Both the position numbers and the translations under genes were made by a program. 64,000 nucleotides of DNA from an uncultured Verrucomicrobiales bacterium (GTDB lineage Bacteria > Verrucomicrobiota > Verrucomicrobiia > Verrucomicrobiales > DEV007): contig CALAHF010000163.1 of the NCBI GenBank assembly GCA_937891465.1, positions 62,001 to 126,000 on the forward strand, written 5' to 3'. Positions 1-64,000 of this stretch are shown in pieces. The stretch's first letter is position 1. Each line of letters begins with the position of its first letter. The notes under the pieces are model-generated. The model searched no databases, was not told where the DNA came from, and was given only the letters and a program-made list of their open reading frames with translations.

Positions 1-435
1 CGACGTTATCGTTTCCGGCAAAGCACCATCACGCGGGTCGGGAGCTCCCATAGCAACCCACTTTTCTAAAATCCCGATTTCATTTTCTTTCAGCCGATAC
101 TTTGGCGGCATTTGCAAATGGGGATCAGCGTAATTTACCGTCTCCATTAGAAGACTTTTGCCCGGATTTCCCGGGTCAATCACATCGCCCGAATCACCAC
201 CAGCCTGCCAACCCTCGCGGGTATCGAGCAAGAGACCGCCCTTTATTTTTTCTGCCTTTTGCGAGTGACAATCATAGCAATGCTCAGCCAACAATGGCCG
301 CACCTTGTTCTCAAAAAAGGCATTTTCCTCCGGCGATAATTCAGCGGCAAAGGCAATCGAAACAGCGAAGGGAATCTGAAATAGAGAAATTTTCAGCCAG
401 CAGACCCTCGCAAAGTTCAGTTTCAATTTTTTCAT
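1..435 (-). CDS. Secreted cytochrome c-like domain protein (PSCyt1 type), 5' part only
   Basis: The reading frame opens with ATG at 435 on the minus strand and stays open for 145 codons to the window edge, so the gene is cut off at its 3' side. Residues 1-31 look like a signal peptide (positive start, then a hydrophobic run ending in AFAA). A c-type heme motif CYDCH lies at residues 53-57, after a segment (VRPLLAEH) typical of the planctomycete cytochrome C domain. A downstream MPP motif (about residue 112) fits the distal heme-ligand region of that domain. In this family the domain usually heads a long protein with DUF1549 and DUF1553 domains, or stands beside a DUF1501 gene. That part would lie left of the window. 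The identification is firm for the domain and inferred for the full architecture. Confidence 0.8.
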   Translation of the reverse strand, partial: MKKLKLNFARVCWLKISLFQIPFAVSIAFAAELSPEENAFFENKVRPLLAEHCYDCHSQKAEKIKGGLLLDTREGWQAGGDSGDVIDPGNPGKSLLMETVNYADPHLQMPPKYRLKENEIGILEKWVAMGAPDPRDGALPETITS

Positions 436-544
436 CGTTTTCAACAAGAATCAGAATAGAGATTCCCACAGAAAAGCAACCCCGAAAATCATATTTCGAT
501 TCGTGATAAATCACTATTATCCAGAAAGATAAAGACTATGACCG

Positions 545-574
545 AACAGGGTTGATTTGATGAATGAACGCTGT
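545..574. repeat. Degenerate copy of the AACAGGGTT hairpin family
   Basis: AACAGGGTT at 545-553 is followed, after a GATT-type loop, by AACGCTGT at 567-574, which pairs imperfectly with the first arm. It lies between the dehydratase stop and the cytochrome-like gene start. The rest of the gap 436-587 shows no gene. Confidence 0.45.
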
Positions 575-587
575 CATTTCATACATT

Positions 588-1586
588 TCATTTCCCGGAA
601 TTTAACGCATTTTCAAACAGCGCAGAATCAATGTTACCGCCAGTGATGATGACAGCAGAATTCTGAAATAGTTGCTTCTCTGCATTTATCCACGCCGCAT
701 AGCCAATTGCCCCAGCTCCTTCAATCCGGCGTCCGGTGATTTCAAAGAGCTCGCAGATAGCCTGTCTTATATCGATTTCAGGAACAATCACCACCTCATC
801 GACATGTTTTCGAATAGCAGAGAACGCATCTTCATTTGGAATTCGCAACGCGACCCCGTCAGCAATCGTCTCTGGAATTTCTTCCGAAAAAACCACCTCC
901 CCCGCCGCGAAAGAATGGGCGTAGGCAGGCGCTTCTTCGGCCACTACTCCGATGATTTTTGCTTTGCTACCGAGCGCATTACGGGCAGCAATCGTTCCGC
1001 AAACTCCCGAACCCAGACCAATGGGAACATAGACAACATCAACGTCAGGATTATCGCCGAACAATTCGTAGCCGTAAGTCGAGACACCGAGAACCAGCTT
1101 CCAATCGAAGGATTGAATGTAATGACCGCCTTCGGATTCCGCTTCGGCCTGGGCAAATTCCATCGCGTCCGCAAAGTCTCGTCCGTGCTCGATGACTTCT
1201 GCACCAAGCTGACGCATCGCTTCGTTCTTCGAAACCGAATTTTCCATCGGCACCACAATTTTTGCACTGATGCCCGCCTGCCCTGCAGAAAACGCAACGC
1301 TTTGCCCATGGTTGCCTCGCGTCGCAGCATAGACCGATTTGATCTCTGGATGCATCGCTTTTAGCCAATCGAAATAGACCAGCCCACCACGAACTTTGAA
1401 CGCGCCTGTAGGATTTTCGTCCTCGAATTTTGCGAGGATTTGATCACCGTTTGCACGGGTAATTTCTGACGTTGAGCTTGCCCCAACATGCGGATGAACT
1501 AGCTCTGCGGCTTCGCGAATACGATCACCCGTGATCGATTCACAAGAATCAATCGGCGTCGAGTTCCAATCAATACCAGATCTCAT
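588..1586 (-). CDS. PLP-dependent threonine/serine dehydratase-like enzyme
   Basis: This is a 332-residue fold-type II PLP enzyme. The PLP-binding lysine is K64 in the motif GAFKVRGG. The substrate loop ATRGNHGQS lies at residues 88-96 and the phosphate-binding loop GLGSGVCG at 190-197. These are the hallmarks of threonine dehydratase, serine dehydratase and serine racemase. There is no C-terminal ACT-like domain, which argues against the feedback-regulated biosynthetic IlvA form and for a catabolic dehydratase, hydroxyaspartate ammonia-lyase or racemase. The ATG used here sits 17 nt inside the 3' end of the preceding Gfo/Idh gene, which suggests translational coupling. No other in-frame ATG precedes the conserved domain. 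The exact substrate cannot be decided from sequence alone. Confidence 0.85.
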   Translation of the reverse strand: MRSGIDWNSTPIDSCESITGDRIREAAELVHPHVGASSTSEITRANGDQILAKFEDENPTGAFKVRGGLVYFDWLKAMHPEIKSVYAATRGNHGQSVAFSAGQAGISAKIVVPMENSVSKNEAMRQLGAEVIEHGRDFADAMEFAQAEAESEGGHYIQSFDWKLVLGVSTYGYELFGDNPDVDVVYVPIGLGSGVCGTIAARNALGSKAKIIGVVAEEAPAYAHSFAAGEVVFSEEIPETIADGVALRIPNEDAFSAIRKHVDEVVIVPEIDIRQAICELFEITGRRIEGAGAIGYAAWINAEKQLFQNSAVIITGGNIDSALFENALNSGK

Positions 1587-2871
1587 AAGGCTTGGTTACT
1601 CCCGGAACAGCCACGGGATAATACCCGTCAGCATTTGGTTTCAGCGGAGGTTCCGAATTAAAATCGACGAGATCGTCCGGCACAAGCCTTTGATCGCTTT
1701 CCATGGCCTTTTCCCACGTGACAGGCTGGCCGGAGTAATTCGACATGCGTCCCAAAATTGCAGTCATCGTCGCCGTCGCTCCGTGCTCTGCTTCGTTGTA
1801 CGGCGTGTCGTTTCGGATGGCATCAAACAACGGGAAATGTTCAAGCTGATGCCCGTTCTCACCTTTTCTGAGACGTTTTTCGAAAGAGTTTTTACCCGTG
1901 AGACTAAACTCACGCACATTGAAATTTGCTTCACCAAGTGTCCCCGTAAGATGCTCCGTGACACTTCGCCAGCATTCGGGAATTTGGCGCGACTGACTCC
2001 ACATGCGAGTTCCGTTGGCGTATTCGAATTCAACAAAATGATGATCAAAAATCTGTCCGTTGATCTTCTCATTGCGAACTTCACGACCTCCCATGCCCTG
2101 CGCCCGAATCGGATGGCTGCCCACAATCCAATTCGCAACATCGAGATTGTGAACGTGCTGCTCGACGATGTGATCGCCTGAAAGCCACGTATAATAGTAC
2201 CAATTTCGAATCTGATATTCCAACTCAGTCTCGCCATCGATCCGCTCGCGCCCAGGCCGTGACGAACCATTCCAAAACGCACGCAGATATTTCACGTCGC
2301 CGATTTCACCGTCGTGGATCCGCTTCACAAACTCCTGATAAGTTGGCTGATGACGCCGCTGTAAACCCACGCCGACCTTTAGATTTTTCTCGGTTGCCGT
2401 TTTGCCCGCAGCAAGCACGCGTTTAATTCCAACCACGTCACTCGCGACCGGTTTCTCCATGAAGACATGCTTACCCTGACGAACCGCTTCTTCAAAATGC
2501 TGCGGCCGAAAGCCTGGCGACGTCGCGAGAATCACGACATCAGATTCAGCGATCACGTTTTTGTAATCTTCGAATCCTGAAAAGATTTTGTCAGGCGAGA
2601 CAGACACCTGATTCGGTTTTTGCTTGGCAAGTAATTCGACTTGGGCTGCCGCCGTTTTTGCATCCACATCACAAACAGCAACCAATTGAATCTCATCACC
2701 CGCATTCATCGCCTGCGCCGCAGCCCCGGTTCCACGACCACCGCAACCGATCAAACCCAGTTTGATTTTATTATCCGGAGCCGAGTGAACAAACTGATTT
2801 GCCAGCGCAAGCGTCGAAGCAGCGGCCGCTGATTTTTTAACAAACTGCCGACGGGACAAATTCTGATTCAT
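1570..2871 (-). CDS. Tat-exported Gfo/Idh/MocA family oxidoreductase
   Basis: The protein has 433 residues. It starts with a twin-arginine signal (SRRQFVKK at residues 6-13, then an Ala-rich hydrophobic stretch), so it is probably exported folded with its cofactor. The Rossmann motif GCGGRG is at residues 42-47, and the family motif EKP, containing the catalytic lysine, is at 139-141. This matches NAD(P)-dependent sugar and inositol oxidoreductases of the Gfo/Idh/MocA family, many Tat-exported members of which occur in Planctomycetes and Verrucomicrobia. Its stop codon lies inside the start of the dehydratase gene, so the two are likely cotranscribed. A second gene of the same type is at 37.6 kb. 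The substrate is unknown. Confidence 0.88.
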   Translation of the reverse strand: MNQNLSRRQFVKKSAAAASTLALANQFVHSAPDNKIKLGLIGCGGRGTGAAAQAMNAGDEIQLVAVCDVDAKTAAAQVELLAKQKPNQVSVSPDKIFSGFEDYKNVIAESDVVILATSPGFRPQHFEEAVRQGKHVFMEKPVASDVVGIKRVLAAGKTATEKNLKVGVGLQRRHQPTYQEFVKRIHDGEIGDVKYLRAFWNGSSRPGRERIDGETELEYQIRNWYYYTWLSGDHIVEQHVHNLDVANWIVGSHPIRAQGMGGREVRNEKINGQIFDHHFVEFEYANGTRMWSQSRQIPECWRSVTEHLTGTLGEANFNVREFSLTGKNSFEKRLRKGENGHQLEHFPLFDAIRNDTPYNEAEHGATATMTAILGRMSNYSGQPVTWEKAMESDQRLVPDDLVDFNSEPPLKPNADGYYPVAVPGVTKPYEIWY

Positions 2872-3010
2872 TCCTCAGCTTTATGAACACGACTAAAACC
2901 GTCGAGAATTAATGGTGGCGCGATCATAAGGCCGCAGCCCCGCGCCGATGTTACAAACACCCCGATGAGTTGTAATCGAAAATAACGTCTACCGGCCTTC
3001 TACTCCATAG

Positions 3011-3367
3011 ATGATAAAACACTACACACGCCGATTGATCGCCGCGCTCCTCTGGATCACCTCAACCGTTTTCTTAGTAGGCGCTTTGTTTGGGCCTTAT
3101 GACACCGCCATGGGGCGCCTGTTCTTTTCCACGTCGGCCTTCATTTTTTTTGGAATGTTTGCGTGGTCGGACACACCCCAGCTTACACCCACGAAAATTC
3201 ATCCTGCGCAGGTGAATCGCCCAGCTCACGCACCAGCTCTCCATTTGCGGTCAGGTGCTCCAACGAATGGAACACACTCTCCACATCTGATTCGCCGATC
3301 GCGTTCGAAATCGCACCGGCCATTGCCCTCTCTCCGTTCCCGGAAAAGTAACCTCGCACCTTCGTAA
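3011..3367 (+). CDS. Possible small membrane protein, 3' end antisense to pgi
   Basis: The first 58 residues are plausible: a basic start, then two hydrophobic segments (about residues 9-27 and 36-52) that could span the membrane. From about residue 58 the frame runs antisense through the last 185 bp of pgi and becomes rich in Pro, Arg, Ser and His, which looks like shadow sequence rather than protein. Either this is a real small gene with an accidental long tail, or it is a gene whose original stop was lost. There is no clear ribosome binding site. I do not recognise a family. Confidence 0.3.
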   Translation: MIKHYTRRLIAALLWITSTVFLVGALFGPYDTAMGRLFFSTSAFIFFGMFAWSDTPQLTPTKIHPAQVNRPAHAPALHLRSGAPTNGTHSPHLIRRSRSKSHRPLPSLRSRKSNLAPS

Positions 3368-4760
3368 TAATGTCGAGAAACGATCCCGCCGCTTTTTTAC
3401 CCGCCTCAACTCCTGGCTGGTGATAAGCATTCACATTCACGAGACTTGCGTAAAAAGATACCGCTCGCTCGTAAAGTCCGATGATCATTCCGAGGGTAAA
3501 TGCATCCAGTTTCGCGAACGAAAGCGTGATCGATACACGGCCATTCTCATGAAGCGCCGAACGAGTGCCCCGCAAAAAGCCCTGCAAGAAATCACCCGTT
3601 TTTGCACCTGACTCCTGTTCAACAACAATTGATTCTCCTGACTGACGAGATTCGCGAACTTCGATAAACGTCGCGAAAAAATTATTCAATCCATCGCGCA
3701 ACTGCTGAATGTAAGCGTGCTGATCAGTTGATCCTTTGTTGCCATAAACAGCGATTCCCTGATGCGCGATGACCTCATTACCTCGCTCAAATTCCTTGCC
3801 AATCGACTCCATCACCAATTGCTGTAGATACTTGCTCATCAGCTCAAGCCGGTCGCAATAAGGAATGATGACCATGTCTTTTTTCCCCTGCCCGTCGCCC
3901 GCCTTGTGCCACATCAGCGCAAGGAGCATCGAGGCATTTTCCGAAACCGTCTCGTTCCGCGTCTTCTCATCCATCGCTGCGGCTCCGGCAAGAAAAGCTT
4001 CGATATCGATTCCGACAAGCGCCGCCGGCAAAAGCCCAACGGCACTCATCACTGAAGTCCGACCGCCAATCCAATCGCTCATTTCAAAGCGCTCGATCCA
4101 GCCATTTTCCTTCGCGTAATTGTCCAGCTTCGAATCCACGCCAGTTACCGCCACCGCGTGTTTTGAAAAGTCGATTCCCGCTGCTTTGAACTTCGCCTCC
4201 GCCTCAAGCATTCCGTTTCGCGTCTCCGCTGTGCCACCTGATTTCGAAGTCACCAACACCAACATTTCAGCAATCCCGTCACCAATGCTTTCAAACACGC
4301 GATCAATGCCACCAGGATCCGTGTTATCGAGAAAAAACAAATTCAGAGGCGCATTCGCTGGCAGCAACGCAGCGCCAATCAACTGAGGGCCGAGTGCAGA
4401 ACCACCAATTCCGATGATCAACACATGTCGAAACGTATTGCCATTTGCAGCACTGATTTCGCCACTGTGAATCTTCGCGGTAAATCCCTTGATTCCCGCA
4501 TTCACTTTTTTAATCCAATCCCCGTGCTCTTTCGGCGCTAGTTCAGGTTTACGAAGCCAATAGTGGCCAACCTGACGACCTTCGTCCGGGTTTGCGATCG
4601 CGCCCGACTCCACTTCGCGCATGTCATAAAACGCGCGCTCGATTTCCGGCTGAAGCGTATCGAAAAAATCCGCGCTGTAATTCATCCGTGAGGTATCGAT
4701 TGTAAATCCTAAATCGGAATAGCGGAGCGTCTGTTCGTTATATTTTTCCCAGTTCGACAT
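3183..4760 (-). CDS. pgi: Glucose-6-phosphate isomerase
   Basis: This 525-residue enzyme interconverts glucose-6-phosphate and fructose-6-phosphate in the cytoplasm. The sugar-isomerase phosphate-binding elements are clear: IGIGGSALG at residues 116-124, TSKSGGT at 171-177 and GGRTS at 232-236. The catalytic region MESIGKE is at 318-324 and the histidine-containing motif GSTDQHAY at 343-350. The length fits bacterial PGI. The gene stands alone on the minus strand. Its 3' end overlaps a doubtful plus-strand frame, and its start faces a divergent Dabb-domain gene 48 bp away. Confidence 0.96.
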   Translation of the reverse strand: MSNWEKYNEQTLRYSDLGFTIDTSRMNYSADFFDTLQPEIERAFYDMREVESGAIANPDEGRQVGHYWLRKPELAPKEHGDWIKKVNAGIKGFTAKIHSGEISAANGNTFRHVLIIGIGGSALGPQLIGAALLPANAPLNLFFLDNTDPGGIDRVFESIGDGIAEMLVLVTSKSGGTAETRNGMLEAEAKFKAAGIDFSKHAVAVTGVDSKLDNYAKENGWIERFEMSDWIGGRTSVMSAVGLLPAALVGIDIEAFLAGAAAMDEKTRNETVSENASMLLALMWHKAGDGQGKKDMVIIPYCDRLELMSKYLQQLVMESIGKEFERGNEVIAHQGIAVYGNKGSTDQHAYIQQLRDGLNNFFATFIEVRESRQSGESIVVEQESGAKTGDFLQGFLRGTRSALHENGRVSITLSFAKLDAFTLGMIIGLYERAVSFYASLVNVNAYHQPGVEAGKKAAGSFLDIITKVRGYFSGNGERAMAGAISNAIGESDVESVFHSLEHLTANGELVRELGDSPAQDEFSWV

Positions 4761-4808
4761 AAAGAATTATGTTCGACACAACCACGGAATTCGCAAAAGG
4801 TTTCAATC

Positions 4809-5177
4809 ATGAAAAAACTGTTACTTTTCGCACTCACCATCACCATGCTCACCGCCTCCACCTTTGCCGACGAAGCAAAATTCCGTCACGCCGTCTTTTT
4901 CAAATTCAAAGAAGACGCCACTGAAGCCCAAGTGAAAGTGATCGAAACAGCATTCATTGCCCTCGCCGGAAAAATCGACACGATCACTGATTTTGAATGG
5001 GGAACATCAGAGAGTATCGAAGGACTCAACGACGAATTCACCCACTGTTTCTTTGTGACATTTAAGGACAAAGCGGGGTTGGAAGCCTACATCCCCCACC
5101 CCGATCACAAGAAATTTGTCGAGCTTTTGAAGCCGAGTTTAGACAAAGTTTTCGTGTTTGATTACACGGCTCACTGA
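4809..5177 (+). CDS. Secreted stress-responsive A/B barrel (Dabb) domain protein
   Basis: The 122-residue product has a signal peptide (residues 1-20, ending TFADE). The mature part fits the Dabb dimeric alpha/beta barrel: FRHAVFFKFKE, then FEWG at about 62-65, EGLN at 71-74, FVTFKD, and HPDH at 97-100. Dabb proteins form small homodimeric barrels. Exported ones are common in Planctomycetes and Verrucomicrobia, but their role is unknown. The gene runs divergently from pgi and is followed by a hairpin repeat that separates it from a convergent gene. Confidence 0.85.
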   Translation: MKKLLLFALTITMLTASTFADEAKFRHAVFFKFKEDATEAQVKVIETAFIALAGKIDTITDFEWGTSESIEGLNDEFTHCFFVTFKDKAGLEAYIPHPDHKKFVELLKPSLDKVFVFDYTAH

Positions 5178-5195
5178 TCCCGTTTTTCACAAACC

Positions 5196-5226
5196 AACAG
5201 GGTATGGTTGTCGAACACACCCTATT
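5196..5226. repeat. Hairpin repeat of the AACAGGGTT family
   Basis: The arms AACAGGGT (5196-5203) and ACCCTATT (5219-5226) pair at 7 of 8 positions around a loop containing GTTGTCGAAC. Outer flanks TTTTTC and GAAAAG extend the symmetry. It lies between two convergent genes, where it could act as a bidirectional terminator. Confidence 0.65.
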
Positions 5227-5242
5227 CGATCGAAAAGACCAA

Positions 5243-5941
5243 TCACCCTTTCCAATAATCCGGAAGGTCGTCCTTCGAGGCGCGGAGGATCGAAACAATT
5301 TGTTCGCGTTCGCCTTCGTCGAAATAATCGTAGCCTTCAGGCGCAGTTTTAGGGGTCAAGATATCCCACAGACCTTTGTAAACGCGGTCTTTCATAAATT
5401 GAGGTGCGTTTTCAAATCCCTGAGAATAAATCATGTAGCTCAGGCGATTTTTGAAAAGCCGCGTTTTGAGATCGAAATCCGGCAGGCTGTTCCCATCGGC
5501 ATCGACTCGCTTGTTGGCGAAGAAATCTTTCTCGAATTCGGTGTTTCGTTTCACGGTGTGCACATCGAGTGAAACTTCGTCAGCAAACAGCATATAGCGG
5601 ACGAGCTTTTTGATAAATTTATCCGTGTCCGCCAACGTGCTTTCCGGGATGTTTCCGCCGTTTTTCCCAGCCCAATATTGGGAAATACGTTCGCGATAGC
5701 GGGCTTCGATCAGCAAACTATGAAGTTCAATTTGATGATCAAACAGCATCAGGTTCACCACGTCCGAGTCAGCCCGCAGTAGTTTTGAGCTTTGAAAATA
5801 CTCACTGAGATCTGTTTTTTCGGAATGAGAAACGACGTCCAGCTTGATTTGACCGTTTTCACGGACCGCAAACGCATTTCCCATGTGCTTCATTGAAACT
5901 GAGGCGTTGAGACGGTTTGTGAAATGAACTGATGATTCCAT
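5243..5941 (-). CDS. Conserved protein of unknown function
   Basis: The product is 232 residues without a signal peptide. Visible blocks are DVVNLMLFDHQIELHSLL (about residues 60-77), LFADEVSL, DFDLKTRLFKNRLSY and a C-terminal LPDYWKG. From memory, these blocks resemble the C-terminal half of a larger uncharacterised protein found in Planctomycetes and Acidobacteria, near cytochrome-type genes. I cannot confirm this without a search. The start codon follows the stop of the upstream 82-residue gene by one base, so the two are translated together. The shorter length compared with the remembered family could mean an N-terminal truncation. Function unknown. Confidence 0.65.
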   Translation of the reverse strand: MESSVHFTNRLNASVSMKHMGNAFAVRENGQIKLDVVSHSEKTDLSEYFQSSKLLRADSDVVNLMLFDHQIELHSLLIEARYRERISQYWAGKNGGNIPESTLADTDKFIKKLVRYMLFADEVSLDVHTVKRNTEFEKDFFANKRVDADGNSLPDFDLKTRLFKNRLSYMIYSQGFENAPQFMKDRVYKGLWDILTPKTAPEGYDYFDEGEREQIVSILRASKDDLPDYWKG

Positions 5942-5942
5942 C

Positions 5943-6191
5943 TTAATTTTTTAGAACTCCCCGGAGAAAGACCAGCCGCACTTCCTCTGCAATTTTCTCC
6001 TCATTCCAATCTGGATGCTGCAACCGAAACCCGGCCGCCTTTAGCTTCCTAGCCTGCCGATTCAAAGCATCCACTTGTTTTAACTTTTGGTCAGGCGTCA
6101 TCCGCTGATACGCTGCAATCTGAGCGGGATGCAGAGTGTCTTCAGGAACCCAATGTGGCATTCTTGATTCAGTTTCGGTTTTCGGAGACAT
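5943..6191 (-). CDS. Small conserved helical protein (82 aa)
   Basis: The protein is short, charged and without a signal peptide or membrane segment. The core reads MTPDQKLKQVDALNRQA followed by AGFRLQHPDWNEEKIAEEV. This pattern recalls a family of about 80-100 residue helical proteins with the theme 'MTPEQKL ... AGLR..HP.ws.eei...v', often encoded directly upstream of a partner gene. Here the partner is the 232-residue unknown at 5243-5941, one base downstream. The tight coupling suggests the two products work together, but there is no evidence for a toxin-antitoxin or other specific role. Confidence 0.65.
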   Translation of the reverse strand: MSPKTETESRMPHWVPEDTLHPAQIAAYQRMTPDQKLKQVDALNRQARKLKAAGFRLQHPDWNEEKIAEEVRLVFLRGVLKN

Positions 6192-6272
6192 AAATTAATC
6201 TTATTCCCTGATGAGCAAGGGCCAAACAAAAAGCTTGAACTCAAGATGGGCGGGATTTTAAGACTCGAAAAT

Positions 6273-8342
6273 TTAAGCCCCTTTCTTTCGTTCGACAAGC
6301 GGCGCAATACGTTCGCCATGAATCTTCAACGTCCGCTCGGTGTCTTCGGTAAGGAAATACCCGGCGTCCTCGTATTTTAGGCATTGGGACTCGAGCTGCT
6401 TCAGATAATCTTCCGCGCTGTCGTAGCGTTCTTCAATCGACAGTCGAGGATCACCGAGTTGCTCTCGCTCGGCTTTGGTGGCTGGAAATGGAATGAACGA
6501 ACCGGACAAACTGTAAAGTTGATTTTCGGCTCCGCTTTTCTCGCCGAGCAACCGCCAGCTTGCGTAGGTGCCGATCGGCACAACCACTTCCGGTGCTGAG
6601 AGACAGCCCATGTCGTTGCCGTCGCGATCGGAACGCGGCACGAGGACTCGGTAATCGCCACGTGAAATCGGCGGCTGATTATCAATAATCTGCTCGCTCT
6701 GCCAACGCGGGCCGAAATCGAGAAACGATGGCTGCTGAATGACGCCCGGATAGCGAATCCCCGGAATTTTAGGGAAGCCCGTCGCGTTTTGCGTCCAGGC
6801 AACCAGAGTGCCGTCGCTAATTTTTGGATACATGCTGGGCGGTGGTTGAGTCCCATCTTTCGCCCAACGATCCAGCGCCAGCAACAGAGCCCGCACGAAG
6901 GGTTTGTAATCGGCTGAGCTCGGCGCGGTCTGCCCATTTCCAACTTCCGTCGTGAATCCACTAGGACCATGCTGGGTTCCACCAAAAAAGTAGAGCCGCA
7001 CATTGTCGGGGATTTCTGCATCCCGAGTCCCTAATGAATCGGTGTGCACCAGCGAACCGCTCCGATTCCAGTATTCCGAGGAAGACTGGGTGTGCATGAC
7101 GAGAGGCGCGGTGCCGCTTTTCACAGATCTTTGGAGAATCCCCTCGGTCAATCCCGACAACGAGTCAGTCTGGGTTTCGTAGGCAAACGGAAATCGGTCG
7201 GTCGGATAATCATGATGATCGTGCTGACCGCCGTGACGTGTGGGTTGGGCAAACCGATGATTGAAAGACCCCATTCCCGATCCAGACACATGGGGAATGA
7301 TACCATCAAAAACCTTCCGGCCGGCTTCGTCGGCGTTGAAATCCCAATGGACAAATTCACGAAGAAAACGCCCGCTTTGCGAAACGCCGAAGCTATGCGC
7401 CCGCTTGATCACGGGTTTTCCGTCGACGAGCAGCGGATTGTCGGTTCCAGTGCCGTGTTTCAGACTGGAAATCAGATCGCGAATTGCCGTGAAGCTGGTA
7501 CCCATCACCACCGAATCCTGCGCTTCATAAATCAGCTCATAAATGTGCTTCTTTTTCAGAATTGCCGAATATTCCACTTCCACTTTCGGCAATTGAGTCG
7601 GGCTATTGCTATCTATTTCAAAGACATGCAACTTCCAGTCATTACGAGGAATCACAACGCGTGGATGACCCGGCAGCAAGCGATGGGTCAGCGTTGCATT
7701 TTTTATTCCATCGGCAGTTGGCTGATAGGACCCATGATTTGCCCAATTCACCTCCATCCGAATTGTGTCTCCGCCCGGAACCATTTCGCAGCGGACCAGC
7801 CCCGTGATGTCACCTTCAACCGCAGGTGGAAAAAGCCGGAGCCGATTTTTTCCGGGCACCAATTCCCCATCCCAACCACTCCAAACGACGGTGAAACCAT
7901 GACGCATCAAAAATCCGTCCCCGGCGTGCTTCGCATCTTTCGGCTGATTGCTACCCGAAGCGTAATTGAAATTGCGCAGCGCGTTCATATTTCCTCGATT
8001 AGTAACGCCGTATAGCAGCGCGCCGTTTCCTTTGGTCGAATTCTTTGGCGTGAGGATAAATAAATCCGCCAAAAACTCGACTCGACCGCGATCGTTTCGG
8101 GGAGCCAATTTCAGATCGACTACATTCTGATTCGCCGGCAATTCAGGATCGAGTTCGTAATAAACCCGGCCAATAATGCGCTCATAAGCTCCGACATCAC
8201 CGAACTCCTGCCCGTCAGCAAAGGGTTCGCGTGTCAGGATCTCAAACCGCGTGACCTCAGCAAAAAGCGAGCCCGCAAGCATCACAAAACTGGCGATGGC
8301 AAACAATGACTGATTCAAGAGGTGTTTGGATAACGAGTGCAT
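6273..8342 (-). CDS. Secreted alpha/beta hydrolase domain protein (Abhydrolase_10-like)
   Basis: I chose the ATG at 8342 because it gives a proper signal peptide (residues 1-28, ending GSLFAEV). The 39-residue extension from 8459 has no such character and would run through the promoter region. The mature 660 residues match the long alpha/beta hydrolase domain family that begins with F.I..REPFADG..FG..GAYE. The nucleophile motif GVSQSGR lies at residues 319-325 with Ser321. Such proteins are probably exported esterases, with unknown substrates. The gene is divergent from gltB and shares its 260-bp upstream region. It ends about 80 bp before the two-gene unit of unknown function. Confidence 0.82.
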   Translation of the reverse strand: MHSLSKHLLNQSLFAIASFVMLAGSLFAEVTRFEILTREPFADGQEFGDVGAYERIIGRVYYELDPELPANQNVVDLKLAPRNDRGRVEFLADLFILTPKNSTKGNGALLYGVTNRGNMNALRNFNYASGSNQPKDAKHAGDGFLMRHGFTVVWSGWDGELVPGKNRLRLFPPAVEGDITGLVRCEMVPGGDTIRMEVNWANHGSYQPTADGIKNATLTHRLLPGHPRVVIPRNDWKLHVFEIDSNSPTQLPKVEVEYSAILKKKHIYELIYEAQDSVVMGTSFTAIRDLISSLKHGTGTDNPLLVDGKPVIKRAHSFGVSQSGRFLREFVHWDFNADEAGRKVFDGIIPHVSGSGMGSFNHRFAQPTRHGGQHDHHDYPTDRFPFAYETQTDSLSGLTEGILQRSVKSGTAPLVMHTQSSSEYWNRSGSLVHTDSLGTRDAEIPDNVRLYFFGGTQHGPSGFTTEVGNGQTAPSSADYKPFVRALLLALDRWAKDGTQPPPSMYPKISDGTLVAWTQNATGFPKIPGIRYPGVIQQPSFLDFGPRWQSEQIIDNQPPISRGDYRVLVPRSDRDGNDMGCLSAPEVVVPIGTYASWRLLGEKSGAENQLYSLSGSFIPFPATKAEREQLGDPRLSIEERYDSAEDYLKQLESQCLKYEDAGYFLTEDTERTLKIHGERIAPLVERKKGA

Positions 8343-8526
8343 GGTGTGTATTTTTAAGGCGAAAATAATTTCCCTGACAGCAAAAACACGAACGTTAATC
8401 CGTGAAGACATCGTATTTGCACCGCCTATTTTTCCGTTTTCCAGGGCAATATCATCCAAATTCGCCCCTCATCGCAACATTGACCATCGCCCTGAATTGC
8501 GTCGATTTCCGACCCGCCATTTTTAA

Positions 8527-8558
8527 CCAATGTGACGAAAAATTTTACGTCACATTGG
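8527..8558. promoter_or_regulatory. 32-bp near-perfect palindrome between the divergent hydrolase gene and gltB
   Basis: The arms CCAATGTGACG (8527-8537) and CGTCACATTGG (8548-8558) are exact inverted copies around the A/T spacer AAAAATTTTA. The sequence is well placed to be an operator. Its right arm runs into the -24 element of the putative sigma-54 promoter of gltB, so a bound protein would affect that promoter directly. The half-sites TGTGA and TCACA are 14 bp apart, not the 6 bp of a CRP site. Confidence 0.7.
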
Positions 8559-8570
8559 CACGGCTAGTGC
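8555..8570 (+). promoter_or_regulatory. Putative sigma-54 (RpoN) promoter of gltB
   Basis: TTGGCACGGCTAGTGC contains a -24 element TTGGCACG and a -12 element (GTGC in place of TTGC). The key GG and GC dinucleotides have the standard spacing. It ends about 32 bp before the gltB start, leaving room for a transcription start near 8582. RpoN control of glutamate synthesis would fit nitrogen regulation. Confidence 0.55.
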
Positions 8571-8601
8571 GTAGCTATTCTCGAGACGAACACAAACATT
8601 T

Positions 8602-11600
8602 ATGAGCGATTCGAAACGCCCTCATCCTTACATCCACATCCCCGAAGTCAGCGAAAAAACGCTTCACCGCCCCGAAATGGAGCGCGATGCCTGTGGTGTG
8701 GGAGTGGTTTGCCACATTAAAGGAGAGCGCAGCCATCGTATTTTGCGGTTGGGACTCGATTCGGTAAATAACGTGACTCATCGCGGTGCGCTCAACGCGG
8801 ACATGAAAACGGGCGACGGAGCCGGTGTTTCGACCCATTTGCCACACAAAATTTTTCTTCCAATTGCGGAAGAGATGGGAACGAAGCTGGAAAGCAACGA
8901 ACAGCTCGCAATTGGCGTTTTCTTTCTCGCAGATAAAGATTCCACAGATTATGTGAAGGCCAAAGTTCTCGCTGAAGGCTGCCTGCGGAATCGCGGAATC
9001 GGTATCATCGGTTGGCGTGAAGTTCCAACCAATCCAAAAGCTCTGGGTGATCAGGCGATTGAGACGATGCCTGAAATTTTGCATCTTCTATTGAAGCGTC
9101 CCGAAGGAATCGATGACGATCAGTTTGAGCGTGAGCTTTTTCTTGCTCGACGTGATATCGAAATCAAATCGAAGAAAGAGGCGATCGAGGATTTCTACAT
9201 CCCTTCGTTGAGCCATCGCTTGATGGTCTATAAAGGATTCCTCGTCGCAACTGCGCTGGAGAAATTTTACGACGACCTTCAGAATCCAGATTACGAGACC
9301 GGTGTTTGTCTCTACCACCAGCGCTTTTCGACCAACACGTTTCCAACGTGGGCACTCGCTCACCCTTTCCGGATGCTTTGCCACAATGGTGAAATCAACA
9401 CCGTGCGCGGAAACCGGAACTGGTTGAATTCGCGAATCGGACAGTTCGAAAGCGACGTTTGGGGCGACGACATGCATCTCTTGAACGAGATTATCGATCC
9501 GGACGGCTCGGACTCGGCAAGTCTCGATTCAGCGCTCGAATTGCTCGTTTTGTCAGGACGATCGGTCCCGCATGCCATGGCGATGCTTGTTCCGGCCGCG
9601 TGGCGAATCGATCCGTTTACGCCGCAGCCGGTTGCCGATTTCTACAAATACCACGCGACTTTCTGCGAGCCATGGGACGGTCCAGCAGCACTCGCATTTT
9701 CTGACGGACGCACCGTTGCTGCTTCGCTGGACCGGAACGGATTGCGGCCAGCCCGTTATAAAATTACCGATGACGGAATTTTTAGCCTGGGATCAGAGGT
9801 CGGCACCTGCCATCTCGATGATGAGACCGTTATCGAAAAAGGACGTCTTGCTCCCAGTGAAATGTTGGTGATTGAAATGGAAACGGGCGAAGTTTTTCAC
9901 AACACCGAAGTGAAAAACAAGCTCGCAGCGATGCAGCCTTACGGGAAGTGGCTCGACGATAATCGTATTCCTATGAATGACCGAGTTTCGCCGAAGCCGG
10001 ACGTGCCCACGGAGCCAGTTTTCGATCCGGTGTTGCTTTCTCGAAATCAAGTTGCTCATGGCTATAATAAAGAAGAGATCGGTTTATCGCTCGCGCCGAT
10101 GGTGAAAACCGGTCAGGAAGCGGTGAATTCAATGGGAGATGACGCAGCACTTTCCGTGTTGTCGCTCAAGCCCAAGCTGCTCTACACCTATTTCAAACAA
10201 CTTTTCGCGCAGGTTACCAACCCGCCGATTGACCCGATTCGCGAATATCTCGTAATGTCAATCGAGGCCGATCTCGGGCCGGAGCGAAATTTGCTAGCGG
10301 AAGTGCCTGAAAATGCGCGCGTCGTTCACCTGCAATCACCGTTTCTTTTCCCGCATCAATTGAATGCGCTGGGAACGTTTGAAGGCTTCAGCGCGACGAC
10401 TTTGGATACAACCTGGTCTGTCAGCGATGGGCCGGAAGGTTTAGAAGCTGCGGTCGACAAACTTTGCGCCGAAGCAGAAAACGCAGTCGATACCGGAACT
10501 TCCTTCGTGATTTTGTCAGACCGCGCCATCAGCAATGAGCGGGTCGCAATTCCTATTTTAATGGCGACTGCGGCAGTTCATCATCATCTCACGCGGATGA
10601 AAAAGCGGATGTTGACCAGTCTAGTTGTCGACACGGGTGAGCCTCGCGAAACGCACCACATGGCCTGTATCATTGGATTCGGTGCCACTGCGATCTGCCC
10701 CTATTTGGCTCATGCAACCGTTCGCCAGATGGTCGAGCACGATCCGAAGAACAAGTTCGACGGCATGACAGCGAACGAAGGCTTGCGTCGTTTTCACAAC
10801 GGCTTGGAAAAGGGCGTTCTGAAAATCATGTCCAAAATGGGCATCTCTTATCTGAACAGCTATCAGGGAGCACAGATTTTCGAAGCGGTCGGTATTGGCG
10901 AGGAAGTCATCGAAAAATGTTTCCCGGGAACGCCTTCACAAATTTCCGGAATCGGTTTCAAAGAAATTGCGGCCGATAGTCTGGAACGGCATTCGAACGC
11001 ATTTAGCAATGCTGCAACCGCTGATGGCGAGCCTCTGAAACTCGATGATCCGGGTTATTTCCGCTATCGTCGCGACGGTGAAACTCACTCTGTTACCGGT
11101 CCCGTAATTAAGAATTTCCATACGTTCGTAAAATCCGGCGATCAGGCCGATTACGAAACGTATGTTGAAGATCTGAAATCGCACAATCCGACCGCGATTC
11201 ATGACATGTTCGAATTGGTTCCGCATGGCGATCCGATTCCGATTGATGAAGTGGAGCCAATCGAAGATATTCGCCGCCGTTTTACCACTGCCGCGATGTC
11301 GATGGGCGCGATTTCTCCCGAAGCTCACGAAGCTCTCGCAATCGCAATGAACCGAATCGGTGCGAAATCAGATTCTGGTGAAGGCGGCGAAGATTCCCGT
11401 CGTTTCAAGCCGTATCCGAATGGTGATTGGGGAAATTCCAAGATCAAGCAGGTCGCATCCGGTCGATTTGGCGTTCATGCCGAATACCTGATGTCTGCCG
11501 AAGAGATCGAAATCAAGATGGCGCAAGGCGCGAAGCCCGGTGAGGGCGGACAGCTTCCGGGTCACAAAGTGAACGGCCTCATCGCGCGGCTTCGTCACAC

Positions 11601-13182
11601 CCAGCTCGGCGTCACCCTGATTTCACCTCCGCCACACCACGATATTTATTCGATCGAGGATTTAGCGCAGCTGATTCACGATTTAAAAGAGATCAATCCA
11701 CGTGCCAAAGTAACGGTGAAACTCGTTGCCGAAAGTGGTGTCGGAACCGTTGCCGCAGGTGTTGCCAAAGCAAACGCGGACGTGATTCTCATTTCCGGCC
11801 ATGACGGTGGAACAGGAGCCTCACCAATCAGCTCGATTAAAAACGCAGGACTTCCCTGGGAACTTGGCGTTGCCGAAACCCAGCAGGTTCTCATGATGAA
11901 CGGCCTTCGTGGACGCGTCACTCTCCGGACTGATGGCGGAATGCGGACCGGATTGGATATCATCCACGCTGCGATTCTCGGGGCGGAAGAATACAACTTC
12001 GGAACGATCGCTCTGATCGCACTTGGCTGCGTTTACGTTCGCCGTTGCCACCTCAATACCTGCCCAGTTGGTATCGCGACGCAGGATCCAAAATACCGCG
12101 CCAAGTACAAGGGCGAGGTTGAGCACGTTGTCAATTTCTTCAACGCGGTTTCACAAGAATGCCGCGAGCACATGGCCAAGTTGGGCATACGCAAGTTGGA
12201 CGATCTCATTGGCCAGACGAAATACATCAAGCAGCGTCACGTGCCGGATCATCCAAAAGCGAACCTGCTCGATTTCTCGAAAATCCTCGCCGATGTCTCC
12301 GAATTGTCTGATAAAGACATGCCTCGCATCTGTCAGCAGGATCGAAACGATGGCCTTCACGCCGCGCCGCTCGATGATAAAATCATCGGTGACGCCCGTA
12401 TCGCGATTCGCGAAAAGACGCCAATCACACTGAACTACGATGTGAAAAACACGTATCGGAACATCGGAACCAAACTGACGGGCATGATTGCTGATCAGCA
12501 TGGAAACCACGGGTTGCCGAATGGAACCATCAATTTGAATCTTACCGGAAGTGCCGGTCAAAGCTTCGCAACCTTTCTCTGTGGCGGCATTCGCATCACC
12601 CTCGCCGGTGAAGCAAACGACTACGTTGGAAAAGGAATGTGCGGCGGCGAAATCATCGTTCACCCGCCTGCAAAACGCGCATTTGAGCCTAGCGAAAACT
12701 CAATCATCGGAAACACTGTGATGTATGGTGCAACCGGTGGAACGCTTTACGCAAACGGCCGTGCCGGCGAGCGATTCTGCGTTCGGAACTCCGGTGGAAC
12801 CGCGATTGTTGAGGGTATTGGCGACCACGGTTGCGAATACATGACCAACGGACTCGTCGTAATCCTCGGGCCAACCGGAGTGAACTTCGGAGCCGGAATG
12901 AGCGGAGGCCGCGCCTTCATCTACGACACCGAATACATCTTCGAGAAGACTTACAATCCCGAGATGGTTGAAATCGTTCGGGTGGATCATGGCAGTCAGG
13001 ACGAAGCCGATTTGAAGAAACTGGTTTATCAGCATCTCGAATACACCGACAGCGCTCGTGCGAAAGAAATCCTCGACGATTGGGACACCGCTCGTCAGAA
13101 ATTCTGGCTCGTCCGTCCCAAATCAACCGTCGCTGATGCCCCTGCCATTGCAAAAACGGAGAAGGCAGCAGCTGCGAAGTGA
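8602..13182 (+). CDS. gltB: Glutamate synthase large subunit
   Basis: The protein has 1526 residues and makes glutamate from glutamine and 2-oxoglutarate. The Ntn-type glutaminase starts at Cys31 in the motif ERDACGVG, so a 30-residue propeptide must be removed. HRGALNADMKTGDGAG follows in the same domain. The FMN-binding synthase domain shows SDSGEGGED, SGRFGVHAEYL and KPGEGGQLPG. A 3Fe-4S cluster motif is visible in CHLNTCPVG, and the C-terminal beta-helix domain contains GMCGGEI and similar repeats. Length and architecture are those of bacterial GltB. No gltD small subunit is adjacent, so the electron donor is unclear. The upstream region carries a palindrome and a sigma-54-like promoter, and two hairpin repeats follow the stop. 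Confidence 0.97.
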   Translation: MSDSKRPHPYIHIPEVSEKTLHRPEMERDACGVGVVCHIKGERSHRILRLGLDSVNNVTHRGALNADMKTGDGAGVSTHLPHKIFLPIAEEMGTKLESNEQLAIGVFFLADKDSTDYVKAKVLAEGCLRNRGIGIIGWREVPTNPKALGDQAIETMPEILHLLLKRPEGIDDDQFERELFLARRDIEIKSKKEAIEDFYIPSLSHRLMVYKGFLVATALEKFYDDLQNPDYETGVCLYHQRFSTNTFPTWALAHPFRMLCHNGEINTVRGNRNWLNSRIGQFESDVWGDDMHLLNEIIDPDGSDSASLDSALELLVLSGRSVPHAMAMLVPAAWRIDPFTPQPVADFYKYHATFCEPWDGPAALAFSDGRTVAASLDRNGLRPARYKITDDGIFSLGSEVGTCHLDDETVIEKGRLAPSEMLVIEMETGEVFHNTEVKNKLAAMQPYGKWLDDNRIPMNDRVSPKPDVPTEPVFDPVLLSRNQVAHGYNKEEIGLSLAPMVKTGQEAVNSMGDDAALSVLSLKPKLLYTYFKQLFAQVTNPPIDPIREYLVMSIEADLGPERNLLAEVPENARVVHLQSPFLFPHQLNALGTFEGFSATTLDTTWSVSDGPEGLEAAVDKLCAEAENAVDTGTSFVILSDRAISNERVAIPILMATAAVHHHLTRMKKRMLTSLVVDTGEPRETHHMACIIGFGATAICPYLAHATVRQMVEHDPKNKFDGMTANEGLRRFHNGLEKGVLKIMSKMGISYLNSYQGAQIFEAVGIGEEVIEKCFPGTPSQISGIGFKEIAADSLERHSNAFSNAATADGEPLKLDDPGYFRYRRDGETHSVTGPVIKNFHTFVKSGDQADYETYVEDLKSHNPTAIHDMFELVPHGDPIPIDEVEPIEDIRRRFTTAAMSMGAISPEAHEALAIAMNRIGAKSDSGEGGEDSRRFKPYPNGDWGNSKIKQVASGRFGVHAEYLMSAEEIEIKMAQGAKPGEGGQLPGHKVNGLIARLRHTQLGVTLISPPPHHDIYSIEDLAQLIHDLKEINPRAKVTVKLVAESGVGTVAAGVAKANADVILISGHDGGTGASPISSIKNAGLPWELGVAETQQVLMMNGLRGRVTLRTDGGMRTGLDIIHAAILGAEEYNFGTIALIALGCVYVRRCHLNTCPVGIATQDPKYRAKYKGEVEHVVNFFNAVSQECREHMAKLGIRKLDDLIGQTKYIKQRHVPDHPKANLLDFSKILADVSELSDKDMPRICQQDRNDGLHAAPLDDKIIGDARIAIREKTPITLNYDVKNTYRNIGTKLTGMIADQHGNHGLPNGTINLNLTGSAGQSFATFLCGGIRITLAGEANDYVGKGMCGGEIIVHPPAKRAFEPSENSIIGNTVMYGATGGTLYANGRAGERFCVRNSGGTAIVEGIGDHGCEYMTNGLVVILGPTGVNFGAGMSGGRAFIYDTEYIFEKTYNPEMVEIVRVDHGSQDEADLKKLVYQHLEYTDSARAKEILDDWDTARQKFWLVRPKSTVADAPAIAKTEKAAAAK

Positions 13183-13201
13183 TTTTCGATTTTCTACGAA
13201 C

Positions 13202-13234
13202 CAATAGGGTTGATTCAACGAACAGACCCTATTG
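13202..13234. repeat. Hairpin repeat, AATAGGGTT variant
   Basis: CAATAGGGT (13202-13210) and ACCCTATTG (13226-13234) form a perfect 9-bp stem around a 15-nt loop, TGATTCAACGAACAG. It begins 20 bp after the gltB stop and is directly followed by a second copy with different arms. Confidence 0.8.
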
Positions 13235-13257
13235 AATCGAAAACCAATTTCGAACAG

Positions 13258-13286
13258 ACAGGGTTGATTCATCGAACGAACCCTGT
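13258..13286. repeat. Hairpin repeat, ACAGGGTT variant
   Basis: ACAGGGTT (13258-13265) and AACCCTGT (13279-13286) form a perfect 8-bp stem around GATTCATCGAACG. This copy lies 24 bp before the GTG start of the next gene, so it would be part of that gene's leader. The tandem arrangement with the previous copy shows that C and T at the third arm position are compensated in the other arm, which keeps the pairing. Confidence 0.8.
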
Positions 13287-13309
13287 TAGATCGTGAAAAC
13301 AAGATTTCT

Positions 13310-14380
13310 GTGAGTTCTTCAAAATTAAATCCCTCCAACGACCGACGTGATATCACGATCGGTGGAACCGCGTTCGAAGCCGGCAAAAAAGGTGTCGTCG
13401 AGCTCCCCATTGGCTCGCTCATCAATTATCAACCGGTATCGATGCCGGTTCATGTTCGTCGGGGAAAGAAAGATGGACCGTGTTTGATTGTGACCGCCGG
13501 CTTGCACGGTGACGAAATTAATGGAATCGAAATCGTTCGGCGACTTTTGAGATCGCGACTTCTCTCCGGCTTGATGGGGGATCTCATTCTCGTTCCGATC
13601 GTTAACATTCCCGGCTACCTGTCCCGTTCGCGCTATTTGCCGGACCGCCGTGATCTGAACCGCCTCTTTCCAGGATCACCGAAAGGATCGCTGGGCGGTC
13701 GCATCGCCTACACTTTTTCGGACGAAGTGATGAAGCACGGCACCCACGCAATCGATATGCATACGGGAGCGATCCGGCGCCCCAATTTGCCGCAAATTCG
13801 ATACACCGAAGGTGACGAGACCGGCTTTGGCATGGCCAAAGCGTTTGCTCCGCCGGTTGTGATGTCCAGCGCGCTTCGAGAGAGTTCGCTTCGCGCTACT
13901 TACTTTGAGAAAAAAATCCCCTCGATCATTTACGAAGCAGGTGAAGCCCATCGCCTCAATGCGGCATCGGTCAGATTTGGATTTCGCGGCGTGATTTCCG
14001 TCATGCGCCATCTCGGAATGCTTCCTCCATCCAAGAAACCGCAGAAGCGACATATTAAAACGATTGTTGCCCCGACTTCATTTTGGGTACGTGCGCCGCA
14101 GGGAGGAATTTTTTCTCCCTCAACCAATCTCGGACAGGCAACCATCGCTAACAAAGAAATCGGGGTCGTTGCTGATCCATTTGGTCGGAAGGAATTCGAA
14201 ATCTTGTCTCCGTCTGACGGAATCATCATCGGAATTTTGCGGGAAGCGACCGTGGACGAAGGGGACGCTCTGTTTCACATCGCCACGTCGCAAAACCCTG
14301 AAAAAGAGGAGGCTCAGATCCAAAAAAGTGAGGATCACCTCGAACACGCCGAAGAGGAATTCCCCGGGGATATCAACTGA
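13310..14380 (+). CDS. Succinylglutamate desuccinylase/aspartoacylase (AstE/AspA) family protein
   Basis: This is a 356-residue zinc-dependent carboxypeptidase-fold deacylase. The zinc ligands appear as H66 and E69 in GLHGDEING and H151 in IDMHTGA. DLNRLFPG at 115-122 and YEAGE at about 216 are further family blocks. The start is GTG (13310) and no upstream in-frame ATG precedes the domain. The C-terminal lipoyl-like beta segment and acidic tail (about 290-356) are usual in members outside the arginine-catabolic AstE group, so amino acid N-acyl or peptide substrates are possible. A hairpin repeat sits in the leader. The gene ends exactly where the convergent lipid kinase gene ends. Confidence 0.85.
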   Translation: MSSSKLNPSNDRRDITIGGTAFEAGKKGVVELPIGSLINYQPVSMPVHVRRGKKDGPCLIVTAGLHGDEINGIEIVRRLLRSRLLSGLMGDLILVPIVNIPGYLSRSRYLPDRRDLNRLFPGSPKGSLGGRIAYTFSDEVMKHGTHAIDMHTGAIRRPNLPQIRYTEGDETGFGMAKAFAPPVVMSSALRESSLRATYFEKKIPSIIYEAGEAHRLNAASVRFGFRGVISVMRHLGMLPPSKKPQKRHIKTIVAPTSFWVRAPQGGIFSPSTNLGQATIANKEIGVVADPFGRKEFEILSPSDGIIIGILREATVDEGDALFHIATSQNPEKEEAQIQKSEDHLEHAEEEFPGDIN

Positions 14381-15376
14381 TCACACTACGACCCGAAGCG
14401 CGGACGGAAGCACGTGCATCGTTGTCGGTGTTGATGCGATAACATCGCCATCGACTTGAATTTCCATGGGTGGATCGCTTTTCACCTCAATTTCGGTGGC
14501 CGTCCAATGGCTCACCAATTCAGACGCGTCCAGCCAGGGCAACACTTCGCCAAGCGGATTTTTATCCAAGCCCATCATCTGACGAGCCAACTGAATCATC
14601 GCTTCCAGATTGTTTTTTTTCAAAATAAACACATCGAGCAAACCGTCGTCGATTCCCACTTCGGGAGCCAACGCAACACGACCAAAGCCGACTCGCCCCG
14701 AATTTGCGACAACAAAAGCAACGCCGCTTTCAGAAATTTCCCGATCGCCGTCTAATTTAATTTCGTAGCGCACCTCTTTACTTTCCTGAAGAGCTTTGAT
14801 CCCCGCAAAAACGTAAGCCCATTTTCCGAACTGATCTTTCAGCTCCCGCGTCGCATCCTGAACCACTTCGGACTCAAAGCCTGCTCCGACTCGAAGCAAA
14901 AACGGGCGCTCACCAATCATTCCGACATCAATCGCCCGAACCCTGTATTCGTCCTTGCCACATAACAAATCACAGGCTCGTTCCAATTTTTCTGGAATCC
15001 CCAACTCTGCAGCAACCACATTTCCCGTTCCTCCAGGTAAAATTAGAAGCGGCACATTTGATTCCAGTAAACCGCCTGCCACTTCCATCACCGTGCCGTC
15101 GCCGCCATAGACACCGACCACATCCGCCCCGTTTTCCACCGCCTTTTCAGCCAGCGTATGCCCATCACCATCCCCATGGGTGATCGAAATTCCCCAACGA
15201 ATACCCGCGCTCCGAAAGTGCCGATTCAAAATCGCGAGAAGAGGAATCTTACGCGATGGAGCCGGATTCACGATGACATGAACACATTTCGGCTTGGGAT
15301 GTATTTCCGTGATTATAGGGCAATTTTCCGATGGATTTGGGCGGGTGGCGAGCGTTTTTTTAGGCCATGCAGCCAA
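14381..15376 (-). CDS. Diacylglycerol kinase family lipid kinase
   Basis: The product is 331 residues. The catalytic-domain motif GGDGT lies at 91-95 and the second nucleotide-binding motif PGGTGN at 114-119. Both are diagnostic of DAGK/sphingosine kinase and YegS-like lipid kinases, which phosphorylate membrane lipids on the cytoplasmic side. The start is uncertain. The frame given opens with TTG, overlaps the divergent esterase's upstream region, and has a poorly conserved first 30 residues. There is no in-frame ATG before the domain, so TTG or another rare start must be used. The stop codon abuts the stop of the convergent AstE/AspA-like gene with no bases between. Confidence 0.88.
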   Translation of the reverse strand: MAAWPKKTLATRPNPSENCPIITEIHPKPKCVHVIVNPAPSRKIPLLAILNRHFRSAGIRWGISITHGDGDGHTLAEKAVENGADVVGVYGGDGTVMEVAGGLLESNVPLLILPGGTGNVVAAELGIPEKLERACDLLCGKDEYRVRAIDVGMIGERPFLLRVGAGFESEVVQDATRELKDQFGKWAYVFAGIKALQESKEVRYEIKLDGDREISESGVAFVVANSGRVGFGRVALAPEVGIDDGLLDVFILKKNNLEAMIQLARQMMGLDKNPLGEVLPWLDASELVSHWTATEIEVKSDPPMEIQVDGDVIASTPTTMHVLPSALRVVV

Positions 15377-15399
15377 AACGATCTACTCCTATGTGCACG

Positions 15400-16302
15400 A
15401 TGAATCGATTCTGTTGGTTCGCAATCATCGCACTTGTCGCGACTTCGACGTTTGCCCAGGAAAAATCTGCCGCGTCGAAAAAGAAAAAAATGCCGAAAAT
15501 TCCTGAAGGCGTCAAAGTGATTCGCGACATCGAATATACCTCGCCCAACGGGATCTCGCTGAAGCTGGATCTGTATTTACCTGAAAAACCGACCACAGAA
15601 AAGCTCCCCGTGGTGATGTGGGTTCACGGAGGAGGCTGGAAAAACGGCAGCAAGGATAATTGCAAAGCGGCATTTCTCGCGGCTGAGGGAAATTTTGCCG
15701 CAGTCAGCATCAGCTATCGCCTTATCGGTTCAGGCAAGTGGCCAGATCAAATCAATGACTGCTACGAAGCGGTCCGTTGGGTTCGCAACAGTGCCAAAAA
15801 GCACGGACTCAATGGCGATAAAATCGGAGTCTGGGGAGGTTCTGCTGGCGGGCACCTCGCTGCCCTGATGGGGACACGCCCTTTTGATGGCGAAGAAAAA
15901 ACATCGAGTCGCGTTCAGGCCGTTTGTGATTGGTTTGGACCGAGCGAGCTGCTCACGATGCCGCCGAATACGATCGGCGAAAAGCGTACGCGGGCGATGG
16001 TCGAAAAATCCAACGGTGCGCTCCTGCTCGGAAAAACGGTGATGGACGTGCCGGATCTCGCGAACGATGCAAGCGGATTACATCACGTTTCAAAAGATGA
16101 TCCGCCGTTTTTAATCATGCACGGCGAACTCGATCCAGGCGTGCCACTTGAGCAAAGCCAAAAGCTTCACGATGCGTTGAAGGAAGCAGGCGTTCAGTTA
16201 GAATTCGTGATTGTGAAGGGCGCAGGTCATGGCGGGAAGGAATTTCAAACCGACACGGTGAAAGCCATGGTTCGGAATTTTTTCACAAAGACGCTGCGCT
16301 GA
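15400..16302 (+). CDS. Secreted esterase/lipase, BD-FAE-like alpha/beta hydrolase
   Basis: I chose ATG 15400 because it begins a typical signal peptide (residues 1-20, ATSTFAQ). Starts at 15367 and 15391 are also in frame. The 300-residue product has the oxyanion-hole motif HGGGW at 76-80 and the nucleophile motif GGSAGG at 146-151 with Ser148. The acid HGELDPGVP and the histidine GAGHGG lie near the C-terminus. The fold fits feruloyl or acetyl esterases that act on decorated polysaccharides. A lysine-rich stretch (residues 27-31) follows the signal peptide. Confidence 0.88.
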   Translation: MNRFCWFAIIALVATSTFAQEKSAASKKKKMPKIPEGVKVIRDIEYTSPNGISLKLDLYLPEKPTTEKLPVVMWVHGGGWKNGSKDNCKAAFLAAEGNFAAVSISYRLIGSGKWPDQINDCYEAVRWVRNSAKKHGLNGDKIGVWGGSAGGHLAALMGTRPFDGEEKTSSRVQAVCDWFGPSELLTMPPNTIGEKRTRAMVEKSNGALLLGKTVMDVPDLANDASGLHHVSKDDPPFLIMHGELDPGVPLEQSQKLHDALKEAGVQLEFVIVKGAGHGGKEFQTDTVKAMVRNFFTKTLR

Positions 16303-16449
16303 TTCCCTTCCCTTTTTCTTTGATTAAAGAAAATGGCAGTTCGAAAAATTTCATGAGTTTCGATTAGCCAATCGAACATGACTTCGACGAATACTGCACG
16401 TGGACCCGGTTTTACAAAGGGAAGAAGTCGAGTCGCAAAGTTCCAGCCG

Positions 16450-17583
16450 CTACTGCTGCTCTTTCTTGCTTCCGGGCCCACTTGCGTCGCGCGGAAGATC
16501 GATTCGACAAGTCGTTCCTTTTCCCTCTTCGCTGCTGATTCGAATATCGCCCTTGTGAGCATCAACGACAGACCTCACGATCGCCATACCGAGCCCGGTA
16601 CCGCTCGCTTTTCCATAGGTGACAAAGGGTTCAAAGATTTGTTCCAGCACTTTGTCGGGAATTCCACAGCCATTATCTTCAACCTCGAACCAAACGGAAT
16701 CATCGCTGGCTCCCCCCACCCGCAGCGTTAGGGTTCCTCCCGCCTCCATGGCTTCCGAGCCATTCTTGATGATGTTGCACAGCAATCGAATCAAGCGATT
16801 TCGATCAGCAACGATGTCGCCCTCATAGTCGATCTCGCGAATCACCGTGATTCCATCATTTGCTAGACTGTTGAGTATTTGGGTATCGATGGACTCGAGC
16901 AGCTCGGTCACGCTGGTGGCCTTCAGTTCCAGCTTAATTTCACCTTTTGAGTAGTCGAGCACCTCCTGAATCATCACCAGCATCTGATCCGTGGCGTCGC
17001 TGGTGAGTTCGCCCATGGTAACCAGTGCCTCATCCTCGGTATTCGACTTCAGATAGTGACTGGCCATCGAAATAGTGGCGATGGGATTGCGGAAATCGTG
17101 CACCATTGCACCCATCATCGTGCCAATCAGACTGAGCCGTTCCGCATCGATCAATTCATCGATGAAATGCGTGTTCGCCCTTTTTAACTGCGATGCAATT
17201 AGTCGGGTAAAATGCAGTGCTGCCTCGGGCGAATGACCCATCATCGCATGCAGACCGTCCCGGCCCAGAGTCCCGAGGACCGTTGCCCCCTTTGCGGTCG
17301 CACGGGCAGTTCGATGTTGTTCATCTTCAAGCAGCAGAGCCAATTCACCGAAAAAGTCACCCGGTTTCTTAACGGTCAGGATTTCCTGTTTTCCACCACG
17401 GCCTCTCTTGGAAATGCTCACTTCGCCTGAAGCGACCAGATACACGTTCTGACCCACCGCGCCCTCCTCGAATACGATGTCGCCGTCTTCGTAGTGACGC
17501 AATTTGATCGGAAGCTCCAACTGGTCGAGCTCATCCCCGGCGATGCCGGCAAAGAAGGCGCTATGCTTGAAAATATCGTCCAT
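16450..17583 (-). CDS. Sensor histidine kinase with N-terminal cyclic-nucleotide-binding domain
   Basis: The 377-residue protein has no signal peptide or membrane segment. Residues 10-130 form a cNMP-binding/Crp-like beta-barrel with the phosphate-cassette pattern FGELALL ... RTARA (78-94). The HisKA part has the phospho-acceptor H162 in VHDFRNP. The ATPase domain shows the N box NIIKNGSEAM, the G1 box DNGCGIP, FEPFVTYGK and GTGLGMAIV. It is therefore a soluble kinase that may respond to cAMP, c-di-GMP or another ligand bound by the N-terminal domain. No response regulator gene is adjacent. It converges with the esterase gene across a 147-bp gap. Confidence 0.92.
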   Translation of the reverse strand: MDDIFKHSAFFAGIAGDELDQLELPIKLRHYEDGDIVFEEGAVGQNVYLVASGEVSISKRGRGGKQEILTVKKPGDFFGELALLLEDEQHRTARATAKGATVLGTLGRDGLHAMMGHSPEAALHFTRLIASQLKRANTHFIDELIDAERLSLIGTMMGAMVHDFRNPIATISMASHYLKSNTEDEALVTMGELTSDATDQMLVMIQEVLDYSKGEIKLELKATSVTELLESIDTQILNSLANDGITVIREIDYEGDIVADRNRLIRLLCNIIKNGSEAMEAGGTLTLRVGGASDDSVWFEVEDNGCGIPDKVLEQIFEPFVTYGKASGTGLGMAIVRSVVDAHKGDIRISSEEGKGTTCRIDLPRDASGPGSKKEQQ

Positions 17584-17804
17584 AAAGTGCGTAAGCTGTT
17601 AAAGCGACTCTTGAATCGTAAGCTCCATCAATTAGATAAGCAAATTTCACGCCGACAAAAGACTCAAATTAGCGCATCCATGGCAATCCTACGACCAAAC
17701 AGGTAACTTCGCGCAGTCCGGTCAAGCTGAGCAGATTGTCGGTTTTGAGAGAATCTTCTCGGAATATGATTACATTCCATAGTAATCTCTCGTTCCTGAA
17801 AAGA

Positions 17805-18875
17805 ATGATGAAAAATCTAAAATTTACCGCCACCCTGTTCTCAACTTTTTTGGCGTTGGGGCTTTCCGCTTTCGGTGATGATGCAAAGCAACTTCCTGAT
17901 CCAGACGGAAAGCCGGCTGACATGAGCAAGCCGGTTCAAGTTTATATTTTGTTGGGCCAGTCCAATATGCTTGGCTTTGGAAAAATCACAGGCGGCGAAG
18001 GCTCGCTCGAACATGCCGTGAAAGAGAATGGGCTTTATCCTTATCTCATCGATGACGCGGGCAATTGGACCGAGCGAAAAGACGTCCGCAACGTCCGCGT
18101 GATGGGAAGCGGCACAGGCGGTGCAAAGCATTTCAACAACGAGTGGATGGCGATCGGTAAAGGAAAGATCGGTCCCGAAATCAGCATTGGGCATCACGTG
18201 GGACAGGCCACCGACGCGCCAGTGATGATTTTGAAGAGTTGCATCGGCAATCGCGCTCTCGGGTGGGATTTGCTGCCTCCTGGGAGTGAGGGGTTTGAAT
18301 TCACGGATTCAAAAGGGAAGACTTGGATTCACCCCGGATACAAAGGGTCGCCGGAAAAATGGGAAAAAGGCACCGAGCCGAAGAAGATTACCTGGTATGC
18401 CGGTATGCAATATGATGGCGACATTGCCCGTGCGAAAAGTGTCCTAGCTGAGCTCGAAAAATATTACCCCGACGCAAAAGAATACGAAGTCGCAGGTTTC
18501 TTCTGGTGGCAGGGAGATCGCGACAGTCGGAGTGCCGCGCTTTCCAGCCGATACGAAAAGAACCTCGTTCATCTCATCAGGCAGCTTCGCGAGGAATTCG
18601 ATGCGCCGAATGCGAACTTCGTAACCGCTTCGCTCGGCCAAACCGAGAAGGGCGCCACCGACGGCGGCGGAAAAATCCTCGATGCCATGCTCGCTGTTGA
18701 TGGCGCATCCGGAAAGTATCCAGAGTTCAAAGGCAACGTCGCCAGCGTCTACACGCACCCGCTCTCAAAAGGCGGGAGCTCCGGCGGTCACTACAGTGGG
18801 AATGCAGAGACTTACATGAACGTCGGCGACGCCATGGGTAGGGCGATGGTTGAGTTGTTGAAAACTGGAAAGTGA
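17805..18875 (+). CDS. Secreted sialate O-acetylesterase-like (SASA/SGNH) protein
   Basis: The ATG pair at 17805/17808 starts a normal signal peptide (residues 1-24, SAFGDD); the upstream frame adds no such feature. The 356-residue product has the SGNH block I motif GQSNM at 51-55 with Ser53, and a later WWQGD motif characteristic of the carbohydrate esterase group that includes sialate O-acetylesterase. Activity on acetylated sugars is inferred. The name does not prove a sialic acid substrate. It precedes an amidohydrolase gene on the same strand by about 90 bp. Confidence 0.87.
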   Translation: MMKNLKFTATLFSTFLALGLSAFGDDAKQLPDPDGKPADMSKPVQVYILLGQSNMLGFGKITGGEGSLEHAVKENGLYPYLIDDAGNWTERKDVRNVRVMGSGTGGAKHFNNEWMAIGKGKIGPEISIGHHVGQATDAPVMILKSCIGNRALGWDLLPPGSEGFEFTDSKGKTWIHPGYKGSPEKWEKGTEPKKITWYAGMQYDGDIARAKSVLAELEKYYPDAKEYEVAGFFWWQGDRDSRSAALSSRYEKNLVHLIRQLREEFDAPNANFVTASLGQTEKGATDGGGKILDAMLAVDGASGKYPEFKGNVASVYTHPLSKGGSSGGHYSGNAETYMNVGDAMGRAMVELLKTGK

Positions 18876-18966
18876 GTCCGGGTAACTCAAGATTGAGTGG
18901 CCGTGACGAATCGCGATTAACGGCATCGTTTGAGCGCGGAATCTGATATTACTACAAAAGCTAAAC

Positions 18967-20268
18967 ATGAAACTCGATTCCGACACCACCATCATCCGGA
19001 ACGGCCAACTGGTCGACGGAACGGGGAATCCCGCCGTTCCGAATGCGACTGTAATCGTTACTAACGGAAAAATCACTTACGCGGGTTTATCTGAGGCGGC
19101 ACCGCAGGCAGTGCCGGATGCTCGTGTCATAGACGCCAATGGCGGCACCATTATGCCCGGCCTCGTTGAGGCGCACTTTCATGCCACCTACTTTAACATC
19201 CTGGAGCTGCAGGATCTCGATATCAAATACCCGGTCGAATACGTAAGTCTTTTGTCCGCTGTAAACACCAAACTCGCGCTCGAATGTGGCTACACGGCGG
19301 CTCGCAGTGGCGGATGTCTATTCAATGTCGATGTGTGGCTGAGGCAAGCCATCGAAAGCGATCTCATCCCGGGCCCCCGTCTCTCAACCTCCGGTCGGGA
19401 GATTTGCAGTGCAGGCGGGCTAATGGACTGGAATCCGGAGTTCCGGAAAATCGGTATGGAGGGCCTCGTCTTCATCATCAACGGAGTCGAGGAAGCACGC
19501 ACCGCCGTTCGGGCTCTGGTAAAGGACGGCATCGAGTGGGTGAAAACTTATCCCACCGGCGATGCCGCTTCGCCAGACACGAATGATCACCACACGCTCT
19601 GCATGACCTTCGAGGAAATGGATGCTGTGGTGCAAACCGCGCATAATCACAAACTCAAGGTCACCGGGCATTGCCGCGCTACCGAGGGTATCAAGAACGC
19701 GCTCCGAGCGGGCTACGACTGTATCGAGCACGGCACTTTCATAGACGACGAAGGCCTCGACCTGCTACTCGAACGCGATGTGCCCTGCGTCCCTGCGCTC
19801 TACTTTGAAAAAGCCAGTATCCTGCGCGGCCCCGAGTTTGGCCTGCCACAGAGCGTTATTGATGGCCATCAGGAAACCCTCGACGGCGGCACCGATTCAG
19901 CGCTGCGCATCCTTCGCGCCGGTGGTCGCATCGGTCTCGGTGGCGACTACGGATTTGGCTGGAATCCGCACGGCGATTACGCTCGCGAAATCACGTTTTT
20001 CGTCAACGACGTCGGCTTCACGCCGCTGGAGGCTATCATGTGCGCTACGAAGACCGGGGCAGAGATCATGGGGCGGAGCGACGAATTTGGAACGGTCGAA
20101 GTCGGCAAGCTGGCGGACCTTCTCATCGTCGATGGCGATGTATTAAATGACATCAGTCTTCTCGAAGACCGCAGCCAATTTATCGCCGTCATGCAGGGCG
20201 GTGTTATCAAAGCCGGCCAGCTTACCCGAACCGAACACACCTGGGAGAACGCCACCAAAATGGGTTGA
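18967..20268 (+). CDS. Metal-dependent amidohydrolase
   Basis: The protein has 433 residues and no signal peptide. The amidohydrolase-superfamily metal ligands are in place: H70 and H72 in EAHFHAT, the bridging K193 in WVKTYPTGD, H235 in VTGHCRA, H255 in IEHGTF, and D327 in GLGGDYGF. This set matches the imidazolonepropionase/prolidase-like branch, whose members hydrolyse cyclic amides or dipeptides. The N-terminal beta-sandwich (IIRNGQLVDGTG) and its C-terminal return (LLIVDGDVL) are complete. It starts a same-strand run with the following hydrolase and sialidase genes, with visibly higher G+C than the genes before it. Confidence 0.88.
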   Translation: MKLDSDTTIIRNGQLVDGTGNPAVPNATVIVTNGKITYAGLSEAAPQAVPDARVIDANGGTIMPGLVEAHFHATYFNILELQDLDIKYPVEYVSLLSAVNTKLALECGYTAARSGGCLFNVDVWLRQAIESDLIPGPRLSTSGREICSAGGLMDWNPEFRKIGMEGLVFIINGVEEARTAVRALVKDGIEWVKTYPTGDAASPDTNDHHTLCMTFEEMDAVVQTAHNHKLKVTGHCRATEGIKNALRAGYDCIEHGTFIDDEGLDLLLERDVPCVPALYFEKASILRGPEFGLPQSVIDGHQETLDGGTDSALRILRAGGRIGLGGDYGFGWNPHGDYAREITFFVNDVGFTPLEAIMCATKTGAEIMGRSDEFGTVEVGKLADLLIVDGDVLNDISLLEDRSQFIAVMQGGVIKAGQLTRTEHTWENATKMG

Positions 20269-20361
20269 CTCATTATGATCCCTTCCTTCCCCGGACTCCA
20301 ATCACCTCCGGTCCTGCGAAGCTTTATTTTTTGACCTTACAAAAGCAATTTCCCAGCAGCC

Positions 20362-22422
20362 ATGAATCACAAATATTTTCCAATTTTTCTTCTGAGCTTG
20401 TTTCTGTCGGCATCGACACTACGCGGTGATGACACCCTCGAGATTCACTTGAAATCGAGGTTTTCGGCTCTCACTGAGGAAAGAAATGCCGCCTTCGAAA
20501 AGCTGAACGGCCAAGTCTCACTGGCTCAGTGGCAATCGGAGCGAAGAGCCTTCTTTCTCCGACAAATTGGCACCTTCCCAGCGAAGACACCTTTGAACCC
20601 GAAGATTGTCGGACACTTGAAGGGCACCGATTACCGTGTCGAGAAGATCCTGTTCGAGAGTCGTCCCAACCACCACGTAAGCGGATCGCTCTACCTGCCG
20701 AATTCAGCTCCTCCGTATCCGGCTGTACTGATTCCCTGCGGCCACAGTCACGATGGAAAAGCATCGGGGCAATACCAGCGTGCTGCCATTCTCTTCGCGA
20801 GAAACGGCATGGCCGCGTTTTGCTACGATCCCGTGGGTCAGGGCGAGCGCTACCAGATTCTTGGTAACCACAGCGAACCTTCCTACTTTCGCGACCTCTC
20901 GCGCAAGCTCGAGACGCCTCATCCACGTGTCCAGCATCTCTGCACGTCGGAGCATACACTGATGGGCGTGGGAAGCATTCTTCTGGGTGAGAACGTCGCC
21001 CAGTACCGCATCTGGGATGGCATGCGCGCGATCGATTATCTGCAGAACCGGGCGGACATTCAGGCGGACAAGATCGGCTGCACTGGAAATTCCGGCGGTG
21101 GCACACTGACCTCTTACCTGATGGCACTCGACGATCGGATCATGGCCGCGTCGCCCGGTTCTTACCTGACGACTTTTCAAAGTCTCATCGATGGGAAGGG
21201 GCCACAGGATGCGGAGCAGAACATCTTCGGGCAAATCGCGTTCGGCATGGACGAGGCCGACTACCTGATGATGCGTGCACCAATTCCAATCCTGATCTGC
21301 GCCGGCACTCGCGATGTGACCTTCGATATTCGCGGAACTCGCGAAGTGTTTCAGCAGGCAAACCGTTTTTATTCTCATCTAGGTTATCCGGAACGCGTTG
21401 CCCTGAACGAAGCCGATGCACCTCACGGTTACCTCATTCAACACCGCGAAGCCGTTGCCCGATGGATGCATCGCTGGCTGGTAGGTCGGGAAAAAGTCAT
21501 ATGGGAGAAGCCACGCAAGGAATGGCCGGCAACAATTACCGACGAATTCCTCCGTTCACTCAGCGAACCCGAATGGACGCAGGATGAACTCTACTGCTCA
21601 CCGGATGGCCAGGTGATGCTGTTGGAAGGCGAGCGCTCTGTTTTCCAAATCAATGCCGAAAAAGTGGCTGCTTTGAGAAAAGAACGGAGTGCGCTATGGG
21701 CCGCGCTGCCCGACGACGAAAAGCTAAGCCTGGTTCGACAGGCAATCGGCCTTACGGATTTTGGCGAGGCCAGCTTTGAAGCCGTCAGCTCCGTTGAGCA
21801 AGATGGTTACACGGTGAAAAAAATCACGCTGCGGCGCGATTCGGGGATTCCTCTTTCTGCCAAAGCCTATATTCCGGAGGGAAAGCCAAAGAGCCATGTT
21901 CTCTATCTTCACGACCACGGAATATCGGCGCGCGAAGAGCCGGAGAAGCTGGTGAGGCAAGGCAATCTGGTTCTCGTGGCCGAACTCAGCGGAATTGGCG
22001 AAACGGCCGCGGGGCAGGATCGAAAAAGCTGGGGCGCAGGACGGTTTGGCTGGGATAACCAGGAGATTTTGACTGCCTACCTGATGGGAGATTCCTTCGT
22101 GAGAATGCGGGTCGAAGATGCCCTGATGTGGGCCGCTTACTTCGGGGTGGAATCATACCAACTCATTGGAGTGGGCGAGGCAGCAATTCCGGGGCTCCAT
22201 GCAGCCGCCCTGAATCAGGGGAGAGTTTCATCACTGACGCTGACCGGCATGATTCGTTCATGGGAAGAGGTCGTTCAGCAGCCGGAGCATCACAACCAGC
22301 TAGTCAACGCGGTTCACGGGGTCTTGCGGCACTACGATCTGCCGGACTTGATCGAACTCGTCGGCGCGACAGTGACGGATTCGGTCGATGTGGACTGGAA
22401 AGCGTCATCGCCAAAACAATGA
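20362..22422 (+). CDS. Secreted two-domain alpha/beta hydrolase, second domain apparently inactive
   Basis: The product has 686 residues with a signal peptide (1-22). The first hydrolase domain (about 60-380) has a complete triad: Ser244 in GNSGGG, Asp318 in AGTRDVT and His355 in DAPHGY. It resembles acetyl xylan esterase or prolyl-oligopeptidase-type folds. A second half (about 470-670) again has the hydrolase core layout (HVLYLHDHG, LVAELSGIGET, YQLIGVGEAA) but no GxSxG nucleophile, so it looks like a degenerate copy. The stop overlaps the start of the sialidase-like gene (ATGA), showing that the two are translated together. The substrate is unknown, probably an esterified glycan. Confidence 0.85.
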   Translation: MNHKYFPIFLLSLFLSASTLRGDDTLEIHLKSRFSALTEERNAAFEKLNGQVSLAQWQSERRAFFLRQIGTFPAKTPLNPKIVGHLKGTDYRVEKILFESRPNHHVSGSLYLPNSAPPYPAVLIPCGHSHDGKASGQYQRAAILFARNGMAAFCYDPVGQGERYQILGNHSEPSYFRDLSRKLETPHPRVQHLCTSEHTLMGVGSILLGENVAQYRIWDGMRAIDYLQNRADIQADKIGCTGNSGGGTLTSYLMALDDRIMAASPGSYLTTFQSLIDGKGPQDAEQNIFGQIAFGMDEADYLMMRAPIPILICAGTRDVTFDIRGTREVFQQANRFYSHLGYPERVALNEADAPHGYLIQHREAVARWMHRWLVGREKVIWEKPRKEWPATITDEFLRSLSEPEWTQDELYCSPDGQVMLLEGERSVFQINAEKVAALRKERSALWAALPDDEKLSLVRQAIGLTDFGEASFEAVSSVEQDGYTVKKITLRRDSGIPLSAKAYIPEGKPKSHVLYLHDHGISAREEPEKLVRQGNLVLVAELSGIGETAAGQDRKSWGAGRFGWDNQEILTAYLMGDSFVRMRVEDALMWAAYFGVESYQLIGVGEAAIPGLHAAALNQGRVSSLTLTGMIRSWEEVVQQPEHHNQLVNAVHGVLRHYDLPDLIELVGATVTDSVDVDWKASSPKQ

Positions 22423-23771
22423 AAATCCTCATCCCCTGGCTACTGGCCTTCGCAAGTTTTCTCCCCGGCGCCGAATTCGAGATTGTGGTCGCGCCCCGCG
22501 CCACGGTGGTCGAACACGAGGGCATCACCGGTGGCGGGTATCCGGTCTTCGCAGGAGAGCGGACCTTTGTCATTTATCCGAATCACCCGGATGATTTTGG
22601 CGGCTCAGCCGGCACCGGCTCAGCCCAATCGGAGAACGGCAGCCTGACCTGGAATCGAGGCGCCGATGGCTGGCCGATGCCAAAAATGATTGATCAGTGG
22701 GTCGATCAACTGGAGAACGGTGATTTGCTGGCGGTGGGAATTCGCTGGGTGCCCGATCCGCAAAAGCGTCGTGACGTCACGCCACAAAAGGTACCCGCCG
22801 ACGCCTGGCAGATCGCCATTTCCCAAGATCGCGGCCGGAGCTGGACGATCGCAAACGCGGCAATCGATTGCCCTCCGGAACTGGGAATCATCACGCGTCC
22901 ATTGCCGCATATCATTGAGGACAAAAACGGCGTCCTGCTCATGCCCGCGTATGCCTGGAGCAACCGAGGCAATCGTGCGGTGTTGTTGCAAAGTGAGGAT
23001 CGTGGGCGCCACTGGACCGTTCGCTCCGTCGTTACGACCGCCATCGCCATGATCGAGGCGGGAGCCAAGGTTTCAACACCCTGGCTGGAAACCACGGTCT
23101 CGCCCACCAAAGACGGAGCTTTGCTGGCCATCGTGCGCACCGGTAGCAATACCGGGTCCTCACTGGTCACAGTGCGGTCGACCGATGCTGGCAAAACATG
23201 GGGCGCCCCTGAGAAACTGCCATTTGCCGGAAAACTCCCCACGCTACACCTGCTAACGAACGGAGCGCTCACGCTGGTGACCGCCTTGAGCAAGAACCAC
23301 TGCCGCCTTTACCTGTCCGAAGACGGCACGGGCCGGGTTTGGGGCGATGGTCACATCATCACCAGCCTAAGTGGAGGCAATGTTGGCGTGTCGATGGCTG
23401 GCGCGGACAAGCTCATCATTACCACTCCCTCGCTTCGACGCATCAATGCGTGGAATGTGCGGATTGGCCCGCGCAGCGAGGTCGCTTCCGACGTAGCCGT
23501 GCCGACCAACATTGGCTTCAGCAAAGGCGAGCTCACCTGGACGGCTTCGGCGGGCGCAGCGGCCTATCGCGTCACTCCCGTGCTCATCAAGCTCGGCCCG
23601 GCTTACACGGAAACAGACATCCTCCCCTACGCGACGATTCAAACGCGAGACGCCTCAACTCGCCTCGAACTCGGGCGCCAACTTCTGCCCGGCAGCACCT
23701 ACCTCTTCGAAATCTCTGCAGTGGATCACGACGGGCAGGTTTCTCCAACCGTCCACAGTGAGATATTCTGA
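22419..23771 (+). CDS. Secreted sialidase-fold (BNR/Asp-box) protein with C-terminal FN3-like domain
   Basis: I chose the ATG at 22419, which overlaps the upstream stop, because a signal peptide follows at once (residues 1-18). The 450-residue product carries three Asp boxes: SQDRGRSW (135-142), SEDRGRHW (192-199) and STDAGKTW (254-261). They mark a sialidase-type six-bladed propeller. A block near residues 365-450 (LTWTASAGAAAYRV) resembles a fibronectin type III domain. No clear arginine triad can be assigned by eye, so the enzyme may be a sialidase, another glycosidase or only a binding propeller. Coupling to the esterase upstream suggests a shared glycan substrate. Confidence 0.85.
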   Translation: MKILIPWLLAFASFLPGAEFEIVVAPRATVVEHEGITGGGYPVFAGERTFVIYPNHPDDFGGSAGTGSAQSENGSLTWNRGADGWPMPKMIDQWVDQLENGDLLAVGIRWVPDPQKRRDVTPQKVPADAWQIAISQDRGRSWTIANAAIDCPPELGIITRPLPHIIEDKNGVLLMPAYAWSNRGNRAVLLQSEDRGRHWTVRSVVTTAIAMIEAGAKVSTPWLETTVSPTKDGALLAIVRTGSNTGSSLVTVRSTDAGKTWGAPEKLPFAGKLPTLHLLTNGALTLVTALSKNHCRLYLSEDGTGRVWGDGHIITSLSGGNVGVSMAGADKLIITTPSLRRINAWNVRIGPRSEVASDVAVPTNIGFSKGELTWTASAGAAAYRVTPVLIKLGPAYTETDILPYATIQTRDASTRLELGRQLLPGSTYLFEISAVDHDGQVSPTVHSEIF

Positions 23772-23970
23772 GTTGGGGGTAGAGAAGGAGATCCGCCGGA
23801 TTTCATTCTCAAGAGACCGTGCCCCCAGCGAACCTTCGCTTGAATATCGAACAAAGAATGTAGAATTTCGAAATCAGAAGTCCGGCAACGCAAACGCCAC
23901 AAAACTCCTGCCTTTTGGCCGCCCGGATTTTCCGCCGCCTGCGGAAATCGCAACATACTGCCAGCGATCA
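23772..23970. other. Gene-free spacer with A/T-rich repeated words
   Basis: No gene is visible. The stretch contains short near-repeats (AATATCGAACAAAGAATG, AGAATTTCGAAATC) and a small inverted repeat GATTTTCCGC / GCGGAAATC. It separates the sialidase gene from decayed DNA on the right. Confidence 0.4.
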
Positions 23971-23992
23971 AACCCTGTCTGTTCGCAGGGTT
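23971..23992. repeat. Short hairpin repeat AACCCTG / CAGGGTT
   Basis: AACCCTG (23971-23977) and CAGGGTT (23986-23992) pair perfectly around TCTGTTCG. A nearly identical copy lies at 25677-25697, in the same orientation, on the other side of the broken transposase. Its last base is the first base of the stop codon complement of the adjacent pseudogene. Confidence 0.7.
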
Positions 23993-24459
23993 CACTTCCA
24001 GAGAAAGTTGAAGCCCCTGTGTCCAGAACCCCCTGTTTTTCGACCTGCTGCGACTACTTGTCGGCGGGTGGTTTTTGGCATGTCGATGATCGTCGCGACC
24101 ATGAAGACCAAGTGGCGCGTATTCGCATTGCGACCATCCGGGCGGAATTCGGTCGGATCCACGGTCTTCATCAGAGTCGGCACTCCGCTCAGTAGTTGCT
24201 TCTTCCCGACGAAATGGACCTCGCCGAGTTTGTAATTCACCTTGTCGGTGTGCCATTCTTTGCCGTCGTTCTCATTCCCGAGATCGAAAGGCAACTGAGC
24301 TGGTTGGGCGACTTAATAGGCTAGAGAATAATTGAGATCGATCGCTGGCGTATGCTTCCAAATGTCGAAAGCGATTTCGAACATGGCGCCGAGGTAGCCC
24401 GGCGTGACGGTGAGGTCGACGTCCTTGGTGGATTTCCTTCGGCCAACGTTGTCGAGCAT
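23992..24459 (-). pseudogene. Broken gene of unknown function with an in-frame stop
   Basis: On the minus strand a frame starts at ATG 24459 (MLDNVGRRKSTKDVD), runs to TAA at 24313-24315, and continues in the same frame without shift through VAQPAQLPFDLGNEN and EVHFVGKKQ to a stop at 23992. The protein-like composition on both sides of the stop shows that one gene of about 155 codons has been interrupted by a nonsense mutation. I do not recognise the family. Its start lies only 17 bp from the start of the divergent transposase pseudogene, so both may have decayed after the same insertion. Confidence 0.55.
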
Positions 24460-24476
24460 AGAAAACTCCTGATCTG

Positions 24477-25694
24477 ATGACTCTACGAAAAGAATTTGTG
24501 CAACTCGCTCTCTTGGATGGCTCCAATGTGAGTCAACTTTGTCGCCGGTTTGGCATTTCACGAGACTGCGGTTATCACTGGATCAAACGTTATCAAAATG
24601 AAGGTGAAGCAGGTCTGTTGGACCGCTCCAAGGCTCCCTTGAATTCACCGGGGAAGACGGCACAACAGATCGAAGCCCTGGTGGCTTCCATTCGCGTGGA
24701 GAATCCGACCTGGGGTGGACGCAAAATCTTTCATTATCTGCGCAATGAAAAGCTCTGAAAAAAACCACCGGCGGCGAGCACAATTACGCGGATTCTTCGG
24801 AGCCACGATCTGCTTGATGACGATCGACTGGGAGCAAAAATCAGCGACGGCCCCACTTGGAAACGCTTTGAGAGAAGCGCTCCCAATGACCTTTGGTAGA
24901 TGGATTTTAAAGGTGACTTCGTGCTGTCACGCGGCGGTCGTTGTCATCCGCTGACCGCTCTGGATGACTTCAGTCGATTCAATATTATCCTAACCGCGTG
25001 GGATAACGAACGTACCGAAACGGTGGCGAACTGCCTGGAGCGAGCCTTTTCCAGTTACGGTCTTCCGGACACGATATTATGCGATAATGGCAGCCCGTGG
25101 GGATGTGCGAGTCGTTGGCAGGACAACGATGCAGCAGGTTATACCACGCTTGAAGTGTGGCTGATGGCGCGAGGCGTCGGAGTGATCCACGGGCGGCCTT
25201 ACCATCCACAAACGCAGGGAAAGGAGGAGCGTTTTCATCGCACGCTCAAAGCAGATGTCATTTCCCGAAAAATGGTCTGGTGTGGCATCGCTGACTGCGG
25301 GGAAAGGTTTGCGCCGTGGCGAGACAAATACAATCACAAGCATCCGCACGAGTCTCTGGATGGACAAGTGCCAGCCTCCCGTTACCGAGTATCGAACCGA
25401 TGCTATGAAGGGGCCGTCGATGAGCGGGAATTTTACCGGGAAGGCGAGAACGCCAGAGTGGTTCGAGCCAAAGGTGAGATTCATTTTCGGAGCCGAACTC
25501 TTTACATCGGCACCGCCTTTCGGGGGAAGTCCGTAGCGATCTGGGAGGCTGGCGATGGTATCACTGACCTTTATTTTGGAGCGTTCCGAATTAGGCAGAT
25601 AGATTGGCAGAACGGGATTGAGGGAAAACCCAGAGGCCACAACGAGCGCGTTAAATCAGTCCGACGGGAGGAGGCAAACCCTGTCTGTTCGTAG
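24477..25694 (+). pseudogene. IS481-type transposase with two in-frame stop codons
   Basis: One continuous frame of about 405 codons encodes a helix-turn-helix start (MTLRKEFVQLALLDGSNVSQ, then RRFGISRDCGYHWIKRY) and a DDE integrase core. It is broken by TGA at 24756-24758 and TAG at 24897-24899; the words between the stops (AASTITRILRSHDLL, APNDLW) remain in frame. In the core, the catalytic Asp is in MDFKGDF, the second in ILCDNGSPWG, and the Glu in TQGKEERFHRTL. The original protein would match IS481/IS3-like transposases in size. Two independent nonsense changes make it inactive. No terminal inverted repeats could be placed with confidence. Its last codons and stop are inside a copy of the short hairpin repeat. 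Confidence 0.85.
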
Positions 25695-25697
25695 GGT
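25677..25697. repeat. Short hairpin repeat, right copy beside the transposase remnant
   Basis: AACCCTG then TCTGTTCG then TAGGGT, 20 of 21 positions shared with the copy at 23971. The TAG in the second arm is the stop codon of the transposase frame. Confidence 0.65.
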
Positions 25698-25875
25698 CCC
25701 ATCGCGATCTGTCTGTAGCGCTCGAACATCTCGGCGCCGAGTTGCTGGAGAGCGACGTTTCGGAGGATCGTCTTTAGCCGACGCATTCCTCAGGGCAGAG
25801 CTTGAGTTCCCGCGCGACTCGTCGAAGCTGCCGAGTTGCCAGCGCAGTCGCTCGGCTCCTTACCTTGTTGCCCCT
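25695..25875. other. Spacer with a possible minus-strand gene fragment
   Basis: On the minus strand, ATG 25786 opens a short frame whose first 31 residues (MRRLKTILRNVALQQLGAEM, then FERYRQIAMGP) look protein-like before it enters the hairpin repeat and the transposase. This may be the cut end of a gene disrupted by the insertion. The evidence is weak. No other gene is visible here. Confidence 0.3.
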
Positions 25876-26832
25876 ATGAACGAAACCTTTACCGCCGAAG
25901 AAGACGGAACGCTTCTCCCGTTTCTCTTTGAGAAGCTGCCTGACGTGAAGCGGACGAAAGTGCGCCAGTGGCTCAAGTTCGATGGCATCCAGGTGAACGG
26001 CGCTGTCGCGAAACTCTCGACTCATCCTCTCAAGGCGGGCGATGTCGTCATGCTCGCGCCGACTCCGAAAGCGGCGGCTCATCCGGACCTGCCTGCGGGA
26101 ATGAAACTGATTTACGAAGACGACGATGTCATCGTGATCATGAAACCGGCGAAGTTGCTTTCGATTGCCGCGAACAAACCCGATCAGGCCACCGCCTATT
26201 CGGAGCTCCTGAAACACGTCAGCGAAACTCGTCAGGGTGGACGCGACCGTGTCTGGATCGTGCATCGCCTCGACCGAGACACCTCCGGGCTGATGGTTTT
26301 TGCGCAATCCGAAGAAGCGAAGTTGGCCCTTCAGGAAAACTGGAAAGCGGCTGAGAAAAAATACCTCGCCGTTGTCGACGGACTTCCTCCCGAGAAAAGC
26401 GGAACCCTGCGCAGTCACCTCGACGAATCAAATTCCCTGCGCGTTCGCAGCGTCCGCGCGAGCAACGACACGCGTGAGGCAATCACCCATTACGAAGTGC
26501 TTCGAAAGACCGAGAAACGCGCGGTCCTTCAACTGACTCTCGACACCGGTCGCCGCCATCAGATTCGGGTCCAGCTCGCCGAGCTCGGTTGTCCTATCGT
26601 GGGCGATGAACGATACCACCCCGATTCAGATATCCCAAAAGCCGAGCGCCCGATTGAAAGTCGCCCGAAGCGCATGGCCCTGCACGCCGCTGAATTGAGA
26701 TTTATCCATCCCAACACCGGAGAGCTCATGGAATTCACCTCCGGACTGCCCGGAGATATGGCCAACATGATGAAGTCCTCAGACCGACAGAACCGCAGGA
26801 GGAAAGCATATAAAGCGAGCAAGGGGCGATAA
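25876..26832 (+). CDS. RluA family RNA pseudouridine synthase
   Basis: I start at ATG 25876, where the S4-like N-terminal domain begins; the longer frame to the left is part of the mobile-element debris. The 318-residue product has an S4 RNA-binding region (about residues 20-65, VKRTKVRQWLKFDGIQVNG) and the catalytic motif HRLDRDTSG at 130-138, with Asp133 as nucleophile. The C-terminal block TGRRHQIRVQL is also diagnostic. It isomerises uridine in rRNA or tRNA; which position cannot be told (RluC, RluD or a related type). A basic tail ends the protein. Confidence 0.92.
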   Translation: MNETFTAEEDGTLLPFLFEKLPDVKRTKVRQWLKFDGIQVNGAVAKLSTHPLKAGDVVMLAPTPKAAAHPDLPAGMKLIYEDDDVIVIMKPAKLLSIAANKPDQATAYSELLKHVSETRQGGRDRVWIVHRLDRDTSGLMVFAQSEEAKLALQENWKAAEKKYLAVVDGLPPEKSGTLRSHLDESNSLRVRSVRASNDTREAITHYEVLRKTEKRAVLQLTLDTGRRHQIRVQLAELGCPIVGDERYHPDSDIPKAERPIESRPKRMALHAAELRFIHPNTGELMEFTSGLPGDMANMMKSSDRQNRRRKAYKASKGR

Positions 26833-26922
26833 CCGAAAGGGTAGGCAGCCATCTGCAGGGAGTGCGAATCCGTTATTCCTAATCCTTGCGAACTTGTCCC
26901 CTGCCCGTCACAATAGGTGATC

Positions 26923-28185
26923 ATGACATTCAGGATCGCTACCCTAATCGCCGCTTCGTTGATCTCTATCGGTTCGGCTTCGGCCGACTGGCCACAGTTT
27001 CTCGGCCCGGATGGCAACTCGATCGTTGAGGCCAACGCCCCGTTGGAATGGAGCGAGACGCAGAATGTGAAATGGAAAACGGCAATCCACGGCAAAGCGT
27101 GGTCGTCTCCAATCGTTTCGGGTGATCAAATCTGGCTCAGCACCGCCACGGAAGACGGCAAAAAATTGTCCGTCATTCGAGTCGATAAAAACACGGGTGC
27201 AGTCACCCTCGACAAGAAGCTCTTCGACATCACCGAGCCGCAATTCTGCCACAAGTTCAACAGCTATGCCTCACCCACCCCAGTCATTGAAGGCGATAGC
27301 GTCTACGTGACCTTTGGTTCTCCCGGCACGGCATGCCTCGACACAAAGACCGGCGACGTCCGCTGGCAGCGAACCGATATCGAGTGCAATCACTTTCGAG
27401 CCGCGGGGTCATCGCCCATTCTCCATAAGAATCTCCTGATCATGAACTACGATGGCAGCGACCATCAGTTCGTCCTCGCTTTGGATAAGGAAACCGGCAA
27501 AACCGTCTGGAACGTGAAACGCTCGATCGATTACGATGACCTCGAAGAAAACGGCGACATCAAGGCTGAAGGCGATTGGCGCAAAGCTTATGGCACCCCG
27601 CATATCGCAACCATTCACGGCAAAACGGTGCTGCTCAGCGTCGGAGCAAAAGCCATTTACGGTTACAACCCCGAAGACGGTGAAGAATACTTCCGGGTCG
27701 AATCCCGCGTCGGTCATTCAACCAGCGCTCGGCCCTCGGTCGTTGGAGACTTGGTCTACTACACCACCGGCTGGTCGAAAGGGCAGCTCTGGGCATTCAA
27801 GGTGAACCCTGATTTGTCGGCGAATCAAGACTCGGTGACGTTGCAGATGACCCGAAACATCCCCCGGAAGCCGATTCAAATTGTAAAGGGCGATCGCATC
27901 TACACCGTCGATGACAGCGGTGTCGCCAGCTGCATTGATCGTGCAACTGGCGAAGCGATTTGGCGAGAACGGATCGGCGGAAACTATTCCTCCTCTCCTC
28001 TATTGGTTGGCAAACGCCTCTACTTTCCGAACGAAGAAGGCGAGACCATTGTCGTGGCAGCTTCGGACAAGTTCGAGATCCTCGCGAAAAACCAACTTGA
28101 GAGCGGATTCATGGCATCTCCAGCAGTTGATGGAGACGCTCTGATCTTGCGTACGAAAACCCACCTTTATCGAATCGAAGAGTAG
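26923..28185 (+). CDS. Secreted PQQ-like beta-propeller protein
   Basis: ATG 26923 is used; the in-frame GTG two codons upstream is less likely. The 420-residue protein has a signal peptide (1-21, SASADWPQF) and starts its mature part with WPQFLGPDGNS, as many outer-membrane or periplasmic PQQ-like repeat proteins of this phylum do. Repeated blade motifs of the form G.V.W....(LDTKTGDVRW, LDKETGKTVW, IDRATGEAIW) are visible. These proteins have the propeller fold, but most lack the residues that bind PQQ, so enzyme activity is not claimed. The gene ends 5 bp from the convergent DUF1501 gene. A similar protein is at 39.1 kb. Confidence 0.87.
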   Translation: MTFRIATLIAASLISIGSASADWPQFLGPDGNSIVEANAPLEWSETQNVKWKTAIHGKAWSSPIVSGDQIWLSTATEDGKKLSVIRVDKNTGAVTLDKKLFDITEPQFCHKFNSYASPTPVIEGDSVYVTFGSPGTACLDTKTGDVRWQRTDIECNHFRAAGSSPILHKNLLIMNYDGSDHQFVLALDKETGKTVWNVKRSIDYDDLEENGDIKAEGDWRKAYGTPHIATIHGKTVLLSVGAKAIYGYNPEDGEEYFRVESRVGHSTSARPSVVGDLVYYTTGWSKGQLWAFKVNPDLSANQDSVTLQMTRNIPRKPIQIVKGDRIYTVDDSGVASCIDRATGEAIWRERIGGNYSSSPLLVGKRLYFPNEEGETIVVAASDKFEILAKNQLESGFMASPAVDGDALILRTKTHLYRIEE

Positions 28186-28190
28186 GGGAT

Positions 28191-29663
28191 CTACGCAAGG
28201 ATCTCTTTAATAACATGCCCCTCCACGTTGGTGAGCCTTCGCTCGATCCCGTTGTGGAAATAAGTTAATCGCTCGTGATCGATCCCCAGGAGATGAAGAA
28301 TCGTGGCATTGAAATCATAGAGAGGGTGCACATCCTCAATCGCCTTTCGACCCAAATCATCAGTTCTCCCATGGCTGACTCCCGGCTTCACTCCAGCTCC
28401 AGTCATCCAGCAGGTGAACCCATCGGGGTTGTGGTCGCGGCCCTGAGCGCCTTTTTGAAACATCGGCATGCGTCCAAATTCAGTGCACCACACCACCAGG
28501 GTATCTTCCAACAGTCCGCGTTGTTTTAAATCTTTGATCAGCGCAGCGGTTGGTTGATCCATGATTTCTGCATGACCATCGTATTGTTCTTTAAGCTTGG
28601 AATGACCGTCCCAGTTCAATCTTCCGCCACTCGCATAAGCGCCGTTGAAAAGCTGGACAAACCGCACGCCCTTCTCGAGTAGACGACGGGCAAGGATACA
28701 GTTTTTTGCATAGCCCGCCTTGGTCGGATTGGATTCATCATCAGCACCGTAAAGCTTCAGGATATGATCTGGCTCGCTGGACAGGTCGCTGATCTCCGGC
28801 ACACTGAGTTGCATCCGAGCGGCAAGCTCGTAACTCGCGATCCGTGCGGCCAGATTTCCATCCTGTGGATTCTTCTCGAGATGGCGGGCGTTCATTCGCT
28901 GGAGAAATGAACTCGCAGCTTGATCACTCGTCTTTGAAATCGTCGCCGGCGGAGTGAGATGGCGGATCGGATTTTTGGCGTTGAAAGAGGTTCCTTGAAA
29001 CTCTGCGGGGAGAAATCCTGCTCCCCAGTTATTGACGCTGGCCTGAGGAATTCCCCGTGGATCCAATAGCGAAACGAAGGCGGGGAGATCCGAGTTTTCA
29101 CTGCCAAGTGCGTAGCTGAGCCAGGCTCCGACGCTCGGGAATCCGTCCTGGGCAAATCCAGTCGAGAGAAAGTTCTCCGCCGGACCGTGGGTATTGGATT
29201 CGCTGGTCAATGAATGGACAAAGGCAAAATCATCGGTGAGCTCCGCGAGGTGAGGAATCATGTCCGAGACCCACTTCCCGGTTTGCCCACGTTGGCGAAA
29301 TGCGTATTGCGGGCGGGCAAGATTTCCCGCGGGCCCCTGGAAGGTCACGGCCGGACCGCCGGCCAGTGGTTTGCCATCCTGCTTGATCAGCTCAGGCTTG
29401 TAGTCCCAGGTTTCCAGCTGACTGACCGCTCCGGCACAAAAGATGACCACGACATTTTTTGCCTTGGCCTCATGGTGGGATTGTCTCGGTGCGAAAGGAT
29501 TTTTGGGATCGATCTTCGGTTTTCCCGAAGCCGCCAGAGCGTTATCCGAACCCAGCAAACTGGACAGCGCAATCGAACTGAGTGCCGTTGCATTATTCGA
29601 AAGGAAACTGCGCCGTCCAAGAAGATGCTGACCGTGTGGAGAGAGGTTTTCGGCTTCGTTCAT
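28191..29663 (-). CDS. Tat-exported DUF1501 protein
   Basis: The 490-residue product carries a twin-arginine signal ([10 protein letters not shown], arginines at 17-18). The mature part has the alkaline-phosphatase-superfamily-like DUF1501 layout: [20 protein letters not shown] near the start, [18 protein letters not shown], and a late [17 protein letters not shown]. The role of the family is unknown. In Planctomycetes and Verrucomicrobia it is nearly always encoded with a DUF1549/DUF1553 cytochrome-like protein, as here: its ATG overlaps the stop of that gene by 4 bp (ATGA). The two are one translational unit. Confidence 0.9.
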
Positions 29664-32377
29664 GGTAGAAAAAGGAATTCGCTGGAGTTGAAAATGACGC
29701 GGCAGAGCGCGGGCAGTCCTTCAGTGCTGACGAAGGTGGTCACCTCAGTTACCTCAATGGGAGTTGGCTCTCTTCCGAGGGCGATCGCCCAAACCCGTTT
29801 GATCTGTTCCTCCACCTTGTCACTCGTTTCGCTCTCGATTCGCTTGGCGAATTCGGCCGCCAGATCGACCGTGAATTGACTGTTGAAAAGATTTAGCGCC
29901 TGGATCGGAGTGGTCGACTGACCCCGGGTCGGCGCGCTTTGTCCGGCATCGGGACAATCAAAAGCTCCGAACACAGCCTCCTGCTCCATCCTCACTTTGT
30001 AGGCATAAATCATGCGGCGACGCCCTTCAGGCTTCTGGTGCGATTCGATCGGTTTGAAACCGCCGGTGCCGCCCCGGCTGTTAAACATGCTGTAGCCGCG
30101 CCCATACATCTTTAGATCCAATTGTCCGCTGACTGCTAGAATGCTGTCCCGGATCACTTCGGATTCAATCCGCCGCGCAGGAAACCGCCAAAGCAAACGG
30201 GAGTCCGCGTCTTTTTCGAGACCGGCGGCATGAATGGTGTGCCCCTGTCGGTAAGTCGCGGAAAGCACAATCCGCCGATGCAGATCTTTGACTGACCAGC
30301 CCGACTCAATGAACTTCGCAGCCAACCAATCAAGCAGTTCCGGATGCGATGGCTCGACGCCGAGATTGCCAAAATCATTCGCGGTCGCGACAAGGCCGGT
30401 TCCGAAGTGCCATTGCCAGATCCGGTTAACAACGACTCGCGCGGTGAGCGGGTTCTCCGGATCAACAATCCATTCGGCAAGCGCTTTGCGGCGGTCGAGG
30501 TCGGCGGAGTCCTTCGGCAGCGCAACGGGTTTCAGGAAAGACAACGACGCCGGTTCCACTTCACCCTTTGGTTGCTCGGGATCCCCCCGGTTGAGCAGGT
30601 GCATCGGCTCGGGCAGAATCGACTGGACCGCAAAGACAATTTGTTTTCCGCCGCCATATTGCGCGAGCTCTTTGATAAAGGGCGCCCGCGCTGCGATCAG
30701 TTCCCTGGCGCGGGCGTGATGCGCGGGCTGAAGGTCGGGCAATTGGTAAAGCGCTTCACGTGCCAGTTTCGGATCAAATGCAGCACGGTTGGAGGAGTCG
30801 CTGACTTGTTGCCATTTACCCGGAGCGACTTCGGCCTCAATGAGATAGTCGCTCGCCAGTCGGTCGGGATACTTTCCGGTTCGATCCCGGCCCCAGTTGA
30901 TTTGCTGAATGGTTTCAGGGCTGGCAAAGGCCAACTGCACCACGCCACCGCCTTTGGCATCCGATCGCCAGCAGCTTTCGTTGCCGTAAACCCCGTCGTT
31001 GATCATTTCTTTCTTTGAACCCTTGGCGATCACCGTGGCGTCCAACGCAACATTGATCCCGTTCGCATTCAACACCTCCAGCTCGTCGATGAACGGTTCA
31101 CGAAGGTTGTCGCTGATCGTCGCCTTGATCGTGAATCGAATCCCCGTTGCCTTGATTGGCTGGAGTTTCTCTATATTTGCTTTGGCGCTGACGGAAGCTC
31201 GCGAGACATCACCTCCAGCCGGGATCACATACGTGCCAAGCTCTCGATCAAGAGGCTGTAAGTGTTTCTGAATACCGGCGACAATCGCATCGACCTCGGG
31301 GTTCTCGACCGGACGATCCCCATAGCGGACGCCCGCGAAGAACGCCTGCATCGAATAGTAGTCGCGTGCCGGGATCGGATCGAACTTATGATTGTGACAA
31401 CGAGCGCACCCAATGCTGAGTCCGAGAAACGCTTCCCCCGTGTTGATCACGATTTCCCCCAGCTCGTCCTGACGAGCGAGCCGTTTGGATTCAGCATCTT
31501 TACCGATTTGTCCCGGCAGCAAAGCCGCCGCCGTGACCAAAAAACCGGTCGCCTCCGCTTTCCCAAACGCATCCCCCGCGATTTGTTCGCGGATGAACTG
31601 ATCCCACGGCGTGTTGGCATTAAACGCTTTGATCACATAGTCACGATACGGCCAGGCATAGGCGCGTTCCGTATTCACTTCGAACCCGTGGGTATCCGCA
31701 TAACGCACCACATCCAACCAGTGCTGCGCCCACCGTTCACCGTAACGGGGCGAGGCGAGCAGATGGTCAACGACCTTGGCGTAAGCATTGGGCGACGCGT
31801 CTTTTTGGAATGATGCAATCTCCTCCGGCGTGGGAGGCAATCCAATGAGATCGAACGTCACCCGACGCAGCCACGTCCGACGATCCGCTTCCGGAGATCG
31901 AGACAGCCCGCTTTCCCTCAGTTTTGCGTCGATCAAAGAATCAATACTGTGATCACCCGGCTGAACCGTGAGCGGTTTGAAAGACCAATGATCACTCGTG
32001 TCTTCTAACGTCACGAGATCAATGCCGTCCGGCCAATTCGCCCCCTCGTTGACCCAGCGGGTCAGCGTATCGATTTCTGCTGCGGAAAGGCGTTCCCCTT
32101 TTGGCGGCATCCGTTCATCTTTAATCTCGGTGGTGAGAAATTGAATCAGCGGGCTCGCTCCTGCCTTTCCGGGGACAATGTCCGGGCTGTGATTGTCGCC
32201 GCCGGTCAACGCAGCTGACTTCACATCGAGACGCAGCCCCGATTTTTGTTTGTCCTCACCATGGCAGTCGTAACAGTGCGATTCAAAGATCGGGCGGACC
32301 TCCTTCACAAAATCCACCGGTGCCGCCTCAAGGGTATTCAGGAGAATCAAAGAACAGAAAATGGAAAGGCGGCGCAT
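29660..32377 (-). CDS. Secreted cytochrome c (PSCyt1), DUF1549 and DUF1553 protein
   Basis: I chose ATG 32377, which gives a signal peptide (1-19), over a frame 31 codons longer without one. In the 905-residue product the first heme motif CYDCH is at 35-39 and MPP at 90-92. DUF1549 follows (about 140-340, [20 protein letters not shown]) and contains a second heme motif CARCH at 324-328. An inserted discoidin-like beta region lies at about 360-560. DUF1553 closes the protein ([18 protein letters not shown] and onward). This is a classic PVC-superphylum exported multi-domain protein, possibly electron-transferring and linked to polymer degradation. Its function is not established. It is coupled to the DUF1501 gene. 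Confidence 0.93.
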
Positions 32378-32439
32378 CACGTCTCTAAAGATAAGGGTTT
32401 CCAGCGTTATACAACATACGGAGTTCGGTATCCCACCGT

Positions 32440-32549
32440 CCACCGTCCACCGCACCTGTGTCACTCGCATTGATTGACGAATCGGGGGAAACTCGATTTA
32501 ATTAAATTAAATTAAATCAATTCAACCAACCACCCAACCAACAACTCAC
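32440..32549. repeat. Low-complexity upstream region with short tandem repeats
   Basis: Between the divergent cytochrome-like and DUF1080 genes are three tandem copies of a CCACCGT-type unit (near 32443-32463), then a run of about four TTAAA-type units (near 32497-32518), then ACCAACC-type repeats up to the DUF1080 start. No gene is present. The A/T run could be the promoter of the DUF1080 gene. Confidence 0.5.
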
Positions 32550-32550
32550 C

Positions 32551-33207
32551 ATGAAAACAAACACCTCCCTTCTCCTCGCGACTGCTGCGCTCGCACTCCT
32601 GTCGTCACCCTTTCTGAGCCAGGCTCAGGATAAAAGCTCCGCCGCCGTCGACCTGCTCGATGGAAACCTTGACCATTGGAAAATGGACAAAGCCGGCGCC
32701 TGGGAAGTGAAAGACGGCGTTCTCACCACCTCCGAGAAACCCGGCGGCTACATTTGGTCGAAGGAGAAATTCGAGAACTTCGAACTCACCATCGAATACA
32801 AGACATCCGCAAAGTGCAACAGCGGGCTCTTTTTCCGGACCGACCCGAAGAACGCCGTTCAGGGAGGCTTCGAAATCCAAGTCGCTTCCGCAGGAATCTA
32901 TGACGGCAAGCACGTCGCCGGCTCACTCTACGGCGCGCAAGCTCCCACTGAATCGGCCGGCAAGCCCGACGGCGAGTGGAACACCATGACCCTGACTGCC
33001 AATGGCCCCAAGATCACGGTGGTTCTCAACGGCAAGACCATTGTCGAAGCGAACATCGATGACTGGAAGACGGCTAATAAAAACCCCGACGGCACCAAGA
33101 ATAAATTCAAGACCGCCCTGAAAGATCTTCCACGCAGCGGCCGCCTCGGGTTTCAGTATCACGGGCATCCTGTTTGGTTTCGGAATGTGAAGCTGAAGCA
33201 GCTTTGA
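32551..33207 (+). CDS. Secreted DUF1080 (3-keto-disaccharide hydrolase-like) protein
   Basis: The 218-residue product has a clear signal peptide (1-25, LSQAQDKSS). The mature domain has the concanavalin-like DUF1080 layout: LLDGNLDHWKMDKAGAW, then YIWSKEKFENFELTIEYK, then CNSGLFFRTDPKN, then a final GRLGFQYHGHPVWFRNVKLK. The family name comes from proposed action on 3-keto sugars; many members are uncharacterised. The genomic setting, with Gfo/Idh oxidoreductases elsewhere in the window that could make keto sugars, fits but does not prove this. Confidence 0.9.
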   Translation: MKTNTSLLLATAALALLSSPFLSQAQDKSSAAVDLLDGNLDHWKMDKAGAWEVKDGVLTTSEKPGGYIWSKEKFENFELTIEYKTSAKCNSGLFFRTDPKNAVQGGFEIQVASAGIYDGKHVAGSLYGAQAPTESAGKPDGEWNTMTLTANGPKITVVLNGKTIVEANIDDWKTANKNPDGTKNKFKTALKDLPRSGRLGFQYHGHPVWFRNVKLKQL

Positions 33208-33263
33208 GGGGGGAGGAGTAAGAGTTCAGGGGGCAGGATTCGGGGGCGGCGCTCATCACCGAA

Positions 33264-33322
33264 ATGCTTGCTCACGCTCGCTTCTACATTCCCCAGCACG
33301 TAGCAGCGAGCATGAGCAAGCA
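33264..33322. repeat. Inverted repeat 1 of an intergenic repeat nest
   Basis: The arm ATGCTTGCTCACGCTCGCT (33264-33282) is matched by an inverted copy AGCGAGCATGAGCAAGCA (33305-33322) with one mismatch. The left arm recurs in the same orientation at 33689-33716. Confidence 0.7.
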
Positions 33323-33360
33323 GTCGAGCAAAGCAGAGCCGATCCGAAAAGTAACGCCAG

Positions 33361-33452
33361 GGTCTTCGCCCCCGGCGACGAGTCCTGCCAATGCAGCAAC
33401 CAATGCAGCGCGGCGGACGCACCAGCAGGACTAGCCGCTCGGGGCGGAGACC
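33361..33452. repeat. Inverted repeat 2 of the nest, arms of 28 bp
   Basis: The left arm (33361-33388, GGTCTTCGCCCCCGG then ending AGTCCTGC) and the right arm (33425-33452, GCAGGACT to GGAGACC) are inverted copies with a few mismatches. The loop contains the short repeat ATGCAGC twice. A large cruciform or RNA hairpin is possible. Confidence 0.65.
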
Positions 33453-33492
33453 TTCGCATTACGCACGTGCGGATCAGCTCCGCACTCTCGTA

Positions 33493-33626
33493 GGTGGGGC
33501 GAAGCGTCCCGCTGAGCCGCGTTGTCCAAAAAGACATTTTACCCTTCAATAAAGCGTCGCTGCGAAGCTGAGCCAGTTCCCCCATTTCTCGGACCACCCG
33601 GCTCGACAGGGACGTCTCGCCCCACC
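33493..33626. repeat. Inverted repeat 3 of the nest
   Basis: GGTGGGGCGAAGCGTCCC (33493-33510) continues into TGAGCCG, and its inverted copy CGGCTCGACAGGGACG to CCCCACC ends at 33626. The region between holds no gene. Confidence 0.65.
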
Positions 33627-33650
33627 CCATGAGCTGAATGGGGAAATAAA

Positions 33651-33716
33651 CGTAGCAGCGAGTGTGAACGAGCAGCCCGCCGCGCTTGATCACCGGAATG
33701 CTTGCTCACGCTCGCT
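33651..33716. repeat. Second copy of the GCTTGCTCACGCTCGCT unit
   Basis: CGTAGCAGCGAG at 33651 repeats the word at 33299, and ATCACCGGAATGCTTGCTCA at 33689 repeats, with one change, the word at 33255. The order of the two words is swapped compared with the first copy. The rest of 33208-33832 holds no gene. Confidence 0.6.
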
Positions 33717-33832
33717 GCGAGCGTGAAACCGAGTTTGGACTTTTGCCGCTTCGATCGCTGACATCCATCGGGCGTTATTTCGTTGAATAACGAAGGGGGA
33801 AATTCTATCATCTGCGCTTCTCCGATTATTTC

Positions 33833-34786
33833 ATGAAACGATTTCTCTACCTTCTGCTTCTATTGTTAATACCTTGTGGACTGCTGTCCGCAGCAGATGG
33901 CTCGGGGCACCGGATGATGATCGGCTATGGGGAAGGCCTGATGGAGTTGAATGGGAAAAATGACATCGTCTGGCATTATCAGGATCCGGAGATCGAGCTG
34001 GTTCATGATGTGTGGAAGCTGGAGAATGGGAATGTTTTGTTCTCACATCGCTATGGGGCTCGTGAAGTGAATGCGGCGAAGGAAACGGTGTGGGATTACA
34101 AGGTGCCCCGCGAAAAGGGAAAGCAGGAGATCAATGCCTGCCAGCCTCTGGAGGGAGGCAAGGTGATGATTCTTGATTGCGGCAATCAAAAGATTCTCGA
34201 GGTCGACCGGGATCACAACGTGACGTTGTCGATTGATCTGCCGGATGGCGGCAAGAACCCGCACACCCGTTATATGCAGGCGCGCAAAACGGCTCAAGGC
34301 ACCTACTTGATCTCTTATCGTGAGAAGGCAAAGATTGTCGAACTGAACGCGAGTGGGGAAACGGTTTGGCAACACCAATTGGAAAAGACGGATCGTCCTT
34401 TTACCGCGATCCGTTTAGAGAACGGCAACACGCTGGTTCCGTGTATCACCTCCAATCGGATGATTGAGATTTCACCGGGTGGCGACATCGTCTGGGAGTT
34501 AACTAACGAAGATGATCTGGGTTTTGAGATTTGGTATCCGGTCGGGGCTCACGTCCTCAAGAACGGGAACGTGGTTGTGATCAACTCCGACTACCATCAT
34601 CGTGAAGGAACGAAGAATGACGTGCAGGCTTTTGAGATCACCCGCGATAAGAAGGTCATCTGGACGTTGAAGAAATCCGATCTCGAGCGCGGCGGCAAAG
34701 TACCGGTCGTTGAGCGGGGAACAAAAATGCCTTCTCATCATCTACTAGGCATTCAAGTGCTGGGTGAATCGTTTTTGCTGAAATAA
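33833..34786 (+). CDS. Secreted beta-propeller protein (arylsulfotransferase-like repeats)
   Basis: The product is 317 residues with a signal peptide (1-20). Repeats of the type (E/L)NGN.L ... V.E.n..G..VW recur: LENGNVLFSHR, LNASGETVWQ, LENGNTLVP, ISPGGDIVWEL, LKNGNVVVI. This pattern is typical of propeller proteins related to arylsulfotransferases and PQQ-like repeat proteins. No catalytic assignment can be made. The 26 bp that encode its last residues (34758-34783) recur at 35995-36020 behind the convergent gene. It is followed by a hairpin repeat that may end transcription. Confidence 0.78.
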   Translation: MKRFLYLLLLLLIPCGLLSAADGSGHRMMIGYGEGLMELNGKNDIVWHYQDPEIELVHDVWKLENGNVLFSHRYGAREVNAAKETVWDYKVPREKGKQEINACQPLEGGKVMILDCGNQKILEVDRDHNVTLSIDLPDGGKNPHTRYMQARKTAQGTYLISYREKAKIVELNASGETVWQHQLEKTDRPFTAIRLENGNTLVPCITSNRMIEISPGGDIVWELTNEDDLGFEIWYPVGAHVLKNGNVVVINSDYHHREGTKNDVQAFEITRDKKVIWTLKKSDLERGGKVPVVERGTKMPSHHLLGIQVLGESFLLK

Positions 34787-34916
34787 ACCGACAATGAAAA
34801 CAAGGATAAGATTTTTCCAAAGTATATCGATGGGATTGCTAAGGTGACCGCTTTTCCCTACTACCTAGCCTTTGAAGCGAAGGGGGAGCCAAACGCAATG
34901 CTGGACTGACGAACGC

Positions 34917-34955
34917 ACCCTGTTGTTTCGTTACGGCATTTCGAATCAACAGGGT
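34917..34955. repeat. Hairpin repeat between convergent genes
   Basis: ACCCTGTTG (34917-34925) and CAACAGGGT (34947-34955) form a perfect 9-bp stem with a 21-nt loop. Outer ACGAAC and GTTCGT flanks extend it. On the plus strand a run of six T follows shortly after, so this copy could be a terminator for the propeller gene. Its last base is part of the stop codon of the minus-strand gene. Confidence 0.75.
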
Positions 34956-35944
34956 CAGTTCGTTTTTTCAGGGATCCATGCAAATCGCCCAAACTGCCGC
35001 CGTGGGGGAACCAACGGAAGCTCTTTCGGTTCCGTGTTGGTTTCGATCATTGTTTTTGGGCCACCCCGTTTTTGATCTGGATAAGCCCGCGTGACGAAGC
35101 CGTTGGGTGACCAGGTTGGGTCGTCGCCGCGTCCGGAGATTCGTCGGGATTTGCCATCGGCGCTGGTGACCCAGACTTGAAATGTGGCGGAGATTTTTTG
35201 ATCCCGTTCCCGATTCTCAACGCCGGTAAATTTGCTCATGTGAATCATTTCGACGCCTTGCCAATGGGCGATCCATTTTCCATCCGGCGACCAGGCAGGG
35301 ACTTTTTGTTCGATCGGAAGTTTGAGATCTTCGTGAATGTCCGTATCAGGAATTGATGCGAGGCGGGCGTCGCTCCCGTCGAAGTTACTTACCCAAATCC
35401 GCATGTGCCCGCTGCGATTTGAGACAAAGGCGATCCGGTTTCCGCGAGGCGAGACGACGGGCATGGAATTGCTAAACTTGAGCTGCTCGGGATCGGTGAA
35501 GAGGCGGCGCGACTCGCCGGTCTCCGTGTTCATGAGGTGAATCTGGCTATTCATGGTCGGATCGCCGCCCCCTTCGGTGATCATCCAGACGATATGTTTG
35601 GAATCAGGAACCCATGACGGAATGAGATTTCGACCGGGCTTGGTGAGAGATTTTGCATTGCGTCCATCGAGATCGGAAATCCGCAATGCGAGGCCATGAT
35701 CAATCTGCTCGACATAAACGAGTTTTTTTCCGTCCGGCGAAACGGCGGGCATGCGACAACCGCGCTCGGATTGTGTGAGTTGTTCGCGATCGGAGCCATC
35801 CTCTTTCATTCGGAAAAGTTGCAGCACTCCTTTTTCATCGGAATGGCTGACGATGAGTTCGCGAAGCGGCACTTCCTGCGCGGAAGATGGATGGGCTGTT
35901 AGAATCAGGAGGGAACTGAACAAAATTCGCAAGGCGCGCATCAT
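34955..35944 (-). CDS. Secreted TolB-like (PD40 repeat) beta-propeller protein
   Basis: The ATG at 35944 (or 35941) starts a signal peptide (about residues 1-22, PSSAQEV); a TTG one codon upstream is in frame but less likely. The 329-residue product has PD40/WD40-like blades: PAVSPDGKKLVYVEQ, PSWVPDSKHIVWM, PVVSPRGNRIAFVSN, PAWSPDGKWIAHW and a late DPTWSPNGF. The family includes TolB and many exported proteins that bind other proteins or sugars. The gene stands alone, with no Tol-Pal genes nearby, so it is not expected to be TolB itself. The stop codon overlaps the hairpin repeat. Confidence 0.85.
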   Translation of the reverse strand: MMRALRILFSSLLILTAHPSSAQEVPLRELIVSHSDEKGVLQLFRMKEDGSDREQLTQSERGCRMPAVSPDGKKLVYVEQIDHGLALRISDLDGRNAKSLTKPGRNLIPSWVPDSKHIVWMITEGGGDPTMNSQIHLMNTETGESRRLFTDPEQLKFSNSMPVVSPRGNRIAFVSNRSGHMRIWVSNFDGSDARLASIPDTDIHEDLKLPIEQKVPAWSPDGKWIAHWQGVEMIHMSKFTGVENRERDQKISATFQVWVTSADGKSRRISGRGDDPTWSPNGFVTRAYPDQKRGGPKTMIETNTEPKELPLVPPRRQFGRFAWIPEKTN

Positions 35945-35994
35945 CAAGGATAGAAATCTAACGGGGCCTTCTCAAGTTCAAAAAGAGGGGCAGA

Positions 35995-36020
35995 TGCTGG
36001 GTGAATCGTTCTTGCTGAAA
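35995..36020 (+). repeat. Duplicate of the 3' end of the propeller gene at 33833-34786
   Basis: 26 bp starting TGCTGGGTGAATCGTT match 34758-34783 with one difference and encode MLGESFLLK. The frame continues into unrelated sequence. This looks like the scar of a duplicated and deleted gene copy. Confidence 0.6.
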
Positions 36021-36057
36021 CAATTGGCGGATGGTGATATCCACGTCCCACGAGCAA

Positions 36058-36498
36058 TCAAAGACTCTTCCGGGCTGGGAGGAGGGCTGCGAAAGCGGCT
36101 CCGGTCAGGGGCCAGCACAGCGCGTGTTTGAAGAGGGAGTAGTGAGGTGGGGAACTGGAGATGACTTCGAGGCGGTCTCTACCGGCGGCAAAATCGCAGC
36201 GGCCTTCGTCCATGGATTCGATGAGGCGATCGATTTCCCAAAGGCGTCCTAGATTCAGACCTGGGGCGTTGGGGCGCTCAATGTGGATGCTTTGATCAAG
36301 CTCGTCTTCTTGCCAGAAGCCACAGGTGAACGTGGTCGGGCTGCTGAGAAAACAGCCGTTGATCCCGAGCATTTGAGTAGTGTTGATGAGATGGCTCTCG
36401 ATGCGATCGCTGGAGGCACCACATTCGTGGAGGGCGCGACCGAGCTTGATGATGAAGCGAATGCGCTGGCGGTGGTAGCTGGAGGGATCGAGGTTCAC
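36058..36498 (-). pseudogene. Truncated ThrE-like (DUF1212) threonine/serine exporter fragment
   Basis: The 146-residue frame matches the start of the ThrE/DUF1212 family: GRALHECGASSDRIESHL, then a conserved soluble block ending LEVISSSPPHYS, and then the start of the first membrane helix (CWPLTGAAFAALL). It stops there, while the family normally continues with about ten transmembrane segments. The gene has therefore lost most of its membrane part. The cut lies within 60 bp of the duplicated propeller fragment, so one rearrangement may explain both. Not expected to be functional. Confidence 0.6.
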
Positions 36499-36849
36499 TG
36501 GACAGAAGTCGTCGTAGTGCTTTCACGGGAAGGCAAGAATAGGTTTGGCACAGGAGCCGCTGGCAATGGCAAATTTGTGTTTCCTGTCTTCAGAAATTTC
36601 GCGAGCATGGCGAGTCGTCACCAAATGATTCGTCGACCACCCCGACCAAAACGAGTTCTGCCGCAGGGTGCGGAGACAAGGCATTACCATTCGGTTCGGC
36701 TTCGTGGCCGTCATTAAATCCCGAATCAATAAAAGCAATCAGACAGATCCGACCACCTGGAAATTGGGGGCAGGACGCACCGGCCGAATAGGACGCTCCG
36801 CCCGCAGCAAACCACAAACCCTTCTGAATAGATCGGGGGAGAGTGATTA
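36499..36849. other. Gene-free or decayed stretch
   Basis: Short minus-strand frames (for example around 36523-36817) look partly protein-like, but none has a recognisable domain, start and length. Together with the ThrE fragment on its left, this is best read as gene debris. Confidence 0.4.
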
Positions 36850-37428
36850 CTACTTTTTGGCTTTCTTCTCAGCCTTGGGACGCGGTGTCACATTCTTCGT
36901 CAGATCCACCTCTTCGGCACTCACCAGTTTGGCGGCTTCGGTGCCGAGAGCCAGTGCTTTGAGTCCTTCGGGATTGCACCCTTTGCTAACCGCAACGATT
37001 TTGCCTCCCTTTTGAATGAGGAAGTTGCTGGGCATCGTCTTGGTGCCGAAAACCTTCCAACTTTCCCGTTTGGGATCCAAAGCATAGCGCATGTCCAGCT
37101 TGTTGGTTTTTGCATACTCGGCAAACTTTTCGTCCGGTTCTGCAAATACCGCTAGGCTGGTCAGGCCCTGTTCCTTGTATGCCAGATGGAGGGCCTGGAA
37201 GTAAGGAAGTTCGAGGTCGCAGCCGCGACAGCCGCAGGTCAGTCGCACCAGCACGGGGCCCTCTTTGGTCAACTCGGCCAGGTCGATTTCCTCGCCTTTG
37301 GAATCCGTGATTTTGAATTCAGGAGCCTTGTCGCCCGCTTTGAGAGCTTCCTCCCCTTTTGGCCCGCCGAATGCAGGGAATGAAAAACATGTCAGTAAGC
37401 CGCAGGCGATCAGGAGATTCTTCATCAT
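36850..37428 (-). CDS. Exported peroxiredoxin/thioredoxin-fold (AhpC/TSA, redoxin) protein
   Basis: ATG 37428 (with a second ATG directly after) starts a signal peptide (1-20, SFPAFGG). The longer frame to 37596 has no sensible N-terminus. The 192-residue product has the redoxin layout: AGDKAPEFKITDSKG, then VLVRLTCGCRGCDLELPY, then SLAVFAEPDEKF, and TMPSNFLIQKGGKIV. The active-site region is unusual: Cys65, Cys67 and Cys70 form CGCRGC instead of a WCxxC or PxxxTxxC arrangement. The C-terminus is Lys-rich. It may reduce peroxides or protein disulfides in the periplasm; the role is inferred. Confidence 0.8.
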   Translation of the reverse strand: MMKNLLIACGLLTCFSFPAFGGPKGEEALKAGDKAPEFKITDSKGEEIDLAELTKEGPVLVRLTCGCRGCDLELPYFQALHLAYKEQGLTSLAVFAEPDEKFAEYAKTNKLDMRYALDPKRESWKVFGTKTMPSNFLIQKGGKIVAVSKGCNPEGLKALALGTEAAKLVSAEEVDLTKNVTPRPKAEKKAKK

Positions 37429-37644
37429 TTGTGGGGTTTGAATTATTAAAAGCGTAGCGGGAGAAGCTTTCAGTGGCAATAGCGGAATGGCGGCGGTTCT
37501 CATTGGAAATGAGCCGACGCGCTTAGGCAGCTGTCTAACGGCAGCGTTGAAAAAGCAACTTCCTGGTAATGACCAGGGAATGGGAGACGGAATCACGGAA
37601 TCAAAGAAGTGTTACTCGCAGGATCAGCCTGATATTCTACGCCT

Positions 37645-38949
37645 ATGAAAAATAGTGCGAGTGTTCCACGCCGGACATTTATTTCCGAAGCGAGTGCGGC
37701 ATCTGCCGCTGTACTGGTAGCGGGTAACGCCGTCCTCGCAGCAGCGGAAGGAGAAAAAAAAGCGGATGTTTTACGCATTGGACTGATAGGGTGCGGCTCG
37801 CGGGGTTCAGGAGCTGTGGTAGATGCCGTTACAGCAGATTCGAACACCAAACTCGTGGCGATGGCGGATCTCTTTCCCGATAAGCTGCAAGCTTCCAAAG
37901 AACGCATTCAGAAGGTCATTGGTGAAAGATATGCCGTCGAAGAAGACCACGAGTTCGTCGGAATCGATGCCTACCAGCAACTACTTAAAACGGATGTTGA
38001 TGTCGTGTTACTCGCCACCCCGCCACACTTCCGTCCCGCCCACTTGAAGGCGGCAATCGAAGCCAATAAACACGTATTTGCTGAAAAACCAGTAGCGGTG
38101 GATTCGCCCGGCGTTCGTTCCGTGATGGAAACCTGCGAACTCGCGAAGCAGAAACGACTTTCGGTTCTCGTTGGTTTTATGCTTCGCCACAGCAAGGGGA
38201 TGCAGGAAACAATGGATCGCATCCACAATGGTCATCTCGGTAACATCGTCACCCTCCAGACCAACTACAATATCGGCGGAACCTGGTCGCATATCCAGCA
38301 GCCCGAATGGAGCGACATGGAATGGCAACTACGCAACTGGTACTACTTCACCTGGATGTCAGGAGGGCAACTGGTGGAGCAACACGTTCATGGACTCGAT
38401 CTAATGTCATGGGCGATGCAGAACGAGTATCCTGTGAAGTGTTTTGGTTTGGGCGGCAGACAGTCACGGACCGACCCTCTGTATGGCCACATTTTCGATC
38501 ATCACGCTATCTGCTATGAATACAGCGGCGGACAACGCGCCTTTGCTTTTTGCCGACAGCAAAACGGAACGGATGTAGATACCTCACAACTTGTATTTGG
38601 AGAAAAGGGGAGCGCTGATCTGATGCGCAATACCATGCAGGGAGAAAAAACATGGCGCTACAGCGCAGCGCGAGGACCTGATCGGAACGGGAACAAGGAC
38701 CGTCCCTATCAGCAGGAACACGAAGCCTTGTTCAAAGCTATTCGCACAGACTCACCCTACAATAATGGCAACTACGCAGCAAAAAGCACACTCATGGCGA
38801 TCATGGGGAGAATGGCGAGCTACACCGGCCAGAATATTACCTGGGAACAAGCTTTAAATTCCAAAGAAGACCTCACCCCGGATTCCTACCAATTTGGATC
38901 AATAGAGGTGCCTTCGGTAGCCATTCCCGGTAAAACGAAATTCTACTGA
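37645..38949 (+). CDS. Tat-exported Gfo/Idh/MocA family oxidoreductase (second copy type)
   Basis: The 434-residue protein begins with a twin-arginine signal (RRTFISEASA, arginines 9-10). The NAD(P)-binding motif GCGSRG lies at about 50-55 and the EKP motif at about 149-151. Conserved blocks NWYYFTWMSGGQLVEQHVH and the late MAIMGRMASYTGQ are shared with the protein at 1570-2871, which has NWYYYTWLSGDHIVEQHVH. The two are therefore paralogues of one exported subfamily, likely dehydrogenases acting on sugars or related polyols. It is divergent from the redoxin gene across about 215 bp. Confidence 0.9.
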   Translation: MKNSASVPRRTFISEASAASAAVLVAGNAVLAAAEGEKKADVLRIGLIGCGSRGSGAVVDAVTADSNTKLVAMADLFPDKLQASKERIQKVIGERYAVEEDHEFVGIDAYQQLLKTDVDVVLLATPPHFRPAHLKAAIEANKHVFAEKPVAVDSPGVRSVMETCELAKQKRLSVLVGFMLRHSKGMQETMDRIHNGHLGNIVTLQTNYNIGGTWSHIQQPEWSDMEWQLRNWYYFTWMSGGQLVEQHVHGLDLMSWAMQNEYPVKCFGLGGRQSRTDPLYGHIFDHHAICYEYSGGQRAFAFCRQQNGTDVDTSQLVFGEKGSADLMRNTMQGEKTWRYSAARGPDRNGNKDRPYQQEHEALFKAIRTDSPYNNGNYAAKSTLMAIMGRMASYTGQNITWEQALNSKEDLTPDSYQFGSIEVPSVAIPGKTKFY

Positions 38950-39108
38950 AGTCATCAGATTTGCATTCACGCGACATCTTTGTTTTAATTGCCAGCATGA
39001 CTTCGGATTATCACGATACGCCGTATTATCTGCGCCCCCTCCAATCCCGGCTCCTGCCAACAATCTAGCGACGACGTTGAAAAAGGGAATTTCCCGGCAA
39101 GTAATACC

Positions 39109-40365
39109 ATGATGAAACGGCAACCCTGGTTTTTCTTCCTGATGGTGTATTGCGTCATCGCACCCGCCGCTCAAGCAGGCGACTGGCCGGCCTGGCGAGG
39201 CCCCAATGCCAACGGCGTCGCCGATTCGGCTCAGTCCCCTCCCCTCGTGTGGAGCGATTCGGAAAATGTGATGTGGAAAACTCCCGTCCCGGGCCGCGGC
39301 CATTCGACACCGATCGTAATGGGCTCCCATATTTTTCTGACGAGTGCCGACAAAAGCGAAGAGGTGCAATCCGTTCTCTGTTTCGATCGCGAAAGCGGCA
39401 AGCAGCTCTGGAAGACTGAGGTTCATCGAGGTGGATTTCCGGAGAAGCTTCACAAGAAGAATACCTCTGCCACTCCGACGCCGGCCTGTGATGGCGAGCG
39501 GGTTTTCGCAACGTTCAACAACGGCGACGGAATCTCGCTGACGGCGCTCGATCTCAAAGGAAAGCAACTCTGGCAAGTGCGGACCGGGGATTTTCGTTCC
39601 CGCTATCCCTACGGGTATGGCGCGAGCCCCACGCTGTATAAGTCGCTCGTCATCGTCGTCTCGGAGTTTGAAAAGGACGGCTTTCTCGCGGCCTTCGATC
39701 GCGAATCCGGCAAAGAGGTCTGGCGAACGCCGCGAGCCGATGCTTCCAGTTACAGCTCGCCGATTGTTGGTAAGGTAGATGGTCGCGATCAGTTATTGAT
39801 TAGCGGAAACAACAAAGTAGCGGGGTATGATCCGCAAACCGGCAAACCACTCTGGTCCGTTCCCGGTGGGCCCCTCGTCACCGCCGGCACGGTTGTCTGG
39901 GAAAATGATCTCGTCTTCGCGAGCGGCGGTTTTCCCGATAAAGAAACGGCAGCGATCAAAGTCAGCGAAGGAGGCACCGACGCCGCACCTTTATGGAAAA
40001 ATGGCGAGCGGTCTTACGAGCAATCGATGCTGGTTCACGACGGCCATCTCTACGCGGTCAACGACAACGGCATCGCAATTTGCTGGAGGGTTCAAGACGG
40101 CGAGGAACAATGGAAACACCGGCTCAGCGGACCGATCAGTGCATCGCCGACCCTCGCCAACGGTCATATTTACGCCTCGGTCGAACGCGGGATCACTTAC
40201 GTTTTCAAAGCCGATCCCGAAAAATTCGAGTTCGTCGCGGAGAACACGCTTGGCAACGAAGCCTTCGCAACTCCGGTGATCTGCGATGGCCGGATTTACC
40301 TGCGGGTGGCCGAAAACTCCGGCGGCAAACGGCAGGAGTGGCTCTATTGCATCGGGAAAAAGTGA
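39109..40365 (+). CDS. Secreted PQQ-like beta-propeller protein
   Basis: The 418-residue protein has a signal peptide (about 1-23, AAQAGDWPAW), and the mature part starts WPAWRGPNANG as in the homologue at 26923-28185. Blade motifs include FDRESGKQLWKTE, LDLKGKQLWQV, FDRESGKEVWRTP and WRVQDGEEQWKH. The similarity in layout shows a shared family of exported propeller proteins. Enzymatic activity is not evident. It follows the Gfo/Idh gene by 160 bp on the same strand; a shared operon is possible but not clear. Confidence 0.87.
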   Translation: MMKRQPWFFFLMVYCVIAPAAQAGDWPAWRGPNANGVADSAQSPPLVWSDSENVMWKTPVPGRGHSTPIVMGSHIFLTSADKSEEVQSVLCFDRESGKQLWKTEVHRGGFPEKLHKKNTSATPTPACDGERVFATFNNGDGISLTALDLKGKQLWQVRTGDFRSRYPYGYGASPTLYKSLVIVVSEFEKDGFLAAFDRESGKEVWRTPRADASSYSSPIVGKVDGRDQLLISGNNKVAGYDPQTGKPLWSVPGGPLVTAGTVVWENDLVFASGGFPDKETAAIKVSEGGTDAAPLWKNGERSYEQSMLVHDGHLYAVNDNGIAICWRVQDGEEQWKHRLSGPISASPTLANGHIYASVERGITYVFKADPEKFEFVAENTLGNEAFATPVICDGRIYLRVAENSGGKRQEWLYCIGKK

Positions 40366-40669
40366 CGCGTTTGAATCGCCGTGTAACTTTATTTGGAGGT
40401 TGAGGCCGACAATCGACATTGGCAGCACTCCGTCCAGAACTATCGCCTTCCCTAGGGAACATCCATGAAGTTCCCTCGAGTTTAGAAAAGAATAGTCTCA
40501 GAATGTCGCCGGACCCCGGGGCCACTCAAATTGGGATTGCTCTTCTTTATGAAAATGAAAGTCTGCGAAAAAGTCTGAGCGCCCTGGACAGGGCGCAATT
40601 CCGATATGGGATAGATTGACCGGCCGCGAAGAGTAAACTAAATAGGCATCGGCCTCGATTTAAAATTTC
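40366..40669. other. Intergenic stretch with a perfect hairpin
   Basis: No gene is visible. GCGCCCT (40579-40585) and AGGGCGC (40590-40596) form a perfect 7-bp stem with a 4-nt loop, without a T run. A second inverted word, AGGGAAC / AGTTCCCT, lies near 40453-40476. A weak 66-codon frame (40419-40619) is not convincing as a gene. Confidence 0.5.
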
Positions 40670-43060
40670 ATGAAAACGCTTCCCGCTTTGATTGTCGCCC
40701 TGTTAGGGCTTGCTCCTCTCGCCGTCACCCAGGACGGCTACACGATCCGCTCAATTGCGGATGGAAATTGGTCCGATTCGAAAGTGTGGGACCCACAACG
40801 CACACCATCAGCCGCTGACCGGGTTCTGATAACGTCGAAGACGGCAATCGTCTACGACGTCTCCAGCGACGACGTGATCCATTCGATCCGCGTAGCCGGA
40901 ACGCTCAGCTTTTCGAAGGATCGCGATACGGTCTTAAATGTTGGCGATATTCGGGTTCAACCAGGGATGGCCAAGGACGCTGGATCAGGCGTCGATGATG
41001 TTGAAAAAAATGGCGAAAGTCACGGTCGCGGCAAACATGCGAAGCCGATGCCAGGCATGAAAGCGGCGTTGGAGCTTGGAACCTCTGCTGAGCCGGTTCC
41101 CGAGTCTCACACTGCCAAAATCCGCCTCCATTTTATTGAGGGAAACGACGAAACCAAGAGCCCGGCGATCGTCTGTCGGCCAGGCGGACGGTTCGACGTT
41201 CACGGGGCGCCAATGGATCGGACGTGGGTCAAGCTCGGTGCGAGTTTGAAGGCTGGCGATGAAACGGTGACGCTTTCGGCGGAGGTTTCCGGCTGGCGAA
41301 TTGGAGACTCGGTCATCGTCACTGCGGGGCCTCGCGACGAGGAAGATCTCCGAACCGAGGAACGGGAAATCAAGGCGATTGAAGGCAAAACGATCACGCT
41401 CAACAGCCCGCTCAAAGCCGCCCATCAAGGCGAAGGCGAGTTTCGTGGTGAGATCGCAAATCTGTCGCGGAATGTCGTTATCGAAAGCGCCGATCCGGGC
41501 GGAGTGCGCGGCCACACGATGTATCATTGGGAAAGCGCGGGGTCGATCAGTTACGCGCGTTTCGCTCACCTGGGAAAGAAGGGGTCGCTCGGTCGTTACC
41601 CGATTCACTTCCACCTCGTCGAAGACAGCATGCGAGGCAGCAGCGTGGTCGGCGCGGCGATTGTCGACTCGCACAACCGCTGGGTCACGATTCACGGCAC
41701 GCAGTACATGGTCGTTCGTGATTGCGTGGGTTACCAGAGTCTTGGGCACGGATTCTTCCTTGAAGACGGAACCGAGATTTACAACGTTCTCGATCGTAAT
41801 CTCGCGGTGCAGGCGATGCGCGGGCCACGGATGAAGGGCATGGCGCTTCCGTTCGATCCGAATGACGGCGCGGGCTTCTGGTGGGCGAACGGCAAAAACA
41901 CGTTTTCGCGCAACGTCGCCACGGATAACGAAGAGTATGGCTATCGCTACGACATGCAGATGTCGAGCCAGTTCGATTGCAACATGCCGATCCGCCAGCC
42001 TGACGGGAGTCTTGAGAAAATTGACGTTCGAACGATTCCGATCTGGCGCTTTGAAGACAACGAAGCCCACACCGAGGGCTTCTACGGAATGGTCGTCGCC
42101 GCTAACGGAGATCGCCAGCCGGACAACGCGATTCGCGACGAAAAGATGCTGGAGCGCATCCGCCAGGTCGACTGGACGGGGCCTGACCGCAGTCACCCTC
42201 ACACGATCAAAAACCTCTCGATCTGGGACGCTCACTACGCGTTTCGGCCGCACAGCCCGAACATGATCATGGAAAACGTTCGGCTGCATGGCGCGATTTA
42301 CGGGATCTACCGCCCGGCCTTCGACGGCCACGTCTACACGAATCTGCACATCTCAAAAGTGAGCGCTGAGCCGTTCAATCGCGGGATGGACGACGCCAGC
42401 GCGCAGGCGGGTGTGATATCGGTCGACGGCCTGACTTTCGACCACGAACGCGGCAATCAAAGAACACCGTTGGTCCAGATCAGCGACGTGAATCTGAGCG
42501 GCCATGCGGCGACGCATTTCCGAAACGTCGTGGTGAACCGGTCGGATCAATTCAAGGATGGCTGGCCGCTGATCAATCGCGGAGTCGGTCCGCGCGTGCC
42601 GCCGATCACTGATGGCGTTCCGATTTTCATCCACGATTATTTTGGTCCAGACCGCGACGTGAAAGTCGTCAGCACGGCCGCAAAAGATTTGATGAAGGAT
42701 GGGAAAGAATATCTTGAAGTCGCGTCACTGACCGGCAACGAGTCACTCGCGGCGGAGGTCGCGGACGTCGAATGGCCTGAGCACCTACTGACGCCCGTGG
42801 ACGACGAACCGCCGGCGACGATCATCACTTCGGTCAGGATCGAAGGCGGTGCGGCGGAGGTTCGCGGCGTTTCTCATGACAACGATAAAATCGTCGAGAT
42901 CAGCGTAAACGGCGAGCCGGCGACGATCGTTTCGAGCGCAGCAGGCGTGGTCAATTGGAGCGCAAGGGTGAAGCTCGGTGCCGATGGGCTGAAGGCCCTC
43001 GCGGTGGATGATGCCGGAAACCGCGAGTCGACAGCGCACATGGTGGAATTTCGAAAGTAA
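40670..43060 (+). CDS. Secreted G8-domain protein with right-handed beta-helix (CEMIP-like)
   Basis: The 796-residue product has a signal peptide (1-19). A G8 domain begins at about residue 25 (NWSDSKVWDPQRTPSAADRV at 33-52) and continues to about 180, with an inserted acidic/histidine-rich loop near 105-130. A long parallel beta-helix follows with WESAGSISYARFAHLG, the motif YPIHFHLVED and repeated short beta-strand rungs, as in the bacterial relatives of animal CEMIP/TMEM2 hyaluronidase-like proteins. A C-terminal Ig-like or FN3-like segment ends the protein. The likely action is binding or cutting of an extracellular polysaccharide; the substrate is unknown. Confidence 0.8.
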   Translation: MKTLPALIVALLGLAPLAVTQDGYTIRSIADGNWSDSKVWDPQRTPSAADRVLITSKTAIVYDVSSDDVIHSIRVAGTLSFSKDRDTVLNVGDIRVQPGMAKDAGSGVDDVEKNGESHGRGKHAKPMPGMKAALELGTSAEPVPESHTAKIRLHFIEGNDETKSPAIVCRPGGRFDVHGAPMDRTWVKLGASLKAGDETVTLSAEVSGWRIGDSVIVTAGPRDEEDLRTEEREIKAIEGKTITLNSPLKAAHQGEGEFRGEIANLSRNVVIESADPGGVRGHTMYHWESAGSISYARFAHLGKKGSLGRYPIHFHLVEDSMRGSSVVGAAIVDSHNRWVTIHGTQYMVVRDCVGYQSLGHGFFLEDGTEIYNVLDRNLAVQAMRGPRMKGMALPFDPNDGAGFWWANGKNTFSRNVATDNEEYGYRYDMQMSSQFDCNMPIRQPDGSLEKIDVRTIPIWRFEDNEAHTEGFYGMVVAANGDRQPDNAIRDEKMLERIRQVDWTGPDRSHPHTIKNLSIWDAHYAFRPHSPNMIMENVRLHGAIYGIYRPAFDGHVYTNLHISKVSAEPFNRGMDDASAQAGVISVDGLTFDHERGNQRTPLVQISDVNLSGHAATHFRNVVVNRSDQFKDGWPLINRGVGPRVPPITDGVPIFIHDYFGPDRDVKVVSTAAKDLMKDGKEYLEVASLTGNESLAAEVADVEWPEHLLTPVDDEPPATIITSVRIEGGAAEVRGVSHDNDKIVEISVNGEPATIVSSAAGVVNWSARVKLGADGLKALAVDDAGNRESTAHMVEFRK

Positions 43061-43142
43061 TCCTGGTTTTTGCGCATTCGTTGAGCTTGCCCTCCATTGA
43101 GATGCGTCCTTAGTATCCTGCCACTAAGAACAACCTTCCAGA

Positions 43143-44441
43143 ATGCCCAAATATCTCGACAAGCTCGACTACTCCATCGTCCAGCAGTGCATGCATTGCG
43201 GAATGTGTTTGCCGAGCTGTCCTACGTACCTCGAAACAAAGCTTGAGCGTAATTCCCCGCGCGGTCGGATCGCGTTGATGCGTTCGATCGCTGATGGCGA
43301 ACTCGAAGTGACCAAGGAATTCGGTGAGGAAATGTATTATTGCCTCGGTTGCCTCGCCTGCACCACGGCGTGCCCGGCAGGCGTTGATTACCCGGTTCTG
43401 TTCGAAAATGCGCGTGCCGAAGTCGAAGAATCCGATGTGCTTTTCTCTCCTGATCGACGCTTCTGGCGATGGCTTACATTGAAACAGATTTTCTCCAAAC
43501 CGTGGATGCTCCGCGCAATCGGTCGGTCACTCTGGATATATCAGGCCAGTGGAATGCAATCGCTCGTCCGGAAATCAGGAGTGCTTCGATTCATTCCGAA
43601 AAACTTGCGCGAGCTCGAACCGACCACTCCGACGATCAGACGTCATTTCTCCGACGCGTTGATTCCCGAAAACGAACCGGCAGCCAAACAGGATTACCGT
43701 GTCGGAATGCTGACAGGCTGCGTTCAAGATTTAGTTTTCTCCGATGTAAATCGCGACACGGTCGATGTGCTTTTAGAAAACGGCTGTTCGGTGGTGACGC
43801 CCCGTTCGCAGGGCTGTTGCGGTTCCCTTCACGCTCACAACGGGGATCTGGAACAGGCAAAAATCATGGCTCACCGCCAAATCGATTCGTTCGGCGATGA
43901 TCTCGAAAACCTGGACGCAGTCATCACAAATGCCGCCGGTTGCGGGTCACATTTAAAGCACTACACGACGCTTCTGAAAGACGATCCTGATTACGCCGAG
44001 CGCGCCAAACTGTGGGACGCCAAAGCCCGCGACATCAACGAATGGCTTGTCGAGATTGATTTCCGGAAGCCACACAACACGCCTACTTCGACGAAAAAAA
44101 CGACCTATCACGAAGCATGTCACTTGTGTCACGGCCAGAAAATTTCGGCTCAACCGCGTTCGATTCTCGATGCGATTCCCGGGCTCGAAATGACTGAGCT
44201 TTCTGATGCAACCCATTGCTGCGGCAGCGCTGGCATCTACAACATTACCCAGCCTGAACAGGCAGGGAAACTTCAAACTGAAAAGTGCGATAAGATCCGC
44301 GAAACCGGAGCTGAAATTGTCGCGACTGCAAACCCCGGCTGTCACTTACAAATCCAAAACGGAGTTCGCGAAGATGGCGTCGAGGTGCAGCATCCGATCA
44401 GCTTGTTGGCAGCGGCTTATCGGTCGGGAATTGAGAAATAG
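43143..44441 (+). CDS. glcF: Glycolate oxidase iron-sulfur subunit-like (GlcF/LutA) protein
   Basis: The 432-residue cytoplasmic protein has two 4Fe-4S motifs near the start: Cys16, 19, 22, 26 (CMHCGMCLPSC) and Cys67, 70, 73, 77 (CLGCLACTTAC). Two CCG domains follow, seen in GCCGSLHAHNGD, YHEACHLCHG and CCGSAGIYN. This is the architecture of GlcF, the electron-carrying subunit of glycolate oxidase, and of related lactate-oxidising complexes. The flavin subunits GlcD and GlcE are not adjacent, so they must be elsewhere if the complex is standard. The gene symbol rests on overall layout. Confidence 0.9.
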   Translation: MPKYLDKLDYSIVQQCMHCGMCLPSCPTYLETKLERNSPRGRIALMRSIADGELEVTKEFGEEMYYCLGCLACTTACPAGVDYPVLFENARAEVEESDVLFSPDRRFWRWLTLKQIFSKPWMLRAIGRSLWIYQASGMQSLVRKSGVLRFIPKNLRELEPTTPTIRRHFSDALIPENEPAAKQDYRVGMLTGCVQDLVFSDVNRDTVDVLLENGCSVVTPRSQGCCGSLHAHNGDLEQAKIMAHRQIDSFGDDLENLDAVITNAAGCGSHLKHYTTLLKDDPDYAERAKLWDAKARDINEWLVEIDFRKPHNTPTSTKKTTYHEACHLCHGQKISAQPRSILDAIPGLEMTELSDATHCCGSAGIYNITQPEQAGKLQTEKCDKIRETGAEIVATANPGCHLQIQNGVREDGVEVQHPISLLAAAYRSGIEK

Positions 44442-45086
44442 AAACAACTGTTCAAAATTTCACTTGATTAAATTTACAGTTAAACTAATTTTACCTCGTC
44501 TTCAGAAACGGAGTGAAATCCCGCATAGAGGACAACAGAAAGGGATCGACCGGATATACGGTCGGCTGAAAATGTGGACTCCGCTCTTGAGTGAATTCCG
44601 GATTTTTGGAGGCCTTCGCACCCTGTCCTTCTTTTGCAGAAGAGGGCATTCCAACAGTGCGAAGACCGTTCTTGATTGAAACCCCGTATCCAAAGACAAC
44701 GATGTTACCGCTTCATTTTAAATTCTCATTTTGGGAACTTTTGACGAAACAATTTGGGACATTCACCCGGCCATTGTGGAGATTGCTTCAACTGTTTGCA
44801 GCTGAAATGATCACCCAACTAGGATCTGAACGTCCTCTCGTTGTCCCCGCTCGATCTGCAATTCGAGCGGGGGTGAGCCCGGCAGCCCTTTTGTGCTTCC
44901 GGTCAACGCCCGAGGTGCGAAAGACACGTTGTTAGACAGAATCAGGTTGCCGGGAATCGAGCATTTGGTTGGCCCCAAACACTCATCATTCCTCCTGATC
45001 TGAAGTCACAGGACTTGTCTTCGATCCCTTTCTCTTTTTTATTTTTTGGACTTGGGATGTGGAAACCTTATCCAAGGAATTCGGAT
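44442..45086. other. Long gene-poor stretch with inverted repeats
   Basis: About 640 bp hold no intact gene. CCCCGCTCGA (44845-44854) and TCGAGCGGGG (44863-44872) are a perfect 10-bp inverted repeat. CTTCGCAC (44614-44621) is inverted as GTGCGAAG (44657-44664). A minus-strand remnant (44811-45005) is listed separately. Confidence 0.55.
44811..45005 (-). pseudogene. Possible C-terminal remnant of an unidentified protein
   Basis: On the minus strand an open frame of 64 codons without an ATG reads SIPGNLILSNNVSFAPRALT and ends PPLELQIERGQREDVQILVG before TGA at 44811-44813. The alternating hydrophobic and charged pattern is protein-like. It lies directly downstream, in transcription order, of the PilO/GspM-like fragment, so both may be relics of one former secretion or pilus operon. 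Weak evidence. Confidence 0.3.
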
Positions 45087-45602
45087 CTACTCACCACCAT
45101 ACCACAACCGCACTTTCGCTTCACAGCGGAGCAATCCTGAATCCGCGTCCGGTTCTATTTTCAAACCACTCACGCCGATGAATTTATTGGGCTGCTGGAG
45201 CGAGTGAACCCATTTCACTACTGATTCTTCGTTGCCTGAAATCTCGATTTTCAAACCGGCCGAGTCATAATATCCACCTTCCAACTCAAGCTCTTCTTCG
45301 GTCGGCGCCTCGATCAATTCCTTGGTATCAATCGTCACCCCGTATTGTTTGGAAACCGTATCGACTCGAGAAATCAGTTCACTCGATGCCTTTCCCCGCG
45401 TCTCGAATGTTGGTAAATTTTCACCGATCCATGAACTCCGCTGCTCCCACATCGCGCGACGCCCGCATAATCCGTAGGCATACCGCAGCAACGGGCTTTC
45501 CTCCGCAATAAACAGATTGCGGATCGGAACCCTCTTTCGGATTCGATATCCGTGCTCCATCACCAATGGGCCCGTGATTGGGGGGCGGGTCGGGCATAGC
45601 AC
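45087..45602 (-). pseudogene. PilO/GspM-like domain fragment
   Basis: From about residue 50, this 171-codon frame fits the periplasmic part of PilO/GspM proteins: a heptad-like segment (ISRVDTVSKQYGV) followed by a ferredoxin-like fold with IEISGNEESVVKWVHSLQ and RCEAKVRLWYG. The membrane helix that should precede it is missing; the first 35-45 residues look like out-of-family sequence. Either the gene is 5'-truncated or the start has been replaced. No secretin, PilM or PilN gene is nearby. Family assignment is by pattern only. Confidence 0.45.
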
Positions 45603-45722
45603 TAATGTTGGTCGCAGCCTGATTCAAAATACAAAGTCATCCTTTCAGTTATAGGGGCCACGGACGAGGGAAAAGACTTAGATTTTTTTTGAAAAAAACC
45701 TAATCTGGTGAACGCGTACCCC

Positions 45723-47201
45723 ATGCCGGAAATCTCCGATTCCACTTTTTCCTCCACTCCTCGAAAAGATGCTTACGATGCAACGATCGTCGGCTCTGGG
45801 CCGAATGGTCTCGCCGCAGCGATCATGCTGGCGCGGGCAGGCCGAAGTGTGCTGGTGGTGGAAGGTCACGCAGAGCCGGGCGGGGGAACTCGGACGCAGG
45901 AACTGACGCTTCCCGGCTTCCAGCACGATGTTTGTTCGGCGATTCATCCGATGGGAGTTTGCTCGCCGTTTTTCAAAGCCCTGCCGTTGGCGGATTTTGG
46001 ATTGGAATGGATTCATCCGGATATTCCGCTCGCGCATCCCTTTGATGACGGAACGGCGGCGCTGATGCATCAATCCGTTGAGGAGACGGCGGCGCAGTTT
46101 GGGCCGGCTGATGCCAAGAATTACCGTTTCGTTTTTGAATCGATTACGAAAAATGCGGACAACCTGTTTGGGGATCTACTGGCTCCGCCAAAAATTCCTG
46201 CGCATCCCTTTCAGGTCACCAATTTTGGATTGCGAGCGATTCCCTCGGCACTCGCGGCGGCACGAAGTTGGTTTTCGGATGAAAGAGCGCGGGCGTTGCT
46301 TGCGGGGAATGCGGCACACTCGATTCTTCCGTTGGATCGACCGCTGGCAACAAACGCGATTGGATTGATGCTAATGCTCGCCTGCCACGCGGTCGGTTGG
46401 CCAATGGCGAAAGGAGGTTCGCAATCAATCACGCGCGCATTGTGCGGCTATTTGAAATCGCTCGGCGGGGAGATCGTGACGAATTTCCCTGTCGAAAACA
46501 TCGCGGACTTACCGAAATCGAATGCGGTGATTTTTGATACCAATCCGTCTTCGATGGCTCGGATCGCAGGCGATGAGTTGCCTGAATCCTATCAGAAGAA
46601 GCTGAATAAATTTCGTCACGGCCCGGGAATTTTCAAAATCGATTACGCTCTCAAGGAGGCGGTTCCATGGAAAGCGGCGGCCTGCAAACTCGCGGGAACA
46701 GTTCATCTCGGAGCGACGATGGATGAAATTGCGATTTCGGAACGGAATTGCTGGAATGGCGTTCACAGTGAAAAACCGTTCGTCCTAACGGCTCAGCAAA
46801 GTTTATTTGATCACACGCGAGCGCCCGAAGGTAAACAAACTTTTTGGGCGTATTGCCACGTGCCGCATGGTTCGGATGTGGACATGACGGACGCCATCGA
46901 AAACCAGATCGAGCGTTTTGCTCCTGGGTTTCGGGATTGCGCTGAGGCAAAGGCTACGATGAATTGCGCGGAATTTGAGCGCTACAATCCGAATCTCCTC
47001 GGCGGAGACATCGTCGGCGGCGTCGCAGACTGGCGACAGCTGATGACTCGCCCAACGGTGAGCCTTCGTCCCCATACGACGCCGAACAAAGGAATCTTCA
47101 TCTGCTCCGCATCAACTCCACCTGGAGGTGGAGTTCACGGAATGGGCGGTTACTGGGCAGCGCAGGAAGTAATTCGTGCGCACCCGCAAGCCCGGGGTTA
47201 A
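45723..47201 (+). CDS. FAD-dependent phytoene desaturase-like oxidoreductase
   Basis: ATG 45723 is preferred over the GTG five codons upstream. The 492-residue protein opens with a Rossmann FAD-binding motif GSGPNG at 24-29 and the acidic end of strand two (VVEGHAEPGG) at 45-54. The C-terminal FAD-closing block is PPGGGVHGMGGYWAA. The family includes phytoene dehydrogenases, carotenoid isomerases and RetSat-like enzymes. Without other carotenoid genes nearby, the substrate is open. Its stop overlaps the stop of the convergent sulfatase gene (TTAA shared). An A/T-rich inverted run (45679-45702) lies just upstream. Confidence 0.87.
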   Translation: MPEISDSTFSSTPRKDAYDATIVGSGPNGLAAAIMLARAGRSVLVVEGHAEPGGGTRTQELTLPGFQHDVCSAIHPMGVCSPFFKALPLADFGLEWIHPDIPLAHPFDDGTAALMHQSVEETAAQFGPADAKNYRFVFESITKNADNLFGDLLAPPKIPAHPFQVTNFGLRAIPSALAAARSWFSDERARALLAGNAAHSILPLDRPLATNAIGLMLMLACHAVGWPMAKGGSQSITRALCGYLKSLGGEIVTNFPVENIADLPKSNAVIFDTNPSSMARIAGDELPESYQKKLNKFRHGPGIFKIDYALKEAVPWKAAACKLAGTVHLGATMDEIAISERNCWNGVHSEKPFVLTAQQSLFDHTRAPEGKQTFWAYCHVPHGSDVDMTDAIENQIERFAPGFRDCAEAKATMNCAEFERYNPNLLGGDIVGGVADWRQLMTRPTVSLRPHTTPNKGIFICSASTPPGGGVHGMGGYWAAQEVIRAHPQARG

Positions 47202-48730
47202 CGACTTCGTCCTGCTTTAATCAAGGCCTGAAGTTTTGTTTTCATCTCCTCGAATTTCTCAGGATTTTCAGCGGCGACGTCTTTCTGCTCAGTCGGATCG
47301 TTCTCGATATTGAAGAGGCGGAACTTGTTGACCTTGGTATTCGTCAGCGTTTGCGCGACGACGGCATTTCGAGCCTGCCCTTTGTCATTGCGATGCAGCT
47401 TCCAATTTCCCTCACGGAATCCCCAATTTCCACGACCGCCGTTGTCCTGTTGAACGAGATGATCCCGCCCTTTGGCTCCGTCTTCTCCAAGTAGCGCGCC
47501 CATCACATCGAAACTGTCACGGCAATCTTCTTCACCCAATTTCACACCGGCAAAGCTTGAAAGGCTGGCCGCGAGATCAATTGTGCAAACCAATTCCTCG
47601 GATACACCCGGTTTGATGCGACCTTTCCAACGAGTGATGAATGGCGTGCGAGTTCCGCCTTCGTAGACGGAATATTTACCGCCAGAATAAGGGCCGTTGG
47701 CATCGTGAGTGCCGAGTTTTTCCAACGCAAAATCTTTGTAGCCGTCATCCATGACCGGACCGTTGTCGGAGCAGAAAACGAAGAGTGTATTGTCGGCAAT
47801 TCCAAGTTCGTCGACTTTTTTCATCAATTCACCAACACACCAGTCGAGCTGGACAATCGCATCGGCGCGGTAGCCAAGTTTGGTTGCTCCTTGAAATCGC
47901 TCATGCGGAATCCGCGGCACGTGCAAATCGTGAGAAGCAAAAAATAGAAAAAACGGGTCGTCTTTGTTTGCATCGAGCCATGCTTTTGATTGCTCAACCC
48001 ATTTGTCAGCGAGGTCTTCGTCGCGGAAACGCGCGGCATGACCGCCGGTGTAGAAACCAATCCGGCTGATGCCATTGTGAATTGTCGAATTGTGACCGTG
48101 CGACCAATCCATTTTCAATTTGGCGCGTTCCTCGGGATCTTGTCCGGTCGGGTGATCTTCGCTCGACTTTTTCATGCCAACCCAGAGTGGATCTTTCGGA
48201 TCGAGATTCAGAATTCGGTGATCTTTCAAATAAACCTGCGGAACGCGATCGTTCGTTGTCGGCAGGAGAAAACAGTGATCAAAACCAATTTCGAGCGGTC
48301 CTGGTTTCAGTTCGCCATTCCAATCCGGGCCGACACCCTTCGCTCCCAAACCAAGATGCCATTTGCCGATGACTGCGGCTTTGTATCCTGCCTTCCCCAT
48401 CAGATCTGGGAGAGTCGTGGTGTCCGGATTGATCGTCATGTGCCCATTTGGCGGGGCGATGCCGGTTCCTTTTTCACGAAAAGCGTAGGTTCCCGTGAGA
48501 AAAGACCAGCGTGTCGGGGTACACGTTGAAGCGGAGCAATAGCCGCTGGTAAATCGCTGACCTTCTGCTGCGAGCTGATCAATGTGTGGAGTTTCAAACG
48601 AAGTCGTGCCGTAGCAGGAAAGATCGCCGTAGCCCATGTCATCCGCCATGATGACAATGATATTCGGCTTTTCAGCAGCAACTGCGAATGACGTCGCAAG
48701 GCATAAAAATAGGGGAAGAATTCGTTTCAT
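47198..48730 (-). CDS. Secreted sulfatase (formylglycine type)
   Basis: The 510-residue product has a signal peptide (1-19). NIIVIMADDMGYGD at 23-36 supplies the metal-binding aspartates. The sulfatase signature C-T-P-T-R is at residues 70-74, so Cys70 would be oxidised to formylglycine by a maturase. GKWHLG at about 122-127 is the second signature. CSDNGP further on completes the metal site. It hydrolyses sulfate esters, probably on a sulfated polysaccharide in the periplasm or outside. No maturase gene lies in this window. A single sulfatase here fits the many found in marine or gut Verrucomicrobia. Confidence 0.94.
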   Translation of the reverse strand: MKRILPLFLCLATSFAVAAEKPNIIVIMADDMGYGDLSCYGTTSFETPHIDQLAAEGQRFTSGYCSASTCTPTRWSFLTGTYAFREKGTGIAPPNGHMTINPDTTTLPDLMGKAGYKAAVIGKWHLGLGAKGVGPDWNGELKPGPLEIGFDHCFLLPTTNDRVPQVYLKDHRILNLDPKDPLWVGMKKSSEDHPTGQDPEERAKLKMDWSHGHNSTIHNGISRIGFYTGGHAARFRDEDLADKWVEQSKAWLDANKDDPFFLFFASHDLHVPRIPHERFQGATKLGYRADAIVQLDWCVGELMKKVDELGIADNTLFVFCSDNGPVMDDGYKDFALEKLGTHDANGPYSGGKYSVYEGGTRTPFITRWKGRIKPGVSEELVCTIDLAASLSSFAGVKLGEEDCRDSFDVMGALLGEDGAKGRDHLVQQDNGGRGNWGFREGNWKLHRNDKGQARNAVVAQTLTNTKVNKFRLFNIENDPTEQKDVAAENPEKFEEMKTKLQALIKAGRSR

Positions 48731-49097
48731 TAATCGGATAAGGGTCAGCCAATATATGAACAGGATTGCGTCATGTCGTCAATCGCCGACGACCGCAGAT
48801 TTGTGCGAAGGATTCTCCCTGAGATCAACTTAAATCCAAAATGAGAATATGTTGATTTGGTTAATTTCTTTGCTGTGACGCAAATGAATCGCCCGTCGGT
48901 GCCGGCGAAGGTTGAAACCCATCATGGTGCCGATTCCGCCATCGGCACCTGCGCGAATAGCGAAGTGACACTCACGCGCCCATCAAGGCAATCGCCATGC
49001 AGACGAAAGCTAAACGCTTTTTGATAGTAAATGGTGAATTAAGAGAGCCCATGTTTGACAAACATATTTCATAAAATAGATTATAATTATCATATTT
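48731..49097. other. Intergenic stretch with hairpin and A/T-rich upstream region of the phnD-like gene
   Basis: GGTGCCGAT (48926-48934) and ATCGGCACC (48941-48949) form a perfect 9-bp stem. TTGACA at 49055 and TATAAT at 49082 resemble -35 and -10 boxes, but their 21-bp spacing is too long for a standard promoter. No gene is seen. Confidence 0.45.
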
Positions 49098-50048
49098 ATG
49101 AAAATTGTAAATCTGTTCACTTCAGTTGCTGGATTGATCTTTATTTTCGGGTGTCAGGATTCAGGGCAAAGCAACATTCCCGTGACAGAAGATCAGCCGA
49201 AAGAGGAATTGATAGTCTTTGGAATCTACACAGCGGATAAAGCCTCCGCCGTAGTTGACGAGTTTGCACCGGTCGTTGAGTGGCTCGAATCCGATTTAAG
49301 TTCCCGCATGGGAAGACCGGTGAAGGTCCAGATGAAGGTCGCGAATGATTACCTCTTGGGAATTTCTGATCTCACGCTTGGCAAGGCCCACCTGAGCCGC
49401 CTTGGTCCAGCGTCTTTTATTCATGCAATTGAAGAGAATCCTGAGCTCGATCTACTAGCAATGGAATCGAAGGATGGGCAGCGCTCTTTCAAAGGAGTCA
49501 TCGCCATTCATAAAGACAGTTCATTCGAAACGCTTGCCGATCTGAAGAGCACGTCATTCGCTTTCGGCGACGCCCTATCAACAATTGGTCGTTACCTTTC
49601 GCAAAATGAACTTTTGAATGCGGGTATCGATGGATCGGCCTTGTCACGTTATGAATTTCTAGGACGCCACGATAGAGTCGGAATGGCAGTGGCAGCAGGT
49701 GATTTTGAAGCAGGAGCATTGAAGGACAGTACTTTCAAAAAACTAGTCGAAGCGGGACAACCGATCAAAAAATTGGTCGACTTTGACAACGTCACTAAAC
49801 CCTGGGTTGCCCACCCGGATTTAAGACCTGAACTGCGCGAAGCAATCAGAGCATCAATGCTCGAGATCAGTCCGGAAAATGCAGAAAAAATCGGGATCGA
49901 TGGGTTCCTTCCTGCGGAAATCAGCCACTACGCATCCGTTAAATCAGCGATGGCGAAAGCTGACCTTTTGATTCCGAAACCAATCGAAATAAACTCCCTC
50001 AAAAAATTTCTCGAAAACGCACGGCAGAACATCGTCAACGCTGCTTGA
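49098..50048 (+). CDS. PhnD-like phosphonate/phosphate ABC transporter substrate-binding lipoprotein
   Basis: The 316-residue product has a lipoprotein signal ending FIFGC with Cys19 as the lipid anchor. The mature part fits the PhnD/PtxB family of periplasmic binding proteins: LIVFGIYTADKAS, LGKAHLSRLGPASF, KGVIAIHKDSSF, and a later VAAGDFEAGALKDSTF. No ATPase or permease genes are adjacent, so it is an orphan that might serve a transporter elsewhere or a sensory role. The region before it is A/T-rich and unlike its neighbours, which hints at recent arrival. Confidence 0.82.
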   Translation: MKIVNLFTSVAGLIFIFGCQDSGQSNIPVTEDQPKEELIVFGIYTADKASAVVDEFAPVVEWLESDLSSRMGRPVKVQMKVANDYLLGISDLTLGKAHLSRLGPASFIHAIEENPELDLLAMESKDGQRSFKGVIAIHKDSSFETLADLKSTSFAFGDALSTIGRYLSQNELLNAGIDGSALSRYEFLGRHDRVGMAVAAGDFEAGALKDSTFKKLVEAGQPIKKLVDFDNVTKPWVAHPDLRPELREAIRASMLEISPENAEKIGIDGFLPAEISHYASVKSAMAKADLLIPKPIEINSLKKFLENARQNIVNAA

Positions 50049-50054
50049 GAAACA

Positions 50055-51623
50055 TCACTCCCCTAATTTCCATGAATCAGTCCGAAACGGGCTTGCCGGC
50101 AAATCTTCGCCGTTCACGAAATTAATTCCTTCTGGATTCGGTGACCACGCATAGCGAACCGCGCGAGGTTCAGCGATGTCGCTCGCAGTAACGATCACTG
50201 TATCACCGACGATTTCGGCAGTTGCCGGAGCAAAATTTCCATCAGCGTCAGCGATTTCAAAATTCGTCAGCGCTTTTCCGTCCCTAGACTTCAATCCACC
50301 GCCAGCATGTTTGAATTTCAGAGTGATCTTGTTGTTCTCAACCGTCATGGAATCGTATATCGGACCGGAATAAACAATGTCGTCACCGTAAGTATCAGCC
50401 CTCGCAAAGCCCGCGAGACGCTCGCCGACAGGCAACTTGTTGGTCGGGTGAATGTCGGTTTCGTCGCCGACGTCGATCGAGACTACCGTTCCGGTATGTT
50501 CGCCATCCTGCCAAAACTTCAACATCTGCTCTCGAATGATCGGCCAATCTGCACCCGGTGCAAAATTCGGTAGCTGAACCATGTAGAACGGAAATTTTCG
50601 CGCAGCGTCCTCATCTCCAGCAGCAACGTGCCAATCCGTTCGCCAGTCATCTACCAGCGCGAACATCAAATCGCGGTACCCGGTCACAAATGGAGGTCGC
50701 GAGTTGGCCTCCCCCTGATACCAGATCACCCCGCGCATGGCATATGGCTGAAGCGGAGCCACCATCGCATTGTAATGCCCGGCGGGTCGCTTCACATGCT
50801 TTGGATGCATCGGCTCTCGCGGAGATCGGCCGTCTCGCGTGTTCTTATCCGCCAAATCCCACGCTGCCTTTTTCTTTTTAAAGGACTCCATTGCAGCCGG
50901 TGCCTTTTCCATCGCGGCCGCCCAATAATCCCGAATCACCTGGGCAACTTCATCATTTTCCAACGTGTCTGAATTGATCCACGAAAACGCATTGGTTCCG
51001 CCCATAGCGGATTGAATCAAACCGACGGGAACGTTTTTATCTCGGTGCAACGCCCTCCCAAAATAAAATCCAGCGGCGGAAAAACTAGCCACCGTTTGTT
51101 CGTTTGGCAGCACCCACGTCGTTTTTACCGAATTCTGCCGCTCATCAGCCCCCGCGATGGGCACTTTAAAAAGCCGAATTCCTTTGAAAGCATCAGTCTT
51201 GGCTTCCTCCGCAATTTTGGCGGCGTCGGTACTTTTTGAAACAGTCATCCCCATATTGGATTGGCCCGAACAAACCCACACTTCACCTACGAGAACGTCT
51301 TTAATCGTGATCGCATCGCCACCACTCTCGGCTGACATTTCAGTCCCTGTATCAGACGCCATCAACGGATCCAACTTCACCATCCAGTTTCCGGCTTCAT
51401 CCGCTTTTGCATCCCGTGTTTGACCTGAAAATTTAACGGTCACTTTCCCCCCCGGATCGGTCGTCCCCCAAACCGGCACCTGAAGACCCTGCTGCAAAAC
51501 GGCATGATCCGTGAAGAGCGTATTCAGCTTCAACTCGGCAAACCCATTTTCACGAACTAATAGGGTCAGTACGATGAACAGAAAGGGTTGGATCGTTTTG
51601 AGGAGTTTTCGGGAAAATTTCAT
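50055..51623 (-). CDS. Secreted sialate O-acetylesterase
   Basis: ATG 51623 is used; a TTG directly upstream is in frame. The 522-residue protein has a signal peptide (1-29) and the SGNH motif CSGQSNM at 118-124, with the serine as nucleophile. A beta-sandwich region precedes it (VPVWGTTDPGGKVTV), as in 9-O-acetylesterases. The block GVIWYQGEANS matches the family's conserved segment. It probably removes O-acetyl groups from sialic acids or other acetylated sugars. Residues 9-26, the core of the signal peptide, are encoded by a copy of the dispersed hairpin repeat. The gene ends 6 bp from the convergent PhnD-like gene. Confidence 0.9.
   Translation of the reverse strand: MKFSRKLLKTIQPFLFIVLTLLVRENGFAELKLNTLFTDHAVLQQGLQVPVWGTTDPGGKVTVKFSGQTRDAKADEAGNWMVKLDPLMASDTGTEMSAESGGDAITIKDVLVGEVWVCSGQSNMGMTVSKSTDAAKIAEEAKTDAFKGIRLFKVPIAGADERQNSVKTTWVLPNEQTVASFSAAGFYFGRALHRDKNVPVGLIQSAMGGTNAFSWINSDTLENDEVAQVIRDYWAAAMEKAPAAMESFKKKKAAWDLADKNTRDGRSPREPMHPKHVKRPAGHYNAMVAPLQPYAMRGVIWYQGEANSRPPFVTGYRDLMFALVDDWRTDWHVAAGDEDAARKFPFYMVQLPNFAPGADWPIIREQMLKFWQDGEHTGTVVSIDVGDETDIHPTNKLPVGERLAGFARADTYGDDIVYSGPIYDSMTVENNKITLKFKHAGGGLKSRDGKALTNFEIADADGNFAPATAEIVGDTVIVTASDIAEPRAVRYAWSPNPEGINFVNGEDLPASPFRTDSWKLGE
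51547..51599. repeat. Copy of the hairpin family inside a coding sequence
   Basis: TTTTCACGAAC at the left end, then TAATAGGGT, a loop with ACGATGAAC, and GATCGTTTT at the right end follow the consensus of the family. The second arm reads AAGGGTTG, so the inner stem is lost while the outer ends still match. It encodes residues 9-26 of the sialate O-acetylesterase. Confidence 0.5.
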
Positions 51624-51732
51624 CAATAAAGCGGTCAGTTGGCTCTTGAGACTCCGTTGAAGCTAAAAAAGTCAACGGTATCGCATCTTTTATAGATTGC
51701 GTTTTTAGACGGACAGCGTGACATGATTTCGT

Positions 51733-52389
51733 ATGAAATCGCGTCTTTTTCTGGTTATTGCGGTATTTCCCTTCTCTGTTGCGCTTGCTCTGGAGCCAAC
51801 GATCTCGGGAAAGGGTGAAGAAATGTTGTCGGATGATTTCTCAGGCGCAGAGCTCGGAAAGGGATGGCGCACTCAAACCCGCGAATGGAAAGCCGTTGAT
51901 GGCGTGATGCGATCCAAACAGATTCTAGCAGACAACCACAGTGCAGCCGCCCGTCACCTGCTACCAATGCAGGACGGCATCTATCAAATGCGGTTCCGTC
52001 TTGTTGATGAAGGAACCAGTTTTCATTTTGGTTTTTCCCCTGCCCGCGGCGAACTGAAAAAGCGCGGCCATCTCTTCTCTATCATTGTTTCAAAGGCGAA
52101 GGTGACCTTGATGAAACACATCGACAAAGACAAGCCGAAGGAAGATCCGAACGAGGTGCTGGCAACTGCGGCTCACCAATTTGAAGTCGGAAAATGGCAC
52201 ACCTTGCTCGTAGAGAAAAGAGGCGATGATGTGGTTGCGCAAATTCTGCCAGATGGAGAATCCACTAAGCCAATCGTCTTAAAGGCGACCCATCCAACTT
52301 TTCACGTTAAAACGCCAACTCTGGTTTTTCGCTGCCTGGGCGACGGAGTCGAGATAGATAATTTGAAAGCCTGGAAAATCGCTCAATAA
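51733..52389 (+). CDS. Secreted LamG/DUF1080-like concanavalin-fold protein
   Basis: The 218-residue product has a signal peptide (1-19, VALALEP). The mature domain reads MLSDDFSGAELGKGWRTQTR, then a beta-rich core with MRFRLVDEGTSFHFGFSP, and ends VFRCLGDGVEIDNLKAWK. This is the layout of concanavalin-like secreted domains related to DUF1080 and LamG. Probably it binds or cleaves a polysaccharide; no catalytic residues can be named. It lies divergent to the sialate O-acetylesterase gene and just before an alcohol dehydrogenase gene, 37 bp away on the same strand. Confidence 0.7.
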   Translation: MKSRLFLVIAVFPFSVALALEPTISGKGEEMLSDDFSGAELGKGWRTQTREWKAVDGVMRSKQILADNHSAAARHLLPMQDGIYQMRFRLVDEGTSFHFGFSPARGELKKRGHLFSIIVSKAKVTLMKHIDKDKPKEDPNEVLATAAHQFEVGKWHTLLVEKRGDDVVAQILPDGESTKPIVLKATHPTFHVKTPTLVFRCLGDGVEIDNLKAWKIAQ

Positions 52390-52426
52390 TCCAGTCGCTC
52401 CCAATCCCTGAAGTATTTATAGAAAA

Positions 52427-53470
52427 ATGAAAGCGCTCACCCTCACTGCCTACAACGAATTCGAATACGGCGACGCGCCCAATCCTGAAATCGGTTCAAA
52501 AGAAGTTCTCATCGCAGTCAAAGCCTGCGGCGTTTGCGGATCTGATATTCACGGGATGGACGGGTCTTCCGGTCGCCGAATCCCGCCCATCATCATGGGT
52601 CACGAAGCCGCCGGTGAAATTACGCAAGTCGGCGATGCGGTTACCGATTGGAAAGCGGGAGATCGTGTCACGTTCGATTCGACAATTTATTGTGGCGAAT
52701 GTGAATCCTGCAAAAGCGGTCAAATCAACCTGTGCCCTGACCGCAATGTTCTCGGTGTTTCCTGCGACGATTATCGCCGTCATGGTGCTTTCGCTGATTA
52801 TGTAAAAGTTCCCGAGCACATTCTTTGTAAAATCCCGTCCGAAGTCAGTTACGAGCATGCGGCTTTCGCAGAGCCTGTTTCCATTGCCCTTCATGGCGTT
52901 AATCGAGTACCTTTGAAAAAAAGGGATTCAGCCGTGGTCATCGGAGCCGGCCTGATCGGGCTTCTCGTGATTCAAGCATTGAAAGCAAAAGGTGCCGGAA
53001 CGGTGATTGCCGTTGATTTGGATGAAAAGCGTCTTGAGATGGCACTTCAACTTGGCGCAGATCATGTTCTGATTTCGAACGACGAAGTTCCGGCAAAAGT
53101 TCGTGAACTTGTCGGAAATGCCGACGGCGCGGATATTGCGATGGAGGTTGTCGGTTTCGGTCCCACCATCAACCTCGCCATCGAGTCCGTGAGAAAAGGA
53201 GGCTCTATCGGATGTGTTGGAAACCTGAAAGCTGAAGTGCCCTTCCCCCTTCAAGCTCTCGTGACTCGCGAGCTGAGCGTGTTCGGCAGTTGCGCCTCGG
53301 CCGGTGAGTATGAAGCCGCAGTTCAAGCAGTGGCTGACGGATCCATTAAGGTCGAGCCGCTCATTTCCGCTGTCGCCGACTTGAAAGACGGCGGCGATTG
53401 GTTTCACCGCCTTCACAAAAATGATGAAGGATTGATGAAAGTGATTCTCCGCCCCGGGGCTGAAGCGTAA
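52427..53470 (+). CDS. Zinc-dependent alcohol/sorbitol dehydrogenase
   Basis: The 347-residue medium-chain dehydrogenase has the catalytic zinc ligands Cys37 (CGVCGSD) and His59/Glu60 (GHEAAGE). The structural-zinc cysteines are in CGECESCKSGQINLC. The NAD-binding motif is GAGLIG near residue 170, and the acidic residue in VIAVDLDEKR suggests NAD rather than NADP. It matches the group that includes sorbitol, galactitol-phosphate and L-threonine dehydrogenases; the exact polyol is not known. It likely shares an operon with the concanavalin-fold gene before it and the Nudix gene 14 bp after it. Confidence 0.92.
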   Translation: MKALTLTAYNEFEYGDAPNPEIGSKEVLIAVKACGVCGSDIHGMDGSSGRRIPPIIMGHEAAGEITQVGDAVTDWKAGDRVTFDSTIYCGECESCKSGQINLCPDRNVLGVSCDDYRRHGAFADYVKVPEHILCKIPSEVSYEHAAFAEPVSIALHGVNRVPLKKRDSAVVIGAGLIGLLVIQALKAKGAGTVIAVDLDEKRLEMALQLGADHVLISNDEVPAKVRELVGNADGADIAMEVVGFGPTINLAIESVRKGGSIGCVGNLKAEVPFPLQALVTRELSVFGSCASAGEYEAAVQAVADGSIKVEPLISAVADLKDGGDWFHRLHKNDEGLMKVILRPGAEA

Positions 53471-53484
53471 TTTGTTTATAATCG

Positions 53485-54051
53485 ATGAAACCGCAGCCTA
53501 AAGACGAATTACTCTGTCCTGGAAAATTCGTCGAGCTTCGAAAAACCGTTCCACGAGGCTGGGAATACGCCCACCGTCCAAACGCGAAAGGGGCCGTTGC
53601 GATCCTTGCGCTCACCGATGACAAAAAAGTAGTCATCACCGAGCAATTTCGCCCACCCGTAGACAGATATGTGATTGAGCTTCCGGCAGGACTTGCCGGT
53701 GACATCCCGCTTCAGGAAGATGAGCCTCTCGAAACGGCGGCACGGCGGGAGTTGAAAGAAGAGACCGGATACGAAGCAAAAAACTGGTCAACTCTGGGAG
53801 ACGGCCCGTCTTCCGCCGGGTTGTCGACCGAACACGTTACGATTTTTCAGGCGACTGGATTAACGAAAGTTTCCGAAGGAGGGGGAGACGCCACCGAGGA
53901 CATCGCCATTCACTACGTGACGATGTCTGATATTCCAAATTGGTGCGCCGATCGCCAACGAGAAGGCAAAATGGTCGATTTCAAAATATTTGCAGCTCTT
54001 TATTTGGCGCGGTCAAAATCTCATTTAACCGCAGCCAGACTCTGGTTTTGA
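53485..54051 (+). CDS. Nudix hydrolase (ADP-ribose pyrophosphatase-like)
   Basis: The 188-residue protein contains a Nudix box RRELKEETGYE preceded by a Glu-rich segment; the first glycine of the consensus is replaced, but the catalytic REUxEExGU core is intact. The layout with VVITEQFRPPVDRYVIELPA just before the box is that of ADP-ribose pyrophosphatases and similar sugar-nucleotide hydrolases. It follows the dehydrogenase by 14 bp, so it is probably translated from the same message. The frame ends in RLWF at 54051. Confidence 0.88.
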   Translation: MKPQPKDELLCPGKFVELRKTVPRGWEYAHRPNAKGAVAILALTDDKKVVITEQFRPPVDRYVIELPAGLAGDIPLQEDEPLETAARRELKEETGYEAKNWSTLGDGPSSAGLSTEHVTIFQATGLTKVSEGGGDATEDIAIHYVTMSDIPNWCADRQREGKMVDFKIFAALYLARSKSHLTAARLWF

Positions 54052-54154
54052 GAGAAATACACTAAATAACGTCAAAAAAAGCACTCAAACCGCAAAGTTT
54101 TATTAATTTTTGAGAATTTAGTCAAAAATGATGTTTATTTTTTATAAAAACTCT

Positions 54155-54305
54155 CGACGGAAACTAAAATAACGATTACAGTCTACGAAAGGGTAACTCA
54201 ATTCAGAGTTGAAGTTTCATAGCTTGGTTGTTGTGGCTGGGGAGGTCAGTTCCCGCTACGATCACTTCTTAAAAAACCTCTCCTGAACATAGGAGAGGTT
54301 TTTTT
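54155..54305 (+). ncRNA. Candidate small structured RNA
   Basis: A 150-nt stretch between the Nudix gene and the DUF1501 operon has paired elements in series: GAAACT (54160-54165) with AGTTTC (54213-54218), enclosing a hairpin AACTC/GAGTT (54195-54210). Then a bulged hairpin GTGGC-T-GGGGA / TTCCC-GCTAC (54233-54259) and a strong terminator (54271-54305). A TATAAA box (54143-54148) lies about 7-12 bp before the proposed start. The RNA would be independent of the Nudix gene, which ends about 100 bp earlier. No known RNA family was recognised. The region could instead be a long 3' UTR. Confidence 0.45.
54271..54305. terminator. Strong bidirectional intrinsic terminator
   Basis: AAAAAACCTCTCCT (54271-54284) and AGGAGAGGTTTTTTT (54291-54305) form a long perfect stem with a 6-nt loop, with a T run on each strand. 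It would end plus-strand transcription from the Nudix gene or the small RNA, and minus-strand read-through. Confidence 0.9.
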
Positions 54306-54370
54306 GCGTCTACACGGAAAACCCCATTTCGGTCGCCCTCGAACTACTGCTAGAATCTGAGGAACTCTTC

Positions 54371-54420
54371 ATCGAACCAACAGGGTTCATTCGTCAATCA
54401 GGCAGGGTTGTTTCGTGGAC
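54371..54420. repeat. Copy of the hairpin family, direct-arm variant
   Basis: ATCGAACCAACAGGGTTCAT (54371-54390) is followed by TCGTCAATCAG and GCAGGGTTGTTTCGTGGAC. The second arm is in direct rather than inverted orientation, so no inner stem forms. The copy lies between two terminators. Confidence 0.55.
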
Positions 54421-54428
54421 ACAAAAAA

Positions 54429-54452
54429 AGCCCGGGAGCGAACTCCTGGGCT
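54429..54452 (-). terminator. Intrinsic terminator of the DUF1501 operon
   Basis: AGCCCGGGAG (54429-54438) and CTCCTGGGCT (54443-54452) pair with one mismatch around a tetraloop that reads TTCG on the minus strand. Seven T follow on that strand. It lies 40 bp after the DUF1501 stop. Confidence 0.9.
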
Positions 54453-54493
54453 TCTTTCAATTCAAGTAAATGAATACTAAACGTTTTCGTCGA

Positions 54494-55822
54494 TCAGGAG
54501 AAGAACTGCATGATCGGCTTACCTTCAGACACAATCTCGTTCGATTCCGCGTCACGTTTGTGACCCGCAATGAGGAACGGACGACCTGATGGCGCGTAGA
54601 TAACTTTGTTGAGATCAATTCCCAGTGAGTAAGCAATCGTCGCGTTGAAGTCGAGCGGAGTTACAGGATTCTCTTCGACAGCCATTCCAAGCTTGTCTGA
54701 TTTTCCGTAAACTTGACCACCAACGATGCCACCACCGGCGAACATTGTGGAGAACACACGTGGGTGGTGATCGCGACCGCCGTTAGCATTGATCTTCGGT
54801 GTACGACCGAATTCGGTTCCAACTGCGATGATCGTTTTCTCGAAGAGACCTTCAGCTTTGAGATCGGCAATGAGTGCAGCAAGCGCTTTATCAAGCTCAC
54901 CAGCACGCTGCTGAATCGCACCGCCCCAGAGGTCATTATGCATGTCCCAGCCACCGGAATTCACTTCGACGAAGCGAACACCAGACTTAACGAGGCGCTT
55001 CGCAAGCAAGGCACCTTTTCCGAGACGTCCGTTGCCGTAGTTCTCAAGCTTCTTCTGGTAACCTTCTTCTTTAGCAACCATGAACGCGTCGAGGTCTTCA
55101 CTCTTCATGAGCTCAAGCGTCTCATCGTAGAACTGGCTGTATGCAGTCACTTCGTCGGTCTCGAACTTGCGACGGAATCCGTCATCAAATGTGTTCATCA
55201 ATTCCATCCGCTTCTTCATGACGTCTTCTTCAACGCCTTTCCAGGGAGTTGAGTTCTGAACGCCTTTCTCAGGATCACCAATTGGAAGTGGTGCATGAGA
55301 AGGGCCGAAGAAACCAGCTGCGGGATGATTACCACCCGCACCAATCAAAACAGAGTTTGGAAGGGTTTTGTGCTTGCGCTCTGGCTTCATCCGCTGCATC
55401 CACGCACCCATTGATGGGTGAACGATGGTAGCACGGGGGCCATAACTCGTGTGCATCCAGTATGATCCACCACGGTGATCGCCCGTCTTCTGCGTCATGG
55501 AGCGAACGACTGCGATATCTTTGAATCCTTTGGCCAACTCAGGCATGAACTCAGCGAGCTCAACTCCGGCAACCCCTGTCGCTGCGCCAGTTGTTTTACC
55601 GCCGGTCTCCGTTCCCGGCTTGGGATCGAAGGTATCCATATGGGTCATTCCACCGCTCATGTAGAAGAAAATACAGTTTTCTGCTTTTCCACCACCAGCT
55701 GCGAGAACAGCTGGATTTGCGGCCGCGATTGGGAGAACGCTTACACCGAGAGCTGACTTTGCTACTCCTGCTGCGAACTGACGACGACTCATGTCGTCCA
55801 TGTTGTTCAATATATCTTTCAT
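54494..55822 (-). CDS. Tat-exported DUF1501 protein, last gene of the ECF-linked operon
   Basis: The 442-residue product has a twin-arginine signal (SRRQFAAGVA, arginines 13-14). The DUF1501 domain shows CIFFYMSGGMTHMDTFDPKP, a middle FVEVNSGGWDMHNDLW, and VGTEFGRTPKINANGGRDHH. It differs from the DUF1501 protein at 28.2 kb in its Gly/Thr-rich N-terminal part and shorter length. It follows the DUF1549/DUF1553 gene by 50 bp and is closed by a strong terminator. The function is unknown. Linkage to an ECF sigma and a FecR-type membrane protein suggests that it is regulated from the cell envelope. Confidence 0.92.
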   Translation of the reverse strand: MKDILNNMDDMSRRQFAAGVAKSALGVSVLPIAAANPAVLAAGGGKAENCIFFYMSGGMTHMDTFDPKPGTETGGKTTGAATGVAGVELAEFMPELAKGFKDIAVVRSMTQKTGDHRGGSYWMHTSYGPRATIVHPSMGAWMQRMKPERKHKTLPNSVLIGAGGNHPAAGFFGPSHAPLPIGDPEKGVQNSTPWKGVEEDVMKKRMELMNTFDDGFRRKFETDEVTAYSQFYDETLELMKSEDLDAFMVAKEEGYQKKLENYGNGRLGKGALLAKRLVKSGVRFVEVNSGGWDMHNDLWGGAIQQRAGELDKALAALIADLKAEGLFEKTIIAVGTEFGRTPKINANGGRDHHPRVFSTMFAGGGIVGGQVYGKSDKLGMAVEENPVTPLDFNATIAYSLGIDLNKVIYAPSGRPFLIAGHKRDAESNEIVSEGKPIMQFFS

Positions 55823-55872
55823 AATTTTCTAAGGTATTGTTGTTAAATTTCCGGGGGATTTTTTAGTAATTT

Positions 55873-58086
55873 TTACTGAATGAACATGAATTCGCGAGCA
55901 TTCACGAGTGCCCAGATCACGTTTCCAATTCCGGATGCTTCGGCTGCCATCTGATCTTTCTCAGAAGCATCCCGATTCTTCTTGGCCATTCCGGAACCAG
56001 CCTTGTTAATTTCCTCTTTGCTTGGATAACGACCCAAAACACTGATGAAGATTTTCTCAATCTTCTCAGACTTCGCGCCTTTAGCGTTGATGATTTCCTT
56101 CACAAGATAGGCCTCAGGACTAGTGAGAATCTCATTTGTAATCTGACCATTCAGTAATGCCATGACCTGAGGAGCCGAGCCACCGAAGAACTGGTTTTCG
56201 ATCAGCTGCTTGTCGGACTGACCAAACATACGAAGAAAGTGTCCTGGCGCCTGAGGCTGACGTAACTCAGAAGCTCGCACCATTTGAACGCGACCGACTT
56301 TACCAACTTCTTTGCCCATTGTATCACCGCCTAAATCGGTCAACTGCCCAATCCCTCTGAAACGATTCCGCCAATTCCAAATCTCATCAGCAGTCTTCAA
56401 CTTCGTAGTATCTGTATACATGATCTCTTTGTATTCTTCCCAACCACGACGAACCATTGTATCTGGATTCGGAGTCGTGAGCGTTACGAATGAATCCCAC
56501 ATTTGCTCGGCACTCATCCGACGAAGGACAGGGCCGGGGAAGTGGTAGGTTCCTGTATCGATCTGAGTCAATGAAGGTGACATGGTTTCAGATTCGCGCT
56601 GATAACCGTTGGTGTTGTAAATCACGCGCATGAAGTCTTTCACGCTGTAATCGAGGTCCTTCATCATCTGCTCAAGGAACGCAAGAAGCTCAGGGTTCTG
56701 AGCCTGACCTTCCAAATGGCCGGGGATGTTGTAGACAGGCTCGATCTGAGCCAAACCAAACGCTTGTTTCCAAAGGCGATTCACCACATTGATTGTGAAT
56801 CGTGGATTTGTTTTTGAAGTCACCCAATCAGCAAAAGCTGCACGCGGAGTCTCATATTTTTCAACGTCGACAATATCTCCAAGATAAGTTTTGGGCTCAA
56901 CGTTTCCATTGGGCTCACCGTTATCGTAATGATAATCGTGGGGGAGCTTAACAACGTTACGCCCGGTGTCATTTACGTTCACTCGGTGCGTTCCCAGCAT
57001 CTGGCCAAGTTGACGATCCGTAGTATCCCGCTCACGAAGTTTGCCACCATCCTTGAGTGTTTTGTTCATCCGTGCGAGTTCAGCTTTTGAGTCGCCGCCA
57101 CCCATCATCATGTTGCCGCCACCGCCGCCACGTGTTTCAACACCACCCATAAATGCTGCCATCTGATAGAAATCCTTCTGATAAACCTCTTCAAACGGAT
57201 GGTCATGACACTGAGCACAAGTGATCTCGGTGCCCATGAAAATGGTGAACGTATTGGAAAGGTTGCAAAGACGCATTCCCTGATCGGAGATAAGGAATCC
57301 TGAAGCCGGGGTATCCCAAATTTTCCCTTTGGCGTTGAGCATCTCAGCGACAAACTCGTTGAACGGCTTGTCTTCCTTAACCGAGTTCTTAATCCACTCG
57401 ATGTAAGGATCGACTTTCAAATCTCCGTTACCCATCATCGTCACGCCTTCACGAACGCGGAGCAAATCAGAGTAGTAGTTGAACATCCGCATTGCATACG
57501 CATCGGAGTTCAGCAATTCGTTGATCAATTCGGGCCGCTTGGTCTTGCTCCGGCTGTCGAGAAAGCCTTTTGCTTCATCGAAAGTCGGAATACGACCTGC
57601 GATATCGAGATAAATCCGACGTAAGAACTGCTCATCCGTCGTCCGCTCGTTAGGAGCACACTGTGCCATCTCCCGCTGAATCTCTTCAGAACGTTTTTTC
57701 TTTTCCGCTGGTGTTAAATCCTTGTTACTCCCGAGAGCCTTGCCTTCTTCCACCAACTTGTAGTAAGAAGACTTCATTTTCTCGAGCATCAGACGATCCA
57801 CTTCATTGGCCAGCGCTTGTGGGTCTTTCGGAAGGTTGGCCTTCGCCCAGAGTTGGTCAGCTTCGGAGAGCCGTGACAAAGGAAATGGAATTTCTTTGCC
57901 TGCAGCAGTTCGCAAGCGAATGACCGTAGTGGCACCAGCACCCGTTATTCCGAGGAATTCAGCTTCCACCGTTTTGCCATCGGCAGCGGATGTCCACGTT
58001 CGCATCTCAGCGACGGCAGTTGAGCCGATGGCGAGAAACGCACCCAGTGCGCAGGCCATGACTTTAAGGATATTTGTTTTTTTCAT
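55873..58086 (-). CDS. Secreted SHD1-like, DUF1549 and DUF1553 protein
   Basis: The 737-residue product has a signal peptide (1-26). Unlike the protein at 29.7 kb it has no N-terminal cytochrome domain; residues 27-82 instead form an SHD1-like beta domain (MRTWTSAADGKTVEAEF, then PFPLSRLSEADQLW). A Lys/Glu-rich helical linker follows (about 95-145). DUF1549 contains a single heme-type motif CAQCH at 290-294, and a Gly/Met-rich loop sits at about 322-335. DUF1553 follows (INVVNRLWKQAFGLAQIEPV). It is the fourth gene of the minus-strand run and probably works with the DUF1501 protein encoded next. Confidence 0.9.
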   Translation of the reverse strand: MKKTNILKVMACALGAFLAIGSTAVAEMRTWTSAADGKTVEAEFLGITGAGATTVIRLRTAAGKEIPFPLSRLSEADQLWAKANLPKDPQALANEVDRLMLEKMKSSYYKLVEEGKALGSNKDLTPAEKKKRSEEIQREMAQCAPNERTTDEQFLRRIYLDIAGRIPTFDEAKGFLDSRSKTKRPELINELLNSDAYAMRMFNYYSDLLRVREGVTMMGNGDLKVDPYIEWIKNSVKEDKPFNEFVAEMLNAKGKIWDTPASGFLISDQGMRLCNLSNTFTIFMGTEITCAQCHDHPFEEVYQKDFYQMAAFMGGVETRGGGGGNMMMGGGDSKAELARMNKTLKDGGKLRERDTTDRQLGQMLGTHRVNVNDTGRNVVKLPHDYHYDNGEPNGNVEPKTYLGDIVDVEKYETPRAAFADWVTSKTNPRFTINVVNRLWKQAFGLAQIEPVYNIPGHLEGQAQNPELLAFLEQMMKDLDYSVKDFMRVIYNTNGYQRESETMSPSLTQIDTGTYHFPGPVLRRMSAEQMWDSFVTLTTPNPDTMVRRGWEEYKEIMYTDTTKLKTADEIWNWRNRFRGIGQLTDLGGDTMGKEVGKVGRVQMVRASELRQPQAPGHFLRMFGQSDKQLIENQFFGGSAPQVMALLNGQITNEILTSPEAYLVKEIINAKGAKSEKIEKIFISVLGRYPSKEEINKAGSGMAKKNRDASEKDQMAAEASGIGNVIWALVNAREFMFIQ

Positions 58087-58232
58087 GGTTGTTTATTAAT
58101 ATTCAGCCAGTTGGGAGGTTTGTTTATTTGAGATGAAATTGTGCCGAGGAATAAAAGGATACGATTCTTTCCGTATTTGTTCAAAAGGGTATATCGCTCA
58201 AACGAGTTATTTGTGACAAAATTCTAAAAAAT
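58087..58232 (-). promoter_or_regulatory. A/T-rich gap that may hold an ECF-dependent promoter
   Basis: The 146-bp gap between the FecR/LamG gene and the DUF1549/DUF1553 gene is unusually long and A/T-rich for this run. It may contain the promoter for the last two genes, perhaps used by the ECF sigma encoded upstream. No motif can be fixed by eye. Confidence 0.3.
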
Positions 58233-59885
58233 TTACGGGGTATTTTCAAGACTAAAGGAAATTTGCTCATTCAAATCGACTACTGGCTCCGCAATTGCTC
58301 CCCGGTGTAGATAAAATTCATCAATCCAGCCTTCAAAACCCGTTTCACCAAATGACCCTAATTGCAGCTGACCTGCACGGTCCGTCTTGATCGAAGCTGA
58401 AACAACGCCGCTCACAGATTCCAATTCTCCATCAACGAAAAGGTGAATATGGGTCGCAATATCCGGCTTTTCTCCTCCAAGAAACCGGACCGTTACGTGA
58501 TGCCATTGTCCGTCCCGAATATCAGTCGTTCCTACGATCCGCCCACGCCCATAATCCACCCGCAACGCGTTCTTGGCTCCATTGCCGGAATTTTGATTCC
58601 AGGAGATTTTCCAGTTCCCTGACTCCGGACGTCCCAAAACGGCAACTGCAGTCTTTTCTCCCTGAGGACCTCGCGGCGAAATTTTTACCCAAAAACTCGC
58701 TGTAAAGGCTTCATCCAGAAGAATTTCATTCGGCATTCGGGCAACCAAACGCTCACCTGGTTGAAAAACGAGCCCGCCTCCAACTCGCCCCGGTGCACGA
58801 CGTGGCATTTCGAAATTTCCTGATTGCGCGCTATCTGAAGTCAGTGAGGTATCAAATGGCCCCCGATAAATCCCCAGCCCACTGTCTTCGACTGCCGAAC
58901 CACTCGATTCATCGAAATCATAATGAATGAATCCGCTCTCACCCTCAACAGCTAGTGCTTCAGGAACATCCAACGTAAAGTTCTCTCCGGCATACGTGAT
59001 CACCTGCAAGTCGCTGCGGGTTCGTGAGTCCGCTTTTAAAGCAAGCCCTTCCGTCAATCGAATCGGCACCGAATTTCCACTCGCTCGGCTGGCTTCAACC
59101 ACCCCCTGCATCACGTGAACTTCAGTGTCTCCATTTGGAGCAACGGAAACCCCAAAACGTGTCCCGATGTCCACCACATTCAATCGCGGTGTATTGATTA
59201 CAAAACCTGACGCACGAGACGGAACTTCAGCGGTCAAACGACCATACTCCAAATAGCCCCGATTCGAATGCTCCAGACTCAATTTCGCCGGCCCCTCAAG
59301 GAAAACGCGCGCGCCCGAATTGAAGGTCAATTCAGCCACACCGCTTTGTAAAACCACCTCGCGAGCTGAAATCCAGCCGTCTTTGCGGACACTTGCAGCC
59401 GTCTTCTCTTCCCAAATCACGTTATCAACTCCCGTGACCCGAGCCACAAATGACTGCGCCGACTTTTTGGTTCCTTCCCGAGTTTGAAATCCAGAATCAT
59501 CCAACGAAACTCGCTGCAAACCAAGCACAACCAACACCGCAGCAACCGCAGCCACCATACCCGCCTTCACCATATCAGGCCACCGCAACCGCGCCGCGAT
59601 TTGGCGCTCTTCAAGAATTTCGGTAAGCACTGATTTTGCAAATCCTCGATCAGCCCCCTTCTCAATGTCCGCACCTTCTGACTTCAAATGCGCCACCACA
59701 CTGCCTGCAAAATCAGCCGTAGCCTCCTCATCTTCCAGCAGAATTTTAAGAGCCTCGTGCATACGCAGCTGCTCGAAATACCGATCCCGAAGATCCGCAT
59801 CGTTTTTCAACGCCTGAGCCACGAATTTCTCCGAGTCACCGGATAAATCACCACTTAAATACGCGTCTATTAGTTCTGATTTCAC
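58233..59885 (-). CDS. FecR-like transmembrane regulator with C-terminal LamG domain
   Basis: The 550-residue product has a helical N-terminus (1-100, with EQLRMHEALKILLED) of the type seen in anti-sigma factors. One transmembrane helix follows at about 107-123. A FecR domain lies at about 150-280 (ARVFLEGPAKLSLEHSNRG, then INTPRLNVVDIGTRFGVSV, then VMQGVVEAS). A LamG-like concanavalin domain closes the protein (about 310-545, FIHYDFDESSGSAVEDSG, ASFWVKISP, GWIDEFYLH). The gene is 30 bp after the ECF sigma gene. The pair looks like a cell-surface signalling unit in which an outer sugar-binding domain controls a sigma factor. Confidence 0.9.
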   Translation of the reverse strand: MKSELIDAYLSGDLSGDSEKFVAQALKNDADLRDRYFEQLRMHEALKILLEDEEATADFAGSVVAHLKSEGADIEKGADRGFAKSVLTEILEERQIAARLRWPDMVKAGMVAAVAAVLVVLGLQRVSLDDSGFQTREGTKKSAQSFVARVTGVDNVIWEEKTAASVRKDGWISAREVVLQSGVAELTFNSGARVFLEGPAKLSLEHSNRGYLEYGRLTAEVPSRASGFVINTPRLNVVDIGTRFGVSVAPNGDTEVHVMQGVVEASRASGNSVPIRLTEGLALKADSRTRSDLQVITYAGENFTLDVPEALAVEGESGFIHYDFDESSGSAVEDSGLGIYRGPFDTSLTSDSAQSGNFEMPRRAPGRVGGGLVFQPGERLVARMPNEILLDEAFTASFWVKISPRGPQGEKTAVAVLGRPESGNWKISWNQNSGNGAKNALRVDYGRGRIVGTTDIRDGQWHHVTVRFLGGEKPDIATHIHLFVDGELESVSGVVSASIKTDRAGQLQLGSFGETGFEGWIDEFYLHRGAIAEPVVDLNEQISFSLENTP

Positions 59886-59915
59886 TTAAATTTGTTTTGT
59901 AAAAATCCGTTATAG

Positions 59916-60479
59916 CTAAACTGAGGCCTCTTTCGCCGCTTTGTTTTCTAAACACACCCGCAACGCATTGCGGACGCGACACAAAGTCGTTCGAACCCAG
60001 GCCTCGCTTTGGTCCATCGCTTTTGCCATTTCCCGAGTCGACTCCGTTAATTTGTATTTCAAACGGAGTAATTTCAGTTGTCCTTCAGGTAGTTGATTCA
60101 CACATTCTTCCAAATGCGCAAAAACGGGAGCTTCCGGAGCAAAGCCTGCGGAGTTCGAGCTTTGAATCAGGCAGTGATCCAAAAACTTCTCGTTATTCTT
60201 TGAAACCCGCTGATGCCGAAGGGTTTCCTTTCGGACCAGATTGAATGCAATTGCCCGCATCCACTTCCCAAAATTCGTTCCCGCCTGAAAATCATTGATG
60301 TGATGATGCGCAAAAACAAAAGCCTCATGCGCAATTTCATCGATCAAATGAGGAACCGGAAGCTTCATGGCTACAAATGCACGGAGCATGGAACCATGGA
60401 GGTGAATCAGCTCTTCAAAAGCCTCCAAATTTCCGGCCTGCACTTCAAGCACAAGTTGTTCTTCGCGTTTCCGATCCAT
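59916..60479 (-). CDS. ECF-type RNA polymerase sigma factor
   Basis: The 187-residue protein has sigma region 2 (about 20-95, AFEELIHLHGSMLRAFVAMK, then NFGKWMRAIAFNLVRKE) and region 4 (about 120-175, QLPEGQLKLLRLKYKL, then REMAKAMDQSEAWVRTTLCR). It fits the ECF sigma group typical of Verrucomicrobia and Planctomycetes, where the partner is a FecR-like membrane protein encoded next to it, as here. It probably directs transcription of its own operon and of the downstream DUF1549/DUF1553 and DUF1501 genes. The gap upstream (60480-60593) has no gene. Confidence 0.92.
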   Translation of the reverse strand: MDRKREEQLVLEVQAGNLEAFEELIHLHGSMLRAFVAMKLPVPHLIDEIAHEAFVFAHHHINDFQAGTNFGKWMRAIAFNLVRKETLRHQRVSKNNEKFLDHCLIQSSNSAGFAPEAPVFAHLEECVNQLPEGQLKLLRLKYKLTESTREMAKAMDQSEAWVRTTLCRVRNALRVCLENKAAKEASV

Positions 60480-60593
60480 TTTTTGTAAAAACGAGTCCTT
60501 ACCCCTTAGGATATCGTTCAGGACTGCTAATGTTACAAAAAATAGGAGGCAGGAAAAATTTCATCCCCCATTAATTTTTTAAGACATCGAGAA

Positions 60594-61541
60594 TCAAAAT
60601 ACCCATTCAGTCTGCACTGAGTCTTCTTGAGACGGGACGTCAGAACTAACAGCACTTTGCCCAGGAATACCCACAACCACCTTATCCTGATGAACATCAG
60701 AGCGTTCACCGATCACTTTCACTACCGTTTGATGATGAGCCATCTCCTGAACCCTTGTCGTCGCGGGATGAAGCAAAGTCGGCTCTTTCCGATCCGCGCA
60801 TTCCACCTCAATCCCGGTAAAACCGTCGCTCACCAACCGATCTGAGATGATCTTTTTCGCCAAATCCGGCGTATTGCAATCCGAACTCAGATGGCCCAGC
60901 AAGACTCGGCAAAGCTTTTCCGATGCAATTTGCGAGACAAGGTCTGCCGTTTGATGATTCGATAAATGGCCATGCCGATTGCTGATCCGCTGCTTTGTCG
61001 CCCACGGACGCTTCGTATCATTTTGCAGCATCACCTCATCATAATTGGATTCCGTGAACAGCGTGTCCACTCCCCGAAGCCGATCAATGATCACCTGGGT
61101 GACGTTTCCTACATCGCTCAGCACACCAATCGACGTTTGCTTCCCGCGAAAGACAAACCCCACGGGGTCCGAAGCATCATGCGGAACCGAAAACGATTCC
61201 ACCATCACGTCTCCGACTCGAAACGCCGAGCCCGATTCAAAAATTTGCCACGACGCTGTGCCTTTCAGCTTCTCTGCGACCAAATAACTCGTGTCCCGCG
61301 TCGCGAAAATCGGGATATCCCGTTTACGCAAAAAAACATCCAATCCACATACGTGATCGCCATGTTCATGGGTCAAAACAATCCCTGAAAGGGAATCGGG
61401 ATCAATTCCCCGGGCTTCCAGCCGCAAACACAGCTGTTTCGCACTCAATCCGGCATCGACGAGAATCCGCGTATCGTCGCCGAGACACACCACGGCGCTA
61501 TTGCCGGAGCTGCCACTGCCAAGAATGGAAATACTGAGCAT
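60594..61541 (-). CDS. YycJ-like metallo-beta-lactamase fold hydrolase with extra C-terminal tail
   Basis: The 315-residue protein starts with a typical strand (LSISILGSGSSGNS). The metal-binding motif THEHGDH is at 57-63, and VPHDASDPVGFVF and SNRHGHLSN supply other ligands. This matches the YycJ/WalJ group, proposed double-strand DNA exonucleases or nucleases related to RNase Z. The conserved fold ends near residue 255. About 60 further residues (ERSDVHQDKVVVGIPG and beyond) are polar, low in structure and not part of the family. It is followed by the ECF sigma gene on the same strand, but the 114-bp gap suggests a separate promoter. Confidence 0.85.
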   Translation of the reverse strand: MLSISILGSGSSGNSAVVCLGDDTRILVDAGLSAKQLCLRLEARGIDPDSLSGIVLTHEHGDHVCGLDVFLRKRDIPIFATRDTSYLVAEKLKGTASWQIFESGSAFRVGDVMVESFSVPHDASDPVGFVFRGKQTSIGVLSDVGNVTQVIIDRLRGVDTLFTESNYDEVMLQNDTKRPWATKQRISNRHGHLSNHQTADLVSQIASEKLCRVLLGHLSSDCNTPDLAKKIISDRLVSDGFTGIEVECADRKEPTLLHPATTRVQEMAHHQTVVKVIGERSDVHQDKVVVGIPGQSAVSSDVPSQEDSVQTEWVF

Positions 61542-61646
61542 GATTTAAGTTACAAGATCGATTCGGCAACCAGACTAGATAATCACCTCCGGTTAGACAA
61601 ACGAAAATTCCCGAAATCACGAAAACAAATCGTGACTCGCCACTTT

Positions 61647-62129
61647 TCAGAGTGTTTCCGCATCAGGCAGCTGCGAAACGTGGATCCAATACATCGTGTC
61701 CGCCAACGGCCCCGAATTCACCTTCACCCGAATTCCGTCCGCATCACTTTTGATCGTGGCCAATTCCACCCGACCAAAAACCCGCCGGACATTCATCGTC
61801 TCCGAATCCGCTTCGCGGCGACGCTCTGGAGTCGAGTGCTTGTAATAAAAATTCCGCAAATCCTGCACCGTATCTGCCAAATAAACCGGATTTCCATCCC
61901 GCCCCGCAATCACCACAGCACCTACGGGATAGCCAGCTGTCTTTCGCGCCGCCTCCGGCAAATCGCCTTCTGCCATCTGAATCCCGCATTTCGCCGTGAA
62001 AAACAAAATCACCACAAAGGTCACCGGAACAAACGTCCAAAACGCAAAATTCCGCAACTGTTCACGCCGCACCCGATAGCGGTGCTCGCGATCCGATTCA
62101 CGATCAGACCCAGTTGATTCGTCAAACAT
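61647..62129 (-). CDS. Membrane-anchored protein of unknown function
   Basis: The 160-residue product has a basic N-terminal region, one transmembrane helix at about 29-46 (FAFWTFVPVTFVVILFF) and an extracytoplasmic part of about 110 residues, with VYLADTVQDLRNFYYKHSTP and a final MYWIHVSQLPD. I recognise no domain. Its start codon and first eleven codons (MFDESTGSDRE) lie inside a copy of the dispersed hairpin repeat. The true start could also be a later codon, since no ribosome binding site decides it. It lies between the sugar dehydrogenase and the YycJ-like gene. Confidence 0.65.
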   Translation of the reverse strand: MFDESTGSDRESDREHRYRVRREQLRNFAFWTFVPVTFVVILFFTAKCGIQMAEGDLPEAARKTAGYPVGAVVIAGRDGNPVYLADTVQDLRNFYYKHSTPERRREADSETMNVRRVFGRVELATIKSDADGIRVKVNSGPLADTMYWIHVSQLPDAETL

Positions 62130-62150
62130 ACCCTATTGCTTCGTGAAAAA
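62097..62150. repeat. Copy of the hairpin family overlapping a gene start
   Basis: The outer ends TTCACGA (62097-62103) and TCGTGAA (62141-62147) are exact inverted copies, and the arm ACCCTATTG is at 62130-62138. The other inner arm is altered (GACCCAG). The ATG of the membrane-protein gene (62129) lies in the loop on the minus strand. Confidence 0.6.
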
Positions 62151-62156
62151 CGAAAA

Positions 62157-63359
62157 TCAATGAGCTGACTCGATTCTAAAAATCTTCCCACGCCAACCAA
62201 GCGCGATTGGCTCGCCATTTTCATCAGGGTAAAAGCCCGTTGGCTGAACCGTTGGGTTCGACATGTCAGTTGGCTTTTCGATGTGAACATTCGCAACGAC
62301 TTTGCCCGCGTCCTTGTCGTAATGGAGCGCCCAAAGATTTCCGAATTTCCAATCTCCGTAGAGATAATGGCCTTTCAATCCGGTAATTTTGTCGCCGTTG
62401 TAGACAAAGCCACCGGTGATACTGAGTCCCTGGTCGCGGGAATAGGTGTGGATTGGCTCTACAAATTGAGTGCCGCGCGGTGGGTTGTCCTTGTTTTTTC
62501 CAACCGCCGCGAGGATCTCTTTACGCGTTGGAAATTCGACGCTGCCTTCTTTGAAATTCCAGCCGTAATTCCCACCTCGCTCAATAAGATTCACTTCTTC
62601 GTGCAACGCCTGACCGACGTCGGCCAGCCAGAAAAGCCCCGTTTCAGGATCAATTGAGATTCCCCACGGATTTCGCAAACCGTAGGCGTAGATTTCGGGG
62701 CTCGCGATCGGGTTGTCCAAAAATGGATTGTCTGATGGAATGCCGTATTCGCGACCTTCAGATTTCGAATTCACATCGATTCGCAGCACTTTGCCGTTCC
62801 ACGCCTGGAGCCGCTGCGACAACATGTGAAGCCCGTGGCCCAAACCGCCATCGCCAACAGAATAATAGAGGTAGCCGTCATTTGGTCCGAAAACGAGATT
62901 ACCCGAATTGTGATTCCATTCCGGTTGCTGAATTTCCATCAAGACCCGCTCGCTCTCCATATCAATCGCATCGCCTTTGGCTACGAACTCGCTCAGGACT
63001 GTCCGCTTGGGGCCCTGCTTGGTCATCGTGACATAGAGTTTACCGTTGCTCTTGAAATTGGGGTGAAACGCCAAACCAAGCAGCCCTTCTTCAAAATCTT
63101 TCTCCACACCCATTAAATCGGTAAAATCAGCGAACACCTTGGCTTCCATAGCGTTTTCATCCGCTGGGAGAATTTTGATGCGGCCAGTTTGCTCAACCAC
63201 AAAACGACGATTCGAGCCGTCTGCGGGAATCTGCAACGAAAGCGGACGTTCGAATTTAATTCCAGAATAGATCTGCGTCAGTTTGATCTTCGGCTCCTCC
63301 GCAGAAACCAAAGCAGAGAGCAAAAACACAGCAAGCGAGACGAAAAGAAAGCGTTTCAT
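62157..63359 (-). CDS. Secreted PQQ-dependent sugar dehydrogenase-like (GSDH) propeller protein
   Basis: ATG 63359 starts a signal peptide (about 1-20, LVSAEEP); the longer frame adds no sensible N-terminus. The 400-residue product has the glucose/sorbosone dehydrogenase propeller layout: LSLQIPADGSNRRFVVEQTG, LLGLAFHPNF, WNHNSGNLVFGPNDGYLYYS, GLRNPWGISIDPETG, IERGGNYGWN, and TGGFVYNGDKI. The family oxidises aldoses with PQQ in the periplasm, though some members lack activity. The gene heads the minus-strand run and its stop is 27 bp before the next start. Confidence 0.9.
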   Translation of the reverse strand: MKRFLFVSLAVFLLSALVSAEEPKIKLTQIYSGIKFERPLSLQIPADGSNRRFVVEQTGRIKILPADENAMEAKVFADFTDLMGVEKDFEEGLLGLAFHPNFKSNGKLYVTMTKQGPKRTVLSEFVAKGDAIDMESERVLMEIQQPEWNHNSGNLVFGPNDGYLYYSVGDGGLGHGLHMLSQRLQAWNGKVLRIDVNSKSEGREYGIPSDNPFLDNPIASPEIYAYGLRNPWGISIDPETGLFWLADVGQALHEEVNLIERGGNYGWNFKEGSVEFPTRKEILAAVGKNKDNPPRGTQFVEPIHTYSRDQGLSITGGFVYNGDKITGLKGHYLYGDWKFGNLWALHYDKDAGKVVANVHIEKPTDMSNPTVQPTGFYPDENGEPIALGWRGKIFRIESAH

Positions 63360-63431
63360 TGCGGAGAGAATACGAAGCAAACGCAAAGACGGCAAGTCTC
63401 GAGTTTGCGGAGTTCGGGTTTTGAAGTTCAA

Positions 63432-63449
63432 CAAAGTTGCTTCACTTTG
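63432..63449. promoter_or_regulatory. Small inverted repeat ahead of uvrB
   Basis: CAAAGT (63432-63437) and ACTTTG (63444-63449) are perfect inverted copies 30 bp before the uvrB start. They could be an operator, but do not match the CTGT-N8-ACAG LexA box. Confidence 0.25.
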
Positions 63450-63478
63450 AGTCAGGTCGTAACTATCTCCAGCACCAC

Positions 63479-64000
63479 ATGGCAAACTTCGACCTCCAAT
63501 CTGAATACTCTCCGCAGGGCGATCAGCCGCAAGCCATTGCGAAGCTCGTAAAATCGGTCAAAGCGGGGAATCGGCATCAGACATTGCTCGGGGTGACGGG
63601 ATCGGGAAAGACGTTCACGATGGCGAATGTGATCGCGCAGATCGGAAAGCCGACGCTGGTGATGTCGCATAACAAAACGCTCGCGGCGCAGTTGTATTCT
63701 GAGTTTAAGAACTTTTTTCCCAACAATGCGGTCGAATATTTTGTGAGCTATTTCGACTACTATCAGCCAGAGGCTTACATCCCGCGGACAGATACTTACA
63801 TCGAAAAAGATTCGTCGATTAATGAAGAAATCGAGCGGCTCCGACTTTCGGCGATGAGCTCGCTGCTGACGCGAAGAGATGTGCTCGTCGTCGCCAGTGT
63901 CTCGTGCATTTATGGTTTGGGATCGCCGGACGATTACAAAAACATGATGATCCCGGTGAAAGTCGGGATGGAAATGGATCGCGATGAATTACTCAAGAAA
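63479..64000 (+). CDS. uvrB: Excinuclease ABC subunit B, 5' part
   Basis: The frame opens at ATG 63479 and continues past the window edge (174 codons seen, of a usual 660-700). The start matches Uvr[14 protein letters not shown], then the Walker A motif GVTGSGKT at 38-45. The beta-hairpin that clamps damaged DNA follows ([17 protein letters not shown]), then [19 protein letters not shown]. UvrB is the damage-verifying helicase-like subunit of nucleotide excision repair. It is divergent from the sugar dehydrogenase gene across 119 bp. Confidence 0.98.

Follow-up and report, generated by a model that had tools for sequence, protein, structure and literature searches.

Introduction

In the sigma-54/NtrC nitrogen regulons of enteric bacteria and others, a -24 TTGGCAC and a -12 TGC at the right spacing lie before the genes for PII and glutamine synthetase (glnA, glnB/glnK). 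The glutamine synthetase/PII and glutamate synthase operons of Geobacter sulfurreducens are predicted to be under the control of RpoN, and the glnB promoter of that organism was mapped by primer extension (PMC2725144). Palindromic sites placed over a core promoter element are known from Escherichia coli, in which ArgR boxes overlap the -35 elements of artJ and artP (PMC6640053). The transcriptome of a verrucomicrobial methanotroph covers glnA, gltB and NtrC homologues, and the gltB and glnA promoters are not treated in the passages found of that study (PMC3404531). A search of a literature library found no paper joining Verrucomicrobia, RpoN and glutamate synthase, and promoters under nitrogen control seem to have received little study in this bacterial group.

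The locus described here lies in a 64,000-nucleotide stretch of DNA, referred to as the window, from the 5.97 Mb genome of an uncultured Verrucomicrobiales bacterium. It resembles the enteric systems in that the PII and glutamine synthetase genes are preceded by the same -24 and -12 letters with the same spacing, and in the presence of rpoN and of an activator with receiver, AAA and Fis domains. It differs from them in that a sigma-54 site also precedes the glutamate synthase gene, and in that NtrC-type sites were not found in the gltB, glnA and glnB upstream regions. Compared with G. sulfurreducens, the organism belongs to a different phylum and has separate glnA, glnB and gltB promoters, whereas G. 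sulfurreducens has a glnB-glnA operon.

The gltB locus

The gene for the large subunit of glutamate synthase, gltB (8602..13182, plus strand, ATG at 8602), encodes 1526 amino acids and was assigned from domain matches to GATase_2, Glu_syn_central, Glu_synthase and GXGXG, which make up the full large-subunit set in Pfam. The intergenic region before it is bounded by the start of a divergent gene for an alpha/beta hydrolase domain protein (PF20091; 6273..8342, minus strand). The small-subunit gene, gltD, is absent among the ORFs directly downstream of gltB (window 13182-20268), and the same genome has a second gltB-like gene, 46 % identical, at G000:C41:15492-20057. The start-codon surroundings of gltB (8589-8604) and glnB (L158 2608-2619) share ACAA(A)CATTTATG, and both start regions are without a clear Shine-Dalgarno sequence. 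Alignment with relatives suggests a degenerate remnant of a sigma-70-like promoter, TTGACC-N16-TCGATT, at 8482..8509 on the plus strand; a consensus scan for sigma-70 sites upstream of gltB in the window found none.

The -24/-12 element and the nitrogen gene set

The sigma-54 (RpoN) -24/-12 promoter element before gltB, TTGGCACGGCTAGTGC, lies at 8555..8570 on the plus strand and was assigned from its letters, from scans and from its recurrence. Its GG (8557-8558) and GC (8569-8570) are separated by 10 bp, which is the correct spacing, it is one mismatch from the consensus YTGGCACG-N4-TTGC, and 31 bp separate the -12 GC from the gltB ATG. The strict form TGGCAC-N5-[TG]TGC has one occurrence on both strands of the window, and a rough sigma-54 weight matrix ranked the gltB site higher than every one of 200 shuffled versions of its upstream region.

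The sequence-only reading had claimed an RpoN promoter at this position, a claim that would have fallen had rpoN been missing from the genome. The gene is present as an ORF of 471 amino acids with the box ARRTVAKYRD (PF04552, E 7.3e-60), the element is repeated before glnA and glnB, and sigma-54 sites recur before gltB across the order, so that this part of the reading holds. Sigma-54 activators are represented by four strong PF00158 matches, with GAFTGA visible in three, and include a 479-amino-acid protein with a receiver domain, a Sigma54_activat (AAA) domain, a Fis helix-turn-helix and GAFTGA, which is encoded divergently from glnB/PII. A canonical sigma-54 site lies between glnB and this NtrC-type activator gene (L158 1000-2970). 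The site of glnB, TTGGCATCTGAATTGC, lies 43 bp upstream of the ATG, and that of the glutamine synthetase gene (glnA), TTGGCATGGGAGTTGC, 82 bp upstream of its ATG.

A whole-genome scan with YTGGCAY-N5-KTGC gave 19 sites against 24 for the reversed control. This total is no higher than that of the control, and what is informative is the identity of the genes that follow the intergenic matches. Only four of the 19 are not within called ORFs. Of these, one each precedes gltB, glutamine synthetase and glnB/PII; the remaining one (L239) has no clear gene downstream, as a longer ORF on the opposite strand starts there. The case for a real, nitrogen-related element rests most heavily on the fact that three of the four intergenic matches belong to glutamine synthetase, glutamate synthase and PII. 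When the upstream regions of gltB, glnA and glnB were compared, no shared inverted repeat or long word was found that could be an activator site.

The sequence at 8555-8570 very probably serves gltB as an ordinary RpoN promoter of the nitrogen type, forming a set with the glutamine synthetase and PII promoters. By analogy with established sigma-54 biology, RpoN holoenzyme would bind the -24/-12 element at 8555-8570, and when nitrogen is limiting the complex would be opened by an NtrC-type AAA+ activator, for which the receiver-AAA-Fis protein divergent from glnB is the best candidate, with the outcome that glutamate synthase would be co-expressed with glutamine synthetase and PII. The usual sigma-54 geometry predicts that the gltB transcript starts on the plus strand near 8582, approximately 12 nt after the -12 GC, which would give a leader of approximately 20 nt.

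Recurrence and turnover of the gltB promoter in relatives

The gltB upstream regions of relatives were drawn from whole genomes of the family and order, and a strict pattern, [TC]GGCA[CT]-N7-GC within 150 bp of the gltB ATG, was applied. The strict site was present before gltB in 8 of the 16 genera tested (g1, the organism's own, and g4, g5, g20, g21, g24, g27 and g29) and not in the other half; the chance expectation, estimated from how often the pattern occurs in these loci, is 0.035 per region, or about 0.6 over 16. Genus g12 has TAGGAAC-N5-CCGGCTT before gltB, in which the GG-N10-GC spacing is kept. In genus g2 (L130-L150, many species), TTGGCAC-N5-CTGAGCRTA is conserved 65-98 bp before the gltB ATG. 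This g2 element has a consensus -24 and GA rather than GC at -13/-12, the string was found essentially only before gltB, and it may be either a tolerated variant of the sigma-54 -12 or a different binding site. The g2 motif was also considered as a general variant promoter and rejected, the other family-wide matches examined being coding or uninformative in appearance.

These comparisons bear on whether the TTGGCAC...GTGC match before gltB is a chance match or the site of another protein instead of a sigma-54 promoter. Such an origin would suit the GA-variant element of the sister genus, confined essentially to gltB, and the genome-wide pattern count that equals its control, but it is unlikely, because canonical sites precede gltB in seven other genera as well as glnA and glnB in this genome. 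An RpoN promoter remains the preferred reading of the element.

In the sole other genome of the same genus (G001; L129 / L005), the -24 GG is lost through a 4-bp gap in the alignment of the gltB upstream region. The same region carries a sigma-70-like TTGACC-N16-TACAGT, of which the -10 is degenerate (TCGATT) in the window, and the g2 counterpart is TTGACC-N16-TAAACT. Of 74 family genomes, 63 have rpoN, G001 and most g2 genomes among them, so that the differences reflect changes at the level of the promoter and not loss of the sigma factor.

The 32-bp palindrome

A perfect palindrome without strand assignment lies at 8527..8558, with arms CCAATGTGACG and CGTCACATTGG that pair at 11 of 11 positions and a 10-bp spacer, AAAAATTTTA, that is all A/T; its function is unproven. 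The TTGG at 8555-8558 is common to the right arm and to TTGGCACGGCTAGTGC, giving a 4-bp overlap. The exact 11-bp repeat, the A/T spacer and the run into a GG/GC element before gltB are thus all as the sequence-only reading had described them, and its remark that the palindrome resembles no NtrC or CRP site agrees with the letters. A CRP/FNR-type operator (TGTGA-N6-TCACA) was rejected because TGTGA and TCACA are 14 bp apart in the palindrome and not 6, and an NtrC site (TGCACY-N5-rGTGCA) because the TGCAC...GTGCA core is absent from the arms. A mirror-image sigma-54 promoter on the minus strand was likewise rejected, TTGG being present and the GC one base off.

Two inverted repeats with arms of at least 11 bp and a loop of at most 20 were found in the window, against 0.53 expected from Markov shuffles. 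One such repeat anywhere in 64 kb is unremarkable; by the same rate, approximately 0.002 would be expected inside the gltB promoter region of approximately 260 bp. The other inverted repeat (54271-54304), perfect over 14 bp and with a T run at its end, is likely a transcription terminator.

The palindrome before gltB was also considered as a terminator, or as an RNA hairpin within an extended leader whose transcription would begin at an upstream sigma-70 promoter; it folds as an 11-bp stem in RNA (z -2.2), and relatives carry the upstream sigma-70-like TTGACC promoter. Such a role is highly improbable: transcription from the sigma-54 promoter is expected to begin downstream of the palindrome, which speaks against a hairpin, the -10 of the upstream site is degenerate in the window and the consensus scan gave no sigma-70 site, and there was no Rfam match. 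As a terminator, the palindrome has no T run after it (the next letters are CACGGCTAG), and the upstream gene is divergent and points the other way.

No second copy of the palindrome was found in the genome at up to 3 mismatches. The core TGTGACG-N10-CGTCACA at 2 mismatches matched 12 places in the genome against 6 for the reversed control, with one strand counted, and GTGACG-N4..26-CGTCAC matched 10 against 4. Two core matches were examined, and both touch coding regions: a 2-mismatch copy near the activator gene (C97:39550) is inside the glnB coding region, and an N10 copy (C55:22740) overlaps a glmS-like gene at its end. A search of 384 class genomes found the exact core at three places, including the one before gltB, and the reversed control also at a handful, and a regulon search across the genome and the class was set aside as giving no convincing enrichment. 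Neither the glnA nor the glnB promoter contains the palindrome, nor does the gltB promoter of any relative examined, including the same-genus G001, and the longest arm among the relatives' gltB regions listed is 9 bp. In the G001 alignment, the left arm falls in sequence that is missing there (gaps of 9 and 4 bp), and a part of the right arm, ACGTC, is kept. Because it is absent from the relatives examined and its left arm lies in sequence missing from G001, the palindrome is, on these alignments, recent or private to this genome.

The proposal that a regulator bound at the palindrome blocks RpoN found no backing in these searches, given a single copy, none at glnA or glnB, and no conservation in the relatives examined. 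It is still a possible, if tentative, reading that the palindrome is the operator of a dimeric regulator dedicated to gltB, which would act there alone, either as a repressor or as a competitor of sigma-54 RNA polymerase, because a dedicated operator could be single-copy. Its exact 11-bp arms have centres 21 bp apart, or two helical turns, it is placed over the -24 region, and the expectation for a region of that size is low. Against this stand the single copy in 5.97 Mb, the one-strand count of the core against its control, the lack of enrichment among the class genomes (two places beyond the window's own, with a similar control), the promoters of glnA, glnB and relatives' gltB that are without it, and the lack of any transcription-factor gene seen beside it. 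As at artJ and artP, the palindromic site lies over a core promoter element from which a bound protein would exclude polymerase, but the ArgR case concerns sigma-70, a known regulator and several targets, whereas the palindrome here is without a known regulator or second target. As a conjecture, a dimeric protein on the palindrome would cover the -24, exclude RNA polymerase and repress gltB. This repression step is no more likely than a non-functional origin, and its more specific form, in which a species-specific single-target repressor keeps sigma-54 RNA polymerase off the -24, is rather doubtful.

About an even chance is given to the palindrome having no regulatory role, arising by chance or by a template switch that copied the -24 side into an inverted left arm. 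This would account for a right arm that overlaps a constrained element and a left arm in sequence that the same-genus genome lacks, and it is consistent with the approximately 0.5 repeats of such size expected per window and with the absence of any conservation found; the perfect arms in the promoter region of a central gene and the A/T-only spacer speak against it. A private operator, chance and a template-switch copy all fit, and the non-functional origins, although unproven, are ranked first.

Conclusions

The promoter half of the original proposal is right and ordinary, being of a known kind (sigma-54 promoters of glutamine synthetase, glutamate synthase and PII genes), and the operator half is an unproven extra. 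If the single-target repressor were real, a second signal would act directly on the GOGAT step of the Verrucomicrobiota sigma-54 GS/GOGAT/PII regulon. The gltB promoter has turned over inside one family: this genome and other genera have the canonical sigma-54 form, g2 has a changed -12, and G001 has lost the site. The result is a concrete and testable set of three putative RpoN promoters, those of glnA, glnB and gltB.
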